Of a DNA stretch of 49,437 bases, positions 1 through 49,437 are shown piece after piece. The stretch comes from Clostridiales bacterium. GTDB taxonomy: Bacteria > Bacillota > Clostridia > Lachnospirales > Lachnospiraceae. The stretch spans positions 1 to 49,437 of the forward strand of contig JAQXIP010000014.1 in the NCBI GenBank assembly GCA_029007845.1, given 5' to 3'. The notes beneath the pieces are model-generated. The model worked only from the letters and a program-made list of their open reading frames with translations. It ran no database searches and was not told where the DNA came from. A program made the position numbers and the translations under genes. How positions within the stretch are numbered: the stretch's first letter is position 1; each line of letters opens with the position of its first letter.

Positions 1-164
1 GAACCCATTGCAGGGTCTATAATAATATCATCAGGTCTTGGCTTTACCAAAGCGACCATCATTTTAATGATATGTCTTGGTGTACGGAACTGACCGTTCC
101 AAAAAGTTTCCCATGAACCAGAAGTTATGCAGCTATTTTGATATAAAATAACCCGAAAGTCATC
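1..164 (-). pseudogene. remnant of type I restriction methylase HsdM (partial)
   Basis: Reading the minus strand from about 164 down to 1 gives an open frame with the block [14 protein letters not shown] followed by [16 protein letters not shown]. This is the hallmark of the HsdM/N-6 DNA methylase family: the stretch leading into the SAM-binding DPAxG motif. The frame is bounded upstream by a TAA (plus-strand 165-167) and has no start codon with a ribosome site, and the residues before NGQFRTP do not look like HsdM. The N-terminal part (recognition coupling and helical region) is therefore missing. The gene leaves the window at base 1, so the rest cannot be judged. It is probably a 5'-truncated or rearranged hsdM left in an accessory region; a frameshift just upstream is an alternative. 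The family is firm; the claim that it is broken is less so. Confidence 0.75.
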
Positions 165-184
165 TTACAGATATGTTGCACTAA

Positions 185-925
185 TCATCCCAAGTCGGCA
201 AACATCTTAAAATCAGCTCTAATCGTGTCATAATTTTCCCATGCAACTGATTTTAAAATATTTTGTCTTTCAGCATATTGGTCTGCTGCTGTTCTAACAG
301 AAAAATACACATCAAATTTTGCTTTAGTTTTTAATCTTCTTTGACTTAAATATTTATCATTAGGATCTATTGTATCTACAAAGGAATTACATTTATCAAT
401 TATCCCCTTATCATAAGCATCATTACTTCCGATACAATTCAGTAAATATGTTTCAAGCGCACCATTTTCATCGAATGGAATGAACATAACATATAGTTCG
501 AATTCTTTCACACCTTCTATTGACTGTATAGAAACTTTATTCCATGCATCCTTCTGAATTGGTGAAGCAAACGATGCTGATGTAGTATGTAATTTATTGT
601 GTATATCGCTAATCATATTAGCGATCGTATCCGTTTCATCATTATCCGAAAATATTACAATTCTATCAAAAAACTCATCATTACTCCCTGGTGCTGCATT
701 CTCGTTTCTATTGACTGCAGTAATCAGCCCATCCGAAAGTCTATTACACCCCTTTGTCTCTGATATTATTAAGTTATTACCATCTTTTGCAAACAAATTA
801 CTCCACGACTTATTAACAGCATGAAAAGAGCTTCCACCGATTCTAATCCATGAATGCACTTTTTCCAAATAGTATTGAAGAAGAACACAATCTGTTTTCC
901 CTTCACATAAAATCAAACTATTCAT
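185..925 (-). CDS. TOPRIM-domain protein partnered with an AAA ATPase (split OLD-like)
   Basis: A 246-residue protein. Near the N-terminus the motif LILCEGKTD (Glu at residue 8) matches the first TOPRIM motif, and IVIFSDNDETD (Asp 94 and 96) matches the DxD motif, each after a predicted beta strand. This is the metal-binding arrangement of TOPRIM nucleases and primases. The rest has no motif I recognise. Its ATG overlaps the stop of the upstream ATPase gene by one base (TAATG), so the two are translationally coupled and probably form a complex. In OLD and Gabija GajA proteins the ATPase and TOPRIM domains are fused; in the PARIS (AriA/AriB) and AbiL systems they are separate, as here. A role in phage or plasmid defence is an inference from domains and location. 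Confidence 0.75.
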   Translation of the reverse strand: MNSLILCEGKTDCVLLQYYLEKVHSWIRIGGSSFHAVNKSWSNLFAKDGNNLIISETKGCNRLSDGLITAVNRNENAAPGSNDEFFDRIVIFSDNDETDTIANMISDIHNKLHTTSASFASPIQKDAWNKVSIQSIEGVKEFELYVMFIPFDENGALETYLLNCIGSNDAYDKGIIDKCNSFVDTIDPNDKYLSQRRLKTKAKFDVYFSVRTAADQYAERQNILKSVAWENYDTIRADFKMFADLG

Positions 926-2019
926 TATCTAATTTCCATCCCCATCTTATTTTGTAAGTCAAGTGCTCCCTGACGACTTAATTTTCTCACATAGTTTTTC
1001 TGTTCAGTTCGATATAGTGTATATACATTAATACCGTCCCGATACTCACTATCACAATTCAACAACGTGTTTAACACTTCCTTACTATGCGTAGTAACAA
1101 AAAGTTGTATGTTCAATCGTCTCGCCCAACTAATAAGAGTTGAAAAAACTTTATTCATCGCTGAAGTATGAATTGATGCCTCAACTTCATCAATAAGTAC
1201 AATACCATCCTTATTTGATGCTAACGTAGCAAAAATAATTAAGGCTTTCTTAAGACCATCTCCATATACTGAGATAGGGACTGCATTTGTATGATCACTG
1301 GTTCTAACGTAATATACAGTATTTCCCATTTCTTCAACCGCAAGAATTCCCGTTATCGTTGGATCAAACTCTCTTAAAATCTCTATCAACTGGTCATGAT
1401 ATTCAGAATCTAAAATCACCTTTTTCATATATGAGAAATCATTCTCTAATCCATCTCTTGGTTCAATAAAAGCTGTATTTGTCATTACTCTTATTTTTCC
1501 ATTTTCACTTATTGGTCTTCTAGGAGGTCTTTTTTGAAAATCATATATTTCAAATTCTACTTCTTCTAAATTAGCTGTTATACATAACTCTAAAACATTT
1601 GTATCTACATACGTATCTTCTATATTTTGATTTCCCGTTCGCATAAGACCGTTTAATCTATTTAATTCTCTCTCAGAAATTGTAGTTTTATATTCTTCAG
1701 CAGTCATGCAAACAGAAAGCGAATCAGATTCATGATAATCCCCTGTAAATGCTATTCGTTTATCATTATCTATCGGGAAAATATTCCGATAAGCCGAATA
1801 AAACATTATTCCTCTATAAAAATCACTCTTCTTTTTTGCTATTTCATTCCATACACTTAAAGAAAGAGGAGCACTTAATGCACATATCATTTCCATTACA
1901 GATGTTTTTCCCGCATTATTATCTCCAACCAATATATTTACATGATTGAATCCATCTAACTCAAGTGCTTTTATTCCTCTATAGCAATCCACATGAAGAT
2001 TATTCAAAATAATTGCCAT
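925..2019 (-). CDS. SMC/OLD-type AAA ATPase of a two-gene module
   Basis: About 364 residues. The Walker A motif GDNNAGKTS lies near residue 35 after LxVDCYRGIKALEL, the usual start of RecF/OLD-like ATPases. A signature-like YGDGLKKAL, Walker B GIVLIDEVEASIH and the switch histidine in FVTTHSKEVL follow in order towards the C-terminus. There is no long coiled coil and no fused nuclease domain; the nuclease-like TOPRIM partner is the next gene. I chose the ATG at 2019 because GGAGG stands seven bases before it. An in-frame GTG at 2025 is only one base from that GGAGG and is an unlikely start. The gene lies on the 3' side of tRNA-Leu and is more AT-rich than the housekeeping genes, which suggests acquisition. 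Confidence 0.8.
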   Translation of the reverse strand: MAIILNNLHVDCYRGIKALELDGFNHVNILVGDNNAGKTSVMEMICALSAPLSLSVWNEIAKKKSDFYRGIMFYSAYRNIFPIDNDKRIAFTGDYHESDSLSVCMTAEEYKTTISERELNRLNGLMRTGNQNIEDTYVDTNVLELCITANLEEVEFEIYDFQKRPPRRPISENGKIRVMTNTAFIEPRDGLENDFSYMKKVILDSEYHDQLIEILREFDPTITGILAVEEMGNTVYYVRTSDHTNAVPISVYGDGLKKALIIFATLASNKDGIVLIDEVEASIHTSAMNKVFSTLISWARRLNIQLFVTTHSKEVLNTLLNCDSEYRDGINVYTLYRTEQKNYVRKLSRQGALDLQNKMGMEIR

Positions 2020-2282
2020 CTTCACACCTCCGTTATATTTCTTTCATCATTCATTATTTAATATTTTCTAAACATCATATTTATATTCAAATTACTTTTG
2101 GATCATTCACGCTTTCCGGCTTATAAGGAAAGGTTATCCAGTTTCTCAGATACATGTTTTTCTCATTTATTTTTCTTACTTTCAAGGAGCTACGACACCG
2201 ACCTAAAGTGTATCATAAAAGAACAGGAAAGTAAAAAAAAATAAAGAGCATAGACCTAATCCTATCGTCATAATTTATTTGT
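2020..2282. other. AT-rich non-coding spacer between tRNA-Leu and the ATPase gene
   Basis: No gene is supported here. It contains the GGAGG ribosome site of the ATPase gene next to 2020 and a long A/T-rich stretch at about 2040-2095 that may hold its promoter. I could not pick a convincing -35/-10 pair. It lies where an element integrated at the 3' end of tRNA-Leu would start, but no second att copy can be seen inside the window. Confidence 0.4.
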
Positions 2283-2324
2283 CAAAATAAGGGAAACACT
2301 GATACACTCAATGTTTCCCTTATT
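2283..2324 (-). terminator. terminator of the tRNA-Leu/Tyr unit
   Basis: A 12-base-pair inverted repeat (AAGGGAAACA pairing with TGTTTCCCTT and flanking AT pairs) with a 13-base loop, directly after the 3' end of tRNA-Leu in its direction of transcription. It is followed by ATTTTG rather than a clean T run, so it is a moderately strong Rho-independent terminator at best. Confidence 0.6.
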
Positions 2325-2334
2325 CTAAACCATA

Positions 2335-2421
2335 TGCCGGCGACCGGAATCGAACCGGTACGGGAGTATAAGTCCCGCAGGATTTTAAGTCCTGTGCGTC
2401 TGCCAGTTCCGCCACGCCGGC
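2335..2421 (-). tRNA. tRNA-Leu(UAA)
   Basis: 87 nucleotides on the minus strand. The acceptor stem GCCGGCG pairs with CGCCGGC. The anticodon stem CAGGA/TCCTG holds the loop CTTAAAA, giving anticodon UAA. A long variable arm (class II, as expected for Leu) and a T arm with GGTTCGATTCC are present. Discriminator base A; the CCA end is not encoded. It is followed by a hairpin terminator and preceded, across a hairpin-rich spacer, by tRNA-Tyr, so both may come from one transcript. Confidence 0.95.
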
Positions 2422-2422
2422 T

Positions 2423-2557
2423 TGTTATGAGCACTTAGCGATGGTATTTTCATCGCTTACGTGCGATACATGCCGATGCCCTTAGCGAGGTTTTTCCGAG
2501 CTTAGTAATCGGCTTGTTATGAGCACTTAAGCATGTAGTTTCATTGCTTACGTGCGA
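2423..2557. repeat. three related stem-loops in the tRNA-Tyr/tRNA-Leu spacer
   Basis: The spacer holds three similar hairpins. At 2431-2464 GCAC..AGCGATG pairs with CATCGCT..GTGC. At 2481-2505 CTTAGCGAGG faces CCGAGCTTAG across a T-rich loop. At 2523-2555 GCAC..AAGCA pairs with TGCTT..GTGC. The outer two lie next to an exact 19-base direct repeat (2419-2437 and 2511-2529) whose first copy includes the last three bases of the tRNA-Leu gene's 5' end. Possible roles are tRNA precursor processing sites or a small repeat family; neither is proven. Confidence 0.65.
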
Positions 2558-2559
2558 AC

Positions 2560-2641
2560 TGGGCGGAGAAGGATTCGAACCTTCGAAAGCATCGCTAGCA
2601 GATTTACAGTCTGTCCCCTTTGGCCACTCGGGAATCCGCCC
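2560..2641 (-). tRNA. tRNA-Tyr(GUA)
   Basis: 82 nucleotides on the minus strand. The acceptor stem GGGCGGA pairs with TCCGCCC. The anticodon loop CTGTAAA gives anticodon GUA. A class II variable arm and the T-loop GGTTCGAATCC are present. Discriminator A; no encoded CCA. It is the upstream member of the pair with tRNA-Leu. Confidence 0.95.
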
Positions 2642-2718
2642 AAAATCGTCCTGACAAGGTAATATTATACCAGATTTCCCCGAATATGCAAGCAGTATTT
2701 CATGATACCTGATATTCT

Positions 2719-2811
2719 GCGAGCTTCCGGCGGCTGTGCGCTCGTCACGGCTGAACTGTTACATTCTGCATGCTTCTGGCAGCTGTGCGCTCGTCACGGC
2801 TGAACGGTCAC
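2719..2811. repeat. family-2 repeat, two tandem half units
   Basis: Two 44-base units (2719-2762 and 2768-2811) share the core GCTGTGCGCTCGTCACGG and end in CTGAACTGTTAC and CTGAACGGTCAC. The same core and right end occur at 37394-37437, where the matching left end GTAACAGTTCAG is also present. Here the left ends are missing, so these look like partial copies. They abut the stop codon of the HD-GYP gene at 2813. Confidence 0.75.
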
Positions 2812-2812
2812 T

Positions 2813-5314
2813 TCAAAAGTGCCCATAGATTTCTTTCTCATAAAGCGTATCCAATTCCAGCATAATCTCAGCAAACCGGGCATCAAACTGGGTTCCCTTT
2901 CCTTTTTCAATTTCCCTTCGCACCTTTTCCTGGGACATGGCGTTCCGGTAGCTCCGGTTAGAAGTCATGGCATCATAGGCATCTGCCACACCGATAATCC
3001 GGGCGATCTCCGGAATCTCTTCTCCCTTTAATCCCTGTGGATACCCTTTCCCATCATAGCGTTCATGATGGCCATAAGCCCCCATGGATATATACTGCAG
3101 AGAAGAAAGTTTGGATAAGATCTCATTCCCTATCACCGGATGGGTTTTAATTCTGGCATATTCATCGTCATCCAGCCGCGATGTTTTGTTAATAATATGA
3201 TCCGGAATACCAATTTTTCCAATGTCATGTAAAAGTCCTGCATAATACACATCAAGCTGTTCCTCTTCACTTTTCCCAAGCCGTTTTGCAATCTCCCTGG
3301 AATACTTTGCCACACGCAGGGAATGACCATTCGTATATTTATCCTTTGCGTCAATGGTACCTACCAGTGCTTCAATCACCTGCAATGCAAAATCGTCCTT
3401 CTCCTCAAACATCTTTTCAATCTGCATTGCCATATTATTTACACCCTGTCCGATAATTCCAAGCTCATCTCTTGACAGGCGTTCCACACGTACTGAAAAA
3501 TCTCCATTCGAAATCTCCTGAATAACCTCTGTGGTTTTTCTCAGCTTGCGGTTTATGTACATTGTGATTAAAAAAATCAACAGAGCAAGGCAGGATACAA
3601 GGAGGATACTTTTCATCACAATGTCTTTTTTTATCTCATAAAGTGTCCTGGCATACCGGTCAAGATAACCGGATAAATCCAGCATAGCAATAATTTTACC
3701 GTTCTCATCCCGGATCAATGTAACAACATCGATATACTGTTCAATACCGGTGTGGCTGGTTGTAACATAAGTATCTGTGTTTCCCACTCTCTCAGGTTCC
3801 AGTTTATCTATTGTGGTAAAATAAATATAGTCAAAAAAGCTGTCACGGTTCTCTGTTCCAAACAGAATACGGTTTACTCCACTTTCATCATAAGAGAAAA
3901 TATTCACGATCATTTCTTCACTCCAGTCAAGATCACTGCTAAAGAAAATCTCGTCCACCTGTTTCTTTAATTTTTCCAGATTCCCGTTTTCGATATCCTC
4001 AATTCCGTCAATGGAAGCAATCAATTCCGGATCAAGCTGTTTGACTGCCAGTTCACTAACCGCCTCATATTCCTCATGGATCGTTTCATAATAATTATTT
4101 TCTACCTGTTTTAAAATAGCAGCCGTAGTCACACTGAATCCAATGATTACCACTGGAAGTATAGTGAGAATCAGCTTAGAACGAATTGTTACCCGCCATC
4201 TCATAACACTTCCGATTACCAAAACCAATCCTGCGGCGGCTAACAGCGCCCCCACTGCCGGCAGAACAGTTTTACATACCGAAACAATCCATTGCTTCGC
4301 AGGCAGAGAAAAATGTCCTTCCACTGTTTCAATTTCACCAGTGGCCAGATCATAAAAAAACAAGGTTGAAGCGCTGGCAATCTCTAACAGACCATTCTCA
4401 TAGCGCATGACATACATCATATGGTCAATGCAGAAATCAACATATTCTTCCTGGGTCATATCTCCAAGCCCATATAACTCCTTCAGATCCACAAGCCTTT
4501 TCATGTTCTCTCCATCATAGGCATAGATTTCATTTGCAAGATCTTTATTCAGAATATATAATACCCCGTTCTCATAAAGACACTGTCCAGGCAGTATATT
4601 ATCCGCCTCCTGGCTGTCAATCCGGTAATGGAACTGATATAGTGATGTATAGATACCATCCTCTGAGACATGTCCCACATCACTATTCGACCAGCAGGTA
4701 ATGTGTCCTCCTTCCCCACTCTCAACACACCATCTCAGATTACGGGAATCATGAAAGCTGCAGGTGGAAAGACATTCACTTTCTCCCCCTATCTTTCCTC
4801 TCATCAGATTAAGACGTCCATTCGTATAAATTGTATAATAAACATATCCATCCTTTATATGGATTCCAAAAACACACTCATCTGTCTGCTGTAGACGTTC
4901 TCCATCCCGCTCTTTATCATAACAGACAATTCTCCCAAGTTCTTTTCCAGAAGAGCTGTATTTTACTATACTTTCCCGTATGGTAACCGCGCCATCCTCA
5001 TCCATTTCCAGAAGATAAGCATACAGATTCTCTTCCTGATCAAATAAAACGTCCTCAAAATAATCCCACGGACCCTGTAACTGATCTACCAGGTACTCCA
5101 TCCGGCCAGTATTTTTATCTATACAGTATATTTTTTCATAAGAATCATTGATTGCTATTTTGGTTCCGTCTTCCGAGAGGTCTGCATACATAGCAGCATT
5201 GATCTCCACATTTGTTACGCCACCATAATCATGGTCTGGAAGCAATGAATAAATGCCGAAAAAAATACCTCCCAGTAAAAGTAATATAAATCCAGCTATG
5301 GCTGCTTTCTTCAA
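2813..5314 (-). CDS. membrane sensor HD-GYP c-di-GMP phosphodiesterase
   Basis: 833 residues. There is an N-terminal membrane anchor (about 5-26), then an extracellular region to about 350 whose spaced strands and hydrophilic turns resemble a beta-propeller. Two hydrophobic segments lie at about 355-375 and 385-405. A second extracytoplasmic region (about 410-575, Cache-like in position) follows, then another membrane helix, a HAMP domain (NGDFSVRVERLSRDELG) and a C-terminal HD-GYP domain. HDIGK is at about 696-700 and HHERYDGKGYP at about 749-759, so the metal and GYP residues are intact and hydrolysis of cyclic di-GMP is expected. The start is TTG (5312-5314), seven bases after AAGGA. It appears to be transcribed alone: a repeat element separates it from the regulator gene upstream. 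The ligand is unknown. Confidence 0.85.
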   Translation of the reverse strand: MKKAAIAGFILLLLGGIFFGIYSLLPDHDYGGVTNVEINAAMYADLSEDGTKIAINDSYEKIYCIDKNTGRMEYLVDQLQGPWDYFEDVLFDQEENLYAYLLEMDEDGAVTIRESIVKYSSSGKELGRIVCYDKERDGERLQQTDECVFGIHIKDGYVYYTIYTNGRLNLMRGKIGGESECLSTCSFHDSRNLRWCVESGEGGHITCWSNSDVGHVSEDGIYTSLYQFHYRIDSQEADNILPGQCLYENGVLYILNKDLANEIYAYDGENMKRLVDLKELYGLGDMTQEEYVDFCIDHMMYVMRYENGLLEIASASTLFFYDLATGEIETVEGHFSLPAKQWIVSVCKTVLPAVGALLAAAGLVLVIGSVMRWRVTIRSKLILTILPVVIIGFSVTTAAILKQVENNYYETIHEEYEAVSELAVKQLDPELIASIDGIEDIENGNLEKLKKQVDEIFFSSDLDWSEEMIVNIFSYDESGVNRILFGTENRDSFFDYIYFTTIDKLEPERVGNTDTYVTTSHTGIEQYIDVVTLIRDENGKIIAMLDLSGYLDRYARTLYEIKKDIVMKSILLVSCLALLIFLITMYINRKLRKTTEVIQEISNGDFSVRVERLSRDELGIIGQGVNNMAMQIEKMFEEKDDFALQVIEALVGTIDAKDKYTNGHSLRVAKYSREIAKRLGKSEEEQLDVYYAGLLHDIGKIGIPDHIINKTSRLDDDEYARIKTHPVIGNEILSKLSSLQYISMGAYGHHERYDGKGYPQGLKGEEIPEIARIIGVADAYDAMTSNRSYRNAMSQEKVRREIEKGKGTQFDARFAEIMLELDTLYEKEIYGHF

Positions 5315-5364
5315 TTCTCATCCTTCTTCCTATTTTTCTGAATGTATATACAATTATCCCTTAG

Positions 5365-5582
5365 ATTATTATGATACAAGGGTCAAAAGGTCAGAACTCG
5401 TTCCTGCTTGCAGGATAAGAGTTCTGACTTGTTGACCTGCACACACATGAGGAAGCAGTGATTTTCCCTAGAAAATCAACGGATTCCGAATGTGTGTAGA
5501 ATTGCGGAAGTTGCGTAGCAACGGAGCAATTCGTGTATCAAATGAGGGGCAAAATACCTTTTGACCCTCATATCATTATTAT
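5365..5582. repeat. family-1 miniature inverted-repeat element, copy A, with target duplication
   Basis: The element occupies 5373-5574 (202 bases). Its ends match as an inverted repeat: GATACAAGGGTCAAAAGGT on the left against GATATGAGGGTCAAAAGGT on the reverse strand at the right. The 8-base sequence ATTATTAT lies immediately outside both ends (5365-5372 and 5575-5582), as a transposase target duplication would. Read on the minus strand the inside folds into successive hairpins: GAATTGC/GCAATTC around GTTGC/GCAAC; ACACACAT/ATGTGTGT around GATTTTC/GAAAATC; GTCAGAACTC/GAGTTCTGAC around TCCTGC/GCAGGA. It encodes no protein. It fills most of the gap between the response regulator and HD-GYP genes and could act as a terminator for the former. 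Confidence 0.85.
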
Positions 5583-5617
5583 AGATAAAAGAATAAACCG
5601 TCACATCCATCAGCCGG

Positions 5618-6265
5618 CTATTTTTTTGAATCCAGGATCACCACTCCACACTCCCTTGCCTTGACAGCCAACTCTGTACGGTTGCGGAAGCCCGTTTTAT
5701 CCAGCATGTTTTGAATATGGGTTTTCACACTGGCCACGGAGATATATAAATGCTTGGCAATCTCCGGATTGGTATATCCCCCTGTCATTTCCCGCAAAAC
5801 CTCCAGTTCCCGTGCCGTAAAGTCCGTACTCACCGCAAGCCCCAGCGGCTGGGCGAGAGGCGCATCCGGATATACGGACTCGCCTGCCATCGTCCGGTCC
5901 ATAACCGACAGAATGGATTCTGTACTGGCATTTTTATACCAGAAACTTTCCACACCAATTGCCCTTGCCCGGTCAATCCAGGAGCACTCCGGCATTGAGG
6001 TGACGATAATAATCTTAATCTTTGGATGTTTCTTTTTTATCCGTGCGGCAGCATCCAGGCCACTGTTCCCCTGTCTGGTAACCACATCCATCAAAACCAG
6101 GTCAATCTGCTGGTTCAGACAATAGATATCAGCGGTTGTGGCATTATCAATGGATACTGCAAGCTCATAATATTCGGAAGAATCCACCAGCATCTCAAAA
6201 AGCTGGCGGGGCATAGCCTGATCTTCTACGACCATCACCCTATATTTTTTTTCCAAATTCATCAC
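5618..6265 (-). CDS. NarL/FixJ-family response regulator
   Basis: 215 residues. The receiver domain (about 8-125) has VVEDQ for the acidic pocket, the phosphoacceptor Asp in LVLMDVV and the Thr in VTSM; a Lys stands at YKNA. A LuxR-type helix-turn-helix follows (about 150-205: TARELEVLREMTGGYTNPEI, then VKTHIQNMLDKTG). It should be phosphorylated by the kinase encoded directly upstream, whose 3' end it overlaps by 26 bases. The frame can start at GTG 6265 or the next codon, ATG 6262; AGGAAG just upstream favours the ATG. It is the last gene of the GH13-7TM-kinase-regulator operon. Its targets are not visible. Confidence 0.9.
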   Translation of the reverse strand: MMNLEKKYRVMVVEDQAMPRQLFEMLVDSSEYYELAVSIDNATTADIYCLNQQIDLVLMDVVTRQGNSGLDAAARIKKKHPKIKIIIVTSMPECSWIDRARAIGVESFWYKNASTESILSVMDRTMAGESVYPDAPLAQPLGLAVSTDFTARELEVLREMTGGYTNPEIAKHLYISVASVKTHIQNMLDKTGFRNRTELAVKARECGVVILDSKK

Positions 6266-7520
6266 TTCCTTTCGGCAGAGTAACAGAAAGTTTAAATGCA
6301 GGATAACTGGTTATGCTCATCATCCCGCCTTCTTCCTCAATATGGTTGCGCAGAGAAGACAGCCCTCCTCCCTCTTTCACAGGCTCTTCGGGTCTCTTCC
6401 CGTTATTGGTACAATTAATATTATAACATTCGCCAGCCTCCTCCAGGCACACTTCAAGCCTGGTAGCTTGGGCATGGGAGAATGCATTGGTAAGACACTC
6501 GTGTACAATCAACGACAGAGTATCCGAAGCACGCCTGTCTTTTACCGGTAGATGCCCACAATAGTCAATTTTAATTCCCAGACTTGCAGCAGCCGTTTCC
6601 AAATCCAAAAAACGGCCTCCACAGCATTGTTCTTCCTGGTTACTGATAAAAAGAGTTGTATCCTGCTGCCACACTCTAAGAAGCTGTTCCCTCTCCTGCT
6701 TTGCATCACCCGCAGGCATGGAAAGCACACGTTTTGCAGACAATAACAAATGTCCAATATTGTCATGAATATGGACTTTGGCCGCAAGAATTTTCTTCTC
6801 CCTGGCTGCCATCTCCACATCCTGGTTATACTTACGCATCCTCTCATTCATCTGCTCTAGGTGCTCATTTTCCTCCTTGAGTTTTTGGCTCAGTTGATAG
6901 CTGGCTGTAACATCCATGGCAATTATTTCATAAAGCTCGCGATTCCCAACAGTCAGACGTTTTTGGGAAAAACTGTAAAAAGCGCCCCCAGGTATTTCTA
7001 CAACAATGCCCTCCTCATTTTTGTACTTTTTCAGCAAGTCCCAGAACTGTTCCCCATTCAGCACTTCCTGACCCGTAAGGGCAAGAGACAGTTTGGTCAT
7101 CTTCTGATTAACCAGGGCAGTCATTCCACCTGCAACATAATAACACAATGCTGTAGGCAGAAGATCCATGCTTTCTTTGACAGAATGAAGGGTAATATGA
7201 TTATTTTTCCAATGAATCAGTCCAATAAAATTCACGATACTTATGGATGCATCGGTAAAAAAGAGGATAGCAAGAACCACCATTGGAATCTGTCCAAACC
7301 AGGTGGTCTTCCCTTCCTTTTGTTCCTCCACTGCATAGACCGTTAACCACAGAAATAAAATCCCAAAACAAAGAAGAAGGATGCTAAGGCAGAATGGAAA
7401 CCGTTTCGCTCTGGTACTGAGTGCAAATATGAGACTGATCATGGACAAAATCACTAACAAAGTCATACACGTCTGGCATAGCCCCTGCACAAAACCGGAC
7501 AATTCATGAAAGGTCATCAT
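6240..7520 (-). CDS. membrane sensor histidine kinase (HisKA_3/NarX-DesK type)
   Basis: 426 residues. The N-terminal third has about three membrane segments (17-38, 43-64, 78-100). A short sensor or PAS-like part follows (about 125-215, ending AMDVTASYQL), then a coiled coil. KVHIHDNIGHLLL carries the phosphorylatable His of a HisKA_3 domain. The ATPase domain shows an N box (VHECLTNAFSHAQA) and a G box (GGGLSSLRNHIEEEGG). This kinase class pairs with NarL-type regulators, which fits the next gene. Its start overlaps the stop of the upstream 7TM gene by one base (TGATG), so the two proteins are probably made together and may form one receptor. Confidence 0.88.
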   Translation of the reverse strand: MMTFHELSGFVQGLCQTCMTLLVILSMISLIFALSTRAKRFPFCLSILLLCFGILFLWLTVYAVEEQKEGKTTWFGQIPMVVLAILFFTDASISIVNFIGLIHWKNNHITLHSVKESMDLLPTALCYYVAGGMTALVNQKMTKLSLALTGQEVLNGEQFWDLLKKYKNEEGIVVEIPGGAFYSFSQKRLTVGNRELYEIIAMDVTASYQLSQKLKEENEHLEQMNERMRKYNQDVEMAAREKKILAAKVHIHDNIGHLLLSAKRVLSMPAGDAKQEREQLLRVWQQDTTLFISNQEEQCCGGRFLDLETAAASLGIKIDYCGHLPVKDRRASDTLSLIVHECLTNAFSHAQATRLEVCLEEAGECYNINCTNNGKRPEEPVKEGGGLSSLRNHIEEEGGMMSITSYPAFKLSVTLPKGSDEFGKKI

Positions 7521-9169
7521 CAGGAATCACCATCCCTTCCAGTTAATTTGAGAAAGGCGGTTCCATCCTGCTCCTGATATTCCATGGAAAGCCCCTCCAC
7601 TGTATAAGGCAGGAAACCGTTCAGTCCCTCCATGGAAAGCTTCAAGAACGGCTTGCCATTCTCAACCCCAAGTGTGATAAGCAGCACCGTAAGAGCCGGA
7701 AGTACCCCCTCTACTACTGACTCGAACCCTTCATAAAACTGTTCTATCCGGTGACTGGATACCTGGCACGTGCCCTTCTGCCATACCGAACACAAAATGC
7801 CATATTGTGTGAGATAATCTGCCGATTCACGGATGCATAAAAAGAGTTCATCCAGGGAAAGACACTCCAGCTTCTGGCTTAACAGTGCCAGGTTACTGCG
7901 GCGCTTTACATAGGCATTCAACACACATGCATGACTCATGTTTTTATAAAAATCCGGCGATTCCGGCTTAAGACCAGAGACCAGAATACCAATTTCTTCA
8001 AGCTGGGGTGTAACCAATGCCGTAATGGAATCATACAGCCTGATCTGCCGGGCAGTCTTCGCCCTTTGATTAACCAGTCTGCTTTCCGCCTGTAAAAGTT
8101 CATTCTCGCCTGCAAGATTTTTACCAATCTCTCCCAGCCTTTTATTCAGCTGGTTAATGCTTCTGACATCATCGGTCCAGTAGACTCTGCCGCCATGGAT
8201 TGCACCACATTTTAAAACGGTATTTTCATCAATAAATACTGCTTCGTTCTCGGTTTGCTTCCTCTGGCTGTCAGAAATGGGAACTGCATTTTTCGAAGTA
8301 AACACTGGTTTTCCTTCCTGATCTGTAATCTGTGCAGAGACAGAGGATGCCATAAAAATATGGTGGTACCCCATGTTAGACGGAATCAGCCCTGTCTGGA
8401 TACAGGTTTCCAACAGACCAATCATGATAAAGCAGTATGCTTCCGGCATCTCTAACAGCCTTCTAGGGAAAAAATAAGGTCCTGTGGCATAATAGATTAC
8501 ATAGGATATTGCAATAGGAAACCAGATAAAGGGAAGTCCGATTCTTTTTCGACTTCGGGGAATTTTACTCCGCCAGAAGAGCACACAGACCCCGGCAATA
8601 AAAAGACCATAGATCCAAAAGGAATCGGCATAGTATAAGATTCCATAAGAATAGTCTTTCTCCCAATTTGCCAAACCTGCTGAAAAACAAAAAGCATGCT
8701 GGTGAAAATCATTTGTGAGTATGCCTGATATCAAAACAGCAGCAGGAATAAACAGCACATACCATTTTTTTGATAGCACCTGCTCTTTCCGCCCGGCACA
8801 GAGTGCCCCAAAAAAGAAAAAAAGAGGAATCAAAGTCAGCGGAATATAGAACCCGTACCAGAGGTATCGGACAATTACTCCTTCAAAATACCGGTATTTC
8901 ACCATACGCATCAGGAGCCATACAAGCATAAGTGCGGAAACACCCATCAGCCACCGTCTCATATCTTTTGACTGGATCCGCTGCATAACAGAATACCCCC
9001 AGATGAGGATTAGTCCCAGATATGCCAGCGAATTAAACAGTCCGGCAAATATGGAAATCCCCCCTTCTGTGGGCATAACCTCCCGTACAAGTGCCACGAA
9101 AGCAATGGCAGCACAGTAAATAGCAATATTTTGTTTTGATCTTTGAAAAACACTCTCTTTTCCCATCAT
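7520..9169 (-). CDS. 7TM sensor protein with coiled coil, lacking a kinase domain
   Basis: 549 residues. Seven hydrophobic segments fill about residues 12-245, like the 7TM N-terminal module of some histidine kinases. A PAS-like stretch (about 265-330, ending GGRVYWTDD) and a coiled coil (about 335-380) follow. The C-terminal 170 residues lie where a kinase core would be, but I see no conserved phospho-His, N box or G box. The layout echoes the next kinase gene (sensor, WTDD/AMDV linker, coiled coil), so it may be a degenerate paralogue that supplies sensing to that kinase. It starts five bases after the GH13 stop with only a weak ribosome site, which suggests translational coupling. The ligand may be a saccharide by context only. 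Confidence 0.7.
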   Translation of the reverse strand: MMGKESVFQRSKQNIAIYCAAIAFVALVREVMPTEGGISIFAGLFNSLAYLGLILIWGYSVMQRIQSKDMRRWLMGVSALMLVWLLMRMVKYRYFEGVIVRYLWYGFYIPLTLIPLFFFFGALCAGRKEQVLSKKWYVLFIPAAVLISGILTNDFHQHAFCFSAGLANWEKDYSYGILYYADSFWIYGLFIAGVCVLFWRSKIPRSRKRIGLPFIWFPIAISYVIYYATGPYFFPRRLLEMPEAYCFIMIGLLETCIQTGLIPSNMGYHHIFMASSVSAQITDQEGKPVFTSKNAVPISDSQRKQTENEAVFIDENTVLKCGAIHGGRVYWTDDVRSINQLNKRLGEIGKNLAGENELLQAESRLVNQRAKTARQIRLYDSITALVTPQLEEIGILVSGLKPESPDFYKNMSHACVLNAYVKRRSNLALLSQKLECLSLDELFLCIRESADYLTQYGILCSVWQKGTCQVSSHRIEQFYEGFESVVEGVLPALTVLLITLGVENGKPFLKLSMEGLNGFLPYTVEGLSMEYQEQDGTAFLKLTGRDGDS

Positions 9170-9174
9170 TTTAT

Positions 9175-11313
9175 CTAGATAACTTCATGATTCCGAAGCT
9201 GTTCCGGCATTTCCCGAAGCACCGTTCCTGAAAGGGGCGGCACCTTAATCCGAAGGGTTCCTTTTTCTACATAATATGGCATTGCTTCCAGAGTAAAGCC
9301 GTTCCGGTTTGTCTGAATCATGGACACCAGCATATGATCCGCGGTAAGCCCTACACGCCATGCCTTCAGGGATATCTCCATATCTTTCTCATTGTTATTG
9401 ATAATGATGATAAAGTTCTCCTGATCATCAAACCGGCCATAGGCAATCAGATTATATTCCCCGTGCAGAAACATAAGCGAACCGGTTTTTAATGCCTGAT
9501 AATCCTTATGAATCCGGATTAATTCTCTGTGAAGCCGTATCATTTCCTTATCTTCCCTGCCCCATGGATAGGTTCTTCGGTTGTCCGGATCCGTCCATCC
9601 ACACACGCCAGCCTCGTCCCCGTAATAGATCGTCGGTGCTCCCGGCCAGGTCATCTGGATTACAACCGCTTCCCGCATAATTCCTTTGTTAATATTTTCC
9701 TCTGCAGCACGTGGTCCTAAATGCTCGGTACGGCCTACCCAGTGGTTGGTACGGGTGAGGAAACGGGAGTGGTCGTGGTTGGATAACTCGTTCATTGCCA
9801 CCTGTAAAGACTGGGTATTAAACCGTGTCATATGATGGCTCATGGAACCCCAGAATGCATCTGCATTGCCATACAGATCCCCCCGGAACTCATCACTATG
9901 CTTATCAACTCCCGTCAGAAACCAGGTGATCGGCTCCATAAACGCATCATAGTTCATAACCGTATCCCACTGATCCCCCTGAAGCCAGGAAGATGGATCT
10001 CCGTAATGTTCTGCAAGAATAATGGCATTTGGATTGGCCTCTTTCACCGCTTTGCGGAATTTCTGCCAGAACCGGTGGTTATATTCCCCGGTATGTCCCA
10101 GATCGGCAGCCACATCCAGACGCCATCCATCTACATTGTACGGAGGAGACACCCATTTTTTTGCAATATTTAATATGTATTCTTCCAGCTTTGGAGAGTC
10201 TTCATAATTCAGCTTTGGCAGTGTGTCATGCCCCCACCAGCCATCGTAGGTGTGATTATATGGCCACTGATCCTCATAGAATTTGAAAAAGGTATGATAT
10301 GGACTATCTTTATCCACATAGGCTCCTTTGGAATATCCTTCCTGGTTCTCGTACAGCTTCTCACGGTCAAGCCACTTATTAAAGGAACCGCAATGGTTGA
10401 ATACACCATCCAGCACAACTTTCATGCCGCGGGCGTGGACTTCCTCCATAAATCTTGCAAAAAAATCATTGCTTGCCTTCAGATTCTCCATGTCCGTTAC
10501 ACGGCAGATATACTTGCTTGCATGGGAATTATCATTGTCTCCCGGTGCCAGAGGCTCCCCCTCATCTTTGACAATCACGCCAAAATGCGGGTCGATATAG
10601 TCATAGTCCTGGATATCGTACTTATGGTTCGATGGAGATACAAATATTGGATTCAGATACAGAACTTCTACACCAAGATTCTCCAGGTAATCAAGCTTCT
10701 GCCGGACTCCTTCCAGATCTCCGCCATAAAACTCCCGGACTCCCATCGTTGCGGGATATTTTCCCCAGTCATCCACCCGGTTTACATGTTCTCCAATATA
10801 TTGGTATTCATCATTCACCACGTCATTTGATTTATCCCCGTTATAAAAACGGTCTACATAAATCTGGTAGAAAATCGCACCTTTTGCCCAATCCGGTGTC
10901 TTAAAGCCCGGCCAGATGGAAAAATGATATTCTTCCAGAACATTGGTAAAGGTTCCTTTGGCATTATAATAACAGGTAATCTTACCGGATACGATCTCAA
11001 AATAATAGGTGAGTTTCTGATCCGTCAAAGACACCGTAGCCGTATAAAAATCAAAGTGCTGGTCATTGTTTTCCTCTTTCTCCATCAAGACCTTCTCATC
11101 GGATGTCACAAGAAACACTTTCTCTACATTTTCTTTCCAGGTACGGAAACGGATGCGCACCTGATCATAAGGCATTGGTTCAGGAGGAAACCGGTATTCT
11201 GCCGTTCCATCGCTGAAAAATGCATCTGTATTAATAACGGGAACCATATTGTCAATGTATAAAAAACGTTTCTCATATTTTGACATTTGGTTATAAGCAG
11301 CGTTAAATTCCAT
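9175..11313 (-). CDS. cytoplasmic GH13 alpha-glucan hydrolase (neopullulanase/cyclomaltodextrinase-like)
   Basis: 712 residues, without a signal peptide. An N-terminal beta domain (about 40-125) resembles the CBM34 module of neopullulanases and cyclomaltodextrinases. The (beta/alpha)8 barrel carries the GH13 signatures: DGVFNH (302-307), GWRLD with the nucleophile Asp 400, ILAEH with acid Glu 435, and SNHD with Asp 514. A beta C-terminal domain follows. It is longer than the usual 580-600 residues of this group, mostly through loops near 230-270 and 310-360. It should cleave alpha-1,4 (perhaps alpha-1,6) bonds in imported maltodextrins or in glycogen. AAAGGAGA precedes the ATG by eight bases. 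It is the first gene of an operon with three signalling genes, unusual company for such an enzyme. Exact specificity cannot be read from the sequence. Confidence 0.85.
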   Translation of the reverse strand: MEFNAAYNQMSKYEKRFLYIDNMVPVINTDAFFSDGTAEYRFPPEPMPYDQVRIRFRTWKENVEKVFLVTSDEKVLMEKEENNDQHFDFYTATVSLTDQKLTYYFEIVSGKITCYYNAKGTFTNVLEEYHFSIWPGFKTPDWAKGAIFYQIYVDRFYNGDKSNDVVNDEYQYIGEHVNRVDDWGKYPATMGVREFYGGDLEGVRQKLDYLENLGVEVLYLNPIFVSPSNHKYDIQDYDYIDPHFGVIVKDEGEPLAPGDNDNSHASKYICRVTDMENLKASNDFFARFMEEVHARGMKVVLDGVFNHCGSFNKWLDREKLYENQEGYSKGAYVDKDSPYHTFFKFYEDQWPYNHTYDGWWGHDTLPKLNYEDSPKLEEYILNIAKKWVSPPYNVDGWRLDVAADLGHTGEYNHRFWQKFRKAVKEANPNAIILAEHYGDPSSWLQGDQWDTVMNYDAFMEPITWFLTGVDKHSDEFRGDLYGNADAFWGSMSHHMTRFNTQSLQVAMNELSNHDHSRFLTRTNHWVGRTEHLGPRAAEENINKGIMREAVVIQMTWPGAPTIYYGDEAGVCGWTDPDNRRTYPWGREDKEMIRLHRELIRIHKDYQALKTGSLMFLHGEYNLIAYGRFDDQENFIIIINNNEKDMEISLKAWRVGLTADHMLVSMIQTNRNGFTLEAMPYYVEKGTLRIKVPPLSGTVLREMPEQLRNHEVI

Positions 11314-11353
11314 TTGTTCGTTCTCCTTTACCTATTACGAAATCTCTTCTCCT

Positions 11354-11382
11354 ATTTTAGTATAAATACTCCCGAAATACAA
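11354..11382 (-). promoter_or_regulatory. sigma-A-type promoter of the GH13/signalling operon
   Basis: On the minus strand TTGTAT (11377-11382) and TAAAAT (11354-11359) are separated by 17 bases, about 40 bases upstream of the GH13 start. The match to consensus is fair, not strong. No clear operator was found next to it. Confidence 0.45.
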
Positions 11383-11452
11383 CTGATTTGCAACGATGGA
11401 TTCCGTCAAAATATGAATACAGTTTCGTGTGAACAAAAAACGGTATGAAAGG

Positions 11453-11483
11453 AAAAAAGGAACAGCTAAGCTGTTCCTTTTTT
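11453..11483 (-). terminator. Rho-independent terminator downstream of ftsH
   Basis: A near-perfect palindrome: AGGAACAGCT and AGCTGTTCCT flank a single base, with six T after the stem on both strands, so it can work in either direction. It lies about 150 bases past the ftsH stop and just before the promoter of the GH13 operon, insulating the two. Confidence 0.85.
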
Positions 11484-11629
11484 GGAGAAGGTATTTTGTT
11501 ACTTATGGGGTGTAGCAAAAACTATATAATGTATTGGGGTTTACGAGTGTTATTATAGCAAAGGTGTCCACAGAAGTGTGCACAAAGTTTACAAATAATA
11601 GCATCTTTTTTTGTGAACATTTACCGCGG
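11484..11629. other. ftsH 3' untranslated spacer
   Basis: 146 bases between the ftsH stop and its terminator. No open frame with a ribosome site is present. It is rich in A and T and carries a T7 run just after the stop. I see nothing else that I can name. Confidence 0.4.
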
Positions 11630-13480
11630 TTATTCGGTAACCGTCTCAGAAGCCCCGTCACTTGTTACAAACAATGCCTCAAATTCCTCTCTTCCAATCC
11701 GTTCCTTCTCAAGAAGCAGGGCTGCACACCGGTGCATCACATCCATATTCTCCTGCAATAATTTCTTTGCTTTTGCATAACAGTCATCAATCAGTGCTTT
11801 CACTTCCTGATCAATAATGTGAGCCGTTTCCTCACTGTATGTCCTGGCACGGCCGATTTCCCTTCCGATAAATACTTCATCTTCGCTGGACTCGTAATTA
11901 ACCATACCAAGCTTATCAGAAAATCCAAAGGTTGTTACCATGGCACGGGCACGGGCAGTTGCCTGCTTAATATCCTGGGATGCCCCAGTAGTCACATCAT
12001 CAAAGATTAGCTCTTCTGCAATACGTCCGCCAAGAGATACGATGATATCCTGCAGCATTTTTCCTTTTGTATTAAACATCTCATCTTTTTCCGGTACAGG
12101 CATCGTATACCCTGCCGCACTCGGTCCGGTAGGAATGATGGAAATGGTATTTACCGGTCCTACATCCGGCAGAAGGTGGAACAAAATTGCGTGTCCGGTC
12201 TCATGATAAGCGGTAATCTTCTTTTCTTTTTCGGAAATGATACGGCTCTTTTTCTCCGTTCCGATTCCAATCTTGATAAAGGATTTTTTCACATCCTCTT
12301 CTTTGATATAGGTACGGTCTTCTTTTGCTGCACGAATCGCAGCTTCATTTAACAGGTTCTCCAGATCTGCCCCGGTAAAGCCTGCGGTTGTCCGGGCAAT
12401 CACTTCCAGATCCACATCTTCGGCAAAAGATTTATTCTTTGCATGGACGTTAAGAATCTCCTGCCGTCCTTTTACGTCCGGCCGTCCGACAACCACTTTC
12501 CGGTCAAAACGGCCTGGTCTTAGAATCGCCGGGTCTAAGATATCAACCCGGTTTGTGGCAGCCATCACAATGATTCCTTCATTTGCCCCAAAACCATCCA
12601 TCTCTACTAACATCTGGTTTAACGTCTGTTCCCGTTCGTCATGGCTCCCGCCAAGTCCGGAGCCACGGCGTCTTGCTACCGCATCAATCTCATCAATAAA
12701 TACAATACACGGCGCATTCTTTTTTGCGTCAGCAAACAGATCCCTGACACGGGAAGCACCGACACCAACAAACATTTCCACAAAATCCGAACCGGATATG
12801 CTGAAAAACGGCACTTTTGCCTCTCCTGCCACAGCCTTGGCAAGAAGGGTTTTACCGGTTCCCGGAGGTCCCTCTAACAATACGCCCTTTGGAATTCGGG
12901 CACCTGCCTTTGTGTACTTTGCAGGATTCTTTAAAAAGTCTACAATCTCTGCCAGTTCTTCTTTCTCTTCCTGGAGTCCGGCTACATTTTCAAATGTGAT
13001 CTTCCGATCCTCGTCTGTGGACATCTGTGCGCGGCTTTTGCCAAAGTCCATCATTTTGCCACCGCCGCTTGCTCCTGCCTGGCTCATAATCAGGTTAATT
13101 AAAAGAAAAATAATAATGACATTTACTACGATTGTGATTACCTGCATCAGGGTCTCCCCAAATTTGGATATACCATGCAGGGAATACACAATATCCTTTG
13201 ACTCTAACAGTTCTTCTGCTTTGGATACATCACTCAGCGCAGTGGACACTCTCCGTCCATTCGTATACGTTACAATCACTTTTCCAGAAGGTGTCTCTTC
13301 ATTCTGGTATAAGTCTACTTCTTTAATGTTTTCCGCATTTCTCTCAATATCGTTTTTAAACTGCTTGTAATTATAGACAGTCTGGTTCACTCCCTGTAAC
13401 GTACCGGAGAAATACAAAGCTGCCAATGCGATGATAAGAACGGCTACGAAAAAACCGTAACCACGATACTGCTTTTTCAA
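11630..13480 (-). CDS. ftsH: ATP-dependent zinc metalloprotease FtsH
   Basis: 616 residues, normal length. Two membrane helices (about 10-27 and 112-132) flank a small extracytoplasmic domain. The AAA domain has Walker A GPPGTGKT (204-211), Walker [10 protein letters not shown] (about 258-266) and the second region of homology [19 protein letters not shown]. The protease has HETGH (426-430), the HExxH zinc site. FtsH degrades membrane and regulatory proteins and in Bacillus affects sporulation through Spo0E. It is the last gene of the tilS-hpt-ftsH run (19 bases after hpt), an order shared with Bacillus. MKKQYR is preceded by GGAGG. Confidence 0.97.
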
Positions 13481-13498
13481 AAATCTACCTCCTGAATT

Positions 13499-14026
13499 CT
13501 ACTCTTCTACAACACCAATATATGGTAAATTGCGATACTTCTGTGCATAATCTAGGCCATACCCCACTACAAACTGATCCGGTATGGCAAATCCCACGTA
13601 ATCAACGGTAACATCCGCCTCAGGCACCCGCCTGTCCGGCTTATCTAACAAGGTACACAGCTTAAGGGACGCCGGATTTCTCGCCAATAAAACTTTCATA
13701 AGATAAGTAAGCGTTCTTCCGGAATCAATGATGTCCTCCACGACAAGCACATCTCTTCCTTCAATTCCCTCATCCAGATCTTTGGCAATCTTTACCCTGC
13801 CGCTGCTTTCCGTTCCATCTCCATAACTCGAAACAGACATGAAATCCATTGTGACCGGAACGGTAAGGTATTTTGCCAGTTCACAGACAATAAATACACT
13901 GCCCTTTAAGATTCCAATAAGGTGAATCTGTTTTCCCTGATAATCCTGATTGATTTGTTCCGCCATGCTGACAATGCGTTTTTCTACCTCTTCCTGGGAA
14001 AGCAATACTGAAATCTTCGTTTCCAT
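13499..14026 (-). CDS. hpt: hypoxanthine phosphoribosyltransferase
   Basis: 175 residues. The PRPP-binding motif VLVVEDIIDSGRTL lies at about 95-108. GILKGSVFI near the N-terminus and SVSSYGDGTESSG (flexible catalytic loop) are typical of HPRT. It salvages hypoxanthine and guanine to IMP and GMP in the cytoplasm. It lies between tilS and ftsH; in Bacillus subtilis the HprT and TilS proteins from the same gene pair activate ftsH expression, which is known there and only inferred here. GGAGG-type ribosome site six bases upstream. Confidence 0.96.
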   Translation of the reverse strand: METKISVLLSQEEVEKRIVSMAEQINQDYQGKQIHLIGILKGSVFIVCELAKYLTVPVTMDFMSVSSYGDGTESSGRVKIAKDLDEGIEGRDVLVVEDIIDSGRTLTYLMKVLLARNPASLKLCTLLDKPDRRVPEADVTVDYVGFAIPDQFVVGYGLDYAQKYRNLPYIGVVEE

Positions 14027-14040
14027 ATTTTTTCCTCCAT

Positions 14041-15486
14041 TTATACTGCTGCCGGTTTCCCGGTAATAAGCAAGATCCGTTTGGTTTCTTCCCGGACAAA
14101 GAATCCGGGACTTTCCCGGTATCCGGGAATCCAGATAATCTCCGGGCCGCTTGCTAACACCCAGATCTGGTCTCTCTGTTCTTTCGGGATTTTTTCATTG
14201 ATAAAATAATCCTTTAATTTCTGCCTATGTCCGGAAAAATCCAGTACGAGATAATCTCCGGGCAGACGGTGGCGAAAAACCAGCATGCTATTTATTCTAT
14301 CATAATCAAAACATTTCGTACACCCATAATTCTTTTTTTCCATCATTTCGATAAAAGTCTTTTTTTCATTCTCCGGCTGGCATAGGGAAAAAGAAAATTC
14401 ATACAGCTCCTCCCCAGACTTAAGCCGGCAGCTTCCGGGTACATCCACTGCAATCTCTCGCTGATTTTCACTTTTTTCCGGGACTTTCTTCCCGGGATAC
14501 AAAAGTCCAAGCATGACATGCTCATAAGATCTCCATGCCACGATTCTATAAGGAAGGTTTACCTTACGACCAGTCTTTCCGGTAAACAGATCAAGCACTG
14601 CTGACACATGAGTTCTTGTCAGATCTTTCCGCCCCTCTGCCAGATAAGAAAGTCCCCGCATGACCAATTCTTTCTGGATAACGAACGGTTCCTTCAAAAA
14701 AGCATCTACATCAAAGGTTACCCGTTTTTCTTCTTTTTTAAGCACCCTGTTTTGTGCCGCATCACATTGCAGGCTGACATAGTCGCTCCATTCTGCCATA
14801 TCCTGTGCAAGCCCGCATAAACGTTCCTGCACGTTTGGATTGATCCGCTCCTCAATCTCAGGGATCAGCTCGTTGCGCAAAAAATTCCGGGTATATACAT
14901 TCTCCATGTTTGAAGCATCTTCACAGTAAATCTGCCGGATACTTTCCAGATACCCGGTGATCTCCGATGGCGAGCAGAATAACAGCGGCCGTACCAGCAT
15001 CCCCGACACAGGCCGGATTCCAGCCAGCCCATTTACCGATGCTCCACGGAAAAGATGCAGAAGCACCGTCTCCGCCTGGTCATTTTTATGATGTGCCACT
15101 GCAATTTTGTCTGCGCCAACCCGTTCGGCTTCCTGGTAAAATGCCTGGTATCTTGCAGCTCTCCCCGCCTCTTCTACCGTCATGCCGCTTTCCTGGGCAA
15201 GCTTTGGCACATCACAGACGGTAATCCGGCAGGGGATGTTCTGCTCCTCACACAGCTTCAGCGTAAATGCTGCATCCCGGTCTGCTTCTTTCTCCCGGAT
15301 TTTGTGATGCACATGAACCACATACAGGCAAAGCCCAAATTCTTCTCTTAGTTCCTCTAATATGCGAAGAAGGCAGACCGAGTCTTTTCCTCCTGACACA
15401 CCAAGAACTACCCGGTCTCCCCTCCGAAACATTCCATATTGAATAATTGTCTCTCTTACTTTCCGCTTCATCCTTCTCTGATCCAA
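14041..15486 (-). CDS. tilS: tRNA(Ile)-lysidine synthase
   Basis: 481 residues. The N-terminal PP-loop domain has LGVSGGKDSVCLL (about 28-40), which binds ATP. A middle TilS domain and a C-terminal domain containing RHRLPGDYL and KLKDYFINEKIP, both typical of full-length TilS, follow. It converts C34 of the AUA-reading tRNA-Ile to lysidine and is usually essential. The frame opens with TTG at 15486 (DQRR before MKRKVR); the ATG at 15471 is an alternative, but an AGAAGG directly touches it, leaving no spacer, so the start is uncertain. It follows spoIIE and precedes hpt, as in Bacillus. Confidence 0.95.
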   Translation of the reverse strand: MDQRRMKRKVRETIIQYGMFRRGDRVVLGVSGGKDSVCLLRILEELREEFGLCLYVVHVHHKIREKEADRDAAFTLKLCEEQNIPCRITVCDVPKLAQESGMTVEEAGRAARYQAFYQEAERVGADKIAVAHHKNDQAETVLLHLFRGASVNGLAGIRPVSGMLVRPLLFCSPSEITGYLESIRQIYCEDASNMENVYTRNFLRNELIPEIEERINPNVQERLCGLAQDMAEWSDYVSLQCDAAQNRVLKKEEKRVTFDVDAFLKEPFVIQKELVMRGLSYLAEGRKDLTRTHVSAVLDLFTGKTGRKVNLPYRIVAWRSYEHVMLGLLYPGKKVPEKSENQREIAVDVPGSCRLKSGEELYEFSFSLCQPENEKKTFIEMMEKKNYGCTKCFDYDRINSMLVFRHRLPGDYLVLDFSGHRQKLKDYFINEKIPKEQRDQIWVLASGPEIIWIPGYRESPGFFVREETKRILLITGKPAAV

Positions 15487-15544
15487 TCTGTTCCAATCAT
15501 CTGTGTTCTTTCATCCTGTATTCTACTCTTTCTCTCTGCACATT

Positions 15545-16987
15545 TCAACAGCTGCTTTTCTTCCAGAACCCACACACAAGCACCATCATATCATCCCTCA
15601 CCAGTTCATTGCCATCCTGGACCTTCTTGATTAATTCTTCCGCCATCCCTTGTGGATTCCGGCTTTCTAAGTGCTCAATGATCCCCTTTAGGGAAGCCTC
15701 CTTCTCCTCTCCGGGAATAGCTTCGAGCACCCCGTCCGTAACCATAATAACATAATTATCATCATAGAGTTTTTTCGTAACCGTTTCCACATCCATATGG
15801 TTCACAATTCCTACCGGAAGGCTGGTAGCAGAAATCGCTTCCACCCATCCTTTTCTGCGGATAAATGTCGTGGAAGAACCAATCTTAACCATCTTTGCAA
15901 GCCCGGAATAGAGACAGATCATCGTCATATCCAGTGTGGTAAACATGCGGCTGTCACAATTCTGCACCAGCATGGCATTTAACAGCCGTATTGCCGAATC
16001 ACAGCTGATGCCCGCATCCAGAAACTGTTCCAGCAAATTTAAAAAACGGGCACTCTCTGCCCCTGCCTTTTCGCCGTATCCCATGCCATCTGATAAGATC
16101 ATAACCATTTTCCCATTTTCCAGATTCAGAATGGAGTAATTATCCCCCGATACACGTTGCCCATCCTTCTGCCTTTTCGCCATACCGGTCAGGACATGAA
16201 AACTTTCATCCTTGATAAAAATCAATGGTGTCTTCTTCTCCGGCACTACATGAGGTGTTTTCTCGGACGGATGATAAGTTTCCCCGAATACTTTGACAAG
16301 AAGTGCGGACACTTCTTTTGTGGATACAGTTTCTCCCTTCCTGACCCGCGCCAGTATGTGGATTTCCTGTCTCTGGTTCTGGCGGTTAAGAAGGAGCAGT
16401 TCATACACCACAACGCCGTTTCGCGCTAACAGCCGGCGCAGTTTTTTTTCCTTTTTCTGCTCGATCTCATACAGCTGTTCATCCCCCGGCTTTATCAGCT
16501 GTCCAAATATCTCTGACATTTCCTGAAACTGGTCTGCCATGGCTTCCCGGCTCTCTACCAGCCGGTTATACCATAACAGATTTGCCTGGGCAATCCCTAC
16601 ACCTTGCTGGGTTTCTCTCATCAACTGCCCCAGATGGACACAGGAATCCTGAAATGCATCCAAAAACACGGTCTCTTTTGGCGGTTTATTCTGCAACACG
16701 GTATCTGTAATGGCACAGACCGCATCTTTAGCCATTCCATCTTCCTTCTCCCAGCAGCTTTGATAATTACTGCATTTTTTACAGACTTTTTCTGTCACCC
16801 CAAGGATGATCTGATCCATCTGAGCCGCTTCATATGTTTTTTTCGGTCTTGCCATCTGGTGAAAGGACCGGGCTAATTGAGAAAAGGAGGTTTGAAAATC
16901 TTCCATCTTCCGCTGTGTCATCGTACGGAACACATCCCGGATAAAAGATTTTCTCTGCCTCCTTACTAATCGTTCATGCGTCATCAT
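15545..16987 (-). CDS. spoIIE: SpoIIE-type PP2C serine phosphatase without the membrane domain
   Basis: 480 residues. It has the SpoIIE cysteine cluster (VCKKCSNYQSCW at about 68-79), a central regulatory region, and a C-terminal PP2C domain with the metal residues in SGDNYS, LSDGMGYGEKA, VTDGVLEA and VRDDMM. It should dephosphorylate SpoIIAA-P to release forespore sigma-F. Bacillus SpoIIE is about 827 residues with ten N-terminal membrane helices; none are present here, and the 132 bases upstream do not encode them. The protein begins at what would be the cytoplasmic part. The neighbours divIC upstream and tilS downstream confirm orthology by position. GAGGTGGGG lies before the ATG. How it reaches the division septum is unclear. 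Confidence 0.88.
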   Translation of the reverse strand: MMTHERLVRRQRKSFIRDVFRTMTQRKMEDFQTSFSQLARSFHQMARPKKTYEAAQMDQIILGVTEKVCKKCSNYQSCWEKEDGMAKDAVCAITDTVLQNKPPKETVFLDAFQDSCVHLGQLMRETQQGVGIAQANLLWYNRLVESREAMADQFQEMSEIFGQLIKPGDEQLYEIEQKKEKKLRRLLARNGVVVYELLLLNRQNQRQEIHILARVRKGETVSTKEVSALLVKVFGETYHPSEKTPHVVPEKKTPLIFIKDESFHVLTGMAKRQKDGQRVSGDNYSILNLENGKMVMILSDGMGYGEKAGAESARFLNLLEQFLDAGISCDSAIRLLNAMLVQNCDSRMFTTLDMTMICLYSGLAKMVKIGSSTTFIRRKGWVEAISATSLPVGIVNHMDVETVTKKLYDDNYVIMVTDGVLEAIPGEEKEASLKGIIEHLESRNPQGMAEELIKKVQDGNELVRDDMMVLVCGFWKKSSC

Positions 16988-17034
16988 TTCATCCCCACCT
17001 CACTTTTTTTACATTCCAAAAAGGTCTGTGGGAT

Positions 17035-17111
17035 ATTATAAAAGGAAAGGACTGGTTTATTTTGTCAAAAACAGTCCCTCAAGCACTTTGTTTCGTATTC
17101 ATTTTTCGACA
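17035..17111 (-). promoter_or_regulatory. spoIIE promoter with Spo0A-like features
   Basis: On the minus strand TTGACA (17063-17068) and a perfect TATAAT (17035-17040) are separated by 22 bases, far more than the 17 of an ordinary sigma-A promoter. TGTCGAA (17105-17111), identical to the Bacillus 0A-box consensus, lies upstream at about -77. Spo0A-activated promoters of B. subtilis spoIIE and spoIIG are known for 21-22 base spacing with upstream 0A boxes. The layout and the position about 45 bases before spoIIE fit that model; activation itself is inferred. Confidence 0.65.
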
Positions 17112-17119
17112 TCGCCTGG

Positions 17120-17467
17120 TTAGTTGCTTTCAAATATGATTTCATCTTCGTATACCAGTCCAAGCTGTTCTCTGGCTATATCCTCCACATACTGCTTTGT
17201 TTTTGTATACTCACTGTATTCCTGCAGTTCTTTCTTGTCTTCGTTCAGTTCCTTTTTTTCCTTCTTAAGCTGGGCAATCTTCTTTTCATTCGCTTCCTTT
17301 GTCTGAATAAGCTGAATCTTTTTCAGCGACAAAGCAACGCATAACAGTGCCAGCACAACAAACACAAGCCCCATCCCGCTTCGTTTGAAGTTCTTTTTCC
17401 ATTCACGGAAATTGCGCATCAATTTCTTCTTTTTATCAATCTTTTTCCGACTTCTTCTGCCTGCCAT
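17120..17467 (-). CDS. divIC: septum formation initiator, DivIC/FtsB family
   Basis: 115 residues. A basic cytoplasmic head (RRSRKKIDKKKK), one membrane helix (about 32-50) and an extracytoplasmic coiled coil (about 55-95, with many Lys/Glu heptads) match DivIC/FtsB. It joins the FtsL/DivIB-type complex that activates septal wall synthesis. Its start lies 32 bases inside yabQ, so translation is coupled. The position between yabQ and spoIIE is the same as in Bacillus. Confidence 0.92.
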   Translation of the reverse strand: MAGRRSRKKIDKKKKLMRNFREWKKNFKRSGMGLVFVVLALLCVALSLKKIQLIQTKEANEKKIAQLKKEKKELNEDKKELQEYSEYTKTKQYVEDIAREQLGLVYEDEIIFESN

Positions 17468-17963
17468 GTAATTCCTTCCTCTCCAGTTTATGTACTACTC
17501 TTATTTTAATCTTTTTTATCCGTTGTTTCAACTGTAATTTTCGTTTTCCTTTCCGGTACCAGAACTCAAAGAACCAGAAAATCCGCTTTCCGGCATATAA
17601 AACCGGTTTTAGTAAGAAACGAAGAACGCGTACTGTCTTCTCTTTCCCCCAGAGAATAAGACGCACACCTGTCTGTCGAAACACATCCTTTACCGTGATC
17701 CGGTAACTGATCATCCCGAAAAAAAGCCCCAGCATAGAAAAATACCGGATAATCCCGTAATTTGCCCAGTTCAGGATGGAAAACAGCCACCAGCCGGCGC
17801 TTCCCCAGAATGCCAATTCTTCCAAAAAACGCAGGATCCGGCCATGGTGCCCCGACGACCGGATGATTCCCAATATATCATAGGCAAATACAATGATGAT
17901 TCCACTGATATAAGATACACACAACAGCCGCAATTCCAGATCAATTCCATTTTCTGTTACCAA
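17436..17963 (-). CDS. yabQ: spore cortex biosynthesis protein YabQ
   Basis: 175 residues. Hydrophobic segments at about 12-32, 45-65 and 70-88 are followed by a long basic C-terminal tail. FAYDILGIIR and the LEELAFW block match YabQ. In Bacillus it is a membrane protein of the mother cell needed for spore cortex formation and is made with YabP. The gene follows yabP by 14 bases and overlaps divIC. Confidence 0.88.
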   Translation of the reverse strand: MVTENGIDLELRLLCVSYISGIIIVFAYDILGIIRSSGHHGRILRFLEELAFWGSAGWWLFSILNWANYGIIRYFSMLGLFFGMISYRITVKDVFRQTGVRLILWGKEKTVRVLRFLLKPVLYAGKRIFWFFEFWYRKGKRKLQLKQRIKKIKIRVVHKLERKELHGRQKKSEKD

Positions 17964-17977
17964 TCAGATGAATCCCT

Positions 17978-18265
17978 CTATTTGAACAGCCGGTTCCAGA
18001 TGGACTCCCCATTTTTCCCCGGTCCCTGGTTGGAATAAGTAAGACTGTCAATGCGGCCATCTATATCAGCCTCTCCCTTTTCCAGTGTCAGGCGGCTCAC
18101 ATGAAGTTCATCTCCGCGGATCATCAGAATCCCCTGGCAGGTATCCAGAAGAACTTCATTCGCATCAAATGACAGCACATCATGAATTCCAGTCAACGTG
18201 AGCTTCTCCCGGTTCAGAAGATTCAGCTTCTGGTTTTCTAAAACCGTTGTTTTCTCTTCCATCAT
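17978..18265 (-). CDS. yabP: sporulation protein YabP
   Basis: 95 residues. NLLNREKLTLTGIHDVLSFD, the G-D-E-L-H-V-S-R-L block and the final SLTYSN are typical of YabP/YqfC sporulation proteins, small mother-cell proteins of the spore coat/cortex pathway. Two ATGs open the frame (18265 and 18262); the second has better spacing from AAAGG. It heads the yabP-yabQ-divIC group. A family-2 repeat lies between it and rqcP. Confidence 0.92.
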   Translation of the reverse strand: MMEEKTTVLENQKLNLLNREKLTLTGIHDVLSFDANEVLLDTCQGILMIRGDELHVSRLTLEKGEADIDGRIDSLTYSNQGPGKNGESIWNRLFK

Positions 18266-18312
18266 ACACCTTTCGCTCCTTCCCGTCCTTTAAGGATATT
18301 ATCCTCGTTCAA

Positions 18313-18493
18313 CAATATATGTAACAGTTCAGCCATAACCTGTATAACAAGCGAATCATGCTTGCATGAATTCGCCTGTTATACAGGTTATGAACTGAGC
18401 GCCAGATTATGAGCAAAGTTCGCTGCATAGCAGCGAGAAAGCATCGAAGGTGCGGCTTTGCGAATGGCGCGGGCTGAACTGTTACCAATATAT
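18313..18493. repeat. family-2 inverted-repeat element with target duplication
   Basis: The element spans 18321-18485 (165 bases), with ends GTAACAGTTCAGC and GCTGAACTGTTAC as a perfect 13-base inverted repeat. CAATATAT occurs directly outside both ends (18313-18320 and 18486-18493), a clear 8-base target duplication. Inside, CATAACCTGTATAACA pairs with TGTTATACAGGTTATG around GCGAAT/ATTCGC, and a second arm GCGCCA/TGGCGC encloses CGCTGC/GCAGCG. It fills the gap between rqcP and yabP. A short open frame within it has no ribosome site and is not called. Confidence 0.88.
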
Positions 18494-18520
18494 ATGCAAA
18501 AGATGCGAAAAACATTCAAC

Positions 18521-18760
18521 CTAAAGGAACCGGTATAACTCCTTTGCCTCTTCTTTCCGTACGGTTTCCTGAACGGACAGCACTTCTACCTTTACCTGTT
18601 TATTTCCAAATCCAATCTCAATGATGTCTCCTTCCTTTACATCAAAAGATGCCTTAACTACTTTCCCATTTACCAGCACCCGGCCAGCATCACAGGCTTC
18701 ATTAGCAACCGTCCGGCGCTTGATCAGTCTGGATATTTTCAGATATTTATCAATTCTCAT
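18521..18760 (-). CDS. rqcP: S4-domain ribosome quality-control protein RqcP (YabO/Hsp15 family)
   Basis: 79 residues starting at the ATG of MRIDKYLKISRLIKRR; a longer in-frame reading upstream to 18919 is not conserved in this family and overlaps the hup terminator. The S4 RNA-binding fold is clear: KISRLIKRRTVANEACDAGR, VLVNGKVVK, and DIIEIGFG. RqcP works with RqcH in alanine tailing of stalled nascent chains on 50S subunits. The gene lies between hup and yabP, the position of yabO in Bacillus. AAAGGAAG lies about seven bases before the start. Confidence 0.93.
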   Translation of the reverse strand: MRIDKYLKISRLIKRRTVANEACDAGRVLVNGKVVKASFDVKEGDIIEIGFGNKQVKVEVLSVQETVRKEEAKELYRFL

Positions 18761-18870
18761 ACCATTTCTTCCTTTCTGTAAGTGACTAAAACTTCCCACA
18801 TGGATTTTCCCGCAGCCCCACCTGCTATCTGGATTCTCTAGTGCAATGGGAGAAACAGACAAGTGATACG

Positions 18871-18900
18871 AAAAAAGCCACCCAGACAATCTGAGTGACT
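18871..18900 (-). terminator. terminator of hup
   Basis: Twenty-two bases after the hup stop, AGTCACTCAGA pairs with TCTGGGTGGCT (two G-U pairs in RNA) around a three-base loop and is followed by six T. A standard Rho-independent terminator on the minus strand. Confidence 0.88.
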
Positions 18901-18922
18901 CTTTCTTCCCTGCCATCAATGA

Positions 18923-19198
18923 CTACTGATTAATTTCGTCCTTTAAAGCTTTACCAGCTTTGAACTTAGGAGCTTTGGAAGCTGCAATCTTCATTGTTTT
19001 TCCTGTCTGAGGATTTCTTCCTTCTCTTGCTGCTCTCTCAGAAACTTCGAATGTACCGAATCCAACTAACTGGATCTTCTCACCCTTCTTTAATTCCTCA
19101 GTTACAACATCAATGAATGCTTTTAATGCTTTCTCAGATTCCTTTTTGGATAACTCTGTCTTTTCTGCAATTGCAGCTACTAATTCTGCCTTGTTCAT
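18923..19198 (-). CDS. hup: HU-family DNA-binding protein
   Basis: 91 residues, normal for [29 protein letters not shown] and the DNA-arm block GRNPQTGK are all present. It is a dimeric nucleoid protein that bends DNA. It has its own strong promoter and terminator, so it is a separate transcript within the sporulation gene run. In Bacillus this position is held by other genes (yabM, mazG/yabN). Confidence 0.97.
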
Positions 19199-19321
19199 GG
19201 ATGGGCTCCTCCTCTAAAATAATTATTGTAGAGATTCTCTCTCTCGTTCCGACGACCAATCCCATAACGCCTTAATCCGTTCCAGAGACAAATCATCTAG
19301 GGTTAATTTCCTATCAATCTA

Positions 19322-19350
19322 TTTATAAACTTATCTATGGCATTTGTCAA
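19322..19350 (-). promoter_or_regulatory. strong sigma-A promoter of hup
   Basis: On the minus strand TTGACA (19345-19350) and TATAAA (19322-19327) with exactly 17 bases between. The expected transcript starts near 19315, giving an untranslated leader of about 117 bases before hup. I see no named riboswitch in that leader. Confidence 0.8.
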
Positions 19351-19442
19351 GGAATTTTCGGCATATATTTCCAAAAATACGGCAATTTCGGGATTTTAAT
19401 CAAGATTTCCCTTCTTAGAAACAAATTTTACTCGTCATGCCG

Positions 19443-19988
19443 TTACTGTTCTAACTGCTTTCCGATAAATACCGCTGCGCAAGTTGCAAGTTTCTGTTCA
19501 GTCACTCCAAATTTTGCCTGCTTATCCCGGGTAACCATAATGACTGAACCAATGGCATCTCCTTCGCAGATAATCGGTGCTATGACTTCCCACTGATATT
19601 CCTCGTTTTCCTGGGCAATCGCGCAGTACTCTTTTTCTTTGTCCTTCGCAAGGATCACACTGCGCTCTTCAATTACCCGCTCTAACTGCTGGCTGATGGG
19701 TTTCTCTAACAGATCTTTACGGTTTTGCCCGGAAGCGGCTATAATCTGATCCCGGTCTGTGATACAGACCGTATTCCCCGTTGTCTGGGACAGCGCTTCT
19801 ACATATTCCTTTGCATACTGGCTCAGCTCTCCAATCGGTGAATATTTTTTTAAAATGATTTCACCTTCCCGGTCGGTAAATATTTCCAACGGATCTCCCT
19901 CACGAATCCGCAGTGTGCGCCGGATTTCCTTTGGAAGAACAATGCGTCCAAGATCATCAATACGTCGTACAATTCCTGTAGCTTTCAA
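19443..19988 (-). CDS. spoVT: stage V sporulation regulator SpoVT
   Basis: 181 residues with a TTG start at 19986-19988. The family begins MKATGIVRRIDDLGR; here the matching LKATGIVRRIDDLGR starts at that TTG, and GGAGG lies nine bases upstream, so 30 extra upstream residues are not part of the protein. The AbrB-type swapped-hairpin DNA-binding domain (1-50, IVLPKEIRRTLRIREGDPLEI) is followed by a GAF-like domain (about 55-181). SpoVT modulates late forespore (sigma-G) genes. It is normally next to mfd; here a HAD gene, a SurA-like gene and a repeat element lie between them. Confidence 0.95.
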   Translation of the reverse strand: MKATGIVRRIDDLGRIVLPKEIRRTLRIREGDPLEIFTDREGEIILKKYSPIGELSQYAKEYVEALSQTTGNTVCITDRDQIIAASGQNRKDLLEKPISQQLERVIEERSVILAKDKEKEYCAIAQENEEYQWEVIAPIICEGDAIGSVIMVTRDKQAKFGVTEQKLATCAAVFIGKQLEQ

Positions 19989-20086
19989 GTCTATTTTCCT
20001 CCATTTTCCCATGATAAAATAATGATTCTTTTGCTTTCTAATCATTGGATATGGAGTTAGTATGTGGAAAAACGACAATAATATTC

Positions 20087-20272
20087 ATGACCTTTTGACA
20101 CTCACTGATATACGAATTGCTCCGTTGCTCCGCAACTCACGCAATTCTACACACATTCACAATCCGTTGATTTTCCAAGGAAAATCACTACTTGCTCATG
20201 TGTGCGCGGGTCAATAAGTCAGAACTCTTTTCCTGCAAGCAGGAACGAGTTCTAACTTTTGACCCTTATATC
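20087..20272. repeat. family-1 miniature element, copy B (left end degenerate)
   Basis: Clear homology to copy A in the opposite orientation: shared ACGAATTGCTCCGTTGCT, AATCCGTTGATTTTC and CCTGCAAGCAGGAACGAGTTCT blocks. The right end, reading GATATAAGGGTCAAAAGT on the minus strand, is intact and ends at 20272. The outer arm of the left end is missing, so no target duplication could be assigned. The internal hairpins GAATTGC/GCAATTC, ACACAT/ATGTGT around GATTTTCC/GGAAAATC, and AGAACTC/GAGTTCT are kept. The right end overlaps and completes the HAD coding sequence. Confidence 0.85.
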
Positions 20273-20956
20273 ATATGATTTCTTCCCTGCGTGTAATATT
20301 TCGTGCAGTTCCGCTACCGTCTGTACGATATAACTGGCACCGTATTCTTTCAGTTCTCCCGGTTCCGCATAACCAAATTCTACTCCAAGACAGCAGATTC
20401 CCGCTTCCCTGGCTCCAAGAATGTCGTGTTTGCGGTCACCAATCATCAGAACTTTCTCTTCTGTTTCCTCCGGTCTGATCTTCAGTTCAGATAATGCCTC
20501 CCGGATTACAGCCGCCTTCGTGCTTAACACCTTATGATCCAGGCTGGCACCGCAGATTACCGTAAAATAACGGGACAGTCCAAAATGCTCCAGAATCCGG
20601 TTTGCAAACACATCCGGCTTGGAAGTTGCCACCCCAAGGATTTTCCCTTCAGCCTGCAGCTCTTCCAGCATTTCTTTCACACCCGGGTACACTTTGTTTT
20701 CATACAGGCCAACGGTTTTAAAACGCTCCCGGTATTTTGATACCGCCTGTAATGCCTGTTCTTCCTTCATCCCATAGAATTCCTGAAAGGAATCGATAAG
20801 AGGCGGTCCAATAAACCGTTTTAGTTTTGTCCGGTCCGGCTCCTTTATCCCAAAGGATTCCAACGCATACTGGACACATTTTGTGATTCCCTCTGCCGGG
20901 TCGGTCAGGGTTCCATCCAGATCAAATAAAAGATATGGGTAGTCCTGTGGTATCAT
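20252..20956 (-). CDS. HAD-superfamily phosphatase (phosphoglycolate phosphatase/PpaX-like)
   Basis: 234 residues. Motif I LFDLDGTLTD (about 9-18), motif II in VATSKP, and motif III/IV in KVLMIGDRKHDILGAREAG are all present, with an alpha-helical cap at about 20-90, which makes it HAD subfamily IA. It probably hydrolyses a small phosphorylated metabolite; the substrate cannot be fixed. The last codons and the TAG stop come from the terminal repeat of the mobile element copy B: residues DIRVKS are read through the GATATAAGGGTCAAAAG end. The catalytic part is intact. It follows the SurA-like gene by 17 bases. Confidence 0.88.
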   Translation of the reverse strand: MIPQDYPYLLFDLDGTLTDPAEGITKCVQYALESFGIKEPDRTKLKRFIGPPLIDSFQEFYGMKEEQALQAVSKYRERFKTVGLYENKVYPGVKEMLEELQAEGKILGVATSKPDVFANRILEHFGLSRYFTVICGASLDHKVLSTKAAVIREALSELKIRPEETEEKVLMIGDRKHDILGAREAGICCLGVEFGYAEPGELKEYGASYIVQTVAELHEILHAGKKSYDIRVKS

Positions 20957-20973
20957 TTTTTTGTCTCCTCATC

Positions 20974-21717
20974 CTATAATTGAACCTGTTTCCACAGATT
21001 TTTGCTCACGGTAACTTTGTATTTTTTCTCCCACTGGGCAAAGGCTTTCCGGAACCGTTCATCCTGCTGTTTTGCGATCTCCTTAGCAGCTTCACCGGCA
21101 TCCTGCCCTTCGCTGATCACGGTGTTCACATCTCCTACGGTTTTGTCATACAGCTTGTCTGCCAGAAGATTCTCTTCAAATACTTTCTGTACCATCTTTT
21201 TCGTCAGAAAATAGGTTTCCTTCTCTTCCTCAGATGCCTGGGAAAGCATGGATTCTGCCAGCTGACGTGCCTCTTCCTTCTCCTCGGTTTCCAGCACAAC
21301 CCCTTCACTTTTTGCCTCTTCACAACAGATTTTCACCTGAAGAATCTGCTCTAGGATCTGGTCATGGGCATAATCCTCAAGGGTATCGCTGTCTCCCGTC
21401 TTCACATCCCAGATTTCCTCACCCATTTTATCGGAATACATCGTTTTTACCTGATATAAATATACCATCAGCTCCTGATAGGTGACCGGGGTATCCCCAA
21501 CCGCCATAATAACCGAATCCTTCTCCAGTTCTTCCTTGCCAGATGCCACCCGGATCTTAAGCTTTGTCTCGATTTTCTGATATCCTTTCTGAATCAGAAA
21601 TGCCAGACAAAACAAAACGATTGCGCCTGCCACAATCGTACACACGGCCTTAATGATTGCCTTTTTTCTCCGCTCGCGCCTTCCGCCCCAATTAATTCTT
21701 CTACTGCGTCTTCTCAT
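20974..21717 (-). CDS. membrane-anchored SurA/PrsA-N-like protein
   Basis: 247 residues. A very basic N-terminus (RRRSRRINWGGRRERRKK) is followed by one membrane helix (about 24-44) and an extracytoplasmic helical domain. It resembles the chaperone part of SurA/PrsA foldases: AVGDTPVTYQELMVYLYQVK, with a helical region ending in WEKKYKV. No parvulin (PPIase) domain is seen, so isomerase activity is not expected. Its start overlaps mfd by 17 bases, so it is co-translated with mfd. A role in folding of secreted proteins is inferred from the domain only. Confidence 0.6.
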   Translation of the reverse strand: MRRRSRRINWGGRRERRKKAIIKAVCTIVAGAIVLFCLAFLIQKGYQKIETKLKIRVASGKEELEKDSVIMAVGDTPVTYQELMVYLYQVKTMYSDKMGEEIWDVKTGDSDTLEDYAHDQILEQILQVKICCEEAKSEGVVLETEEKEEARQLAESMLSQASEEEKETYFLTKKMVQKVFEENLLADKLYDKTVGDVNTVISEGQDAGEAAKEIAKQQDERFRKAFAQWEKKYKVTVSKNLWKQVQL

Positions 21718-24700
21718 TTTCCTTTCCTTTCTTGTCTACCAGCATATTAAAATCTTTCATTAGCTGGATCAGGTGCTCAAACAGTTCCTCCCGCTCTTTT
21801 TTTCCCTTTCGGTTCTTTTTCAACGGAATATAGGTAAAGACCGGTTTCTCCTTTGCAGAAAATGCCAGTTCCCCTTTATACTGCGAAAGAAGCTCCGGGA
21901 TCCTGTTAATATCATACCGCGCCTTTGGATAAAGTTCCAGTACAAATAAATCCTCTTTCTGCCGGATTCTTGTTAGATACACCCGGTGTGCCAGGGATTT
22001 CAGATAAGAAATCCAGAGAAGATTTGACACACTAACCGGCATCTCGCCAAAACGGTCAACCAGTTCCTCCTGCATATCCAGATATTCCTCTTTCGTCTTG
22101 ATATCCGCAATCCGCTTATAGATCTCCAGTTTCTGAAATTCACTCCGGATGTAAGTAGCCGGGATAAATGCATCTACGTCCATCTCAACGGATGTCTCAT
22201 ATTCTTCCTCTTCTACTTCTTCTCCTTTCATCTTCTTTACCGCATCATTGAGCATCTTGCAGTACAGATCATATCCGACAGCCTCCATATGCCCATGCTG
22301 CTTTGCCCCAAGGAGATTCCCGGCTCCACGGATCTCAAGATCCCGCATGGCGATCTTAAAGCCGGAACCAAGCTCGGTGAACTCCCGAATAGCCTGAAGC
22401 CGCTTTTCTGCCACTTCCTTTAACATCTTATCCTTGCGGTACATTAAGAACGCATAGGCATTCCGGTTGGATCGTCCTACCCGCCCTCTAAGCTGGTAGA
22501 GCTGGGATAAGCCCATCCGGTCTGCATTATCTACAATAATCGTATTCACATTGGAGATATCCAGTCCGGTCTCAATAATCGTGGTAGACACTAATACATC
22601 AATGTCTCCATTGATAAAATCATACATGATTTTTTCCAGTTCCCGTTCATGCATCTGGCCATGGGCAAATGCTACAACAGCATCCGGAACCATCGCCTGG
22701 ATCTTTGCAGCTTTGTCCGCAATGGTATTCACAAAATTATGCACATAGTACACCTGTCCATTCCGGGCTAATTCACGATTTACCGCCTCCCGTACCATCT
22801 CATCATTTTCTTCCATCACAAATGTCTGGATTGGCATCCGGTCAACCGGCGGTTCCTCTAACACGCTCATATCCCGGATTCCAACAAGGCTCATATGAAG
22901 GGTTCTCGGAATCGGAGTAGCCGATAAGGTCAGTACATCCACATCTGCTTTTAACTGCTTGATTTTCTCTTTATGGGTTACTCCAAACCGCTGTTCCTCA
23001 TCTACAATCAAAAGCCCCAGATCTTTGAATTGTACATCCTTCGATAAAACCCGGTGGGTTCCAATAATAATGTCAAGCTGCCCGTTTTTCAGTCTCTCAA
23101 TTGCTTTCTTCTGCTCTGAAGGCGTCCGGAACCGGGACAGCATGTCAACACTAATCGGGAAATCCTTCATCCGGCTTTGGAATGTATTATAGTGCTGCTG
23201 GGCAAGAATCGTAGTCGGCACTAAAAATACAACTTGTTTTCCATCTGAAACAGCTTTAAAAGCAGCACGGATCGCAATCTCTGTCTTTCCATATCCCACA
23301 TCCCCGCATATTAAGCGGTCCATGATTTTTTTGCTCTCCATGTCCTTTTTTGTGGCAGCAATGGCCGCCAGCTGGTCTTCTGTCTCTTCATATGGAAATA
23401 GTTCTTCGAATTCTGTCTGCCATACGGTATCTGGTCCAAAGGAATGACCTTCCTTTGCCTGGCGCTTTGCATAAAGCTCCACCAGTTCCTCCGCAATCTC
23501 TTTTACGGCTCCCTTTACCCTTGTTTTTGTCTTTTTCCATTCGATCGAGTTCAGTTTGTTTAGTTTTGGTTTTTTCCCTTCACTGCTGCCATATTTCTGT
23601 AACGCATCGAGCTCGGTAGCAAGTACATAAAGCACTCCGCCTGCTGCATATTCAATCTTTACATAATCCTTTGTAACCTTGTCTACCTCAATCTTCTCAA
23701 TTCCCCGGTAGATTCCGATTCCATGGTTTTCATGAACCACATAATCCCCAATGCTAAGCTCCGTAAAACTGTTTACATGGCTTCCCTCATAAGTCTTTTT
23801 CTTCTTTTTCCGTATTTTTTTCTCTCCGAATATATCACTTTCGGATATGACAACAAAGCCACAGGAAGTATACTCAAAACCCCGGTGGATATTTCCAACT
23901 GTGGCCATCACTTCCCCTGCTTTTAGAATACGGCTTTTTTCTTCACTAAAAAAGGCTGGAATGCCATATTCGGACAGATTATCAGCAAGACGTTTTGCCC
24001 GGGTTCTGGAAGGAGAAAGCAAAAGAATCCGGTATCCTTTTTTCTTCCAGTTTCCAATATCCCTGGCAAGCATCTCAAAATCATTCTGGTATGACATAAC
24101 TGACTGGGCAGGAACACTGGCTGTAAGTGTTGGCTCAAGTCCTTCGGTTTTATTATCCAGTGTACACAATAAAACGAGCTTCTGCCTTTTGATCCGGGCA
24201 AATATCTCTTCCATCGAATATACGGCTTTCATCTGTCCGGGAAGAATATATCCTTTCTCACTTCTGGAAATCATGCTTTCCCGGAATTCATATTCCACCG
24301 CATTTCCATGCTCCCGCACCATATTCGGCTCATCCAGATAAAATACGGTATTCTCCGGTTTGAAATAGTCAAAAAAAGATACCGTATCCGTATAGAAATA
24401 ATCAATCAGGCTTTCTACTCCTACACCAGTGCTGTAGTTCTTTAATTTTTCCTTCCACTCTTCTGCAAGCTTGTTAATCCGGCTGCTCTCTTCATATTTC
24501 TGTTCTTTTTTTAAGATCTCCGTATACGCCTTCTGCTCTTTTTCGATTTTCTTGATACCGGCAAGAAGCGTTTTCTCATCCATTACAAACTCTGCAGCCG
24601 GATAGATGGTGATTTCCTCCACATTTTCCACAGACCGCTGGCTCTCTACATCAAATGCCCGGATTGTATCGATCTCGTCATCCCAAAAATCAATCCGGTA

Positions 24701-25264
24701 TGGGTTTTCTTCTGTCAGGGTGTACACATCAAAGAGATTTCCACGGATTGCATACTGACCGGGAGCCTCTACCTGTCCAACCCGCTCATAGCCCATGCTT
24801 CCCAGCCGGCGGGATAACCCATCCATATTTACCACATCGGCTGTTTTCAGGGTAATCACAGATTCCTTTAAAAATGCCAAAGGCAGAACCCGATCCATCC
24901 CACTATCGATTGTCGTAATGATTGTTGCCGGCTTCTGCTCTAATAACTGCTTTATGATCTTAATCCGTTCTTGCACGATGGCATTGCCATGGATGTCCGC
25001 ACTATAAAAGATAATATCCTTGGCCGGATAAAGGTACACAGCCTTGTCAAACACCTGGTAATCCTCGTAGATTTCTCTCGCTTTCCGGTCATTTGATGCA
25101 ATAATCACCCGGTAGTCTTTCTCATATCCGGTTCCATAAACCAGATGGCATTTCTGCGAATCAATACATCCGCTGATCTTTACGACTGCTTCCGGTTGTG
25201 CCAGTGCTTTCTTTATCTTTCCATAGTCCTCGATCTCTTCCAGCGGCTTTAGAAACGTGTTCAC
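21701..25264 (-). CDS. mfd: transcription-repair coupling factor Mfd
   Basis: 1187 residues, full length. The N-terminal UvrB-like domain (about 1-350), the RNA-polymerase-interacting region (about 500-560, GDYVVHENHGIGIYRGIE), the RecG-like helicase with Walker A GDVGYGKT, the DEEQ box (VDEEQRFG), SATPIPRT and QLRGRVGR motifs, and a C-terminal TRCF domain are all present. It removes RNA polymerase stalled at DNA damage and recruits UvrA. The start is GTG (25262-25264), eight bases after AGGAGA. It follows pth by 11 bases, as in Bacillus apart from the small fin gene, which is not visible. Confidence 0.98.
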   Translation of the reverse strand: MNTFLKPLEEIEDYGKIKKALAQPEAVVKISGCIDSQKCHLVYGTGYEKDYRVIIASNDRKAREIYEDYQVFDKAVYLYPAKDIIFYSADIHGNAIVQERIKIIKQLLEQKPATIITTIDSGMDRVLPLAFLKESVITLKTADVVNMDGLSRRLGSMGYERVGQVEAPGQYAIRGNLFDVYTLTEENPYRIDFWDDEIDTIRAFDVESQRSVENVEEITIYPAAEFVMDEKTLLAGIKKIEKEQKAYTEILKKEQKYEESSRINKLAEEWKEKLKNYSTGVGVESLIDYFYTDTVSFFDYFKPENTVFYLDEPNMVREHGNAVEYEFRESMISRSEKGYILPGQMKAVYSMEEIFARIKRQKLVLLCTLDNKTEGLEPTLTASVPAQSVMSYQNDFEMLARDIGNWKKKGYRILLLSPSRTRAKRLADNLSEYGIPAFFSEEKSRILKAGEVMATVGNIHRGFEYTSCGFVVISESDIFGEKKIRKKKKKTYEGSHVNSFTELSIGDYVVHENHGIGIYRGIEKIEVDKVTKDYVKIEYAAGGVLYVLATELDALQKYGSSEGKKPKLNKLNSIEWKKTKTRVKGAVKEIAEELVELYAKRQAKEGHSFGPDTVWQTEFEELFPYEETEDQLAAIAATKKDMESKKIMDRLICGDVGYGKTEIAIRAAFKAVSDGKQVVFLVPTTILAQQHYNTFQSRMKDFPISVDMLSRFRTPSEQKKAIERLKNGQLDIIIGTHRVLSKDVQFKDLGLLIVDEEQRFGVTHKEKIKQLKADVDVLTLSATPIPRTLHMSLVGIRDMSVLEEPPVDRMPIQTFVMEENDEMVREAVNRELARNGQVYYVHNFVNTIADKAAKIQAMVPDAVVAFAHGQMHERELEKIMYDFINGDIDVLVSTTIIETGLDISNVNTIIVDNADRMGLSQLYQLRGRVGRSNRNAYAFLMYRKDKMLKEVAEKRLQAIREFTELGSGFKIAMRDLEIRGAGNLLGAKQHGHMEAVGYDLYCKMLNDAVKKMKGEEVEEEEYETSVEMDVDAFIPATYIRSEFQKLEIYKRIADIKTKEEYLDMQEELVDRFGEMPVSVSNLLWISYLKSLAHRVYLTRIRQKEDLFVLELYPKARYDINRIPELLSQYKGELAFSAKEKPVFTYIPLKKNRKGKKEREELFEHLIQLMKDFNMLVDKKGKENEKTQ

Positions 25265-25275
25265 GATGTTCTCTC

Positions 25276-25851
25276 CTATCCTTTATCTACTTTCCTATTA
25301 TATTGATTCATTGCACTCTGTATTCCATCCACACAGATTACTTCCACTGCCTTGGACACCCGCTCTAATGCTTCCCGTATTACTGGTTCTTCCTTATCCG
25401 GAAATCTTGCAAGAACATAATCTGCCAGTTCCCACCCTGCCGGTTTTGCCCCAACGCCTATTTTAATTCTTGGAAATGTATCCGTTCCAAGGTGCAAAAT
25501 GATGTTTTTGATTCCGTTGTGCCCACCTGCACTGCCTTTTTCCCGGATCCGGAGCTGACCGACATCCAGACTGATATCATCATAGATCACCAGAACATCC
25601 TCTGGTTCCACCTTATAGTAATCCACTAATTCCCGCACACTTTCTCCACTTAGATTCATATACGTCTGAGGTTTTGCAAGAAGCACTTTTTCCCCTTCAA
25701 TATATCCGGTTCCACAGACTGCCTTGTGCTTATGAATATCCCAGTTAATCCCGTAATCATCCGCAAGTCTTGTCACTGCAGAAAAACCAATATTATGTCT
25801 TGTTCCTTCATATCTTCGTTCTGGATTCCCCAGACCTACAATTATCTTCAT
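25276..25851 (-). CDS. pth: peptidyl-tRNA hydrolase
   Basis: 191 residues starting at MKIIVGLGNP, with AGGAG seven bases upstream; the longer frame to 25908 adds a tail not seen in the family. GLGNPERRYEGTRHNIGF contains the catalytic His, and YMNLSGESV and DDISLDVGQLRIREKGSAGGHNGI are the other signature blocks. It recycles tRNA from drop-off peptidyl-tRNA. It overlaps no neighbour and lies between the transglutaminase-like gene and mfd. Confidence 0.97.
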   Translation of the reverse strand: MKIIVGLGNPERRYEGTRHNIGFSAVTRLADDYGINWDIHKHKAVCGTGYIEGEKVLLAKPQTYMNLSGESVRELVDYYKVEPEDVLVIYDDISLDVGQLRIREKGSAGGHNGIKNIILHLGTDTFPRIKIGVGAKPAGWELADYVLARFPDKEEPVIREALERVSKAVEVICVDGIQSAMNQYNRKVDKG

Positions 25852-25861
25852 GAATGATCTC

Positions 25862-26776
25862 CTATTTTTTCTTTCTACTATAGTCTTTCTCTGCCATCTT
25901 ATATTCATTCTGGAACTTAGCTGTCTGATACTTGCTGTCCCGGATATGGGATAAAAAAGTATGCTTGTCCGATCTCAAAAAGAATTGATGACGGATTTTA
26001 CTTTTATCTACTCCTTTTCCAACCGGATCGTCCCATGTACAGTCTATGTTATACCATAAACCATCCAGTTTTACAATATTCCAGGCATGCGGCTCACCGT
26101 CTGCCGTTCCGCCGATAATCCTTACCTCTACCCCCGCCTCTTCTGCCATCCGGTAAAATAACGTAGCATATCCCTGACAGGTTGCTTTTTTTGTTGTCAG
26201 AGCCTGATACGGCGTTGCATTCAAGAGACGCTTATCATAATCCAGTTCCTTCACAATGTAATCATGTATTTCCCTGACTTTCGTATAATCATCACAATCT
26301 TTTAGCTCCAGATCCCTGACGATCTCTGTAACCTGCCGGTTCACATATTCTGTTTCCTCTGCAGATTCCAGATAATCAAAATAATAGGTAATCTGGTAGA
26401 TTCCAAACAGTGAAACCATCTCTGCAGAGACACCTTTGTAGGTATATTCCAGATAATCTGCATCATAGGGAACACTCTCCTCATCCATCTCAAATACCGT
26501 TTCCAGAATGTCCAGTGCCTTTTTCTCGATATCTTCCTCCCTGCTTCCCCTGTAATTGATCCGGACACAGGCTTCCCGCTCAAGCATTCCTTCCCTGATC
26601 CGTGACGCATATTCCGAATCGCTGCTCACATAAGATTCCTGAAAGAACGCAAGAAGTTCCTCCGGTTCCAGTTCATTTTCATACACGACCCGGATTGCCA
26701 TATAGAGCAATCCGATTCCTAACAAACCGATGATTCTAAGCAGGCTTTTCATCACATTTTTCATATCATTCTCCAA
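25862..26776 (-). CDS. membrane-anchored transglutaminase-like protein
   Basis: 304 residues. One N-terminal membrane helix (about 11-29) is followed by an extracytoplasmic helical part, then a transglutaminase-like core with the triad Cys in KKATCQGYA, His in EPHAWNIV and Asp in DCTWDDP. Such proteins are papain-fold peptidases or crosslinkers; many in Firmicutes act at the cell surface. It is the first gene before pth-mfd and is separated from spoVG by a terminator, so it probably starts the transcript. Substrate unknown. Confidence 0.8.
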   Translation of the reverse strand: MENDMKNVMKSLLRIIGLLGIGLLYMAIRVVYENELEPEELLAFFQESYVSSDSEYASRIREGMLEREACVRINYRGSREEDIEKKALDILETVFEMDEESVPYDADYLEYTYKGVSAEMVSLFGIYQITYYFDYLESAEETEYVNRQVTEIVRDLELKDCDDYTKVREIHDYIVKELDYDKRLLNATPYQALTTKKATCQGYATLFYRMAEEAGVEVRIIGGTADGEPHAWNIVKLDGLWYNIDCTWDDPVGKGVDKSKIRHQFFLRSDKHTFLSHIRDSKYQTAKFQNEYKMAEKDYSRKKK

Positions 26777-26804
26777 TTCTGCGTATACGAAGTCTGCAAA
26801 ATGA

Positions 26805-26852
26805 AGAAAAAGGTTCCTTCCGGGAATAAACTTCCCATCCGAAACCTTTTCC
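26805..26852 (-). terminator. terminator of spoVG
   Basis: Just past spoVG on the minus strand, AAAAGGTTTC..GGGAA pairs with TTCCCGGAAGGAACCTTTTT in an imperfect hairpin ending in a T run. It lies between spoVG and the transglutaminase-like gene. Confidence 0.75.
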
Positions 26853-26874
26853 TGTTTGACTTATGCTTTTTTAC

Positions 26875-27165
26875 TTACGCCTCCAGGGCAGCCGCCGCAG
26901 GAACTTCTTCCTCCAGAATCTCCTGATATTTTTCCAGAATCAGATTCTGAATCTGATCTCTTGTTTCGGAATTAATCGGATGAGCTACATCCCGGTATTC
27001 ACCTTCACCGGTTCGTTTACTTGGCATCGCAATAAACAAACCCTTTTCTCCCTCGATCACTTTAATATCATGAACAACAAATTCGCCGCCTATGGTAATG
27101 GAAGCTACCGCTTTCATTTTACCCTCTTTTGCGATTTTTCGAATTCTTACATCAGTAATCTCCAT
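26875..27165 (-). CDS. spoVG: RNA/DNA-binding regulator SpoVG
   Basis: 96 residues from [11 protein letters not shown], the usual start and length; a longer frame to 27195 is not used by the family. GGGAG lies nine bases before this [22 protein letters not shown] and the RDVAHPIN block are diagnostic. SpoVG binds nucleic acids and affects septation and sporulation. It lies 43 bases after glgD with no terminator between, so it is probably also transcribed with glgCD, and it is followed by a hairpin terminator. Confidence 0.96.
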
Positions 27166-27208
27166 TTTCTCTTTCTCCCTTCTCACCATCGTCAATTACA
27201 ATGAGAAC

Positions 27209-28330
27209 CTATAATACGTAACGTTCGTTTTTCTCAACTACAATCTGTACATTTCCCGGTTCCCCTTTGTACTGTGTATTTGCCCGGATGGTATCATGAC
27301 TTTCAACAATGCAGTTCTCAATATAGGTGTTATCACCGATATACACATCATTTAAAATGATGGAATTCTTAATGGTGCAGTTATTTCCTATATAAACCTG
27401 CTTAAACAGGACAGAGCCTTCCACCTTGCCATTAATAATACAACCGCTGGACACCAGACTATTCTTAACCGAAGAACCTACATTAAACTTGGCAGGTGGT
27501 AAATCTTCAATCTTCGAATAAATATCCGGATACTGACGGAAGAAATAATCCCGGATCTCTGGTTTCAGGAAGTCCATATTGGTTCTAAAATAAGAATCTA
27601 CGGTAGAAATATTGCTCCAGTAACCATCCATATTATAAGCACAGATCTTCTTTAATCCTTTATAGCGGATCAGAATATCTTTTACAAAATCATACCGTTC
27701 CTCCTGTGCTGCCTTTTCAATCAGTTCAATGAGCTGACGGCGGCGGATCACATAAACGCCGATGGACACCGTATTGGCAGTTGCCACAATTGGTTTCTCT
27801 TCAAATTCCAGAATCCTGCCATCTTCATCCGTACGAACCACACCAAAACGGCCTGCTTCTTCTGAATCAGACAAGGTTTTTGTAACGACTGTGATATCCG
27901 CTTTCTTTGCGATATGATATTCCAGAACCTTATTGTAATCCATCTTATAGATTCCATCACCGGAAGCGATGATGACATATGGTTCATGACTGCTTCTTAA
28001 GAAACTTAAGTTCTGCGCAATTGCATCTGCGGTTCCCCGGTACCAGAAGCCATTGTCTGCGGTAATCGTCGGGGTAAATACATATAATCCACCCTGCTTT
28101 CTTCCGAAGTCCCACCATTTTGCAGAATTCAGATGTTCATTCAGGGATTTTGCATTATACTGGGTAAATACGCCCACCTTCTGAATATGGGAATTGGACA
28201 TATTGCTCAATACAAAGTCAATACTGCGGAATCCGCCTGCGACAGGCATGGCAGCACTGGCTCTTTTATTCGTCAGTTCTCTCATACGATTGCTGTTACC
28301 ACCAGCTAAAACGATACCAATTGCTCTCAT
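27209..28330 (-). CDS. glgD: glycogen biosynthesis protein GlgD
   Basis: 373 residues. The N-terminal nucleotidyltransferase fold with GIVLAGGNSNRMRELTNKRA (the loop differs from the GG-x-G-x-R-L of GlgC) and a C-terminal left-handed beta helix (about 280-365) are typical of GlgD. In Firmicutes GlgD forms a mixed complex with GlgC and raises its ADP-glucose pyrophosphorylase activity. The start overlaps the stop of glgC by one base, consistent with fixed stoichiometry. Confidence 0.95.
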   Translation of the reverse strand: MRAIGIVLAGGNSNRMRELTNKRASAAMPVAGGFRSIDFVLSNMSNSHIQKVGVFTQYNAKSLNEHLNSAKWWDFGRKQGGLYVFTPTITADNGFWYRGTADAIAQNLSFLRSSHEPYVIIASGDGIYKMDYNKVLEYHIAKKADITVVTKTLSDSEEAGRFGVVRTDEDGRILEFEEKPIVATANTVSIGVYVIRRRQLIELIEKAAQEERYDFVKDILIRYKGLKKICAYNMDGYWSNISTVDSYFRTNMDFLKPEIRDYFFRQYPDIYSKIEDLPPAKFNVGSSVKNSLVSSGCIINGKVEGSVLFKQVYIGNNCTIKNSIILNDVYIGDNTYIENCIVESHDTIRANTQYKGEPGNVQIVVEKNERYVL

Positions 28331-29601
28331 TATCTGTCACCTGCCTTTAATAAAGATTCACCACTTTCGAGAATGCCGCCCGGATAATCTTCCGGTGTTG
28401 TCTCTCCTGAAATCGCTGTATTCTTTCCGATCTTAACACCTCCCGGAATAACAGAGCCTTCCCCTACTGTTACAAGACCAAATCCATAGATATCCGGCCG
28501 TAATTTGTTTGGAACTTCATCCCCTATTCCAAGCACAACATCATTTCCGATCGTTACACTTTCTGCGATGATACTCTTATCAATCACCGTTCTTGCACCA
28601 ATTCTGGAGGATGACATAATAATGGAATTACGGACTACAACTCCCGGACCAATATATACGTTCGAACCAATAACCGAATTATGTACCTCACCGTGAATCT
28701 CACAGGCATCTCCGACAATGGCCTTATCGATTACGGCTTCGTCTGAAACAAATAATGGAGGAATCCACTCTGTCTTCGTATAGATCTTCCAGAACTCTTC
28801 ATAGAGATTAAATTCCGGAATCAGATCAATCAGTTCCATGTTGGACTCCCAGTAAGAGCCAAGTGTTCCTACATCTTTCCAGTAACCATTATACTCATAC
28901 GCAAAAATACGCTGTCCCTTCTCATGGCAATACGGAATAATGTGTTTTCCAAAGTCGCATCCCGGCTGGTCTTTTAAGGTAAGCAGTGCCTCCTTAAGCA
29001 CTGGCCAGCTGAATATGTAGATTCCCATAGATGCCAGATTGCTTCTCGGCTTCGGCGGTTTCTCCTCGAATTCCAGGATCTGCTTCTTCTCATCGGTGAT
29101 TACCACACCAAAACGGCTTGCTTCTTCCATCGGCACAGGTATCGTTGCAAGCGTGATATCTGCCTTATTCTCTTTGTGGAACTGAAGCATCACTTCATAA
29201 TCCATCTTATAAATGTGATCTCCCCCAAGAATCAAAACATAATCCGGATTATAGTTCTCCATATAATTCAGATTCTGATAGATTGCATTCGCCGTACCGG
29301 TATACCATTCGCTGCTGGTATTCTTTTCATAAGGTGGTAAAATAGAGACGCCTCCGATATTCTTGTCCAGATCCCACGGAATACCAATGCCGATATGTGT
29401 GTTCAAACGTAATGGCTGATACTGCGTCAAAACTCCGACTGTGTCTACACCGGAGTTAATACAGTTGCTCAACGGAAAATCAATAATACGGTACTTGCCT
29501 CCGAAGGAAACTGCTGGTTTTGCGATATTGGCAGTAAGAACGCCCAGACGGGAGCCCTGACCACCGGCCAATAACATGGCTATCATCTCTTTCTTAATCA
29601 C
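28330..29601 (-). CDS. glgC: glucose-1-phosphate adenylyltransferase GlgC
   Basis: 423 residues. [16 protein letters not shown] (nucleotide loop), [35 protein letters not shown] (metal Asp) and FEEKPPKP (substrate Lys) are all present, followed by a beta-helix C-terminal domain. It makes ADP-glucose from ATP and glucose-1-phosphate, the committed step of glycogen synthesis. It is the first gene of glgC-glgD-(spoVG), with a promoter about 60 bases upstream. Confidence 0.97.
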
Positions 29602-29657
29602 GTTATCACCCCTTGTCTATTCTGTCCATCGGTGATAGGAACATACCGATTAAATCT

Positions 29658-29686
29658 ATTATAACATCTTTGTCCTTTAATTGGAA
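29658..29686 (-). promoter_or_regulatory. promoter of glgC
   Basis: On the minus strand a perfect TATAAT (29658-29663) lies 17 bases downstream of TTCCAA (29681-29686), a weak -35 that suggests an activator or another form of control. It is about 57 bases before glgC. Confidence 0.55.
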
Positions 29687-29811
29687 TAAAAATAACCAAT
29701 TTTTTTCGAAATCCCATAGATTTTTGGGCAAATTTCCCAATAATCCCACACGGAACAACAAGAGACAACAAAATGCAGATAAAAAGCAACAATTTTCTCC
29801 AGAATTAGGAA

Positions 29812-29839
29812 TTGTTTTTTCACAGGAAACCGTTATAAT
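29812..29839 (+). promoter_or_regulatory. promoter of murC
   Basis: TTGTTT (29812-29817), 16 bases, TATAAT (29834-29839). Transcription should start near 29846, right at the target duplication of the small repeat element, so the element becomes part of the murC leader. The rest of the 321-base gap between glgC and murC (29687-29811) is A/T-rich and holds nothing else I can name. Confidence 0.65.
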
Positions 29840-29842
29840 GAA

Positions 29843-29896
29843 ATTAATAAGGATATGAGGATCAAAGGGTATTTTGACCCATGTATCATTAATAAG
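29843..29896. repeat. family-1 minimal element, copy D (36 bases) with 9-base target duplication
   Basis: The element spans 29852-29887. It begins GATATGAGGATCAAAG and ends TTTTGACCCATGTATC, matching the terminal hairpin of copies A and C (GGGTCAAAAGGT..TTTTGACCC) but with no interior. ATTAATAAG lies directly outside both ends (29843-29851 and 29888-29896). It sits between the murC -10 box and its ribosome site and would form a short stem-loop at the 5' end of the murC mRNA. Confidence 0.8.
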
Positions 29897-29922
29897 GCAT
29901 TTATATAAGAAAGGATTTCATT

Positions 29923-31314
29923 ATGTATCAAATTGATTTTCAACATCCCGGACATATTTACTTCATGGGCATTGGTGGAATCAGCATGAGTGGATTTGCA
30001 CAGCTTCTTTCCGAAGCCGGCTTCACAATCTCAGGTTCTGATTCAAAGGAAAGTGACATTACCCGTCACCTGGAATCCCTTGGCATCCGGATCCACTACG
30101 GCCAGAAGGCAGAGAATATTACTTCCGGCATTGACCTTATCGTGTACACTGCTGCCATCCATGAAGATAACGAAGAATACATTGCTGCCAAAAACGCCCA
30201 GATTCCTATGATGGATCGTGCTGAGATGGTAGGACAGGTTATGAAAAACTACCAGAATGCACTGGCAGTTGCCGGAACCCACGGAAAGACTACGACAACT
30301 TCCATGCTGACACATATCTTTCTTGCGGCAGACTTAGACCCTACCATCTCCGTGGGAGGGATCTTAAAAGCAATCCACGGCAACATCCGGGTTGGCCAGT
30401 CAGGCAATTTTATCACAGAAGCTTGCGAATACACGAACAGTTTTCTGAAATTTTATCCGACTGCAGCCATTATTCTGAATATAGAGGCAGAACATCTGGA
30501 TTTCTTTAAAGATTTAGCAGACATCCGCCATTCGTTTCACCAGTTTGCATGCAGACTGCCGGAGAATGGCATTCTGGTAATTAACGGAGAGATTACGGAC
30601 TATCCAGAGATCACCGACGGAATCGCATGCCCGTATGTTACATATGGTTTTCAGACAGAAGACGGCGCTTCCTATGATTATATGGCTTCCGATATTCATT
30701 ACGATGAATGGGGCTGTGGTCATTTTACCTTATTAGAGCATGGGACACCAGCCGCCCAGATTGACTTGAATGTACTGGGTCAGCATAACGTATCCAACGC
30801 ACTGGCCGCCATTGCCATGGCACGCCATTTCGGCATCTCCTACGAGCAGATTCAGAATGGCATCCAGACCTTTACCGGTGCAGACCGCCGTTTTCAGAAA
30901 AAAGGCGAGTGGAACGGGGTTACCATTATTGACGATTATGCCCACCATCCTTCTGAGATTAAAGCTACCCTTACAGCTGCAGCACGTTACCCTCACAAAA
31001 CACTGTGGTGCGTATTCCAGCCGCATACTTACTCCCGAACAAAAAAGTTTCTTCCGGAATTCGGAGATGCCCTGGCTCTGGCAGATAAAATAGTACTGGC
31101 TGATATCTATGCTGCCCGGGAACAGGATCCTGGTGATATTTCCTCCGATGATATCCGGAAAGAACTGGAAGCGGCAGGAAAAGAAGCTTATTATTTCCCA
31201 AGCTTTGGCGAAATTGAAGAATTTTTATCAAAAAATTGTGTCAACGGCGATGTGTTGATAACTATGGGCGCCGGAGACGTTGTAAATATTGGAGAAACAC
31301 TGTTAGCCAAATAA
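29923..31314 (+). CDS. murC: UDP-N-acetylmuramate--L-alanine ligase MurC
   Basis: 463 residues, normal length. GHIYFMGIGGISMSG (UDP-binding), VAGTHGKTTTTSM (ATP loop), ITEACEYTNSFLKF, and DDYAHHPSEIKATL in the C-terminal ligase domain are all diagnostic. It adds L-Ala to UDP-MurNAc in the cytoplasm for peptidoglycan. AAAGGA lies eight bases before the ATG. It is the first plus-strand gene after a run of minus-strand genes and diverges from glgC. Confidence 0.98.
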   Translation: MYQIDFQHPGHIYFMGIGGISMSGFAQLLSEAGFTISGSDSKESDITRHLESLGIRIHYGQKAENITSGIDLIVYTAAIHEDNEEYIAAKNAQIPMMDRAEMVGQVMKNYQNALAVAGTHGKTTTTSMLTHIFLAADLDPTISVGGILKAIHGNIRVGQSGNFITEACEYTNSFLKFYPTAAIILNIEAEHLDFFKDLADIRHSFHQFACRLPENGILVINGEITDYPEITDGIACPYVTYGFQTEDGASYDYMASDIHYDEWGCGHFTLLEHGTPAAQIDLNVLGQHNVSNALAAIAMARHFGISYEQIQNGIQTFTGADRRFQKKGEWNGVTIIDDYAHHPSEIKATLTAAARYPHKTLWCVFQPHTYSRTKKFLPEFGDALALADKIVLADIYAAREQDPGDISSDDIRKELEAAGKEAYYFPSFGEIEEFLSKNCVNGDVLITMGAGDVVNIGETLLAK

Positions 31315-31447
31315 TTATCCACACTATCCACAAAAAGCGGTGCATTTCTTTCACATGCTGATTGTGGATAATTTTTTGTGGTTTTCCAATGTTTCCACCA
31401 TTTTATCCACATTATCCACCGTTTTCCAAAAAAGAAATGTGGATAAA
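31315..31447. promoter_or_regulatory. cluster of DnaA boxes between murC and the DnaD-like gene
   Basis: Four perfect TTATCCACA boxes in alternating orientation, at 31315-31323 (+), 31363-31371 (-), 31403-31411 (+) and 31439-31447 (-). There are also two one-mismatch copies at 31324-31332 and 31412-31420, making six in 133 bases. They directly precede the promoter of two primosome-type genes. The first pair can also form an 11-base stem followed by TTTTTT, so that part could double as a long-loop murC terminator. DnaA binding is inferred from the consensus. Confidence 0.7.
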
Positions 31448-31465
31448 TTCCCGTTCTTCTGCCTA

Positions 31466-31494
31466 TTTCCAAAGCCGGTTTTCTGTGCTATAAT
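31466..31494 (+). promoter_or_regulatory. promoter of the DnaD-like/helicase-loader genes
   Basis: TTTCCA (31466-31471), 17 bases, perfect TATAAT (31489-31494). It begins 19 bases after the last DnaA box, so a bound protein could touch or block polymerase. Confidence 0.65.
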
Positions 31495-31537
31495 GCCATT
31501 GCCATAAAAACCGGCATACCATCTGGAGGGTATTTTC

Positions 31538-32530
31538 ATGAATGAAATTGCATTATCGTCTTATCCGGTTCCGTACACCATTGTACCGAATCAATTTATT
31601 GACCAATATATGGCAGATGCGAATGGGGAATATGTAAAGGTGTTTCTTTATCTGCTCCGCTGCATGGGGCAGAACACGGAAAGCATTACCGTTTCTTCCA
31701 TTGCAGACCAATTAAATGTTATGGAGGGAGATGTTCTTCGGGCTTTTTCTTATTGGGAAAAGCAGAACATCCTGACTCTTTCCCGCGATGCCTCAGGCAC
31801 ATTGACCGGGCTTCAGCTCTCTCTTCCTTCGCAGGACACCTCTTCGCAGGACACCTCTCCTGTCCGGTCCTATACGGATGTTAATCTCTCGGAGGTGACC
31901 ATTACAGACGAAATCAGTGAACTGATTATGACTTTGGAGATGTATATGGGACGCATGATGAAACCGGCTGACACCCAGCTGATCTGTTTTCTATATGATG
32001 ATCTGGGATTCTCTACTGAGCTGATTGAACATCTTTTTGATTACTGTATCTCAAAAAATAAAAAAAGCCCGTCCTATATTGAAGCCGTTGCCCTCGCCTG
32101 GGCAAAGGACGGCATTGATACCGTGGAAAAAGCAGATGCTTCCATCGCACAGTATAACACCGCCTATCAGACTGTTTCAAAAGCATTTGCCTTAAACCGG
32201 GCGGTTGCACCGGCAGAGCAGAAATTTATCGACAAATGGGTATCAGTCTGGGGATTTTCGGAAACGATGTTAAAAGAAGCCTGTTCCCGTGCCCTTTTGC
32301 ATACAGGGAAACCGGACTTCAAATACACAGACCGGATTCTGGAGAACTGGCATAAAGAAGGTGTCACAACTCTGGAAGCGGTAAAATCCGCTGACCAGTC
32401 CTATAACAAAAAACAGGCGGCAGCTGCCAAACAGCAGACACAGCCGTCCGGCCGTTTCCAATCATTTTCCCAGAGAAACTATTCGGAAGAAGAATACCGG
32501 GAAATCGAAAAAAAATTACTTCGTAAATAA
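31538..32530 (+). CDS. DnaD-like primosome protein with two DnaB_2 domains
   Basis: 330 residues. An N-terminal winged-helix region (about 10-85) is followed by a short linker and two copies of the DnaD C-terminal (DnaB_2) domain. Each ends in the Y-x(n)-W motif: YIEAVALAWAKDGI (about 180-195) and YTDRILENWHKEGV (about 260-275). In Bacillus, DnaD and DnaB remodel origin DNA and help load the helicase; the two-domain form is common in Clostridia. A 15-base tandem duplication in the linker gives SQDTSSQDTS. The gene is followed 26 bases later by the helicase loader, so the two form an operon. Confidence 0.88.
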   Translation: MNEIALSSYPVPYTIVPNQFIDQYMADANGEYVKVFLYLLRCMGQNTESITVSSIADQLNVMEGDVLRAFSYWEKQNILTLSRDASGTLTGLQLSLPSQDTSSQDTSPVRSYTDVNLSEVTITDEISELIMTLEMYMGRMMKPADTQLICFLYDDLGFSTELIEHLFDYCISKNKKSPSYIEAVALAWAKDGIDTVEKADASIAQYNTAYQTVSKAFALNRAVAPAEQKFIDKWVSVWGFSETMLKEACSRALLHTGKPDFKYTDRILENWHKEGVTTLEAVKSADQSYNKKQAAAAKQQTQPSGRFQSFSQRNYSEEEYREIEKKLLRK

Positions 32531-32556
32531 CACGATGCATAAGCAGGGAGATTCCT

Positions 32557-33552
32557 ATGGCACTGAAAAATACACAATACCACGAAATTATGAAACAATA
32601 TGAAGAACGGCAGAGCCGGAACCATTTTCAGATGGAAAAACGCCAGGAGGAAATCCGCCTTCACATTCCGGAATATGAAGAACTGCGCTTAACGATGCTG
32701 TCGCTTTGCCTGGAACGGACAAAGGCATCTCTTGGTTCTTCTGAACGTTCTAAAGAAGAACTGGAGAACGAGATCCAGCTTATTTCCAAACAGAAGCAGG
32801 AACTGTTAATCGAGGCCGGGTATGAACCAGATTATCTCGAACCTGTCTATACCTGCCCGGACTGCCGGGATACGGGCTATATTGATGGAAAAGAGTGCCA
32901 CTGCTTCCGGGAAACCGTAGCTGACGTTTTCTATCATCAGTCATCCCTGCACCCGGTTTTAGAAAAGGAAAACTTTGATACCTTCTGCCTGGATTTTTAT
33001 GACCGGACAACCCCGGATCCCCAGCTTTTCAAAACGCCTTATCAGAATATGTTGGAAATCCTCGGAAAATGTCATTCCTTTATCGATCATTTTGATCTTC
33101 CGGACTTTTGGGAATACCCTCATAATCTTCTTTTTGTAGGCCAGACAGGGGTAGGAAAAAGTTTTCTCTCCCACTGTATTACGAAAGAATTGCTCCAGAA
33201 AGGGCATATGGTGCTTTACCTTTCCGCTGTGGAGCTTTCCCAGTTATTTGAGCAGAACAAGTTCAGCAAAGATACCGGGGCAGACCAAAAAGAGCAATAT
33301 GAAGATCTATTCACCTGCGACCTTTTAGTCATAGATGACCTTGGCACAGAAACGATTACATCCTTTACCATATCGGCACTGCTCGACTGCATTAACCGCA
33401 GGGAGGCATCCCGGCATGCCACCATTATTTCATCCAATTATAATCCTCTGGAATTACAGAAACTATACAGCGAGCGGTTTAGTTCCCGGATCATGGCAAA
33501 TTACCTGTTTCTCCCGATTATCGGAGAGGACATCCGGATCCGCCAGTTATAA
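32557..33552 (+). CDS. DnaC/DnaI-type replicative helicase loader
   Basis: 331 residues. An N-terminal helical region, then a probable zinc site (CPDCRDTGY..KECHC, about 96-113), then an AAA+ domain with Walker A VGQTGVGKS (about 197-205), Walker B LLVIDDLGTE, sensor SSNYNPLEL and an arginine in YSERFSSRI. DnaI/DnaC loads DnaB-type helicase on DNA together with DnaD-like proteins, which matches the preceding gene. A GGGAG-type ribosome site lies close before the ATG. Confidence 0.93.
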   Translation: MALKNTQYHEIMKQYEERQSRNHFQMEKRQEEIRLHIPEYEELRLTMLSLCLERTKASLGSSERSKEELENEIQLISKQKQELLIEAGYEPDYLEPVYTCPDCRDTGYIDGKECHCFRETVADVFYHQSSLHPVLEKENFDTFCLDFYDRTTPDPQLFKTPYQNMLEILGKCHSFIDHFDLPDFWEYPHNLLFVGQTGVGKSFLSHCITKELLQKGHMVLYLSAVELSQLFEQNKFSKDTGADQKEQYEDLFTCDLLVIDDLGTETITSFTISALLDCINRREASRHATIISSNYNPLELQKLYSERFSSRIMANYLFLPIIGEDIRIRQL

Positions 33553-33588
33553 CCGGTAACATTGGCAGCCGTCAGATGAACCGAACAG

Positions 33589-33618
33589 TTCACCTTGCCC
33601 GCTGCTTTGTGATATAAT
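33589..33618 (+). promoter_or_regulatory. promoter of prs
   Basis: TTCACC (33589-33594), 18 bases, TATAAT (33613-33618), about 88 bases before prs. The leader contains small inverted repeats (GCCTGTTTCAGGC and ATCAATCATTGAT) of unknown role. Confidence 0.55.
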
Positions 33619-33705
33619 AAATAAGCCTGTTTCAGGCGCAGCCTTATCAATCATTGATTGGTTGCAACAACTATTTATTCAGAACAAAAGGGAGGCAAAT
33701 GAACC

Positions 33706-34878
33706 ATGTCACAGAAAGACAAAGAATTTGACACACTACCAGTTGGTACACTTGGAATTGTTGCACTAGAAAGCAGCCGTGATCTCGGACGCAAGGTAGA
33801 TCACTACATCTCAGACTGGCGCAGCAAACGGAAGAACAGTATTGCAGAAAAAGCTGCATTTGCAGGCTACAAAAAAGATTCTTATCTTTTAGATACCGCC
33901 TGCCCACGCTTTGGCTCAGGTGAAGCAAAGGGAATTATCCGGGAATCTGTCCGGGGGGCTGACTTATATCTTCTGGTTGATGTATGTAATTACAGTCTGA
34001 CTTACACCGTGTGCGGACAGACCAACCACATGTCACCGGATGACCATTACCAGGATTTAAAACGTATCATTGCGGCAGTGGGTGGCAAAGCTCGTAGAAT
34101 CACGGTCATTATGCCTTTCTTATACGAAAGCCGCCAGCATAAGAGAAGCTCCAGAGAATCCCTGGACTGCGCACTTGCACTTCAGGAGCTGACCAACATG
34201 GGCGTGGACAACATTATCACCTTCGATGCCCATGATCCTCGTGTTCAGAATGCAATCCCACTTCACGGCTTTGAGACGGTTCAGCCGACCTATCAGTTTG
34301 TAAAAGCACTGTTACAGAATGTTCCGGATATCGTGATGGATACGGATCATATGATGATTATCAGCCCGGACGAAGGCGCAATGGGGCGGGCAATCTACTA
34401 TGCCAATGTCATGGGCGTTGATATGGGTATGTTCTATAAACGCCGTGATTATTCCACGATTATTGATGGCCGTAACCCAATCGTAGCCCATGAATTCCTT
34501 GGAAGCGACGTAGAAGGGAAAGACGTGTTAATCGTTGATGACATGATTTCCTCCGGTGAAAGCATGATTGATGTTGCAAAAGAATTGAAACGCAGAAAAG
34601 CAGGCAGAATCTTCCTGGCAAGCACATTCGGATTATTTACAAATGGCCTGAAGCGCTTCGACGATGCATATGAAAGTGGTCTGTTCTACCGGATGCTGAC
34701 TACGAATCTTGTATACCAGACAGAGGAACTTCTGTCCAGAGAATATTATATCAATGTTGATATGAGTAAGTATATTGCCTTACTGATTGATACGTTAAAC
34801 CATGATGCCTCTATCAGTGATTTGCTAGATCCAACCGAACGGATTCAGGATATCTTAAAAGAATATCATCAGCGCTAA
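33706..34878 (+). CDS. prs: ribose-phosphate pyrophosphokinase (long form)
   Basis: 390 residues, against about 315 for standard bacterial Prs. FGSGEAKGIIRESVRGADLYLL, the ATP/catalytic region YESRQHKRSSRESLD, the His in DAHDPRVQ, YKRRDY (flexible-loop Lys/Arg) and the PRPP loop VLIVDDMISSGES are recognisable. The last differs from the usual DDIIDTAGT. The extra length is in an N-terminal extension (first ~65 residues), an insert near 95-115 and the C-terminal tail. It makes PRPP from ribose-5-phosphate and ATP. AGGGAGG precedes the ATG. It ends in a strong terminator shared with the PBP gene. Confidence 0.9.
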   Translation: MSQKDKEFDTLPVGTLGIVALESSRDLGRKVDHYISDWRSKRKNSIAEKAAFAGYKKDSYLLDTACPRFGSGEAKGIIRESVRGADLYLLVDVCNYSLTYTVCGQTNHMSPDDHYQDLKRIIAAVGGKARRITVIMPFLYESRQHKRSSRESLDCALALQELTNMGVDNIITFDAHDPRVQNAIPLHGFETVQPTYQFVKALLQNVPDIVMDTDHMMIISPDEGAMGRAIYYANVMGVDMGMFYKRRDYSTIIDGRNPIVAHEFLGSDVEGKDVLIVDDMISSGESMIDVAKELKRRKAGRIFLASTFGLFTNGLKRFDDAYESGLFYRMLTTNLVYQTEELLSREYYINVDMSKYIALLIDTLNHDASISDLLDPTERIQDILKEYHQR

Positions 34879-34886
34879 GCATTTAT

Positions 34887-34935
34887 AAAAGCCCGGTTTC
34901 CTGTCTGATCATTCAGACAGGAAACCGGGCTTTTT
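34887..34935. terminator. bidirectional terminator between prs and the PBP gene
   Basis: A perfect 17-base stem (GCCCGGTTTCCTGTCTG with CAGACAGGAAACCGGGC) around a six-base loop, with T runs on both strands. It serves prs from the left and the convergent PBP gene from the right. Confidence 0.95.
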
Positions 34936-34936
34936 C

Positions 34937-37264
34937 TTATTCCCATATAAACAAGTTTTTCGGCAGGAATATGGTCAGTCCCTGTACTTCCACATCTTCC
35001 CCTTCTACCGGAATATCTTCTTCCATCGGATCTTCAACAGGGATATCTTCTCCACCCGTCTCATCGTCAGGATCTTCTGTCGGCTCCGGCTCTGGTTCTG
35101 ATTCTCCTGGGTCTTCCTCTTCGGGATCTGGATCTTCGGTTTCCTCCGGCTCTGGCTCCGGATCTTCCTCTTCTCCGCCATTGCCAATGTTAACTGCACC
35201 ACTGGATACTTTTTCCTCTTCTTCACCAAGATTCAGTCCATTTCCATTATGCACATAATCCGGGAATCCCACATCTTCCAGTCCATCATTTAACCACATC
35301 ATATAAGCATTCCAGATCTGTCCAGGATAGGAAGCTCCCTGAAGGGAACTTAACGTCTGCGGAATATCATAACCAACCCAGACGCTGGTCGTATAATATG
35401 GTGTAAAGCCTACAAACCATCCATCTTTACTTCCATTTGTTGTTCCGGTTTTTCCAGCACAGGACATATTGGAAAGACGGATACGGTAACCGGTTCCTTC
35501 TCTCATTACACTCTGCATACAGCTTACCATCATTCTTGCTGCATTCTGCTCGTAGACCGTTTTTTCTTCCTTATCCTCAGCTACTACTTCTTCCCCTTTT
35601 GAATTGTTGATTGAGATAATGCACGACGGATCACGGTACACTCCGTCATTCTCCAGCGTTGCATATGCCGAAGCCATCTCTACCGGACTGACACCATTGG
35701 TCAGACCACCAAGTGCAGCCGCCGGTACATAATCTTCATTGACAATCCGGTTGAAATTCATCTCATAAAGATAGGAAATACCAACTCTTGGAGTCAACTC
35801 CTCAAATAACTGCCATGCCACAGAGTTCTTTGATTTTGCCACCGCATTACGGATCTTCATACTGCCCGAATATCTTCCATCTGCATTCGACGGTCCATTC
35901 TCAATCTTTTTATCCACCACAATACTGTCCGGGGTATATCCGGCTTCAAATGCAGGCGTATATACAACCAGCGGTTTAATTGAGCTTCCTGGCTGGCGGT
36001 AACTCTGGAATGCACGGTTTAAGGTATATCCTTCCACACTCTGGCTTCGACCGCCTACAATCGCAACCACTTTACCGGTGGAGTTATCAATACAGACCGC
36101 AGCTCCCTGCAGCTTATAGATGCCATCCTCCGTTTTATCCGTGAAAACGGACAAACTTTCATCCACCTGCTTCTGCAGTTGCTTCTGCTTCTCCATATCA
36201 ATTGATGTATAGATACGGTATCCGCCTGTGTAAAGCTCCTTCTGGCACCGGGTATACATTTCATCGTACTCTTCATTATAATTCTTACGGTCTTTACTGC
36301 TCGTAAAGGTATTGCGGAACGTAAAGCCCTGCTCTTTCATCAATGCCTTTGTGGCACAGCTATACACATAGGTCTCCACATAGTTTTTCTTCTTTACCGT
36401 TCCACGTTTCAGCTTAATCTCTTCATTTACCGCCTCATTATACTCTGATTCCGTAATCCATCCATCATCCTTCATCTGCTTTAATATCCGGTCACGCCGG
36501 CTTATTGTGTTATCAAAATTTTCCAGCGGATTATACATGGACGGATTATTCGGAATTGCGCAGAGGAAACACATCTGGGACAGGGACAAGTCATTCAAAT
36601 TCTTATTAAAATACCCTTTGCTTGCCGCCTTGATTCCATAATACCCATTGTTAAAATAAATATTATTCAGATAGAATTCCAGGATCTGGTATTTGTCATA
36701 TTTTTTCTCCAGCTCCAGCGCAATAAAGATTTCTTTCACCTTCCGCTCCCAGCTTCGCTCATTCGTAAGGAAAGTAAGTTTTGCCAGCTGCTGGGTAATC
36801 GTGCTTCCACCCTGGGTGATTCTCCCTTTGTTTTTAACCAGTTCCACTGCCGCACGGGTAGTTCCCACAATATCCACACCATGATGCTTATTGAAATTCT
36901 TATCTTCCGTTGCAATCATAGCCTCTTTGATTTCATCCGGAATATCCTCATAGTTGACATAATAACTGTCACGTTCACCCTTCAAAGTGGAGATCACCTT
37001 TTTATTCGATCCGTACACAATACTGGTTTCCGCCTGACGAAACGTCTTTTCTGTAGACTCTGCCACAAGCTGTTTCGCATCTTTCTGCATTGCCAGAATG
37101 CTTTTTCCGTATTTGGAGCAAAAGAAAACCAGTAATAAAAAGATTGCAATTACAATCAACAAAAACATGAGCTTTATTGCTGTTAGAATTCCCCGGACAA
37201 ATGGATTCTTTACTCTATGCTTCTTCTGTTTCTTTTTCTTCTTATCGTTCTTATTTTCTGCCAT
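34937..37264 (-). CDS. class A penicillin-binding protein with acidic C-terminal tail
   Basis: 775 residues. A basic cytoplasmic start (KNDKKKKKQKKHRVK) and one membrane helix (about 25-50) are followed by a GT51 glycosyltransferase with EDKNFNKHHG and TQGGSTITQQLAK (about 117-165), a linker, and a transpeptidase with PGSSIKP (SxxK), SKN and CAGKTGTT. The last ~85 residues are an unusual tail, nearly all Glu, Asp and Pro (for example EEEDPEPEPEETEDPDPEEE), ending in GLTIFLPKNLFIWE. It polymerises and crosslinks peptidoglycan. The tail may bind cations or keep the C-terminus extended from the surface; its role is unknown. Confidence 0.95.
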   Translation of the reverse strand: MAENKNDKKKKKQKKHRVKNPFVRGILTAIKLMFLLIVIAIFLLLVFFCSKYGKSILAMQKDAKQLVAESTEKTFRQAETSIVYGSNKKVISTLKGERDSYYVNYEDIPDEIKEAMIATEDKNFNKHHGVDIVGTTRAAVELVKNKGRITQGGSTITQQLAKLTFLTNERSWERKVKEIFIALELEKKYDKYQILEFYLNNIYFNNGYYGIKAASKGYFNKNLNDLSLSQMCFLCAIPNNPSMYNPLENFDNTISRRDRILKQMKDDGWITESEYNEAVNEEIKLKRGTVKKKNYVETYVYSCATKALMKEQGFTFRNTFTSSKDRKNYNEEYDEMYTRCQKELYTGGYRIYTSIDMEKQKQLQKQVDESLSVFTDKTEDGIYKLQGAAVCIDNSTGKVVAIVGGRSQSVEGYTLNRAFQSYRQPGSSIKPLVVYTPAFEAGYTPDSIVVDKKIENGPSNADGRYSGSMKIRNAVAKSKNSVAWQLFEELTPRVGISYLYEMNFNRIVNEDYVPAAALGGLTNGVSPVEMASAYATLENDGVYRDPSCIISINNSKGEEVVAEDKEEKTVYEQNAARMMVSCMQSVMREGTGYRIRLSNMSCAGKTGTTNGSKDGWFVGFTPYYTTSVWVGYDIPQTLSSLQGASYPGQIWNAYMMWLNDGLEDVGFPDYVHNGNGLNLGEEEEKVSSGAVNIGNGGEEEDPEPEPEETEDPDPEEEDPGESEPEPEPTEDPDDETGGEDIPVEDPMEEDIPVEGEDVEVQGLTIFLPKNLFIWE

Positions 37265-37382
37265 TAATAATCCCTTCGTTTCTCAATTAACTTCTAGTTA
37301 CTATCCTTTCAGAGTACAGATCTATTTTACTACAAAACAGTTGATTTTTTAACCTTTTTTTGTCGAAAACATAAAAAAGTGT

Positions 37383-37437
37383 AACAGTTCAGCGTGCTTT
37401 CGGCGGCTGTGCGCTCGTCACGGCTGAACTGTTACAA
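37383..37437. repeat. family-2 short inverted-repeat element
   Basis: 55 bases with GTAACAGTTCAGC at the left and GCTGAACTGTTAC at the right and the GCTGTGCGCTCGTCACGG core seen at 2719-2811. The ends are identical to those of the 165-base element at 18321-18485. No clear target duplication is visible, since the flanks are A runs. It lies between the PBP gene and the glgP terminator. Confidence 0.8.
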
Positions 37438-37468
37438 AAAAATGGCAGCCACATTCGTGGCTGCCACC
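37438..37468 (-). terminator. terminator of the mal/glgP operon
   Basis: GGCAGCCAC pairs with GTGGCTGCC around a four-base loop on the minus strand, followed by ATTTTTTT-type sequence and directly abutting the family-2 repeat. It lies about 30 bases past the glgP stop. Confidence 0.9.
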
Positions 37469-37495
37469 AATCAGGCATGTTTATCCATCGGAATC

Positions 37496-39763
37496 TTATG
37501 ATAAATGCCAGATATCTTCGTTGTACTGGGCGATTGTACGGTCAGATGAGAAGAATCCAGCCTGTGCTGTATTCACTAACATCTTCTTGCCCCATGCTTT
37601 GCGGTCTTCATAATCAGCAAAAGCCTGCTCTTTTACGCGGATATAATCTTTTACATCCAGTAATGTCATGAACCAGTCTTTCTTAATCAGTTCTGCATGA
37701 AGATTCAATAACCGCTCTGGATCACCAATCTTTAACAGTTCTGCACTGACAATAAAGTCAACCCATGATTTAATCTCCGGATCATTGATGCAGTAATCAA
37801 CAGAGTGATAAGCACTCTTTGCATACAGATCAATTACCTTCTCAGAAGTCTCACCAAAGATGTAAATGTTATCTTTGCCTACCAGATCTGCGATCTCTAC
37901 ATTAGCACCATCCATTGTACCAAGTGTAACAGCTCCGTTGAGCATCATCTTCATGTTACCGGTACCGGATGCCTCTTTTGAAGCAAGAGAGATCTGCTCA
38001 GAAATATCTGCTGCAGGAATTAATTTCTCTGCTGCTGTAACGTTGTAGTTCTCAACCATGAATACTTTCAGGTATGGGCTTACTTCCGGATCGTTGTTAA
38101 TCAGCTGCTGTAAGCAGAGAATTAAATGAATAATATCTTTTGCAACAACATAAGCCGGAGCTGCTTTTGCACCAAAGATTACATTGATTGGAGTCTTTGG
38201 CTTATTGCCCTTCTTAATCTCCAGATATTTGTAGATGACATATAATGCATTCATCTGCTGGCGTTTGTACTCGTGGAGACGTTTAATCTGAACGTCAAAA
38301 ATTGCATTCTCGTCCAGTTCAAGACCTCTTGTCTCTTTCAGATAGCTTACCAGCTTCTTCTTGTTGCCCTGTTTGATCTTCAGAAGTTCGTCAATAACTT
38401 TATCGTCATCTTTGTAATCCATTAACTTCTTTAACTCTTCTGCATCTTTATGGAATCCTTTTCCAATCAGGCTTTCCAGATAGTTGTTCAGGTCATGGTT
38501 ACAATGAATCAGCCATCTTCTGAATGTAATACCATTTGTCTTGTTATTAAACTTCTCCGGATAGATATCATAGAACGGACGAAGTTCGGATTCTTCCAGA
38601 ATCTCTGTATGAAGAGCCGCTACACCATTTACACTGTAACCGTAATGGATGTCCATATGTGCCATATGAACACGGTTGTCCTTGTCAATGATATAAACTC
38701 TTTCATCCTGGTATTTTGCCCGTACTCTCTCATCCAGATTACGGATAATCGGCACTAACTGAGGTACAACCTGCTCTAAATAATGCATTGGCCATTTCTC
38801 TAATGCTTCTGCAAGGATTGTGTGGTTTGTATATGCACATGTCTTGCTTACGATCTCAACAGCCTCATCCTGACCGATTCCACGTTCCATCAGAAGACGG
38901 ATTAATTCTGGAATTACCATAGAAGGATGGGTATCATTAATCTGGATTGCTACATGCTCATGAAGCTTATGAAGATCGCCCCATTTATCACAGTACTCTT
39001 TCAGAATTAACTGGGCACCGTTGCATACCATAAAGTACTGCTGATAGATACGCAGTAAGTTACCAGCTTCATCACTGTCATCCGGATAGAGGAATAAAGT
39101 AAGGTTCTTTGCGATGTCATATTTATTAAAATTAATTCCATCACCAACCAGACTTTCATCAATGGATTCCACATCAAAGAGATGTAATTTATTGCTGCCA
39201 TTTTCGTATCCGGTTACATCAATATCGTATAATCTGGACTGAAGGGAGAAATCTTTGAATGGTACCGTAAAGCAGATTCCGGTATCATTTAACCAGCTAT
39301 CTTTCTCAATCCATGGATTCTTTGTCTCTTTCTGTTTGTTATTCTCAAACACCTGTTTAAATAATCCAAAGTGGTAATTCAGACCAATACCATCTCCGCA
39401 TAAACCAAGTGTTGCAATCGAATCAAGGAAACATGCAGCAAGACGTCCAAGTCCGCCGTTACCAAGGGATGGCTCTAACTCTTCCTCTTCAATTGCCTCG
39501 ATTGCTTTTCCATTCTTACTTAATGCTTCTTTTACTTCTTCATAAATTCCGAGATTGATCAGGTTATTGGATAATAACTTACCAATTAAGAACTCAGCAG
39601 AAATATAATAAAGCTTCTTATCTCCCTCGTTCTTTTTCCCTTCTTTGACATAATCCTTTGTAAGTTCCATCAACGCATAGTAAACTTCCTTATTGTCTGC
39701 GTCTTTGATGTTCTTACCACAACGTCTTGCCAAAATCTCATTCAGTTTGTTTTCGATCATCAT
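37496..39763 (-). CDS. glgP: glycogen/maltodextrin phosphorylase
   Basis: 755 residues. The GT35 PLP-binding signature [14 protein letters not shown] with the cofactor Lys, [18 protein letters not shown] near the N-terminus, and [14 protein letters not shown] are present. It releases glucose-1-phosphate from the non-reducing ends of alpha-1,4-glucans. At 755 residues it is closer to bacterial short forms than to E. coli GlgP (815). It is the last gene of malEFG-malQ-lacI-glgP, 11 bases after the repressor, so in this organism it probably works mainly on imported or MalQ-processed maltodextrin and on stored glycogen. Confidence 0.96.
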
Positions 39764-39774
39764 TACCTCCTGCG

Positions 39775-40818
39775 CTAATTCGCTTCTCCTGTTTTTTTGC
39801 GGGTTGACTCCCTTACTATCAGTTTCGCCTCAAACACTTTGTGCTCATGGCACGGCTCATTTTCAATCTGGTTAAAAATGATCCGGATGGTTTCTTTTGC
39901 CATCTCTGTCACCGGCTGCTTAATCGTCGTGATAGACGGGGTATAATAATAAGACATATCCAAACCATCAAAGCCTGCAACTGCAACATCCTCCGGTATG
40001 TTAAGCCCTGCTTCCGCAAGCGCCTTGCAGGCTCCTACTGCAATCATATCAGCGATTGCAAATATTGCAGAAAATTTCTCTCCTGACTCCAGAAGCTTTT
40101 TGGTCATATCATATCCATTCTTCATGGTGTACGGATCTTCCCCCGCTTCTGTGTAACAGATCAGCTTCTCATTTACCGGAATATGGTTTTGCTTCAATGC
40201 CTTCTTATATCCCTGCAAACGGAGTTCGCCAATACTGTGTTCATTCTTCGCTGCTGTTATGATGGCGATATTCTCATAACCATATTGTAACAGATGTTGC
40301 ACCATTTTAAAAGCCTCTGTTACATCATCAACAGAAACGGATGAATAAATATCCGGCGAAATCCTTTTATTCGGCACGATTGTGGACAAAACAAAAGGCA
40401 CTGAAATTTCTTTTAAGCTGTCCTCTGAATGGGAAAAATAACCGCCCAAAAAGATAATACCCTTCAGTTTTTTTTCCTTTATCAACTGATGGGCGATCTC
40501 AATTTCGTCTTCACTGTAATCCACCCGCTGTAGTATAAAGGAGTAGTTTTTTCCCTGAATCTCTCTTTGAAAGATATCAACCATTTGATGAAAGAGAGGA
40601 TTACTCATCCCTTTCATCAAGACGGCTATGGCATTACTTTCTGTGCGTTTTAGATTTCTTGCACTGTTATTAGGCACATAATTACTTTCCCGGATCACCT
40701 TGAGAATCTGGTTTTTTGTCTCAGGGTTAATATCCGGCTGGTTATTGATAGCTCTGGATACTGTGCTGACACCAACACCGCAAGCTTTTGCGATATCTTT
40801 TATGGTCACATTCTTCAC
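39775..40818 (-). CDS. LacI-family repressor of the maltodextrin operon
   Basis: 347 residues. An N-terminal helix-turn-helix ([21 protein letters not shown], about 4-24) and hinge ([17 protein letters not shown]) are followed by a periplasmic-binding-like effector domain (about 62-335). It lies inside the operon between malQ and glgP, so control of this operon (autoregulation) is likely. A matching CG-centred operator is seen at the malE promoter. The effector is probably a maltooligosaccharide or a sugar phosphate, by analogy with MalR-type regulators. Confidence 0.9.
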
Positions 40819-40856
40819 ATCTTTCTATACATCATCGTGAATACAAAACGCTAATG

Positions 40857-42362
40857 TCAGTCTTCCCCGCACGCTTCCTGTTCCCGGCAGCGTCCGCATA
40901 TTTTTGTAATCTGTGCGATTTTTTTAATTGTTTTCTGGCTAAGCCCTTTCTTATCCATTCTCCAGGTCCAGTTAGAACCAACGGTAGATGGTGTATTAAT
41001 ACGTGCTTCACTTCCAAGTCCCAGGTAATCCTGAATTGGGATGATACAAGTATCGGATACGCTTCTCATGGCCATGCAGATAAAATCCCAATGGGCATTT
41101 TCCTTATCCAGTTTCGGAAGATTCATGTAGTCTTTTACCATTTTCAGGTCTTCCTTCGAAATAGTCTTAAGCCATCCCTGAATCGTATCATTATCATGAG
41201 TACCGGTATATACAACCGAATTTGCTGTATAATTATGTGGAAGATAATCACTTTCTTCCCTGGAATCAAATGCAAACTGAAGCACCTTCATTCCCGGGAA
41301 TCCGGTCTCTGCTAAAAGCTCGCGAACCGTATCTGTGATAAAGCCAAGATCTTCTGCAATAATCCGCATTTTGCCAAGCTTCTTCTCAATCGCTTTAAAC
41401 AGATCAATTCCCGGACCTTTCTTCCACTCACCTTTCACGGCAGTCTCTTCGCCAAATGGAATTGCATAGTACTCATCAAATCCACGGAAGTGGTCAATGC
41501 GGATTACATCGTAGAGCTGATAACATACACGGATCCGCTCAATCCACCATTTATATCCTGTTTTTTTGTGATAATCCCATTTATACAGAGGATTTCCCCA
41601 CAGCTGTCCGGTAGCAGAAAATGCGTCCGGCGGACATCCTGCCACTTCAATCGGATTGCGTTCTTCATCCAGATCAAATAGTTCCGGATTTGCCCAGCAG
41701 TCTGCGCTGTCATATGCCACATAGATTGGAATATCCCCGATAATGGAGATTCCTTTTTCATTTGCGTATGCCTTCAGGCGGTTCCACTGGTCAAAGAAAA
41801 TATACTGAAGAAAACAATAGAAATCATAATCTTCTTTGTACTTGCTGCGGTATTCCTTTACCGCTTCCGGCTGTCTGGTGCGGATATCATCATCCCACAG
41901 TGCAAAACTTTTGCCGCCGAAGCTGTTTTTCACTGCCATATAAAGCGCATAATCATCCAGCCATTTATTTTCTTTGCAGAAATCCTTGAATTCTTTCTCA
42001 TTTACTACATCACTGTTATCAAACGCCTCGCGTAATGCTGCAAATTTTGCATAGTATATTTTTTCATAATCAATCGCAGCATCATTATCACCAAAATCAT
42101 ACTTATTTAAACTACGTTTGCTAAGATAACCCTTCTCTACTAATTCATTCAAATCAATAAAATATGGATTTCCAGCAAACGTAGAAAATGACTGATATGG
42201 TGAATCTCCATAGCCGGTTGGACCGATCGGCAAGATCTGCCAGTAACTCTGTTTTGCCTGTTCCAGGGTATCAACAAATTTATAGGCAGCCTTGTCGAAG
42301 CATCCAATCCCATACTTGGAAGGTAAACTTGCGATTGGCATAAGAACGCCGCTTGCTCTCAT
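40857..42362 (-). CDS. malQ: 4-alpha-glucanotransferase (amylomaltase)
   Basis: 501 residues, the usual GH77 length. GVLMPIASLPSKYGIG, YWQILPIGPTGYGDSPYQSFS, DIPIYVAYDSADCWA, IRIDHFRGFDEYYAI (nucleophile Asp), IIAEDLGFIT (acid/base Glu) and YTGTHDNDT (stabilising Asp) are present. It disproportionates maltooligosaccharides in the cytoplasm, giving glucose and longer chains for GlgP. It lies 40 bases after malG and has AGGAGG before the ATG. Confidence 0.97.
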   Translation of the reverse strand: MRASGVLMPIASLPSKYGIGCFDKAAYKFVDTLEQAKQSYWQILPIGPTGYGDSPYQSFSTFAGNPYFIDLNELVEKGYLSKRSLNKYDFGDNDAAIDYEKIYYAKFAALREAFDNSDVVNEKEFKDFCKENKWLDDYALYMAVKNSFGGKSFALWDDDIRTRQPEAVKEYRSKYKEDYDFYCFLQYIFFDQWNRLKAYANEKGISIIGDIPIYVAYDSADCWANPELFDLDEERNPIEVAGCPPDAFSATGQLWGNPLYKWDYHKKTGYKWWIERIRVCYQLYDVIRIDHFRGFDEYYAIPFGEETAVKGEWKKGPGIDLFKAIEKKLGKMRIIAEDLGFITDTVRELLAETGFPGMKVLQFAFDSREESDYLPHNYTANSVVYTGTHDNDTIQGWLKTISKEDLKMVKDYMNLPKLDKENAHWDFICMAMRSVSDTCIIPIQDYLGLGSEARINTPSTVGSNWTWRMDKKGLSQKTIKKIAQITKICGRCREQEACGED

Positions 42363-42402
42363 GTTATCCTCCTAATATTCATTCTAGTTCATCAATTTAC
42401 GT

Positions 42403-43260
42403 CTAACCTTTTACTGCACCGGCAACCACACCATCAATGATGTATTTCTGGCAGCACAGATAGAAAATAATGATTGGCAGAATTGCCAAAACTAACATAG
42501 CCATCATTGCGCCCCAGTCGATGGAACCATATCCACCACGCAGATACTGGATTGCGATCGGAATCGTACGATAATTTGATCCGATTACCAGGGTTGGTAA
42601 GAGGTAATCGTTCCAGATCCACATTGTCTGCAGAATGGAAACTGTAATTACCGTAGGTTTCAGGATCGGCATAACGACACTGAAGAAAATCTGAATTGGA
42701 TTACATCCATCAATCATCGCCGCTTCTTCAATCTCTGCTGGAATTGATTTAATAAATCCGCAGAACATGAAGATACACTGTCCTGCACCAAACCCAAGGT
42801 AAATAAGGACAATTCCGACTGGATTATCCAGATGCAGACGGTTTGCCATAAAGGACATCGTGAACATTACCATCTGGAAAGGAACAAGCATAGAGAATGC
42901 AAACATAAAATAGATTGCATTTGTCAGTTTGTTTTTCAGTCTGGTAATCATCCATGCAGTCATGGAAGTAAACACAATAATAACACCAACGGATGCAAGT
43001 GTAATAAACAGAGAGTATCCAAATGCTTTAAGGAAGCCAGTTCTCTGCAGACCAACTGCATAGTTTTTTAACTTCACAAAGTTTGTTGACGTCAAAAATT
43101 TGAATGGTTCCGTACTAACATATACGGTTCCTTTAAAGGAGTTCAGAAGAACCATAAATACCGGCACAAGGAACAGGATTGCAAGTACCAGCAGAAGGAA
43201 AAAGGTCGCATCAATTTTTCCCTTCTCATTGTAATCGTCGATTGTCTTTGTCTTAGCCAT
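42403..43260 (-). CDS. malG: maltodextrin ABC transporter permease MalG
   Basis: 285 residues with about six membrane helices and the EAA loop EIEEAAMIDGCNPIQIFFSVVMPILKP that contacts the ATPase subunit. It ends in VVAGAVKG, as MalG-type permeases do. The start overlaps malF by one base (TAATG). No ATPase gene is present in the operon; carbohydrate transporters of this class commonly share an MsmK-type ATPase encoded elsewhere. Confidence 0.93.
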   Translation of the reverse strand: MAKTKTIDDYNEKGKIDATFFLLLVLAILFLVPVFMVLLNSFKGTVYVSTEPFKFLTSTNFVKLKNYAVGLQRTGFLKAFGYSLFITLASVGVIIVFTSMTAWMITRLKNKLTNAIYFMFAFSMLVPFQMVMFTMSFMANRLHLDNPVGIVLIYLGFGAGQCIFMFCGFIKSIPAEIEEAAMIDGCNPIQIFFSVVMPILKPTVITVSILQTMWIWNDYLLPTLVIGSNYRTIPIAIQYLRGGYGSIDWGAMMAMLVLAILPIIIFYLCCQKYIIDGVVAGAVKG

Positions 43261-44102
43261 TAGCTCTCAACCTCCTTCTGTCTTGTAGCTGCCAGCTGGG
43301 TAATTGCCACAACAGCAACCAAAATAAAGAAGATAACCGCCTTTGCCTGACCTACACCTTCGTAACCAATGGTTCCGTAATATGTATTGTAGATATTCAA
43401 GGCAAGCATCTCTGTCTTTCTGGATGGATCACCGGCTGTCAATGCCAGGTTCTGATCGAACAGTTTAAAGGAGTTGGAGATTGTCAGGAACAGACAAATC
43501 GTAAACTGTGGCATCATCAGCGGAATGGTGACACGGAACAATGTCTGAATCTTGTTCGCGCCGTCAATTTTTGCCGCTTCCATAACGTCGGTCGGAAGAT
43601 TCTGGATACCGGCAACATAGACAATCATCATGTAACCAATCATCTGCCAGTTCATCAGTACAATCAAGCCCCAGAAACCATATTTAGGATCATAGGTCAT
43701 TGTCACTTCCCAGTGCATCAGGATACCATTGATAATCAGATTCCAGATGTAACCAAGAACGATACCACCAATGAGGTTTGGCATGAAGAAAATGGTACGG
43801 AAAATGTTCGTGCCCTTCAGCTTTCTTGTTAAAAGCAGGGACAAAAGAAATGCAAATACGTTAATCGTAATGACTGCAACAATTGCAAACTTTAAGGTAA
43901 ATAAAAATGAAGTCCGAAATCCAGCATCTTTAAACACTTTTATAAAGTTGGAGAATCCCGTAAATTTCGCATTCGTTACCGTGTTAAATTTACAGAGAGA
44001 CAGCCATAAACCCATGAAGAATGGGATAATAAAAGCTAATAAAAATGCAAGAAGAGTCGGAACGGTAAACACAGGAAAATACTTTTTCAATGATTTTTCC
44101 AT
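43260..44102 (-). CDS. malF: maltodextrin ABC transporter permease MalF
   Basis: 280 residues with six membrane helices and the EAA loop DVMEAAKIDGANKIQTLFRVTIPLM. It lacks the large periplasmic P2 loop of E. coli MalF, as is normal in Firmicutes. It pairs with MalG. It is separated from malE by about 300 bases that hold a hairpin and a mobile repeat. Confidence 0.92.
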   Translation of the reverse strand: MEKSLKKYFPVFTVPTLLAFLLAFIIPFFMGLWLSLCKFNTVTNAKFTGFSNFIKVFKDAGFRTSFLFTLKFAIVAVITINVFAFLLSLLLTRKLKGTNIFRTIFFMPNLIGGIVLGYIWNLIINGILMHWEVTMTYDPKYGFWGLIVLMNWQMIGYMMIVYVAGIQNLPTDVMEAAKIDGANKIQTLFRVTIPLMMPQFTICLFLTISNSFKLFDQNLALTAGDPSRKTEMLALNIYNTYYGTIGYEGVGQAKAVIFFILVAVVAITQLAATRQKEVES

Positions 44103-44149
44103 AACTTTCCTCCTACATGCTATTGAGTATAAACGGTTATTTTTTAAAT

Positions 44150-44181
44150 AATGGCAGGTAGGCTGACCCCACCTGCCATTA
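44150..44181 (-). promoter_or_regulatory. intercistronic stem-loop upstream of malF
   Basis: AATGGCAGGT pairs with ACCTGCCATT around a 12-base loop, followed on the minus strand by ATTTAAAAAAT rather than a T run. It may trim readthrough or protect the malE mRNA 3' end, giving more binding protein than permease, as is known for other mal operons. Function inferred. Confidence 0.5.
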
Positions 44182-44189
44182 TGAATGAC

Positions 44190-44386
44190 ATATTAAGATG
44201 TTGGGGTCAAAAGGTCTTTTGACCCCATGATGCCTACGAATTGCTACGCACTTCGTGATCTCGCAATTCTAAAACATTCGAAATCCGCCCTGTTCGGGCT
44301 AATTTCTTATGTTTTACGGGTCATAATGTCATGCTTTTTCATGCAAGCATGAAACGTATGGCCTTTTGACCCTGGCATCATATTAA
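44190..44386. repeat. family-1 miniature element, copy C, with target duplication
   Basis: The element spans 44197-44379 (183 bases) with GATGTTGGGGTCAAAAGG at the left and its partner CCTTTTGACCCTGGCATC at the right; ATATTAA lies directly outside both ends. The sequence differs widely from copies A and B, yet the same arms pair: AAAACAT/ATGTTTT replaces ACACACAT/ATGTGTGT, TTTCATGC/GCATGAAA replaces TCCTGC/GCAGGA, and GCCC/GGGC replaces GATTTTC/GAAAATC. It lies between malE and malF. Confidence 0.85.
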
Positions 44387-44407
44387 ACTATGTTACTTAC
44401 ATTCGGT

Positions 44408-45820
44408 TTACTGACCATTTGCACTTGCGTACTCAGATGCCCAGTTCTCTTTTGTTGCAGTTACGACTGAATTCCAGTCAGCATTGCCATTTACATACTC
44501 AAGTAATGCAGAACCTACTGCTTTCTTGAAGTTCTCGCTTGGGAATGCTGTAAATGCCCAAGGTACACTTGTAACACCATCTTTGCTCATCCAGTTCATA
44601 ACTTCTTTTGCTAATGGATCTGCTGGTTTCTCATCATCTTCAAAGGTGTTGAATGGTGCGATGAATCCTAAGTCACCAGATACATATCCTTTACCGGTAT
44701 CGCTGGTGAACAGCCATGTGATAAAGTCGATAGATGCCTGCTGATCTTCAGCACTTGCATTTTTGTTAACTGCGAAGAAGTTCTCAGTACCAACACATAA
44801 ACCTCTGGAAGAATCATTTGCGCTGCCTGTGTAGATTGGAAGCATCTTGATCTGGTCTTCTTTTACAACGTTTCCATCAACGCCGCTGATCTGACCCCAG
44901 CCCCAGTTACCATTCTGAACCATTGCACACTGTCCAAGTGCGAACTCAGCCATGGACTGATCAACTGTTTTACCAGAAAGTAATGTACTCTTTGTGCAGG
45001 AGTTGTTGGTGTATAAGTCAAAGATGTTCTTATACTCGTCTGCATATTTGAACTCGATTTCTTTGCTTGCAAGACCTGCAAGAACAGGGCTTGAGTAATC
45101 TGTCTTCTCAGCGAATTCCTCTTCAAGAGGCAGGTTTAATCAGTGTGTCTGCCATCTCCAGTCTTCACCGGAAGCGAAGGATGTGCTGGCGAATACACCT
45201 TTGATTCCTAATGCATCTGCATTTGCCTGCATATCTTCAACAACTTCTTTCAGAGAAGCGAAGTCTTTGATGTCATCCATAGAAGCAGCTGCTGCTTTCT
45301 TGGAATCTAATGCAAAGTACTTGTCCATGATCTCATTGTTGTAGATGATACCATAACCTTCTACTGCGTATGGGATACCATAAACGCCGCCGTCATCTCC
45401 GGTTACTGCCAGAGACTGATCAGATAATTTGCTGTAAAGTTCTGTGTCTTTCAGATCTGCACAGTAATCTTTCCAGTTCTGGTATCCTACTGGTCCGTTA
45501 ATCTGGAACAGGGTAGGTGCATCTGATTTTGCAATCTCAGATTTCAGTGTTGACTCGTACTCACCACTTGCTGCGGTTTTAACTTTAACTTCTACACCGG
45601 TCTCTGCTTTGTAATCTGCTGCTACTTTCTCATAAACATCAGCGATTTCAGGTTTGAAGTTTAAGTAATAAACTTTTCCAGTCTTTCCTGAGGAGCTTCC
45701 TCCTGCAGAGCCGGAAGGACCAGCTGTTGAACCTGAATTAGAGCCACCGCATCCAGACAGCATACCAACGATCATTGCTGCTGAAAGTGCAAGAGCTGCT
45801 ACTTTTCTCATTTTTCTCAT
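44408..45820 (-). pseudogene. malE: maltodextrin-binding lipoprotein MalE, split by an in-frame TGA
   Basis: A single frame of 471 codons codes for a whole solute-binding protein but holds TGA at 45140-45142, codon 227. Before it, a lipoprotein signal (AALALSAAMIVGMLSGC, Cys 24) and a ligand-binding lobe end in GEDWRWQTH; after it the same frame continues LNLPLEEEFAEK and then TVDQSMAEFALGQCAMVQNGNW to a normal C-terminus. In relatives the site reads WRWQTHL-x-NLP, so the stop replaces a Leu codon (TTA to TGA is one change). No frameshift is needed. Either transport by this operon is impaired in this strain or the base is a sequence error. Other genes in the window end in TGA, so the code is standard. 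Confidence 0.85.
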
Positions 45821-45876
45821 TTTTTATCGTTCCTTTCTCATAAAGAAATATTCGGAAAACTGATTCCTCTCTCCTT

Positions 45877-45930
45877 CGGAATCGTTTTCGGTTGTACACT
45901 TATAGTATCATCTTATCTAAAATAAATCAA
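45877..45930 (-). promoter_or_regulatory. malE operon promoter with LacI-type operator
   Basis: On the minus strand TTGATT (45925-45930), 17 bases, TACTAT (45902-45907), then CCGAAAACGATTCCG (45877-45891), a CG-centred near-palindrome of the kind LacI/GalR regulators bind, placed just after the start site where a bound repressor would block polymerase. A similar but imperfect GGAAAACTGATTCC follows at 45854-45867. The LacI-family gene in the operon is the likely ligand. Confidence 0.65.
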
Positions 45931-46026
45931 TCTTTTTTTGTTCACAATTCATAAAAACCGCAAAATGACACATATTTCATCTCTATTTTTGTACAAAATA
46001 TACAAAAAACCGCCTTTTTTTGCCAT

Positions 46027-46072
46027 AAAAAAAATGCCTTCTTCCATCAAATAGAACAAAAAAGGCATTTTT
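46027..46072 (-). terminator. terminator of the pan/coaBC operon
   Basis: AAAAATGCCTT pairs with AAGGCATTTTT across a 22-base loop on the minus strand, followed by T8. It lies about 80 bases past the coaBC stop. Confidence 0.8.
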
Positions 46073-46083
46073 CCTATCTTTTT

Positions 46084-46100
46084 CCCGAAACCGTTTCCGG
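46084..46100. promoter_or_regulatory. cre-like/LacI-family operator palindrome
   Basis: CCGAAACCGTTTCCGG, with an inner GAAACCGTTTC, resembles the CcpA cre site and LacI-family operators. It lies between coaBC and its terminator, about 190 bases upstream of the malE promoter -10. It could be an upstream operator for the mal operon or a catabolite site; position alone cannot decide. Confidence 0.45.
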
Positions 46101-46147
46101 TTTTTATCGCATGTTTTTCAGATTGCGGGAGCACGAAGTTTTAACGA

Positions 46148-47341
46148 TTACCCCCGGCATCTTACGATTTCTGTCAAAAGTACCTCTGCGACCTGCTCCT
46201 TTGACATTAATTCCATTTCCTGCACCCGGCTTTCTGTAATCAGGGTAACAACATTGGTATCCGTGCCAAATCCTGCGCCTTCCACCTTTAAGTTATTGGC
46301 AACAATCATATCCGCATGTTTGTTAGCAAGTTTTTTACGGGAATTCTCCACCAGATTCTGGGTTTCCATGGAGAATCCACAGAGAAACTGTCCTTCTCTT
46401 TTATGCTCCCCAAGCCACGCAAGGATATCTTTTGTCCGCACAAGCGGAATGGAAAGATCCCCGTCTGTTTTCTTGATTTTTTCATCGCTCACAGTAGCCG
46501 GCGTATAATCTGCCACCGCTGCAGTCTTTATTATAATGTCCTGATCACTGCTTACTCCGGTTACCGCCTGAAACATTTCCTCTGCACTGGTGACCGGAAT
46601 CATTTTCACGAACGGAACCGGAGGAAGTGCCGTCTTACCGCTTACAAGCGTAACTTCCGCTCCCCGTTCCATGGCACACCGGGCTATGGCATACCCCATC
46701 TTTCCGGTGGAATGGTTGGAAATATACCGGACCGGATCAATCGGCTCCATCGTGGCACCTGCTGTCACAAGTACCTTTTTCCCGGCCAGATCCTTTTCAT
46801 GTGCCAGTTCCCGGCGGATATAATCCATAAGCACCTCTTCCGATGGGAGTTTTCCCGCACCGGTATCTCCACAGGCAAGATAACCGCATGCCGGAGAGAT
46901 GATTTCCATTCCATAATGCTTAAGTGTCTTTAAATTATCCTGCACAACCGGATTTTCATACATATTTGTGTTCATTGCCGGTGCAATCAGTTTTTTACAC
47001 CTGCATGCCATAACGGTCGTCGTCAGCATATCATCTGCGATTCCATGAGCAAGCTTTCCGATCACATTCGCCGAAGCCGGTGCCACCAGCACAAGATCTG
47101 CCTGTTTTGCAAGTGACACATGTTCTACCTGAAATTCAAAATTCCGGTCAAATGTATCCATCAGGCATTTATGTGAAGTTAATGTCTCGAAGGTAATGGG
47201 ATTAATAAAATTCGCTGCATTCTTTGTCATTAACACATGAACCTGTGCATGCTGCTTCACAAGCATGCTCGCCAGATTGGCAATCTTATAAGCTGCAATA
47301 CTTCCTGTCACGCCAAGAAGAATGGTCTTTCCCTTTAACAT
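46148..47341 (-). CDS. coaBC: bifunctional phosphopantothenoylcysteine decarboxylase/synthetase
   Basis: 397 residues from MLKGKTILLGVTGSIAAYK; a longer frame to 47386 is not typical and would cover the panD stop. The CoaC flavoprotein half has the active His in EHVSLAKQADLVLVAPASAN, NTNMYENP and the ACGDTGAGKLPS block. The CoaB half (from about 185) has GATMEPIDPVRYISNHSTGKMG and DIIIKTAAVADY. It makes phosphopantetheine from phosphopantothenate and cysteine. It follows panD by 37 bases and closes the pathway operon. Confidence 0.96.
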   Translation of the reverse strand: MLKGKTILLGVTGSIAAYKIANLASMLVKQHAQVHVLMTKNAANFINPITFETLTSHKCLMDTFDRNFEFQVEHVSLAKQADLVLVAPASANVIGKLAHGIADDMLTTTVMACRCKKLIAPAMNTNMYENPVVQDNLKTLKHYGMEIISPACGYLACGDTGAGKLPSEEVLMDYIRRELAHEKDLAGKKVLVTAGATMEPIDPVRYISNHSTGKMGYAIARCAMERGAEVTLVSGKTALPPVPFVKMIPVTSAEEMFQAVTGVSSDQDIIIKTAAVADYTPATVSDEKIKKTDGDLSIPLVRTKDILAWLGEHKREGQFLCGFSMETQNLVENSRKKLANKHADMIVANNLKVEGAGFGTDTNVVTLITESRVQEMELMSKEQVAEVLLTEIVRCRG

Positions 47342-47378
47342 AACAAAGCCACCTTTCCTTTGTCTGAGTGTCTGACAA

Positions 47379-47765
47379 TTATTCACTTAACTGTCCATGC
47401 TTCTCATAACGGGCTACCTGGCGAATCTGATTTTTATCGTCTACAAATACTACATACGGTTTATGCCCTTTCGCTTCTTCCGGTGTCATCTCGCAGTATG
47501 CCATCAATATGACTTTATCTCCTACAGACACCTGCCTTGCAGCCGCACCGTTTAAGCAGATCATTCCACTGCCCGGTTCTCCTGCAATGGTATATGTCTC
47601 AAAACGGTTCCCGTTATTCACATCCACGATCTGTACTTTTTCATATTCCAGAATTCCCGCTGCATCCATCAATACCGGATCTACTGTAATGCTTCCTACA
47701 TAATCAAGCTCTGCCTGAACCACTGTAGCGCGGTGAATCTTTCCTTTTAACATGGTAATATTCAT
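47379..47765 (-). CDS. panD: aspartate 1-decarboxylase proenzyme
   Basis: 128 residues from [15 protein letters not shown]; the ATG at 47753 is an alternative. Self-cleavage at Gly24-Ser25 in YVGSITVD makes the pyruvoyl cofactor; NGAAARQV and VILMAYCEM are family blocks. It supplies beta-alanine for PanC. AAGGAG precedes the ATG closely. A longer frame to 47810 overlaps panC and is rejected. Confidence 0.96.
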
Positions 47766-47781
47766 AGACTCCTTCCTTTCT

Positions 47782-48630
47782 TTAAATATCTGTGAGAATA
47801 AAGTTATCAATCAGGCGGGTTTTCCCGAAGTATACCGCAACGGCTGCAAGAACAGAACCTTTGATTGTCTCGATTGGCTCAATCGTTTCAAAATCAACAA
47901 TCTCCACATAATCAATCTTTGCCAGCGGTTCCGCTTCAATCCGTTTTTTAATCGTCTCTCTTACTTTTTCTGCACTGCGCTCTCCCTCAAGCACCATCTG
48001 TTTTCCTTCTTCCAGAGCTTTGTGAAGAACAGGAGCTGCCTCGCGCAGTTCCTTTGTCAGATAGGTATTACGGGAGCTTTTTGCCAGTCCGTCTTCCTCA
48101 CGGATAATCGGACAGCCAACGATTTCAATGTCAAAATTTAAGTCCCGGACCATCCGGCGGATGACTGCAAGCTGCTGGGCATCTTTTTCTCCAAAATAAG
48201 CCCGGTCCGGATTCACAATTAAGAACAATTTGCTCACTACCGTACACACACCGCTGAAATGAATTGGTCTAGTTTTTCCACACAGATTCTTTGTCAACGC
48301 CCGCATATCCACAAAGGTGCATGCATCTTTGGCATACATTTCTTCCGGCTCCGGATGAAAGATCAGATCTGCCCCTGCTTTTTCACACAATGCTGCGTCT
48401 CTCTCCAAGTCTCTCGGATAACTTTCCAGATCTTCATTTGGTGCAAACTGGGTAGGATTCACAAAATCGCTTACCACCACCCGGTCGTTTTCTTTCACTG
48501 CCCGTTCAATCAGGCTCTGATGCCCTTCATGCAGATATCCCATTGTAGGCACAAGCCCCACGCTCAGCCCTTCTTTTTTCCATGCCTTTACCTGTTCTCT
48601 TACTTCCGCAATCGTTTTAACAATATTCAT
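47782..48630 (-). CDS. panC: pantothenate synthetase
   Basis: 282 residues. [15 protein letters not shown] (HIGH-type ATP site), [39 protein letters not shown] and a KSSRN motif are diagnostic. It joins pantoate and beta-alanine using ATP. It lies between panB and panD. Confidence 0.97.
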
Positions 48631-48655
48631 CTGACCATTCCTGCCTTTCCTGCTT

Positions 48656-49437
48656 CTAATATAATTTGTTCAGTACTTCTTCATCCATGGCAAAGGTATG
48701 CTCTTTGGCCGGGAAAACGCCCTCCTGCACTTCTTCCACATACTCTTTAAATGCAGCCTTCATCTCTTCCCCAATCTTTCGGTACTGCTTCACAAATTTT
48801 GGTGCAAATCCCGAATACATTCCAAGCATATCCTGATATACAAGAACCTGTCCGTCACAGCCGGCTCCAGCTCCAATTCCAATCGTCGGAATTCCTGCTC
48901 TCTCGGTGATGAGAGTTGCAAGAGGTGCCGGAATACATTCCAGAACAAGGGCAAATGCCCCCGCTTCTTCTACCAGTTTTGCATCCTCCAATAGTTTTCT
49001 GGCTGCTTCTTCTCCTTTTCCCTGAACCCGGAAACCGCCAAACGCATGAATCGACTGCGGGGTCAGCCCCAGATGCCCTACAACCGGAATCGAGGCATCC
49101 ACAATCGCACGGATCTGCTCTGCTACAGCCGCTCCTCCTTCCAGTTTCACAGCCTGTGCCCCGCCTTCCTTAATCAGACGGCCTGCATTCACTACCGCAT
49201 CATACACGGATGTCTGATAAGACATAAACGGCATATCTGCTACTACAAGGGCATCTTTTGCTCCCCTTGTAACTGCTTTTGTGTGATGAATCATGTCTTC
49301 CATCGTAACCGGTATCGTATCCTCATACCCGAGCATCACATTCCCAAGGGAATCTCCCACAAGGATAGAATTCACTCCCGCCTCGTCAATCAGCCTTGCC
49401 GTAGAACAATCATACGCTGTCAGCATCGTTAATTTTT
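48656..49437 (-). CDS. panB: 3-methyl-2-oxobutanoate hydroxymethyltransferase (5' end outside window)
   Basis: At least 256 residues to [18 protein letters not shown], with the frame open to the window edge (KLT before that Met), so the true start lies beyond 49437. [16 protein letters not shown] (metal Asp), [17 protein letters not shown] and [11 protein letters not shown] are diagnostic PanB motifs. It makes ketopantoate from ketoisovalerate and methylene-tetrahydrofolate, the first step of pantothenate synthesis, and heads the panB-panC-panD-coaBC run as far as can be seen. Confidence 0.96.

Follow-up and report, generated by a model that had tools for sequence, protein, structure and literature searches.

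Between the murC gene and two primosome genes, a Lachnospiraceae genome carries a dense group of putative DnaA boxes, which raises the question of whether these boxes control the downstream genes, hold DnaA away from the replication origin, or accompany the end of murC. The window, i.e., the whole stretch of DNA that was analysed, comprises 49,437 nucleotides of a 2.28-Mb draft genome. A sequence-only reading had described four perfect and two near-perfect boxes in 133 bases, ending 19 bases before the promoter. Four exact copies of the motif TTATCCACA (31315-31323 and 31403-31411 on the plus strand, 31363-31371 and 31438-31446 on the minus strand) and two plus-strand copies with one mismatch (31324-31332, CTATCCACA; 31412-31420, TTATCCACC) were indeed found at 31315-31446; the span is 132 bases, one fewer than given, and the last box is separated from the -35-like hexamer by exactly 19 bases (31447-31465). 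The view of these boxes as a single cluster held in part: all six are present, whereas they form two separate sub-arrays, A and B, with one box doubling as a terminator arm. The locus contains the following features.

29923..31314, plus strand: murC (TIGR01082, 466 bits).
31315..31332, plus strand: sub-array A, two abutting head-to-tail DnaA boxes (31315 exact, 31324 with one mismatch; motif search).
31325..31370, plus strand: terminator-like hairpin of murC with a T run behind it (RNA folding, -21.5 kcal/mol, z -2.5).
31363..31371, minus strand: exact DnaA box doubling as the 3' arm of the hairpin (motif search and RNA fold).
31403..31420, plus strand: sub-array B, two abutting head-to-tail DnaA boxes (31403 exact, 31412 with one mismatch; motif search).
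31438..31446, minus strand: sixth box, exact, with few counterparts in relatives (motif search).
31466..31494, plus strand: dnaD promoter with a weak -35 (TTTCCA), a 17-bp spacer and an extended -10, TGCTATAAT.
31538..32530, plus strand: dnaD/dnaB-like primosome protein of 330 aa (two stretches each of PF07261 and TIGR01446).
32557..33552, plus strand: DnaI/DnaC-like AAA+ helicase loader of 331 aa (NF005304, 338.6 bits, above the cut-off).

The dnaD-like and helicase-loader genes form a two-gene operon, and the cluster sits between this operon and murC, the TAA stop codon of which directly adjoins sub-array A. Among PDB sequences, the DnaD-like protein matches DnaD (8ojj, E 3.7e-6). Its predicted structure (mean pLDDT 77.5, pTM 0.37) yielded a single PDB match below E 0.001 in a fold search, again DnaD (9a5c, E 4.7e-5, low TM), and thus supports membership in the DnaD family, no more. 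The helicase loader also matches DnaC (6qel) and DnaI (4m4w).

The murC-dnaD intergenic region of the window (223 bp) holds 6 boxes, whereas 2000 dinucleotide shuffles gave 0.10 on average and never more than 2, and chance was therefore dismissed as the origin of the cluster. It is the densest box spot of the window, any other 250-bp stretch holding at most 2 boxes. The entire source genome contains 56 exact boxes, compared with 9 matches to a reversed motif control; as read by eye off the list of these 56 matches, a density of at least 3 exact boxes per 250 bp is reached at three places: the murC-dnaD cluster, upstream of hpf (C21:552-693), and upstream of dnaA. Because the motif also clusters upstream of dnaA, and because the DnaA of this genome resembles solved DnaA proteins, the motif is probably the DnaA box of the organism. 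The alignment to the solved proteins is full-length, and the DNA-binding domain has kept the GGRDHTTV stretch, which we take to be the part that reads the DnaA box.

Conservation of the cluster was studied in 61 genomes of the order, one per genus. The loader gene was found in 59 of them and 56 were evaluated; no dnaI match was obtained in G033 and G060, contig ends truncated the locus in G020 and G038, and no dnaD was found in G047. The murC and dnaD genes are adjacent in 49 of the 56 genomes. Forty-four of the gaps between them, including that of the source genome, are at least 100 bp long: at least one box is present in 42/44, at least two in 40/44, at least three in 34/44, and at least one abutting head-to-tail pair in 33/44, while the five gaps under 100 bp contain no boxes. 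When the 44 gaps (14,255 bp) were pooled, 196 boxes were counted versus 6.6 in shuffles, and 64 abutting pairs versus 0. At least two boxes occur in 30 of 32 gaps within the family of the window and in 10 of 12 from other families of the order, the four gaps below this number being those of G023, G027, G044 and G058. A second locus set (44 named loci, Eubacterium ramulus and Roseburia porci among its members) gave at least two boxes in 26 of 27 evaluable linked gaps and abutting pairs in 23/27; at least two boxes were found in 0 of 16 unlinked loci, some of which are truncated. The Roseburia porci locus, L010, carries five boxes. The box counts of the second set include both L008 and L035, two contigs of one Roseburia MAG, each with murC-dnaD-dnaI and an identical cluster layout, which is probably an assembly or binning duplicate. 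Listed there as a short gap is L019 of Lachnospiraceae bacterium TWA4, where only 19 bp separate murC from dnaD and no boxes remain, at a distance of ~714 kb from dnaA. A class-wide search identified dnaI in 114 of 118 genomes; 29 loci plus that of the source genome were inspected over 170-500 bp upstream, and at least two boxes were found in 0 of the 25 dnaI loci examined outside the order. The link of the boxes to the primosome genes, proposed earlier from the window, is thus backed by comparison (40/44 and 26/27 gaps, together with the preferred distance from B to the promoter described below), and what related genomes retain includes the boxes, rather than the murC stem alone.

The arrangement of the boxes is retained as well. 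The first box of sub-array A starts at most 6 nt from the murC stop codon in 32/44 relatives, and a common layout has boxes at 0, 9 and 21, plus an opposite-strand box ~39 bp past the second, which is often a hairpin arm ahead of a T run. Sub-array B, which in the window starts 88 bp past the start of A, comprises in relatives a single plus-strand box or a few that abut. Minus-strand boxes close to the dnaD promoter are few among relatives in the promoter-anchored set.

At its upstream end, the cluster overlaps a structure with the properties of an intrinsic terminator: past the murC stop codon, a stem is followed by a T run, with 31325-31333 (box 31324 providing the 5' arm) pairing with 31362-31370 (box 31363 providing the 3' arm). 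This terminator covers only part of sub-array A and box 31363. A comparable arm and T run were detected in 25/44 and 16/26 relatives of the two locus sets, and not in 19/44; the arm is a perfect DnaA box in just 4/25 and 3/16 of such hairpins. L019, with its 19-bp gap, and L035, from the same MAG as L008, were excluded from the sets used for the hairpin and for the phasing described below.

At the downstream end, the boxes hold a constrained place relative to a promoter, as expected for DnaA-regulated promoters. In the window, this promoter is composed of a -35-like hexamer (31466-31471), a TG (31486-31487) and the -10 TATAAT (31489-31494). An extended -10 was found in 39/44 gaps by a scan that favoured the extended form, and the TT of the weak -35 is retained in 92-94% of these 39 gaps. 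Between the end of the final plus-strand box and the -10, the window has 68 bp; among 41 gaps this distance is 42-82 bp in 31, including 67-70 bp in 13, and falls outside 42-82 bp in 10. In the two locus sets, the position of sub-array B varied least when measured to the -10 (sd 13.0 and 11.5), compared with the ATG (34.8 and 26.7) and the murC stop (71.6 and 42.3), a comparison restricted to boxes lying within 30-100 bp of the -10, a choice that biases it towards a low spread at this element. Measured between the first box of B and the -10, distances were grouped near 76-78, 85-88, 96-97 and 105-109 bp, for which periods of 9, 9.5, 10 and 11 bp are not cleanly separable. By eye, an inverted repeat (GCCGGTTTT at 31474-31482 and AAAACCGGC at 31507-31515) was seen to flank the -10 of dnaD; it is possibly an operator, or a product of chance.

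The two sub-arrays are phased with respect to each other. Measured between the first boxes of A and B, the spacing has a period near 11 bp in both locus sets (R 0.593, n=29, local-jitter p 4e-4; R 0.677, n=21, local-jitter p 2e-4), although these p-values are optimistic owing to shared ancestry. Neither 9 nor 10 bp gave a peak for this spacing, and an artefact of the 9-bp box register was ruled out as the source of the signal (R 0.07 at 9 bp). When the murC stop, which is usually 0 to a few bases from A, was taken as the starting point, phasing fell to 0.30 towards B and 0.17 towards the -10, which makes it a property of the boxes. With exact boxes only, the A-B phasing was weaker (p 0.018 and 0.074), and it was absent from the four genomes belonging to other families. 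The simplest reading of these distances is that DnaA molecules on A and B would stand on the same side of the DNA and meet via a loop.

Taken together, we are somewhat more inclined to accept than to doubt that the region is a two-part DnaA-binding control element of the dnaD-dnaI operon, maintained across the order, with DnaA oligomers, a loop and an action on the promoter. Short head-to-tail oligomers of DnaA would fill the abutting boxes of A, at the murC stop, and those of B, ahead of the promoter; only by analogy do the abutting direct repeats fit oligomers of ATP-DnaA. The oligomers on A and B would lie on one DNA face and probably be brought into contact by a loop of about 90-190 bp, and DnaA on B, the downstream end of which is usually 42-82 bp before the -10, would act on a promoter whose extended -10 is good and whose -35 is poor. 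Since in most cases B does not overlap the core promoter, activation or loop-mediated repression is likelier than simple blocking, and we lean slightly to activation as the sign of control over dnaD-dnaI. The same boxes would also absorb DnaA, so that promoter control is compatible with the role of a sink, and the cluster possibly titrates DnaA as well. For a DnaA-reactivating, DARS-like role, also suggested earlier from the window, no evidence was seen. The recurrence of one layout across a large group of gut bacteria suggests that DnaA helps to set the amount of the helicase-loading machinery.

The strongest competitor of promoter control, possible but rather improbable in our judgement, is an origin-near DnaA sink of the kind found in B. 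subtilis, which would tie up DnaA after replication and delay the next initiation, the adjacency to dnaD being historical. The cluster is indeed off-origin, with several boxes in a short stretch (6 in 132 bp) outside oriC: dnaA of the source genome, and with it oriC, is on a different contig (box region C46:10758-10946), and in three measured genomes with the cluster the distance to dnaA is about 43, 136 and 237 kb. The number of boxes is on par with that upstream of dnaA (6 versus 7 in the source genome), and the one genome with a distance of ~714 kb, TWA4, has lost the cluster (a single case, with its 19-bp gap). Removal of six such clusters abolished normal timing in B. subtilis, according to the available parts of PMC5295017 and PMC13220808. 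Furthermore, boxes are retained beside murC in the absence of dnaD there in G030, G046 and G047 (two boxes in G047), G030 and G046 keeping them despite a different following gene, which argues against a purely promoter-linked role. At L172 of G046, two exact boxes are present between murC and a gene that, judged by eye, resembles elongation factor P, dnaD being elsewhere and box-free. In G039, a gene is inserted after murC and the boxes remain near dnaD. G053 was scored as unlinked through a contig break; among the matches listed, its murC contig has a box pair followed by dnaD.

A similar cluster is also present upstream of hpf, encoding a ribosome hibernation factor (G000:C21:543-693 in the source genome, L189:543-693). 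Of the genomes that had a match, 30 of 57 were inspected for hpf loci and 30 of 51 for dnaA regions. At least three boxes were found at 12 of the 30 hpf loci (L237, L238, L248, L249, L251, L254, L258, L259, L260, L262, L263 and L266), and all 12 have an abutting pair, often with a single box 52-53 or 41-42 bp ahead of it, i.e., about five or four helical turns. Conservation of the hpf cluster implies that primosome genes are not the only ones to have such arrays. At oriC, abutting pairs were found in only 2/30 loci, and their scarcity there makes the abutting layout a mark of off-origin sites. An exceptionally box-rich oriC is that of the relative G016:C132 (L192 and L221), with 25 boxes ahead of dnaA, 19 of them exact, and 11 towards dnaN, abutting pairs included. 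One family of the order has the loader gene and dnaA on one contig, ~2 kb apart (L219, G047:C9).

What a sink does not require is a fixed promoter distance or helical phasing, and both are observed. In addition, dnaD genes located away from murC have no boxes in any of the six testable genomes, although murC is mostly box-free in these unlinked genomes too. Given the exceptions (G030, G046, G047, G039 and the unlinked dnaD genes), the link to the primosome genes is strong rather than absolute, and a partly gene-independent role as a sink is plausible alongside promoter control.

It is unlikely that DnaA bound to A acts chiefly on murC or on read-through, by blocking or pausing RNA polymerase and insulating the dnaD promoter. 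The position of A next to the murC stop in 32/44 relatives, the box that it shares with the terminator-like hairpin, and the persistence of A with murC in G030 agree with such an effect, which would leave sub-array B, its distance to the promoter and the A-B phasing unexplained; the hairpin itself was not detected in 19/44. Even less credible, and in our view very improbable, is that the boxes are a mere by-product, representing arms of the murC terminator and low-complexity repeats. Box 31363 is a hairpin arm, and the hairpin fold and the relatives led us to accept this explanation for part of A and to reject it for B, which lies outside the hairpin and is conserved equally to A; the 64 abutting pairs versus 0 in shuffles also speak against it.

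The place of the locus in the replicon was assessed by GC skew. In the single-contig genome G035, the skew changes sign somewhere from the 1,390-kb sample to the 1,528-kb sample, an interval that brackets dnaA (1,436 kb), and the dnaI locus at 1,674 kb is located beyond the flip, 237 kb away from dnaA; in G057 (15 of 20 samples), the flip interval of 970-1,130 kb contains both dnaA and dnaI, which are ~43 kb apart and non-separable. A run resembling a DnaA-trio was found in 0/44 gaps, by a search too insensitive to be of use, as it recovered only 4/30 of the dnaA-dnaN regions serving as positive controls. Despite a box count similar to that upstream of dnaA, a second or true replication origin is thus extremely improbable, being rejected on the basis of the G035 skew.

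YabA restrains DnaA in B. subtilis. None of the 61 genomes had a YabA match above its cut-off, while the B. subtilis and Lactococcus controls were positive. A tentative extension of promoter control, which we regard as less than probable, is that in the absence of YabA the two phased, looping DnaA arrays tune the start of replication via the supply of the loader and of DnaD, which in turn would restrain and use DnaA, and constitute, together with the hpf cluster, a small conserved set of off-origin switches that abutting boxes would mark. The conserved region at the primosome operon is a concrete candidate for how initiation is limited in Clostridia without YabA, and in this abundant gut group DnaA control may extend to the helicase-loading step via transcription. 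The abutting-box layout, rare at oriC, can be used to find further off-origin DnaA loci, of which hpf is the first example.

DnaA-box clusters outside oriC are known in B. subtilis (Okumura et al. 2012, as cited in the available text of PMC5295017 and PMC13220808), where removal of six of them leads to early initiation (same sources). Like the murC-dnaD cluster, they group several boxes closely together at a place other than oriC. Among the sites that the available parts of these two sources name, none is at dnaD or dnaB-dnaI, and the murC-dnaD cluster differs in its abutting boxes, its two phased sub-arrays and the promoter distance kept across the order. Eight gene sets are named as direct DnaA targets of B. 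subtilis in the accessible portion of PMC8203912, with dnaD and dnaB-dnaI not among them there; the same portion mentions predicted DnaA boxes at Caulobacter dnaB. These promoters resemble ours in having DnaA boxes upstream, and the Caulobacter target is also a replication helicase gene, whereas the predicted target here is an operon for DnaD and a helicase loader, and Caulobacter belongs to another phylum. B. subtilis DnaD inhibits cooperative DnaA binding (PMC5295017, available text), so that a link from DnaA to DnaD, as we infer it, would close a feedback loop. The E. coli loci datA and DARS1/2 are likewise off-origin DnaA-box loci (PMC5295017 and PMC13220808, in part), datA working with IHF; B. 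subtilis is described as having neither datA/DARS loci nor IHF (PMC13220808, available text). DnaA boxes are reported to be denser near the origin in E. coli (PMC12371093, in part). Box phasing matters for the function of the Thermotoga maritima oriC, and direct repeats in E. coli are described as strengthening head-to-tail oligomers of ATP-DnaA (both from the available text of PMC10316083); phasing is common to the Thermotoga origin and to the non-origin cluster studied here. For C. difficile, the mode of DnaA regulation is stated to be unknown (PMC7561715, in the text available). A literature search, with subscription journals mostly outside its coverage, returned no report of the murC-dnaD cluster and none on DnaA boxes in connection with Lachnospiraceae. 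In summary, control by off-origin DnaA boxes is known in kind, while the target, the architecture and the order-wide conservation found here appear to be new.

Follow-up and report, generated by a model that had tools for sequence, protein, structure and literature searches.

Three copies of Clostridiales-1 RNA in the window

The window, by which we mean the whole stretch of 49,437 nt analysed, contains three copies (A, B and C) of a repeated element; the one at 44197-44379 is, with near certainty, a known structured RNA, the Clostridiales-1 RNA (Rfam RF01699). In cmscan searches, all three copies were full-length matches to the model (positions 1-166; gathering score, 48 bits), and the RNA of copy C comprises a closing stem (P1), three hairpin arms, purine internal loops and a CUUG tetraloop (Table 1). 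The first-pass annotation had delimited the element of copy C exactly, at the span between its two 7-bp ATATTAA repeats. The short palindrome at the 3' end of this element is also found alone elsewhere in the genome, as 36-bp minimal copies (for instance, locus L042). In all, the genome contains 46 RF01699 matches in 2.28 Mb, and the true number might be higher because many matches are cut by contig ends.

Table 1. Position of the RNA copies, their terminal structures and adjoining features in the window
Feature	Position	Strand	Evidence or remarks
Copy A, Clostridiales-1 RNA	5372-5540	+	cmscan, 129.1 bits
Copy A, complete element	5373-5574	+	3' TIR at 5558-5574 (-)
Copy A, 8-bp target duplication ATTATTAT	5365-5372 and 5575-5582		scored as locus L006
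Copy B, Clostridiales-1 RNA	20106-20273	-	cmscan, 125.3 bits
HAD-hydrolase ORF, upstream of copy B	20252-20956	-	HAD domains
Copy C, Clostridiales-1 RNA	44228-44380	-	cmscan, 110.8 bits, model 1-166
Copy C, complete mobile element (short 3' hairpin and RNA body)	44197-44379	-	TIR matches, sequence
Copy C, TIR GATGTTGGGGTCAAAAG	44197-44213	+	TIR pattern match
Copy C, TIR GATGCCAGGGTCAAAAG	44363-44379	-	TIR pattern match
Copy C, left target-site duplication ATATTAA	44190-44196		exact direct repeat outside TIRs (locus L021)
Copy C, right target-site duplication ATATTAA	44380-44386		exact direct repeat outside TIRs (locus L021)
Short palindrome GGGGTCAAAAGGTCTTTTGACCCC, 3' end of the element in RNA orientation	44197-44227	-	sequence
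Solute-binding-protein gene adjoining copy C	44408-45820	-	two ORFs, 44408-44953 and 45140-45820; SBP_bac_8 in each
Second repeat, ~49 nt (TTCTGCGAGCTTCCGGCGGCTGTGCGCTCGTCACGGCTGAACTGTTACA), three copies	2715-2812, 37388-37436		

The RNA of copy A is antisense to the genes on both sides. The HAD-hydrolase ORF upstream of copy B enters the RNA by 19 nt and stops there, so that its final residues are encoded by the RNA element. The split of the solute-binding-protein gene next to copy C would be due either to a frameshift or stop codon, or to an assembly error. The second repeat of the window adjoins RF01699 copies elsewhere (L034, L041).

Clostridiales-1 RNA was described in 2010 by Weinberg et al., whose table gives it as "probably an RNA, probably not cis-regulatory" (PMC2864571), and its Rfam entry is of the type Gene; sRNA. 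The copies in the window match the whole model, on the same strand and with the same closing stem and arms as the published RNA; terminal repeats, target duplications, dispersal and placement at stop codons are not mentioned in the main text of that paper, its supplements aside. The RNA family itself was already known; for its mobility and its placement at stop codons, we found no report in the literature (the 2010 supplements aside), although the repeats may have been noticed earlier. Among genomes from the family of the window, sampled at one per genus, 160 of 299 contain a match; in a class-wide sample there were 16 in 391, 12 of them from the same family. The named matches are mostly from Lachnospiraceae.

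Terminal inverted repeats and target duplications

The first-pass annotation took the element for a non-autonomous transposon, and target duplications now provide direct evidence of this. Terminal inverted repeats (TIRs) GATGYYRGGGTCAAAAG occur at both ends and were found at 76 sites in the genome, against none for a reversed-pattern control. This class of copies, which includes the short 3' hairpin, extends from GATGYYRGGG to its inverse, with ends GATG...CATC (also written GATG...GGGTCAAAAG). Exact direct repeats of at least 6 bp, AT-rich and most often of 7 bp, followed by 8 bp, were found around 25 of 44 copies; permuting the flanks gave 1.1%. Likewise, target duplications of this length flank 28 of 37 copies (1.9% after permutation) in a second set, drawn from further genomes that are named for the most part, above all those of Muricomes intestini and its relatives. 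Derivatives are also found, in the form of internally deleted copies and of the 36-bp minimal palindromes. The class present in the window is thus very likely a dispersed, non-autonomous MITE-like element that has TIRs, duplicates its target and carries the Clostridiales-1 RNA as payload. Hence, a "small RNA gene" of Rfam that is present in about half of the sampled genera of Lachnospiraceae, which are common gut bacteria, travels on a transposon, and both the annotation of this gene and the counts of its copies need to be reconsidered.

Copies without the TIR arm showed no detectable target duplications, and direct repeats immediately at their closing stem (2 of 35) were little above shuffling; the duplications expected of a MITE are therefore a feature of the TIR-arm class only, and the other copies may move, or be trapped, differently. 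A transposase supplied in trans would move the element. Neither an autonomous relative with the same ends nor a transposase was found on scanning ten genomes for TIR pairs and 80 stretches from named genomes; where the two TIRs of a pair were over 500 bp apart, only host genes lay between them. For instance, convergent pairs at 0.8-3.6 kb contained GH28-like, DtxR-like, aldolase and chemotaxis genes, as judged by eye from their translations. We also rejected IS256 as a partner, or as the source of the MITE, since these ends are absent around the IS256-type transposase genes that we checked and two heavily loaded genomes lack any IS256-type transposase. An exact-pattern scan of the named genomes with the 3' half of this particular subfamily gave no match. 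The element was also set apart from REP/REPIN sequences, because it has target duplications and a size of ~180 bp, and from the HEARO/omega RNA of IscB-type elements, because no gene recurs beside the copies.

Several loci depart from the standard arrangement. In L185 (G217:C64, 301-2166), the halves of one element lie on either side of a polygalacturonase-like (GH28-like) gene; either the element was interrupted by an insertion or the whole may form a composite unit. Four loci of the same genome (L187, L188, L189 and L196) contain a 256-bp variant with a GGCGCCAGGCGCC-rich insert always in the same place of the body, apparently another repeat nested in the element. In L149, L145 and L226, a copy is followed directly downstream by a tandem array, either of the entire RNA or of the 3' hairpin. 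Finally, a subfamily from G029 (L072, L168 and L169) has AAAGCCC...GGGCTTT ends and shares an extra sequence, TATTCATGGCAGCGCCGGGCATGCCCGGC, 3' of the RNA, indicating that what moves in this subfamily extends beyond the RNA.

Conservation of the fold by compensatory changes

As the first-pass annotation described, the stem ACACACAT/ATGTGTGT changes between subfamilies to AAAACAT/ATGTTTT, TCCTGC/GCAGGA to TCATGC/GCATGA and GATTTTC/GAAAATC to GCCC/GGGC, with the GAATTGC/GCAATTC stem present and unchanged across copies. From this it had argued that the folded form is selected in separate arms, and had suggested a covariation test on a larger alignment. Two subfamilies alone are thin evidence and we thus carried out such a test on relatives, with results that bear out the argument. 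A covariance model from 11 close relatives collected 128 matches, the top 100 of which were reduced to 77 non-redundant sequences. The test was run with our own R-scape-like script, not R-scape itself, using a G-test with average product correction; null alignments were evolved along a FastTree tree, keeping the number of substitutions on each branch. In the 77-sequence alignment, 46 of the 59 base pairs covaried at E<0.05, and no off-structure pair did. Because this alignment was fitted to the fold, the test was run again with a MAFFT alignment made without regard to structure, in which 22 of 56 pairs, distributed in all four helical regions, were significant; the four off-structure pairs that were also significant were each one or two columns away from a helix pair. 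MAFFT alone misaligns the variable first hairpin, and the model-guided alignment was therefore used, with the structure-blind one as a control. The covariation score dropped from 0.528 to 0.07 or less when partners were slid by 1-3 columns, and a shuffling control agreed. Four stem pairs are unpaired in copy C, so compensation occurs between lineages and is not perfect in every copy. Together, these comparisons indicate that the RNA fold is very likely under selection, and conserved by compensatory change across dozens of genera of a bacterial family.

Changes at a single orthologous site point in the same direction: in six copies located after speE in genus g231, both partners have changed in 16 of the 59 pairs, while shuffled controls give 5.8 and slid ones at most 2. 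In one of these species (G230), the first hairpin was exchanged as a whole, possibly by gene conversion. Within genomes, variation is lower at paired than at unpaired positions (0.8% versus 5.7% for subfamily C, and 2.0 versus 5.1, 3.0 versus 5.6 and 1.4 versus 2.2 for three other subfamilies), a comparison weakened by the bias of the sample to good matches to the model. It is highly improbable, and was already disfavoured, that the element is an ordinary MITE whose subfamilies were founded with different palindromes and whose fold is not selected: its TIRs, target duplications and copy number would all suit this explanation, but it does not account for covariation against a tree-based null, for compensatory changes at the speE site or for the lower variation of paired positions.

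The first-pass annotation allowed for selection in RNA or in single-stranded DNA, and our data lean to RNA of one strand over DNA. Stems contain more G-U than A-C cells (126 to 47; 32 versus 8 by pair and 52 versus 10 by sequence), with p-values that are only indicative because cells are not independent; selection on double-stranded DNA would be expected to make both intermediates equally common. Additionally, the unpaired columns that are conserved correspond to the CUUG tetraloop and to purines of internal loops that face each other (GA/GA and GGGA/GGA), in which G and A are 92-100% conserved. Selection on the fold thus looks strand-specific and likely acts at the RNA level. We consider it unlikely that the arms change together at the DNA level, without an RNA function, either because template switches at replication forks make imperfect palindromes perfect or because a single-stranded or cruciform hairpin is the substrate of transposition. 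Such processes would agree with the simultaneous change of both arms in many pairs, with closing stems that in some cases run into host sequence as inverted repeats, with clean deletions of whole hairpins, typical of palindrome instability, and with the overlap of the outer stem and the terminal inverted repeat, the ends of which have to evolve together in any case. However, palindrome correction should erase, rather than conserve, the GA/AG internal loops, and provides no reason for the excess of G-U on one strand or for the sense placement at stop codons described below. A fold in single-stranded DNA of the same strand is compatible with the G-U excess and the loops, but the placement is hard to explain on those terms.

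Placement at stop codons and possible roles in host messages

Taking the longest same-strand ORF relative to the RNA start, a stop codon was found within -6 to +8 nt of that start in 41 of 159 copies from 48 genomes, against 5 for the mirror-image arrangement at the other end of the RNA; other distances were balanced. Length was the sole criterion for calling ORFs, so that individual cases may be in error, but the mirror control is equally affected. The second set gave 8 sense and 1 mirror cases. The excess lies in copies without the 3' TIR arm (42 sense versus 6 mirror). Copies with clear target duplications are seldom at stop codons (5:0), and their overall orientation is unbiased (14 sense, 18 mirror). 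Many older copies lie exactly at the end of a gene, from which it would follow that the folded RNA may act inside host messages.

It is quite unlikely that Clostridiales-1 is an independent small RNA gene acting in trans, with copies that are only incidentally spread by a transposon. The Rfam type and the 2010 judgement that it is probably not cis-regulatory (PMC2864571, as given in its table) agree with this possibility, as does the lack of a common neighbour gene: none recurs beside the copies, which also led us to reject a regulated neighbour as an explanation. On the other hand, no conserved promoter accompanies the RNA, since TATAAT-like hits near its 5' end are equalled by ATTATA-like hits (67:71, with one mismatch allowed) and derive from the AT-rich, near-palindromic target. 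A stand-alone gene is likewise difficult to reconcile with 46 matches in one genome, including decaying copies and deletions, with the lack of a match in nearly half of the sampled genera of the family and with the strong placement at stop codons.

As a whole, the explanation that we favour, and that we hold to be probable, is a transposon-borne RNA domain that folds between cistrons. Its steps concerning identity and mobility are well supported; a cis role in mRNA, with copies placed by retention at stop codons, is our best guess, drawn by analogy with REP and ERIC and limited chiefly by where the copies lie and on which strand. Within a transcription unit, RNA of the sense strand would fold as a compact domain closed by P1, with a four-way junction, sheared-GA internal loops and the CUUG tetraloop. 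The host might tolerate it, or use it as an intercistronic or 3'-end element that shields the end of the upstream message and separates neighbouring cistrons, much as REP and ERIC repeats. Persisting copies would be those in sense orientation that start at the stop codon, where the terminating ribosome would meet P1. In anaerobes, the placement offers a directly testable way into translation termination, operon expression and mRNA decay.

There are precedents for several of these properties. The first-pass annotation considered a selected fold unusual for simple non-autonomous transposons, which is too strong because bcr, CIR and ERIC/NEMIS are MITE-like repeats whose RNA folds are conserved or transcribed. 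The feature that seems unusual is instead the position of copies of another class at stop codons, which is invisible from the window. The bcr1-bcr3 repeats of the Bacillus cereus group are short, multi-copy, intergenic and MITE-like, are often transcribed within UTRs and operons, and their mobility is linked to a TTTAT motif (PMC3446304, PMC6542083). By published description, rather than by sequence, the RF01699 element resembles them in size, copy number and MITE-like nature, but it occurs in other bacteria and has 7-8 bp AT-rich duplications outside GATG...CATC ends instead of that motif. ERIC/IRU, Correia/NEMIS and CIR are non-autonomous elements of less than 200 bp with TIRs, target duplications and transcripts that fold, and ERIC affects upstream mRNA stability depending on orientation (reviewed in PMC2229807). 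They share with the RF01699 element the general features of a folded, non-autonomous element with TIRs and target duplications; however, they mostly have 5'-TA ends and a single long stem-loop (two arms in CIR), in contrast to the closed multi-arm junction and conserved internal loops of RF01699. The REP/BIME sequences of enterobacteria are structured repeats often situated within 15 nt of a stop codon, and were proposed to stall terminating ribosomes or to protect mRNA ends (PMC12306157 and work cited there). The likeness resides in structured repeats near stop codons, although REP/BIME are of 20-40 bp and palindromic, hence without orientation, whereas RF01699 copies are of ~160 nt, strongly oriented and, in the mobile class, flanked by target duplications.

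Orthologous sites in genus g231 illustrate the fate of resident copies. After speE, the full RNA is present in four of the species read and partially deleted in five (G712, G730, G741, G752 and G707); most other species have no RNA, and speE often overlaps the next start codon. G497 is empty at this site and its close relative G230 is full. At the purF-purB junction, two species have the complete RNA, G712 has a clear partial copy, and G752 and G746 have what are more likely scars; most species have short plain spacers. These deletion derivatives indicate that the RNA is dispensable at both sites, so that any benefit would be slight, or the host would simply tolerate it. Fresh insertions, resident copies and deletion remnants form a natural series in which to ask how a selfish sequence becomes a regulatory RNA.

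In resident copies at these sites, the 5' strand of P1 overlies the last codons and stop codon of the host gene, and the 3' strand of P1 matches. We tentatively consider it possible, if doubtful, that a mobile RNA settling at stop codons has its P1 built jointly by the host codons and the 3' strand of the element, with both sides covarying, and that it could act as a termination-coupled switch between cistrons, opening or closing with upstream translation termination. At speE, AGA pairs with TCT and, in one species, CGA with TCG; at purF, CGA pairs with TCG and CAA with TTG. This covariation is based on few events, and recombination between species, of which the empty and full speE sites of G497 and G230 would be an instance, could have moved blocks. 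More generally, P1 is extended into the flanks by at least 3 extra Watson-Crick pairs in 41% of the copies from genus g231 and G284, versus 3.5% by chance.
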